Shown: in pieces, positions 1-9,030 of the stretch
Layout: every line of letters begins with the position of its first letter
Position numbering within the stretch: position 1 is the stretch's first letter
Source: Halobacteriales archaeon QH_10_65_19
GTDB lineage: Archaea > Halobacteriota > Halobacteria > Halobacteriales > Haloarculaceae
NCBI GenBank assembly: GCA_003022085.1
Contig: PXQK01000060.1
Span: forward strand, 1-9,030
Length of the DNA stretch: 9,030 bases
Direction of reading: 5' to 3'
Translations under genes and position numbers: made by a program
Notes under the pieces: generated by a model
Databases searched by the model: none
Told to the model about the DNA's origin: nothing
The model's input: the letters and a program-made list of their open reading frames with translations, nothing else

Positions 1-73
1 AGTACGACGAGGGAGTATTTTGTTAAGAGCATTGTTACGGGAGTAAGGCCGATCTTATGAGGTGGGTGAAGTA

Positions 74-94
74 CCTCGGGGTTGAGCCCCGAGG
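74..94. repeat. Perfect 8-bp hairpin
   Basis: CCTCGGGG at 74-81 pairs perfectly with CCCCGAGG at 87-94 around a 5-base loop (TTGAG). It lies outside any supported gene, about 60 bases beyond the stop of the cyclophilin gene. It could be a terminator, or the right-end hairpin of an IS200/IS605-type element lying mostly to the left of the window. The base pairing is seen directly; the role is inferred. Confidence 0.5.
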
Positions 95-127
95 CACTCT
101 GCCTGCTTTCTCTGTAGACCCCACGGC

Positions 128-149
128 AACCGGCCGTAGCCCTCCGGTT
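128..149 (-). terminator. Inverted repeat just after the cyclophilin stop
   Basis: AACCGG (128-133) and CCGGTT (144-149) form a 6-bp stem with a 10-base loop. It starts 5 bases beyond the TAA stop of the minus-strand cyclophilin gene. There is no strong T-run on the minus strand after it, so a terminator role is only plausible. Confidence 0.25.
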
Positions 150-153
150 CGGG

Positions 154-666
154 TTACCGGTGGATCTCAACGTTCTCCAGGTATACGTCCGTTTTGGGTT
201 TGTCGTTGCGGTCGGTTTCGACGTTGCCGACCTCCCTGACGACGTCCATGCCGTCGATCACCTCGCCGAAGACGGCGTGGCGGTCGTCGAGGTGTGGCTG
301 GGCGTCGAGCGTAATGAAAAACTGCGATCCGTTGGTGTCGGGGCCGCTGTTGGCCATCGAGACAATCCCGGGGCCGTCGTGTCGCAGGTCGTCGTGGAAC
401 TCGTCGTCGAACTCGTAGCCGGGGCCGCCGCGGCCGGTGCCGGTCGGGTCGCCGGTCTGGATCATGAACCCCTCGATAACGCGGTGGAACAGCACGTTGT
501 CGTACAGCGGGCCGTCCATCCGTTCGCCGGTCTCGGGGTGTGTCCACTCGCGCTCTCCGGTCGCCAACCCGACGAAGTTCTCGACCGTCCGGGGCGCTCT
601 CTCCTCGAACAGTTGGATCTCGATCTTTCCCTTCGACGTCTCGAGCGTCGCTGTCAGGTCGCTCAT
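154..666 (-). CDS. Peptidyl-prolyl cis-trans isomerase, cyclophilin type
   Basis: A single-domain cyclophilin of 170 residues that speeds cis-trans isomerisation of peptide bonds before proline during protein folding. There is no signal peptide or membrane segment, so it should be cytoplasmic. The catalytic signature is intact: F60-H61-R62 holds the catalytic Arg, followed by Q70-T71-G72-D73, then N112-G113-S114-Q115-F116-F117. The glycine-rich G76-G83 stretch and the H130-A131-V132-F133-G134 block also fit. The Trp that binds cyclosporin in human CypA falls at H125 here, so drug sensitivity is likely to be low. The length equals that of compact prokaryotic family members. The ATG at 664-666 gives a normal N-terminus, [20 protein letters not shown], with a GAAGGT stretch just before it. 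The gene is divergent from the transporter gene. Very confident in the family; the client proteins are unknown. Confidence 0.96.
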
Positions 667-737
667 ACCTTCAGTGGGCGCCCGAGGCTGAAATGCGTGC
701 TGCTTTCCGTTTCAGTTTCCAAAAACGTTCACACAAA

Positions 738-745
738 TTATATAT
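738..745 (+). promoter_or_regulatory. TATA box for the 767/795 start region
   Basis: TTATATAT lies in the short A+T-rich gap between the divergent cyclophilin and MFS genes. Its centre is about 26 bases before an ATG at 767-769, the spacing expected for a leaderless haloarchaeal transcript. With the same start point, the ATG at 795 would have a leader of about 28 bases without an obvious Shine-Dalgarno sequence. Confidence 0.6.
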
Positions 746-766
746 CTTCGTAAAAATGCGACATGC

Positions 767-944
767 ATGAGTTCGGAGAACGGCGAGATATATCATGCAC
801 GACGAGTGCGACGCAGAGTGGGTACGTCCGAAGCCGGCCCGCGACGCGATCGTGTCGGTGCTCACGGAGGTGACAGAGATCGAGGCGGAGACAGTCGACG
901 AGCTGGACACCTATCTCGACCCGGACGCTCTGCGGGCGGTCAAC
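767..944 (+). other. HalOD1-like N-terminal segment, possibly frameshifted
   Basis: In the transporter frame, residues 14-48 read PARDAIVSVLTEV, then VDELDTYLDPDALRAV. This matches the first half of the haloarchaeal output domain HalOD1 (pattern: variable helix, xELPPLYxxIDPDAL). The end of that domain is missing. The leaderless ATG at 767 lies in another frame and encodes MSSENGEIYHA, a typical start for HalOD1 proteins, before that frame degenerates into Arg-rich text. Removing one base (or adding two) between about 785 and 800 would join the two parts into one HalOD1 N-terminus. The sequence pattern is seen; the domain name comes from memory of the family, and the frameshift is inferred. 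Confidence 0.45.
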
Positions 945-2210
945 CGACAGGCGCTTTTCGGTCGACCCCGAACAGCCGCTGTGACTCCGAGCCGTCGGGA
1001 CCGGGCGGTGCTTTCGGGCGTCGTGTTCGCGGTGCTGTTCGCACAGGTGCTGCTGTACCCGGGGATTCCGGACCTCGTAGTGGCACTCGGTGGGACGCCG
1101 GCAGCGTGGGACGGCGACGTCGGTGCGATTCTGGACGCCGGCAAGTGGTTTCTGACCGTCGAATTCCTGGGTTTCGTGCTCTGTGCCGGCCTCTGGGGCG
1201 CGTTCAGCGACGCGACGGGCAGACGGACGCCACTGATCGTCGCCGGCGCAGTCGTCGGTGCTGCCGGCTACCTCTCACTCGGGGTGTTGGGTTCGTTCGG
1301 CACCGTCCCCTACGGGGGTATCCTCGCGGTCCGGTTTCTCCAGGGGGTTGCGACAATCGGCGCGTTCTCGCTCGCAATCACGACGCTGATGGACCTAGAG
1401 GGGGGCCAGGGCGCGAACATGGGTGCAGCGGGCCTCGCAATCGGGGGTGGGACCGCACTGGGTTCGCCCGTCGGCGGCGCGCTGTACAGCCTCGGCCCCC
1501 TCGTTCCCCTGTACGCCGCGGCCGCCGTGCTGATCGTCGTGGGGCTGCTCTCGATGCTCGCAACGGATCGGGCGCCGACCCCGGCCCGCCGGAGTCCGGC
1601 CGCGGTCCTGCGCGGGCTCCAGGGACGACCGTCGCTCGCTGTCCCCTTCGCGTTCGGCTTCGTCGACCGGCTCACGGCCGGCTTCTTCGCGCTCGTGGGG
1701 ACAGTCTACTTCCAGTCGGCGTTCGACCTCGGCGCCGGGGCGACAGGGGTTTTGCTCGGTGCGTTTTTCCTCCCGTTCGCGCTGCTGCAGTACCCGTTCG
1801 GCCGACTCTCGGACCGGATCGGCCGGGTGATCCCCGTCGCGGCCGGCTCCCTCGGTTACGGGTTCGCGGTGATCGGCGTCTACTACGCCCCGACCCCGCC
1901 GGCCGCGGGCGGCGCAATGCTGCTCGTCGGAGTGGTCGGCGCGCTTGTCGCCCCGGCGACGATGGCGCTGGTGTCTGATCTCGCTGCGCCAGAGCAACGC
2001 GGCGTGGCGATGGGCGGGTTCAACGTTTTCGGGAGCCTGGGCTTTCTGTCCGGGATTGTCGGCGGCGCGACGGTCGCCGGGGCTGTCGGGTTCCGGGCTG
2101 CGTTTTTCGCTGTCGGGTTTGCCGAGATTGCGCTCGCTGTTGTGCTGTTTCCGGTGTTGCTCCGGCTGGACGTTCCTGTCGGACGGGGCGAGTCCGTGGA
2201 TGGCGGGTAA
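795..2210 (+). CDS. MFS transporter with HalOD1-like N-terminal extension
   Basis: A major facilitator superfamily permease, probably a proton-coupled efflux pump; the substrate cannot be told. From residue 71 on there are about twelve hydrophobic segments. Both half-repeats carry the loop 2-3 signature motif A: G135-A-F-S-D139-A-T-G142-R143-R144 in the first half and G336-R-L-S-D340-R-I-G343-R344 in the second. Its 471 residues exceed the usual 390-410 because about 65 hydrophilic residues precede the first helix. Residues 14-48 resemble part of a HalOD1 domain. The ATG at 795 is the only in-frame ATG before the first helix. A GTG at 981 (V63) would give a standard-length transporter and may be the original or real start. 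The gene is convergent with the His-rich lipoprotein gene, with 37 bases between the stops. The MFS family is certain; the start is not. Confidence 0.85.
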   Translation: MHDECDAEWVRPKPARDAIVSVLTEVTEIEAETVDELDTYLDPDALRAVNRQALFGRPRTAAVTPSRRDRAVLSGVVFAVLFAQVLLYPGIPDLVVALGGTPAAWDGDVGAILDAGKWFLTVEFLGFVLCAGLWGAFSDATGRRTPLIVAGAVVGAAGYLSLGVLGSFGTVPYGGILAVRFLQGVATIGAFSLAITTLMDLEGGQGANMGAAGLAIGGGTALGSPVGGALYSLGPLVPLYAAAAVLIVVGLLSMLATDRAPTPARRSPAAVLRGLQGRPSLAVPFAFGFVDRLTAGFFALVGTVYFQSAFDLGAGATGVLLGAFFLPFALLQYPFGRLSDRIGRVIPVAAGSLGYGFAVIGVYYAPTPPAAGGAMLLVGVVGALVAPATMALVSDLAAPEQRGVAMGGFNVFGSLGFLSGIVGGATVAGAVGFRAAFFAVGFAEIALAVVLFPVLLRLDVPVGRGESVDGG

Positions 2211-2247
2211 CCGACCCCACCCTACTTCGCTCACTCTGACATCAGTA

Positions 2248-2784
2248 TCAGGCAACCACCTCGACGTGCAGCGGCGGTGAGAGCCACACCTCCTCGCCGT
2301 CGTGCAGGAGCTGTGCGTAGAGTACTCCTCTCCCCGCGGCGGTGCCGTGGACGGTGAGGATGTTCTCGAACACCTCGACCTCGATGAGGTCCGCCGGGGT
2401 GTCCTCGCCGCGCAGGACGTCGAACTGGTAGGGTGCGTCTCCGCCGATCGAGAGAGGCTCTCGCTCCCGATCGAGGGCGATAAACCGCAGCGATCGGAAG
2501 CTGTCGAGTGGCACCTCCAGGGGCTGTGCGTGCCAGTGGGCGTGCTCCTCGTGCCAGTGGACCTCGACGGCGCCCTTCTCGGTCTCGACGTCGACAAACC
2601 GTGCGGGAAAGACCGACGTCAGCGCCCGGCCGTTCAGCCGGAGATCCGGGTGGACCCCCTCCTCTTTTTCGTCCTCTGCGTTTTCTTCGTCGTCGCCACC
2701 CCCGCCGCCGCCCACACAGCCGGCGAGCGCCCCGGGAGCGAGGGCGGCCATCCCCGCCAGAACCCGTCGGCGAGTCGGGCTCAT
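2248..2784 (-). CDS. Small Tat lipoprotein with a His-rich cluster
   Basis: A 178-residue exported protein of unknown function. R5-R6-R7 followed by a hydrophobic stretch and the lipobox L20-A-G-C23 mark a Tat-exported lipoprotein anchored outside the membrane. A linker of six glycines and then mostly Asp/Glu (25-42) leads to a beta-rich domain (about 45-178). The centre of that domain carries H76-W-H78-E-E-H81-A-H83-W-H85, five His within ten residues, which is a likely binding site for Cu, Zn or Fe. Its end, LLHDGEEVWLSPPLHVEV, resembles a widespread group of uncharacterised small secreted proteins with WH-type motifs. It is the last gene of a three-gene operon. Its ATG overlaps the TGA of the preceding gene (ATGA), with GAGGT 3 bases upstream, so translation is probably coupled. 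A metal-chaperone role is inferred from the His cluster and from the P19-like neighbour. Confidence 0.85.
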   Translation of the reverse strand: MSPTRRRVLAGMAALAPGALAGCVGGGGGGDDEENAEDEKEEGVHPDLRLNGRALTSVFPARFVDVETEKGAVEVHWHEEHAHWHAQPLEVPLDSFRSLRFIALDREREPLSIGGDAPYQFDVLRGEDTPADLIEVEVFENILTVHGTAAGRGVLYAQLLHDGEEVWLSPPLHVEVVA

Positions 2785-3962
2785 GATACCTCGACGTCCA
2801 TCGGGGGCATATCGAGGAATGCGGTTTCGTAGCCCCGGTGGCGGGCAACCTGTGGCGGCGATTCGACGACCAGTTCCAGCCGGTCGCCCGCCGAGAGGTC
2901 GCCCGCGACCCCGTAGTGGTGCCCCAGATTGCTGTCGAGCGTCTGTACCAGTTCCCCCTCCAGCGCGCCGGCGACCGACAGCGCCATGTCCGCAAGCGGC
3001 ACACGGTTGTACGGCGTCCGCGGCGAGACCAGCAGGTAGCCCGCAGAGCCCTCGGTCAGCCGCGTCTCCGGGAGGTGCCTGACGACGAACGCCGCGTCAC
3101 CGCTGGTCGGTGTCCCGAGGGCCTGGCCCGGATACGCCTCCGCCGGCTGCAGCGACGAGAACGGCATCATCGTCTCCATGCCACCCATCCCGGCCATCGG
3201 TTCGAGCGCGCCGGGCTCGCCCCAGCGGTCCTCGGAGAGGTACTCGACGCCGTCGACGACCGACTCCTGGAACTCGCGGTCGAACTCGAACTCGAAGGTC
3301 ACGGTCTGTGGCTCCGCGAAGCGGTCGGCGAACGCCCCCGTCGTGCGGACGGTGTCGCTTCCGATCGGGGTCAGGTCGAACTCGACGGTGTAGGTGTCCT
3401 GCTCGGGCAGGCCGACGTTGTCCCCGAAGTGAAACCCCATGGTCTGGGAGATCATCGGCCACGGGGCCCGCTGGTCGACCAGGTCGCCGTCGCGCAGGAT
3501 CCGCACCTGGGACCCGGTATCGACCGGGAGCACCTCGCCGGTGTCGGCGTCCCAGACCGTCATCATCAGGTGGACGCCAGACAGATCCGGCGCCACCTCC
3601 TCGCGCTCTGTGCCGGTGACCAGCCAGAACTTGTGGGGGTAGGTGAGCATCGGCGTGACTGTGTACTCTCCGGCCTCGACCGGCGTGAGGTGCTCCATCG
3701 CTTCGCGGTGGGTCGGAAGGTACACCGCCTCGGGCGGGTTCTCGACCTCCGGGACGGTCGGCGCGTTCGAGTCCTCGAGGACGTCGGGCGAGGAGGGCTC
3801 GCCGTCAGTCTCACCGCCGTCACTGGGGTTCTCGTTGTTGCTGTTCTCGTCGCCATCGTCGCCGAGGCAGCCTGCGAGCGCGCCCGTGACGGCCACACTC
3901 GCCGCGAGAAACGCGCGTCTGGAAAGCGGGTTCGTCCTGCGTCCGGTAGGGTGTCGTGTCAT
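2781..3962 (-). CDS. Tat lipoprotein with P19/Fe2+-transport-like domain
   Basis: A 393-residue exported lipoprotein: twin Arg at 15-16, a hydrophobic stretch, lipobox L29-A-G-C32, then an acidic, Asn- and Ser-rich linker to about residue 70. Residues about 85-225 resemble the P19/FetP/Tp34 family (Pfam Iron_transport), whose bacterial members bind Cu and Fe outside the membrane and help Ftr1-type permeases. Key parts are TPMLTYPHKFWLV, LSGVHLMMTVWD, P167-W-P-M170 and G176-F-H178-F-G-D-N. The C-terminal part (about 290-393) has a similar layout ending in G347-H348-H349-Y-G, which suggests a second, diverged copy of the same fold. Between them lies a Met-rich stretch with Met at 256, 259, 262, 265 and 266, as in copper-handling proteins. 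It is the middle gene of the operon: 27 bases after the DyP-like gene and overlapping the next by 4. The family is likely; the metal is unknown. Confidence 0.82.
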   Translation of the reverse strand: MTRHPTGRRTNPLSRRAFLAASVAVTGALAGCLGDDGDENSNNENPSDGGETDGEPSSPDVLEDSNAPTVPEVENPPEAVYLPTHREAMEHLTPVEAGEYTVTPMLTYPHKFWLVTGTEREEVAPDLSGVHLMMTVWDADTGEVLPVDTGSQVRILRDGDLVDQRAPWPMISQTMGFHFGDNVGLPEQDTYTVEFDLTPIGSDTVRTTGAFADRFAEPQTVTFEFEFDREFQESVVDGVEYLSEDRWGEPGALEPMAGMGGMETMMPFSSLQPAEAYPGQALGTPTSGDAAFVVRHLPETRLTEGSAGYLLVSPRTPYNRVPLADMALSVAGALEGELVQTLDSNLGHHYGVAGDLSAGDRLELVVESPPQVARHRGYETAFLDMPPMDVEVS

Positions 3963-3989
3963 GAGTATCGTCTGAGCTGTGGGGTCCGT

Positions 3990-5252
3990 CTACGCCTCCG
4001 GCAGCGCACGGCTGTCGCGGGGCGGAATCAGAAAGTTGCCGCGCCGCTTTACGAAGATGTACTGGAGGATGCCGTTGTTGAGCCGCTGGCCGACGCCCTC
4101 GCCGGCGAGGTCCTCGCCCGCTATCGCCTCGCGTGCCCGGACGAAGTCGCCGATTGTCCGCCCCAGAGCCAGGAAATGCACACCGGGCACGTCGTTGTCG
4201 ACAGTGTTGAAATCCCGTCGCAGCAGCGGCGGCGTCCCGTCGGGGTCGCGGGCGCGGGCGGCCTTCTGGGCGTGGCCGACCATGCCGCGCTCGCGGGCGT
4301 ACTGTTCGGTCTGGTCGGCAATCTCGCCGGCAACTCCCGTCGACGTGCCGAGCTTCTCGCCGATGTCGCCGGCCAGTTTTTCCTCTGCGTGTTCCGGGCT
4401 GTAGATCTTCGAGACCCGCTGGAAGTGGTTATCCTGTTCGAACCACGTCTGTAGCTGTAGCGTGAGCGACTCGACGTGCATCGTCGTTCCCCCAGCGTAC
4501 GGACCGTTCCTGATTGTCACGCGGTCCTCGGGTGCCTGGCTCTCTGCGAACCCGGAGCGAAAGCCCATGAAAAACGGCGCCTCCTCGGGGATCGACTCGG
4601 GAACGCCGTCGAGGTCGGTGTACTCGGCCGGCAACCCGGGACCGACGAAGCCGGTCCGCCGCGGCTCGGCGCGCTCGAAAACGCCTGCCAGGGTCGCATC
4701 CATCGCGACGCTGTTTGGCTCCTCTATCTCGCCCAGTAGTGCCTCCTCTGCTTCTAGAACCACGGCGGGGTCCTCGCTAGCGAGGTGAACCATCGCGTCG
4801 AACCCGTCGAAGTCGGGCGATTCAAGCGTCGTGATCGCCTCGGGTTCGGGGAGTGGTGGTTCGACGCCGACCTGCGTGAAGTACGCTGGCGTGTAGCCGA
4901 CGGTGAACAGCAGTCCCTCGGGGTCGTAGGCGTAGGCACGTTCCAGCGACCGGAGCGCCGTCTCGACCGTTCCGCGGGCGTCGGTGCCGGGGTCGACCGA
5001 CAGGTCCAGGGGAACCAGCACGTGGTGTTCCGGCGGCAGCGGGTTCCCGTCGTCGTCCCGGCGGAGGACGTCGTTCCAGGCGTGCTGGCGGGCAGGCCGT
5101 TCTGCGGGGTCACCCGTCGGGACGGCTTCATCCTCCTCGCCGTCGCTGCCGGTGACGTCGAGACACGCCGAGAGCGCAGCTGTCCCGCCCGCGGCGACGA
5201 GACACCGGAGGTAGTCGCGTCTCTGGAGGTCGTCGGGATCGGGGAGATCCAT
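3990..5252 (-). CDS. Tat lipoprotein, divergent DyP-peroxidase-like (EfeB-like)
   Basis: A 420-residue exported protein. R11-R12-D-Y-L, a hydrophobic stretch and lipobox L27-S-A-C30 indicate Tat export and lipid anchoring. The body follows the two-half layout of dye-decolourising haem peroxidases. In the first half is GLLFTVGYTPAYF. In the second are G326-H327 (candidate proximal haem His), R345-R346 eighteen and nineteen residues later (the His-to-distal-Arg spacing known in DyP enzymes), G357-V-H-F-L-A-L-G-R365 and the C-terminal NFLIPPR. The distal Asp of the usual GFxDG motif is replaced: here G230-F-R-S233-G-F. Ordinary DyP peroxidase activity is therefore doubtful. EfeB, a DyP protein, works in ferrous-iron uptake, and the P19-like neighbour points the same way. 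It is the first gene of the operon; the ATG at 5250-5252 gives the complete Tat signal. Haem binding is inferred. Confidence 0.75.
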   Translation of the reverse strand: MDLPDPDDLQRRDYLRCLVAAGGTAALSACLDVTGSDGEEDEAVPTGDPAERPARQHAWNDVLRRDDDGNPLPPEHHVLVPLDLSVDPGTDARGTVETALRSLERAYAYDPEGLLFTVGYTPAYFTQVGVEPPLPEPEAITTLESPDFDGFDAMVHLASEDPAVVLEAEEALLGEIEEPNSVAMDATLAGVFERAEPRRTGFVGPGLPAEYTDLDGVPESIPEEAPFFMGFRSGFAESQAPEDRVTIRNGPYAGGTTMHVESLTLQLQTWFEQDNHFQRVSKIYSPEHAEEKLAGDIGEKLGTSTGVAGEIADQTEQYARERGMVGHAQKAARARDPDGTPPLLRRDFNTVDNDVPGVHFLALGRTIGDFVRAREAIAGEDLAGEGVGQRLNNGILQYIFVKRRGNFLIPPRDSRALPEA

Positions 5253-5277
5253 CTGCTTGCTGTTCGATTTCTACACT

Positions 5278-5287
5278 TTTTCATATT
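5278..5287 (-). promoter_or_regulatory. Possible TATA element of the lipoprotein operon
   Basis: On the minus strand AATATGAAAA lies about 26-35 bases before the ATG of the DyP-like gene, which would leave a leader of only a few bases. It is the only A+T-rich stretch between that gene and the mobile element. It is a weak match, chosen by position. Confidence 0.35.
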
Positions 5288-5334
5288 GCGGTCCCGTGCG
5301 CCGCCCGAACACACGCGGCGGGGACTTGACCTCC

Positions 5335-5356
5335 TCTCTGCCCTGAAGGGCGGAGA
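5335..5356. repeat. Right-end hairpin of the element
   Basis: Bases 5335-5343 pair with 5348-5356 over nine positions, one of them a G-T pair on the plus strand, around the loop TGAA. It starts 4 bases inside the terminal GTCAA (minus strand). In intact IS200/IS605 elements such a hairpin is the site recognised by TnpA and also part of the TnpB guide RNA. A second, overlapping hairpin (GATTCC 5355-5360 with GGAATC 5368-5373) follows directly. Confidence 0.65.
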
Positions 5357-5582
5357 TTCCTCCGTGGGGAATCCTGCCTGCCTGAGTCCCCCGGCTGTGA
5401 ACGTACGGGTTCGCTGACGCACCTTCAGCCCTCGAAGTGAGGGTGTGGCGTGTTGACTTGCTGTATCCGCTCGGTGTTGCCCTCCGTTCTGGAGTGGCAC
5501 TCACAGGCGTCCAGCACAGTGAGCACCAGGCCGGGCCATAGTGACTCAGGGAAGAAATAGAGGAATTCCGAAGGGGAAGCCC

Positions 5583-5674
5583 CCGGCTGCTCGGCTCGGG
5601 GGCCTCGCTGCAGTCCTCGCTCTCCGCACCGCCCGCTGCGGTCCTTACATCGGCCGCCGTCGCCGAGCAGCCGG
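5583..5674. repeat. 13-bp inverted repeat inside the element
   Basis: CCGGCTGCTCGGC (5583-5595) is the exact reverse complement of 5662-5674. The 66 bases between them contain a further small stem (ACCGC 5628-5632 with GCGGT 5638-5642). It abuts the long stem that begins at 5674. The pairing is seen directly; no function is known. Confidence 0.6.
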
Positions 5675-5763
5675 CCCCTTCCGGTCCCACCCATGTTCTT
5701 ACTTCAGTCGGCCATCGCACATCGGCCGGGGACACAGCCGACACGGGTGGGGTTGGAAGGGGC
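5674..5763 (+). repeat. 19-position stem with inner stem, candidate structured RNA
   Basis: GCCCCTTCC (5674-5682) pairs with GGAAGGGGC (5755-5763), and CCCACCC (5686-5692) with GGGTGGG (5745-5751). The three positions between them are G-U, G-U and U-G in a plus-strand RNA, but would be C-A or A-C mismatches in a minus-strand RNA. Inside the loop GTCGGC (5707-5712) pairs with GCCGAC (5737-5742). This favours a folded transcript of the plus strand. I do not recognise a known RNA family. Confidence 0.5.
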
Positions 5764-5779
5764 AGGTCGCTCGATCCAT

Positions 5780-5813
5780 CCCGGGCGTTCACGGCGAGAG
5801 CCGTGAGCTCGGG
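5780..5813 (+). repeat. Hairpin with GNRA-type loop
   Basis: TCACGGC (5789-5795) pairs with GCCGTGA (5800-5806) around the loop GAGA, a GNRA tetraloop on the plus strand. An outer stem CCCGGG (5780-5785) with CTCGGG (5808-5813, one G-U pair) continues it after a small bulge. It is part of the set of hairpins in the non-coding element. Confidence 0.5.
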
Positions 5814-5880
5814 AAGCTTCAACACGGCTGGGTTACCTCCTGGTCAGTTCCTCACAAACTTCTCCAAAGTACTACGGCCC

Positions 5881-5913
5881 GACTCCCCGGTTGCAGCCAC
5901 CGCTGGGGGAGTC
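5881..5913. repeat. 8-bp hairpin inside the element
   Basis: GACTCCCC (5881-5888) pairs perfectly with GGGGAGTC (5906-5913), with a possible inner CAG/CTG stem (5894-5896 with 5903-5905). The role is unknown. Confidence 0.5.
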
Positions 5914-6075
5914 CTATCGTGACATGCCAACTTGCTGCCGGTTGGGCTGGGAAGGTGTGTGAGTGTGAGTGTGCAGACCCACTCGTAGCCAGCTTGAGCA
6001 TGAGCAGGTTCCCCGCAGCAGCATGTCGCATGTCTACTATCATATTCTCTGTCGGGAAGTATAAGTGGTGGGACA

Positions 6076-6091
6076 CGAGGCTTTCGCCTTG
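6076..6091. repeat. Left-end hairpin of the element
   Basis: AGGC (6078-6081) and GCCT (6086-6089) pair around TTTC, extended by one G-T and one C-G pair to 6076-6091. It sits on the boundary pentamer TTGAC (6089-6093, plus strand). A TATA-like CTTATAC (6065-6059, minus strand) lies just inside and could drive a transcript through the element towards the lipoprotein operon. Confidence 0.45.
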
Positions 6092-6104
6092 ACTTTCCGT
6101 AACT

Positions 6105-6126
6105 TCGACGACGCCGGCCTCGTCGA
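6105..6126 (-). terminator. Hairpin after the SafE-like gene
   Basis: TCGACGA (6105-6111) pairs perfectly with TCGTCGA (6120-6126) around an 8-base loop. It starts 8 bases beyond the TAA stop of the minus-strand SafE-like gene. No clear T-run follows, so terminator function is uncertain. Confidence 0.35.
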
Positions 6127-6134
6127 GAGCAGGA

Positions 6135-6953
6135 TTACCCGGTGGGCATCCCGAGCGGATCCCAGAACGGCAGTCCGGGATGTGGGATGTGGTAGCCGAG
6201 GCTCATCAGGCCGTGAGCGAACAGCACGTAGCCCAGCGCCAGGAAGACGACGCCTAGCACGCGGTGGAGGCGGCGCCGGTGGACCGCGTCGACACTCTCG
6301 ATGATGGTTCCGTAGGCGAACACCGCAGGGATGGTCCCGAGGCCGAGCGCGGCGAGCGCGACGGCGCCGGCGACCGCCGAGCCGCTGGCGAACGCGTAGA
6401 GGTATGCCGGGTAGAGGATCGGACACGGCAGCAGGCCGTGCATCGCGCCGAGACCGACGATGCCCGGGCCGCTGGCCAGCCGCTCGACCCAGTCGGTCAG
6501 CCGGCTCATCACCCGGCCGGTTCCCGGCAACTGTATTCCGACGGAAATCCGGCCGAGCACGTAGTGGCCGCCGATCACGATCACCGCCGCGCCGATGCCG
6601 ACGCCGACAACCCCGCGGACAGTCTCTGCCGTCGCCGTCACCTCGCCGAGACCGAGAAAGACCAGCCCGCCGAGTGCGCCCATCAGCGCGCCGAGCAGCG
6701 TGTAGCTCGTTGCCCTGCCGACGTTGAACAGCGCGTGCTGGCGGACCTCGAACGGCGTGAGGTGCGATCCGCGACCGCGGCCCCGCTTGCGGTGGCCGGC
6801 AGCCTCTGTGCCCCCGTCGGCCCGTTTCGGGTCCATCCTGCTCGCGTAGATCGTCACGAGCGGGCCGCACATCCCGATGCAGTGGGCACCGCCGAGTAGT
6901 CCGACCAGAAAGAACAGCGCGACGTCGGTTCCAAAGATCGTTGACAGTGCCAT
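6135..6953 (-). CDS. SafE/TauE-like (DsbD_2-type) membrane protein with CxxxC
   Basis: A 272-residue integral membrane protein with about six helices (roughly 11-33, 77-102, 111-133, 161-190, 193-218, 232-256). The first helix holds G21-G-A-H24-C25-I-G-M-C29-G-P, the hallmark of the COG2836 / sulfite exporter TauE/SafE group (related to DsbD_2 and UreH). The matching helix in the second half holds H172-G-L-L-P-C177-P. A basic, His-containing loop (39-73) separates helices 1 and 2. Bacterial relatives sit near copper ATPases and cytochrome oxidase assembly genes; transport of metal or reducing power is proposed, but the exact reaction is not settled. It lies on the same strand as the downstream Tat lipoprotein operon, now separated by the IS-like element, and is divergent from the cupin gene. 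A perfect 10-bp inverted repeat touches its ATG. The family is sure; the substrate is not. Confidence 0.85.
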   Translation of the reverse strand: MALSTIFGTDVALFFLVGLLGGAHCIGMCGPLVTIYASRMDPKRADGGTEAAGHRKRGRGRGSHLTPFEVRQHALFNVGRATSYTLLGALMGALGGLVFLGLGEVTATAETVRGVVGVGIGAAVIVIGGHYVLGRISVGIQLPGTGRVMSRLTDWVERLASGPGIVGLGAMHGLLPCPILYPAYLYAFASGSAVAGAVALAALGLGTIPAVFAYGTIIESVDAVHRRRLHRVLGVVFLALGYVLFAHGLMSLGYHIPHPGLPFWDPLGMPTG

Positions 6954-6983
6954 CTATGTGGAGTTGGGACCGTCTCCACATAG
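6954..6983. promoter_or_regulatory. Perfect 10-bp inverted repeat, candidate operator
   Basis: CTATGTGGAG (6954-6963) and CTCCACATAG (6974-6983) are exact reverse complements separated by 10 bases. The near arm touches the ATG of the SafE-like gene (6951-6953). The far arm lies 21-30 bases before it, where the TATA box of a leaderless gene belongs; ACTATGTGGA is the only candidate there. A dimeric regulator bound across both arms, with centres two helix turns apart, could block the promoter. A hairpin in a short leader is the alternative. Confidence 0.6.
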
Positions 6984-7046
6984 TCCCGTCGGTGCGGGCG
7001 ACGACGCGGGGGGACCGGGCGTGCTGTTCGCCACGGGAGGTGCCGG

Positions 7047-7055
7047 TATTTATAC
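7047..7055 (+). promoter_or_regulatory. TATA box of the cupin gene
   Basis: TATTTATAC is centred about 27 bases before the ATG at 7078, the spacing of a leaderless haloarchaeal transcript. It supports this ATG over longer upstream reading in the same frame. Confidence 0.7.
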
Positions 7056-7077
7056 TCGACACGGAACAAGCAGGGGT

Positions 7078-7416
7078 ATGTCACTGGATAGATTCAGTAC
7101 CGGGAACGAAGAACTCGATCCCGGCGTTGGCGAGGTCGAAACCGCGGAACTGGTCGTCGAGGACGACGTACTCGTGAAAGCGTTCGCGCTCGGCCCGGGA
7201 TCGACACTCGAACCACACGAACACGAGGGCAGCACCAACGTGTTTCACGTCCTCGAGGGTACCGTCACCGTCCTGCAGGGCGAGGAGGACGGCGAACGCG
7301 AGGACGTCGATGCGCCCGGCGTGGTGTTGCACGAGCGCGGCGTCGTCCACGGCGCCCGCAACGACACCGACGAAACTGTCATTTTCACCGCGAGCCTCTC
7401 TCCCCTGCCCTCCTGA
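7078..7416 (+). CDS. Small single-domain cupin protein
   Basis: A 112-residue acidic cytoplasmic protein with one conserved cupin barrel. Motif 1 is P46-H47-E-H49, then N54-V-F-H57-V-L-E60-G61. Motif 2 is P80-G-V-V-L, then G88-V-V-H91-G-A-R-N95. H47, H49 and H91 could hold a metal; the usual acidic ligand of motif 1 falls at or near T53-N54, so the site may be a three-His centre or inactive. Cupins of this size include dioxygenases, sugar-binding proteins and sensors, so no reaction can be assigned. The start is fixed by a TATA box 27 bases upstream; the frame stays open further left, but that part crosses the promoter and the SafE-like gene. It shares a 124-base divergent promoter region with that gene, so joint regulation through the 10-bp inverted repeat is possible but not shown. 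Confidence 0.85.
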   Translation: MSLDRFSTGNEELDPGVGEVETAELVVEDDVLVKAFALGPGSTLEPHEHEGSTNVFHVLEGTVTVLQGEEDGEREDVDAPGVVLHERGVVHGARNDTDETVIFTASLSPLPS

Positions 7417-7434
7417 TACTGTCGGAGAAAAATC

Positions 7435-7455
7435 CTGGCGGATTTTCGCCGCCAG
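7435..7455 (+). terminator. Hairpin after the cupin gene
   Basis: CTGGCGG (7435-7441) pairs perfectly with CCGCCAG (7449-7455) around ATTTTCG, 18 bases after the TGA stop. On the minus strand the AAAAA just before it reads as TTTTT and could also end transcripts from the aminotransferase side. Confidence 0.45.
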
Positions 7456-7492
7456 TATTGCGACGAGTTGCCGATGCGTCCGGGCGCTCATC

Positions 7493-7510
7493 ACCGGCCT
7501 GTCGGCCGGT
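7493..7510. terminator. Second hairpin between convergent genes
   Basis: ACCGGCC (7493-7499) pairs perfectly with GGCCGGT (7504-7510) around TGTC, followed on the plus strand by TCTT and, further on, TTTT at about 7559. It lies between the converging cupin and aminotransferase genes and may serve either. Confidence 0.4.
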
Positions 7511-7595
7511 TCTTCGCGCCCTCTGTTTCCGACAACTGTCACGTAAGCTGTTCACGTACTTTTGTCTGTCAGTATGAATCACTATCAGATGCGCC

Positions 7596-8753
7596 TTACA
7601 GGAGGTCGTACTCGTCGAGCCGGTCGACAGCCTCCCGCAGCCGTTCCGTGCTGTTCGCGTACGAGAGTCGGGCGTAGCCCGGCGTCCCGAACGCACTCCC
7701 CGGGACGGTCGCGACGTGTGCGTCGCTGATTGCCTCGTCGCACCACGCCTGGTCGTCGTCGGCGACGGGCAGCATCATGTAGAACGCGCCCTGGGGTTCC
7801 ACGACGTCGACGCCGCGGTCGGCGAACTCCGCGAGCAGCATGTCTCGGCGCTTTTCGAAGGCGGCGCGCATCTCCTCGACAGCCTTGTCGGTGTTCTCGA
7901 GCGCTTCGACCCCCGCGTGCTGGACGAAGCTGGTCGCACACGAGACCGAGTGGCCGTGGATCTTCCCGGCCTGCTCGACGAGCGACTCGGGGCCGGCGAA
8001 GTAGCCGAGCCGCCAGCCGGTCATCGCGTAGGCCTTCGAGAACCCGTTGAGGGTGATCGTCCGGTCTTCCATCCCCGGGAGCGTCCCCAGGCTCGTCGCG
8101 GTCGTGTCGTAGGTGATCTTCTTGTAGATTTCGTCGGAGATGACCGTCACGTCGTGCTCGACCGCGAGGTCGCGGACCCCCTCGAGGGCGGCGTCCGAGT
8201 AGACCGCGCCGTGGGGGTTGCCCGGCGAGTTGACCACCAGCAGCGTCGTCTCGTCGGTCACGACGCCCGCGAGGTCGTCGAGCGCCGGTTCGAGCGCGAA
8301 GTCGTAGCGGGCGGTGTCGACCCGCGACACGTCGCCGCCGGCGATCTTCGCCATCGCCTCGTAGGAGACCCACGCCGGGTCGAGCAGTACGGTCTCGTCG
8401 CCGTCGTCGATCAGCGCCTGGAACGCCTCGAACAGCGCCTGCTTGCCGCCGGGCGTGACCATGATGTTCTCCGGTTCGTACTGGTCGAGGCCGTCGTCGG
8501 CGAGTTTCTCGGCGATCGCTTCGCGCAGTGCCGGAATGCCAGGCGACGGTGTGTAGCCGGTCTCGCCAGCAGCCAGGGCCTCCTCCGCGGCGTGCTTGAT
8601 GTTTTCGGGCGTGTCGAAGTCCGGTTCACCGACGCTCAGGTCGACGACGTCGACGCCCTCGGCCTCCAGTTTTGCCGCCGTGTTACTGATCGCGAGCGTG
8701 GCGCTCGGCGACACTCTCTTTACCCGTTCCGCGAACGTGAGTTGTGCTGTCAT
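7596..8753 (-). CDS. Class I PLP-dependent aminotransferase (aspartate type)
   Basis: A 385-residue fold-type I aminotransferase of the aspartate family, moving an amino group between an amino acid and a 2-oxo acid; cytoplasmic. The PLP site is complete: N179-P-H-G (in place of the common NPTG), D207-E-I-Y210, S239-K240-A-Y-A-M-T-G-W-R with the Schiff-base Lys, and R362-L-S-Y with the carboxylate-binding Arg. The N-terminal VDLSVGEPDFDTP and GETGYTPSPGIPALREAIA blocks are typical. The length is normal. The gene starts 26 bases after the ribH stop on the same strand, so the two are probably one operon. No Shine-Dalgarno sequence is seen at its ATG. The substrate cannot be read from the sequence; aspartate/2-oxoglutarate or a broad range is the default. 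A specific riboflavin-pathway role is unproven. Confidence 0.93.
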   Translation of the reverse strand: MTAQLTFAERVKRVSPSATLAISNTAAKLEAEGVDVVDLSVGEPDFDTPENIKHAAEEALAAGETGYTPSPGIPALREAIAEKLADDGLDQYEPENIMVTPGGKQALFEAFQALIDDGDETVLLDPAWVSYEAMAKIAGGDVSRVDTARYDFALEPALDDLAGVVTDETTLLVVNSPGNPHGAVYSDAALEGVRDLAVEHDVTVISDEIYKKITYDTTATSLGTLPGMEDRTITLNGFSKAYAMTGWRLGYFAGPESLVEQAGKIHGHSVSCATSFVQHAGVEALENTDKAVEEMRAAFEKRRDMLLAEFADRGVDVVEPQGAFYMMLPVADDDQAWCDEAISDAHVATVPGSAFGTPGYARLSYANSTERLREAVDRLDEYDLL

Positions 8754-8779
8754 TGTCAGTCGATGGTGGGTCGTAGTTG

Positions 8780-9030
8780 TCAGTCAGCTTCTTCGAGTGC
8801 ATCGGTCGTGTCGATGGCGCTGTCGACAGCAGTCGCGCCGTGGTCGACCCGCGCCCGCGCCTCGTCGTGGCTCATGCCCGGGCCGATGATGCCGAGCGCG
8901 ACCGGTGTGTCCCGGTCGAGGCTGACGTCGGTCAGCCCCTGTGCGGCGGCGTCGGCGATCACCTGGTCGTGGTCCGTGTCACCGGTGATGATCGCGCCCA
9001 GCGCGACCACCGCGTCGATCCCCTCTCGTC
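8780..9030 (-). CDS. ribH: 6,7-dimethyl-8-ribityllumazine synthase, C-terminal part
   Basis: The last 82 residues of lumazine synthase; the N-terminal part lies beyond the right edge. The enzyme joins 5-amino-6-ribitylamino-uracil with 3,4-dihydroxy-2-butanone 4-phosphate, the penultimate step of riboflavin synthesis. Visible hallmarks are VVALGAIITGDTDHDQVI, in which GDTDH carries the catalytic His, then QGLTDVSLDRDTPVALGIIGPGM, the conserved segment that lines the active site of the neighbouring subunit. The acidic end (DTTDALEEAD) fits a haloarchaeon. It lies upstream of the aminotransferase gene, 26 bases apart on the same strand. The reading frame continues to the window edge without a stop, so the true start is outside. 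High confidence. Confidence 0.93.
   Translation of the reverse strand, partial: REGIDAVVALGAIITGDTDHDQVIADAAAQGLTDVSLDRDTPVALGIIGPGMSHDEARARVDHGATAVDSAIDTTDALEEAD

Follow-up and report, generated by a model that had tools for sequence, protein, structure and literature searches.

A haloarchaeal pair of DyP-fold and P19-like lipoproteins in genomes lacking FTR1 and M75, and its possible role in copper handling

The window analysed here, a stretch of 9,030 nucleotides from Halobacteriales archaeon QH_10_65_19, carries four minus-strand genes in which the original prediction saw one operon that could merge the bacterial EfeUOB and FetMP systems for the uptake or redox handling of iron or copper. 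This locus raises the question of whether the four genes make up a single system, whether that system belongs to either bacterial family, and which metal it would handle.

Gene layout of the window

All four minus-strand open reading frames lay where the original prediction had placed them, and the folds first assigned to three of their products (SafE-like, DyP/EfeB-like and P19-like) proved right. The most upstream gene (6135..6953, minus strand) encodes a CcdA/SafE-like membrane protein with a DsbD_2 domain (Pfam PF13386, 160.8 bits), CIGMC at residue 25 and PCP at residue 176. The DyP-like gene (3990..5252, minus strand) encodes a DUF7405 protein by Pfam, and is followed by a gene (2781..3962, minus strand) whose product joins a P19 domain (about residues 87-236) to a DUF7350 domain through a Met-rich linker. 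The last gene (2248..2784, minus strand) specifies a protein with a conserved HxH..HWH motif, no Pfam match and no known family. The last three products are putative Tat lipoproteins, each with an N-terminal RR stretch and a lipobox-like Cys; this Cys is kept in all 121 aligned DUF7405 proteins (121 of the 122 called proteins passed the length filter). An MFS permease gene (795..2210, plus strand; MFS_1, 114.1 bits) is convergent with the module, and Pfam identified the other neighbours as a cyclophilin (154-666, minus strand), a cupin (7066-7416, plus strand) and an aminotransferase (7596-8753, minus strand). No SCO1, ATPase or oxidase gene was in view in the window by Pfam, a tRNA search of the window found none, and Rfam gave no family at or above its gathering score there. 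A defence role was not kept, as four proteins searched had no PADLOC match.

The operon as originally drawn stood only in part. The DyP-like, P19-like and HWH genes are tightly packed, with 27 bp between the first two and a 4-bp overlap between the last two, but the DsbD_2 gene lies 882 bp upstream of the DyP-like gene (gap 5253..6134), and we therefore reject a four-gene operon as the locus stands in the window. The corresponding gap is only 95 bp in locus L001 and 94 bp in L043, which hold the closest DUF7405 relatives among a set of 66 loci (80 and 81% identity), and the DyP-proximal end of the gap, with the stretch GCAATATGAAA, is similar in the window and both relatives. The gap bears traces of mobile elements: pieces of it have matches in 11 plasmid records of haloarchaea, and in three of these records the match falls at an annotated transposase or TnpB gene; it also contains inverted repeats, a weak match to sot0042 and an HgcC-like match (5313-5426, minus strand) that scores 25.4 bits, below gathering. 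In our reading a mobile element inserted here and broke up an ancestral gene order, and the DyP gene would have retained its own promoter.

A DyP fold without its aspartate, an invariant His/Met set in the P19-like protein, and their partners

Alignment placed the DUF7405 protein in the DyP fold of class I/A, the class of EfeB, with a structure model that is poor in its second half; a single-sequence PDB search found no DyP. The axial His (H327) and two arginines (R345 and R346), which align with EfeB H329, R347 and R348, are present in 121 of 121 DUF7405 proteins, and the family is predicted to bind heme. In contrast, the catalytic Asp of the GXXDG motif, found in 10 of 10 reference DyPs, is absent from all 121. 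The column of EfeB D235 holds Ser in 81 proteins (S233 in the window), Ala in 34, Asn in 5 and Val in 1. According to the accessible part of a study of DtpA, replacing this Asp by Ala lowers the rate of compound I formation from ∼10^7 to 4x10^3 per M per s (PMC8463360).

The product of 2781..3962 has the P19 fold, although a single-sequence PDB search with it found no P19. Pfam names this domain Iron_transport. Among the 106 P19-like proteins aligned (106 of 110 P19-profile matches passed the length filter), H131, M133, M170, M175 and H178 are invariant. M170 and H178, the Met and His of the PMxxxxGxH core, align with the FtrA Met and His, whereas the column of FtrA H151 holds R214 in the window and Arg in 82 of the 106 proteins, with His outside the six commonest residues. 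M133, the last residue of an HxM motif, may stand where P19 (E44) and FetP (E46) have the acidic residue of their HxE motif, a register that the PDB alignment, which stops short of M133, does not prove. Where the alignment does reach, the acidic residues of P19 have no conserved counterpart, and a set of positions made up of His and Met is invariant. In addition, the linker between the P19 and DUF7350 domains is rich in His or Met (19.4% His plus Met, versus 5.1%). Several database records label DUF7350 proteins as iron transporters, and P19 itself is described, in the text available, as a copper protein of the periplasm that belongs to a system for iron uptake (PMC8267372), a description that keeps iron among the possible substrates.

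The 178-residue HWH protein had 8 relatives in the protein set. In a 17-row alignment H76, H78, W84 and H85 were invariant and H83 nearly so, and a PDB search with the profile gave a best E value of 0.83. In the window its gene comes next after that of the P19-like protein, and the cluster recurs in 9 of the 66 loci; only these 10 clustered members (the window and 9 loci) were used for counts. Further profile matches in L030 and L088 and a second one in L006 were discarded, being NosL, thioredoxin and DUF4382 by Pfam.

The DsbD_2 protein has the conserved membrane cysteines of the CcdA/DsbD_2 conveyors of thiol electrons. Of its nine relatives near DUF7405 genes, eight keep CxxxC and all keep PCP, the ninth being a shorter ORF. 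The suggestion that the SafE-like protein might supply electrons fits this family membership. DsbD_2 genes occurred in 7 of the 66 loci, in 1 of 10 plasmid loci and in 1 of a further 60 loci compared with 1 of 40 control stretches; they turn up next to DUF7405 repeatedly, and with varying arrangements of the genes (L030, L072), and the count in the 60-locus set is not significant.

The MFS gene at 795-2210 is a permease candidate that the original prediction did not name. Homologues were found in 21 of the 60 loci and in none of the 40 controls; the window protein is 54-59% identical over at least 333 residues to 18 members of this 21-locus family, and the other three are in two pieces. None of the 66 loci, which include the nearest relatives of the window locus, has the gene, so that a transport role of the MFS protein is a lead only. 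A search for a copper-importer motif gave no support: residues kept in at least 90% of the 21 sequences (L099 was left out of the alignment) include four Met and no His or Cys. The MFS and the DsbD_2 proteins are candidate partners of the module.

Distribution of the pair and its gene neighbourhoods

Of 242 genomes from the class Halobacteria, 213 have DUF7405 and 207 have DUF7350. Both families occur in 206 genomes, DUF7405 only in 7, DUF7350 only in 1 and neither in 28 (Fisher p 5e-29, not corrected for kinship between the genomes), and these four cells agree with the family totals. The predicted pairing of a DyP-like with a P19-like protein is thus real and class-wide. The view that no Ftr1 permease accompanies it extends far beyond the window, as FTR1 was found in 0 of the 242 genomes, and in 0 of 44 genomes with DUF7405, with a positive E. 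coli control. M75 (EfeO) was likewise absent from all 242, again with a positive E. coli control.

We compared gene neighbourhoods in the 60-locus set, picked from the best-scoring DUF7405 matches listed and not at random, with the 40 controls, which were drawn from elsewhere in 40 of the same genomes and of which one itself holds a DUF7405 gene. The gene caller is a simple filter that calls DUF7405 in fewer loci than hold the gene; enrichment was taken from six-frame counts. P19 was found in 48 of the 60 loci, 52 of the 66 loci and 7 of the 10 plasmid loci, compared with 0 of 40 controls; the pair occurs on both chromosomes and plasmids. When the 52 members of the 60-locus set that entered the grouping were clustered by DyP identity, P19 was present in 25 of 29 groups at 80% identity and in 13 of 13 at 70%. 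The link between the DyP-like and P19-like proteins is strong.

The other neighbours were more variable. DsbA (15 versus 0), SCO1 (10 versus 0) and TlpA (9 versus 0) were enriched in the 60-locus set over the 40 controls, and P1B-ATPase (4 versus 2), multicopper oxidase (3 versus 1), plastocyanin (3 versus 0), ZIP-like (3 versus 0), NosL (1 versus 0) and DtxR (2 versus 1) genes were not. The check proposed for a nearby Ftr1, ZIP or P-type ATPase turned up no Ftr1; ZIP-like genes were not enriched, and the P1B-ATPase count was not significant. Any of five copper markers was present in 15 of the 60 loci and 3 of the 40 controls (p 0.02). Counted by DyP group, a copper marker of any kind appeared in 5 of the 29 groups formed at 80% identity and in 2 of the 13 formed at 70%; among the 29, MFS was found in 5, DsbA in 4, SCO1 in 2 and TlpA in 2. 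The 66-locus set contained SCO1 once and NosL once, both in L030, where NosL, SCO1, P19, DyP and DsbD_2 stand together, and it contained no P1B-ATPase, multicopper oxidase, DsbA, TlpA or plastocyanin. None of the 10 plasmid loci had SCO1 near DUF7405.

Haloarcula marismortui carries the pair on pHMA155, where genes for a CDF transporter and a P-type ATPase for heavy metals lie 4 to 8 kb further on. A plasmid stretch of Halorubrum sp. CBA1229 carries multicopper oxidases, plastocyanin/azurin, a P-type ATPase, a CDF transporter and a metal transporter with a weak ZIP match, and its SafE-type gene adjoins the DyP gene. A similar stretch in Salarchaeum japonicum includes two genes annotated as iron transporters. 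In six other plasmid stretches no metal exporter or copper chaperone was named, and two had a cytochrome oxidase subunit gene. Overall, the informative neighbourhoods point to copper and thiol redox more than to iron import, and this copper link has few independent lineages behind it.

Relation to known systems and choice of metal

The merger of EfeUOB and FetMP uptake that had been envisaged is not supported, and we reject membership in either system, since FTR1 and M75 are absent. The DUF7405 protein resembles EfeB in its DyP fold, axial His and Arg, and Tat signal; the lack of EfeU (FTR1), of EfeO and of the catalytic Asp separates it from EfeUOB. The P19-like protein shares the P19 fold and the PM....GxH[FY]GxN core with the FetMP/FtrABCD proteins P19 and FtrA, and some haloarchaeal lineages add thiol-redox partner genes, comparable to the thioredoxin partners described in the consulted portions of work on the Campylobacter P19 cluster (PMC10783030; PMC6083913). 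It differs by the missing FTR1, by the Arg that mostly replaces FtrA H151, and by the extra DUF7350 domain with a linker of metal-binding type, and its site is unlike those of FtrA, FetP and P19. PCuAC copper chaperones, of another fold and family, also have an extracytoplasmic site of Met and His, as far as the excerpt seen describes it (PMC6696091), a likeness limited to ligand type. Another close counterpart is the sco-ecuc-SLI_4212-dtpA operon of S. lividans, which encodes a Tat-exported DyP-fold protein together with metal-binding proteins outside the cytoplasm and what may be a metal transporter, and whose SCO1 finds a parallel beside DyP in some haloarchaeal loci. DtpA, a class I/A DyP and a fast peroxidase, still has the distal Asp that DUF7405 lacks, and the accessible text on that operon names no P19 or DUF7350; SCO1 is missing from the window and from most haloarchaeal loci. 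The module may work like an operon of the sco/dtpA type, of which it is not a member, there being no SCO1 beside the window DyP. A literature search that mostly excluded subscription papers found no paper naming DUF7405 or DUF7350, none of the titles listed in further searches was on haloarchaeal DyPs, and the accessible parts of papers on haloarchaeal iron, copper and denitrification held nothing on these families.

By analogy with DtpA, which available passages propose to oxidise Sco-bound Cu(I) in S. lividans (PMC4736821), we favour extracytoplasmic copper handling over iron uptake, and we tentatively suggest, short of calling it probable, that the genes form a class-wide haloarchaeal module handling copper on the outside of the membrane. 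Copper would be captured by the P19-like/DUF7350 lipoprotein, probably Cu(I), in its His/Met site and its Met- or His-rich linker. Next to it, DUF7405, a putative heme protein of DyP fold without the Asp that deprotonates peroxide, would slowly oxidise metal or relay electrons between Cu(I) and Cu(II), a role distinct from that of a fast peroxidase. Some lineages might use SCO1, NosL, thioredoxins (DsbA/TlpA) or a DsbD_2 protein of CcdA type to set the redox state or receive the copper, and the HxH..HWH lipoprotein could be an extra metal binder. Our confidence is slightly lowered by the 66-locus set, which is almost without copper markers. A bolder version, which we consider rather improbable, holds that the DyP protein gave up fast peroxide chemistry to become a cell-surface oxidase or relay for Cu(I), or Fe(II), that loads or unloads the all-His/Met P19-like protein, with the MFS protein replacing FTR1 as the partner for import or export.

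The pair could instead acquire iron: the P19-like protein would bind iron together with copper, the DyP-like protein would oxidise Fe(II) or strip heme of its iron, and import would fall to an unlinked permease, either MFS or another. The Iron_transport match, the iron-transporter labels on several DUF7350 records and two plasmid stretches with a ZIP-like gene and DtxR-type regulators speak for this. So does the service of bacterial P19, FetP and EfeB in iron uptake, as the portions available describe it (PMC10783030, PMC6083913, PMC8197335), and thioredoxins accompany P19 in Campylobacter too (PMC10783030). The complete absence of FTR1 and M75 from the 242 genomes, the lack of conserved acidic P19 residues in the aligned columns, the invariant His/Met set and the missing distal Asp weigh against iron acquisition, which we consider unlikely; moreover, the plasmid stretches examined showed no gene named as belonging to siderophores or to iron ABC transport. 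More broadly, it is probable that the surface pair deals with copper or iron and does so without the iron pump of its bacterial counterparts. Of the iron or copper uptake or redox system first envisaged, the pairing and the lack of Ftr1 hold, and the neighbours, in few independent lineages, lean towards copper and thiol redox.

Somewhat less likely still is an envelope stress or redox module devoted to no single metal, in which DUF7405 would be a heme sensor, an electron carrier or a slow detoxifier, for example of chlorite-dismutase type, and the P19-like protein would store or buffer metals. An Arg without Asp resembles the distal side of chlorite dismutase, in the part of the source consulted (PMC7611857), and DsbA, TlpA and DsbD_2 neighbours suit such a role. 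DUF7405 also occurs without P19 beside genes of Mo-oxidoreductase type: P19 was not found in L057-L064, four of which adjoin such genes, and the plasmid stretch L074 has Mo/W enzyme genes. Against this, the retention of the P19 partner in 25 of 29 and 13 of 13 DyP groups argues for a metal task. That the two proteins are mere neighbours with separate functions appears very improbable. In 27 of the 122 called loci, some of them cut by contig ends, the fetched stretch showed no P19; the P19 gene lay directly downstream on the same strand in 66 and in other near arrangements in 29, and the pair persists across these gene orders, on chromosomes and plasmids, with 206 genomes holding both families and 8 only one.

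Both Pfam families are of unknown function, yet 206 of 242 haloarchaeal genomes carry the two together. If the copper reading holds, it would give a function to two common orphan families and would address how haloarchaea handle extracellular copper or iron without FTR1, and DUF7405 would be a natural Asp-less DyP clade in which the role of the DyP aspartate can be tested. The laboratory organism Haloferax volcanii has both families, which opens the question to experiment.

Genes bordering DUF7405 and the P19-like gene

When the neighbouring genes were grouped into clusters, the third gene in 24 of the haloarchaeal loci compared (L015-L034 and others) was found to encode a cohesin-domain surface protein, which occupies the place of the HWH lipoprotein, the putative Tat lipoprotein encoded directly after the P19-like gene in the window. 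An example is the gene that follows the P19-like gene at 12696-13475 on the plus strand of L032 (PF00963, 41.7 bits). The P19-like protein itself varied in its linker, which is short and Met-rich in the window, in contrast to the extreme His-rich stretches of L054, L019 and L016, where up to 28 His fall within fewer than 100 residues. On the other side, the gene upstream of DUF7405 in L040, L044, L045, L047 and L048 encodes a large secreted protein that, by eye, reads like a 5′-nucleotidase/metallophosphatase. The truncated ORF at the window end (8780-9028, minus strand) clusters with a gene that relatives carry upstream of their aminotransferase gene, and its sequence, also judged by eye, reads like a small lumazine-synthase-type protein.

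Mobile-element traces in the intergenic gap

The 882-bp gap at 5253-6134 carries traces of mobile elements. It contains a sot0042-like piece, palindrome arms at 5664-5696 and 5741-5773, and an HgcC-like match at 5313-5426 on the minus strand (25.4 bits, below gathering), and it matched plasmid sequences where genes for TnpB and transposase lie. The gap resembles what remains of the right end of a TnpB/IS1341-type element, inside which a second element would lie.

Distant DUF7405 members

The DUF7405 proteins of L059, L060, L061, L063 and L074 are more distant members (∼39-42% identical), and genes of Mo-oxidoreductase-like, iron-sulfur or TorD-like type lie near theirs. In L057-L064, P19 was not detected. 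These distant members point to a possible second function within the DUF7405 family.
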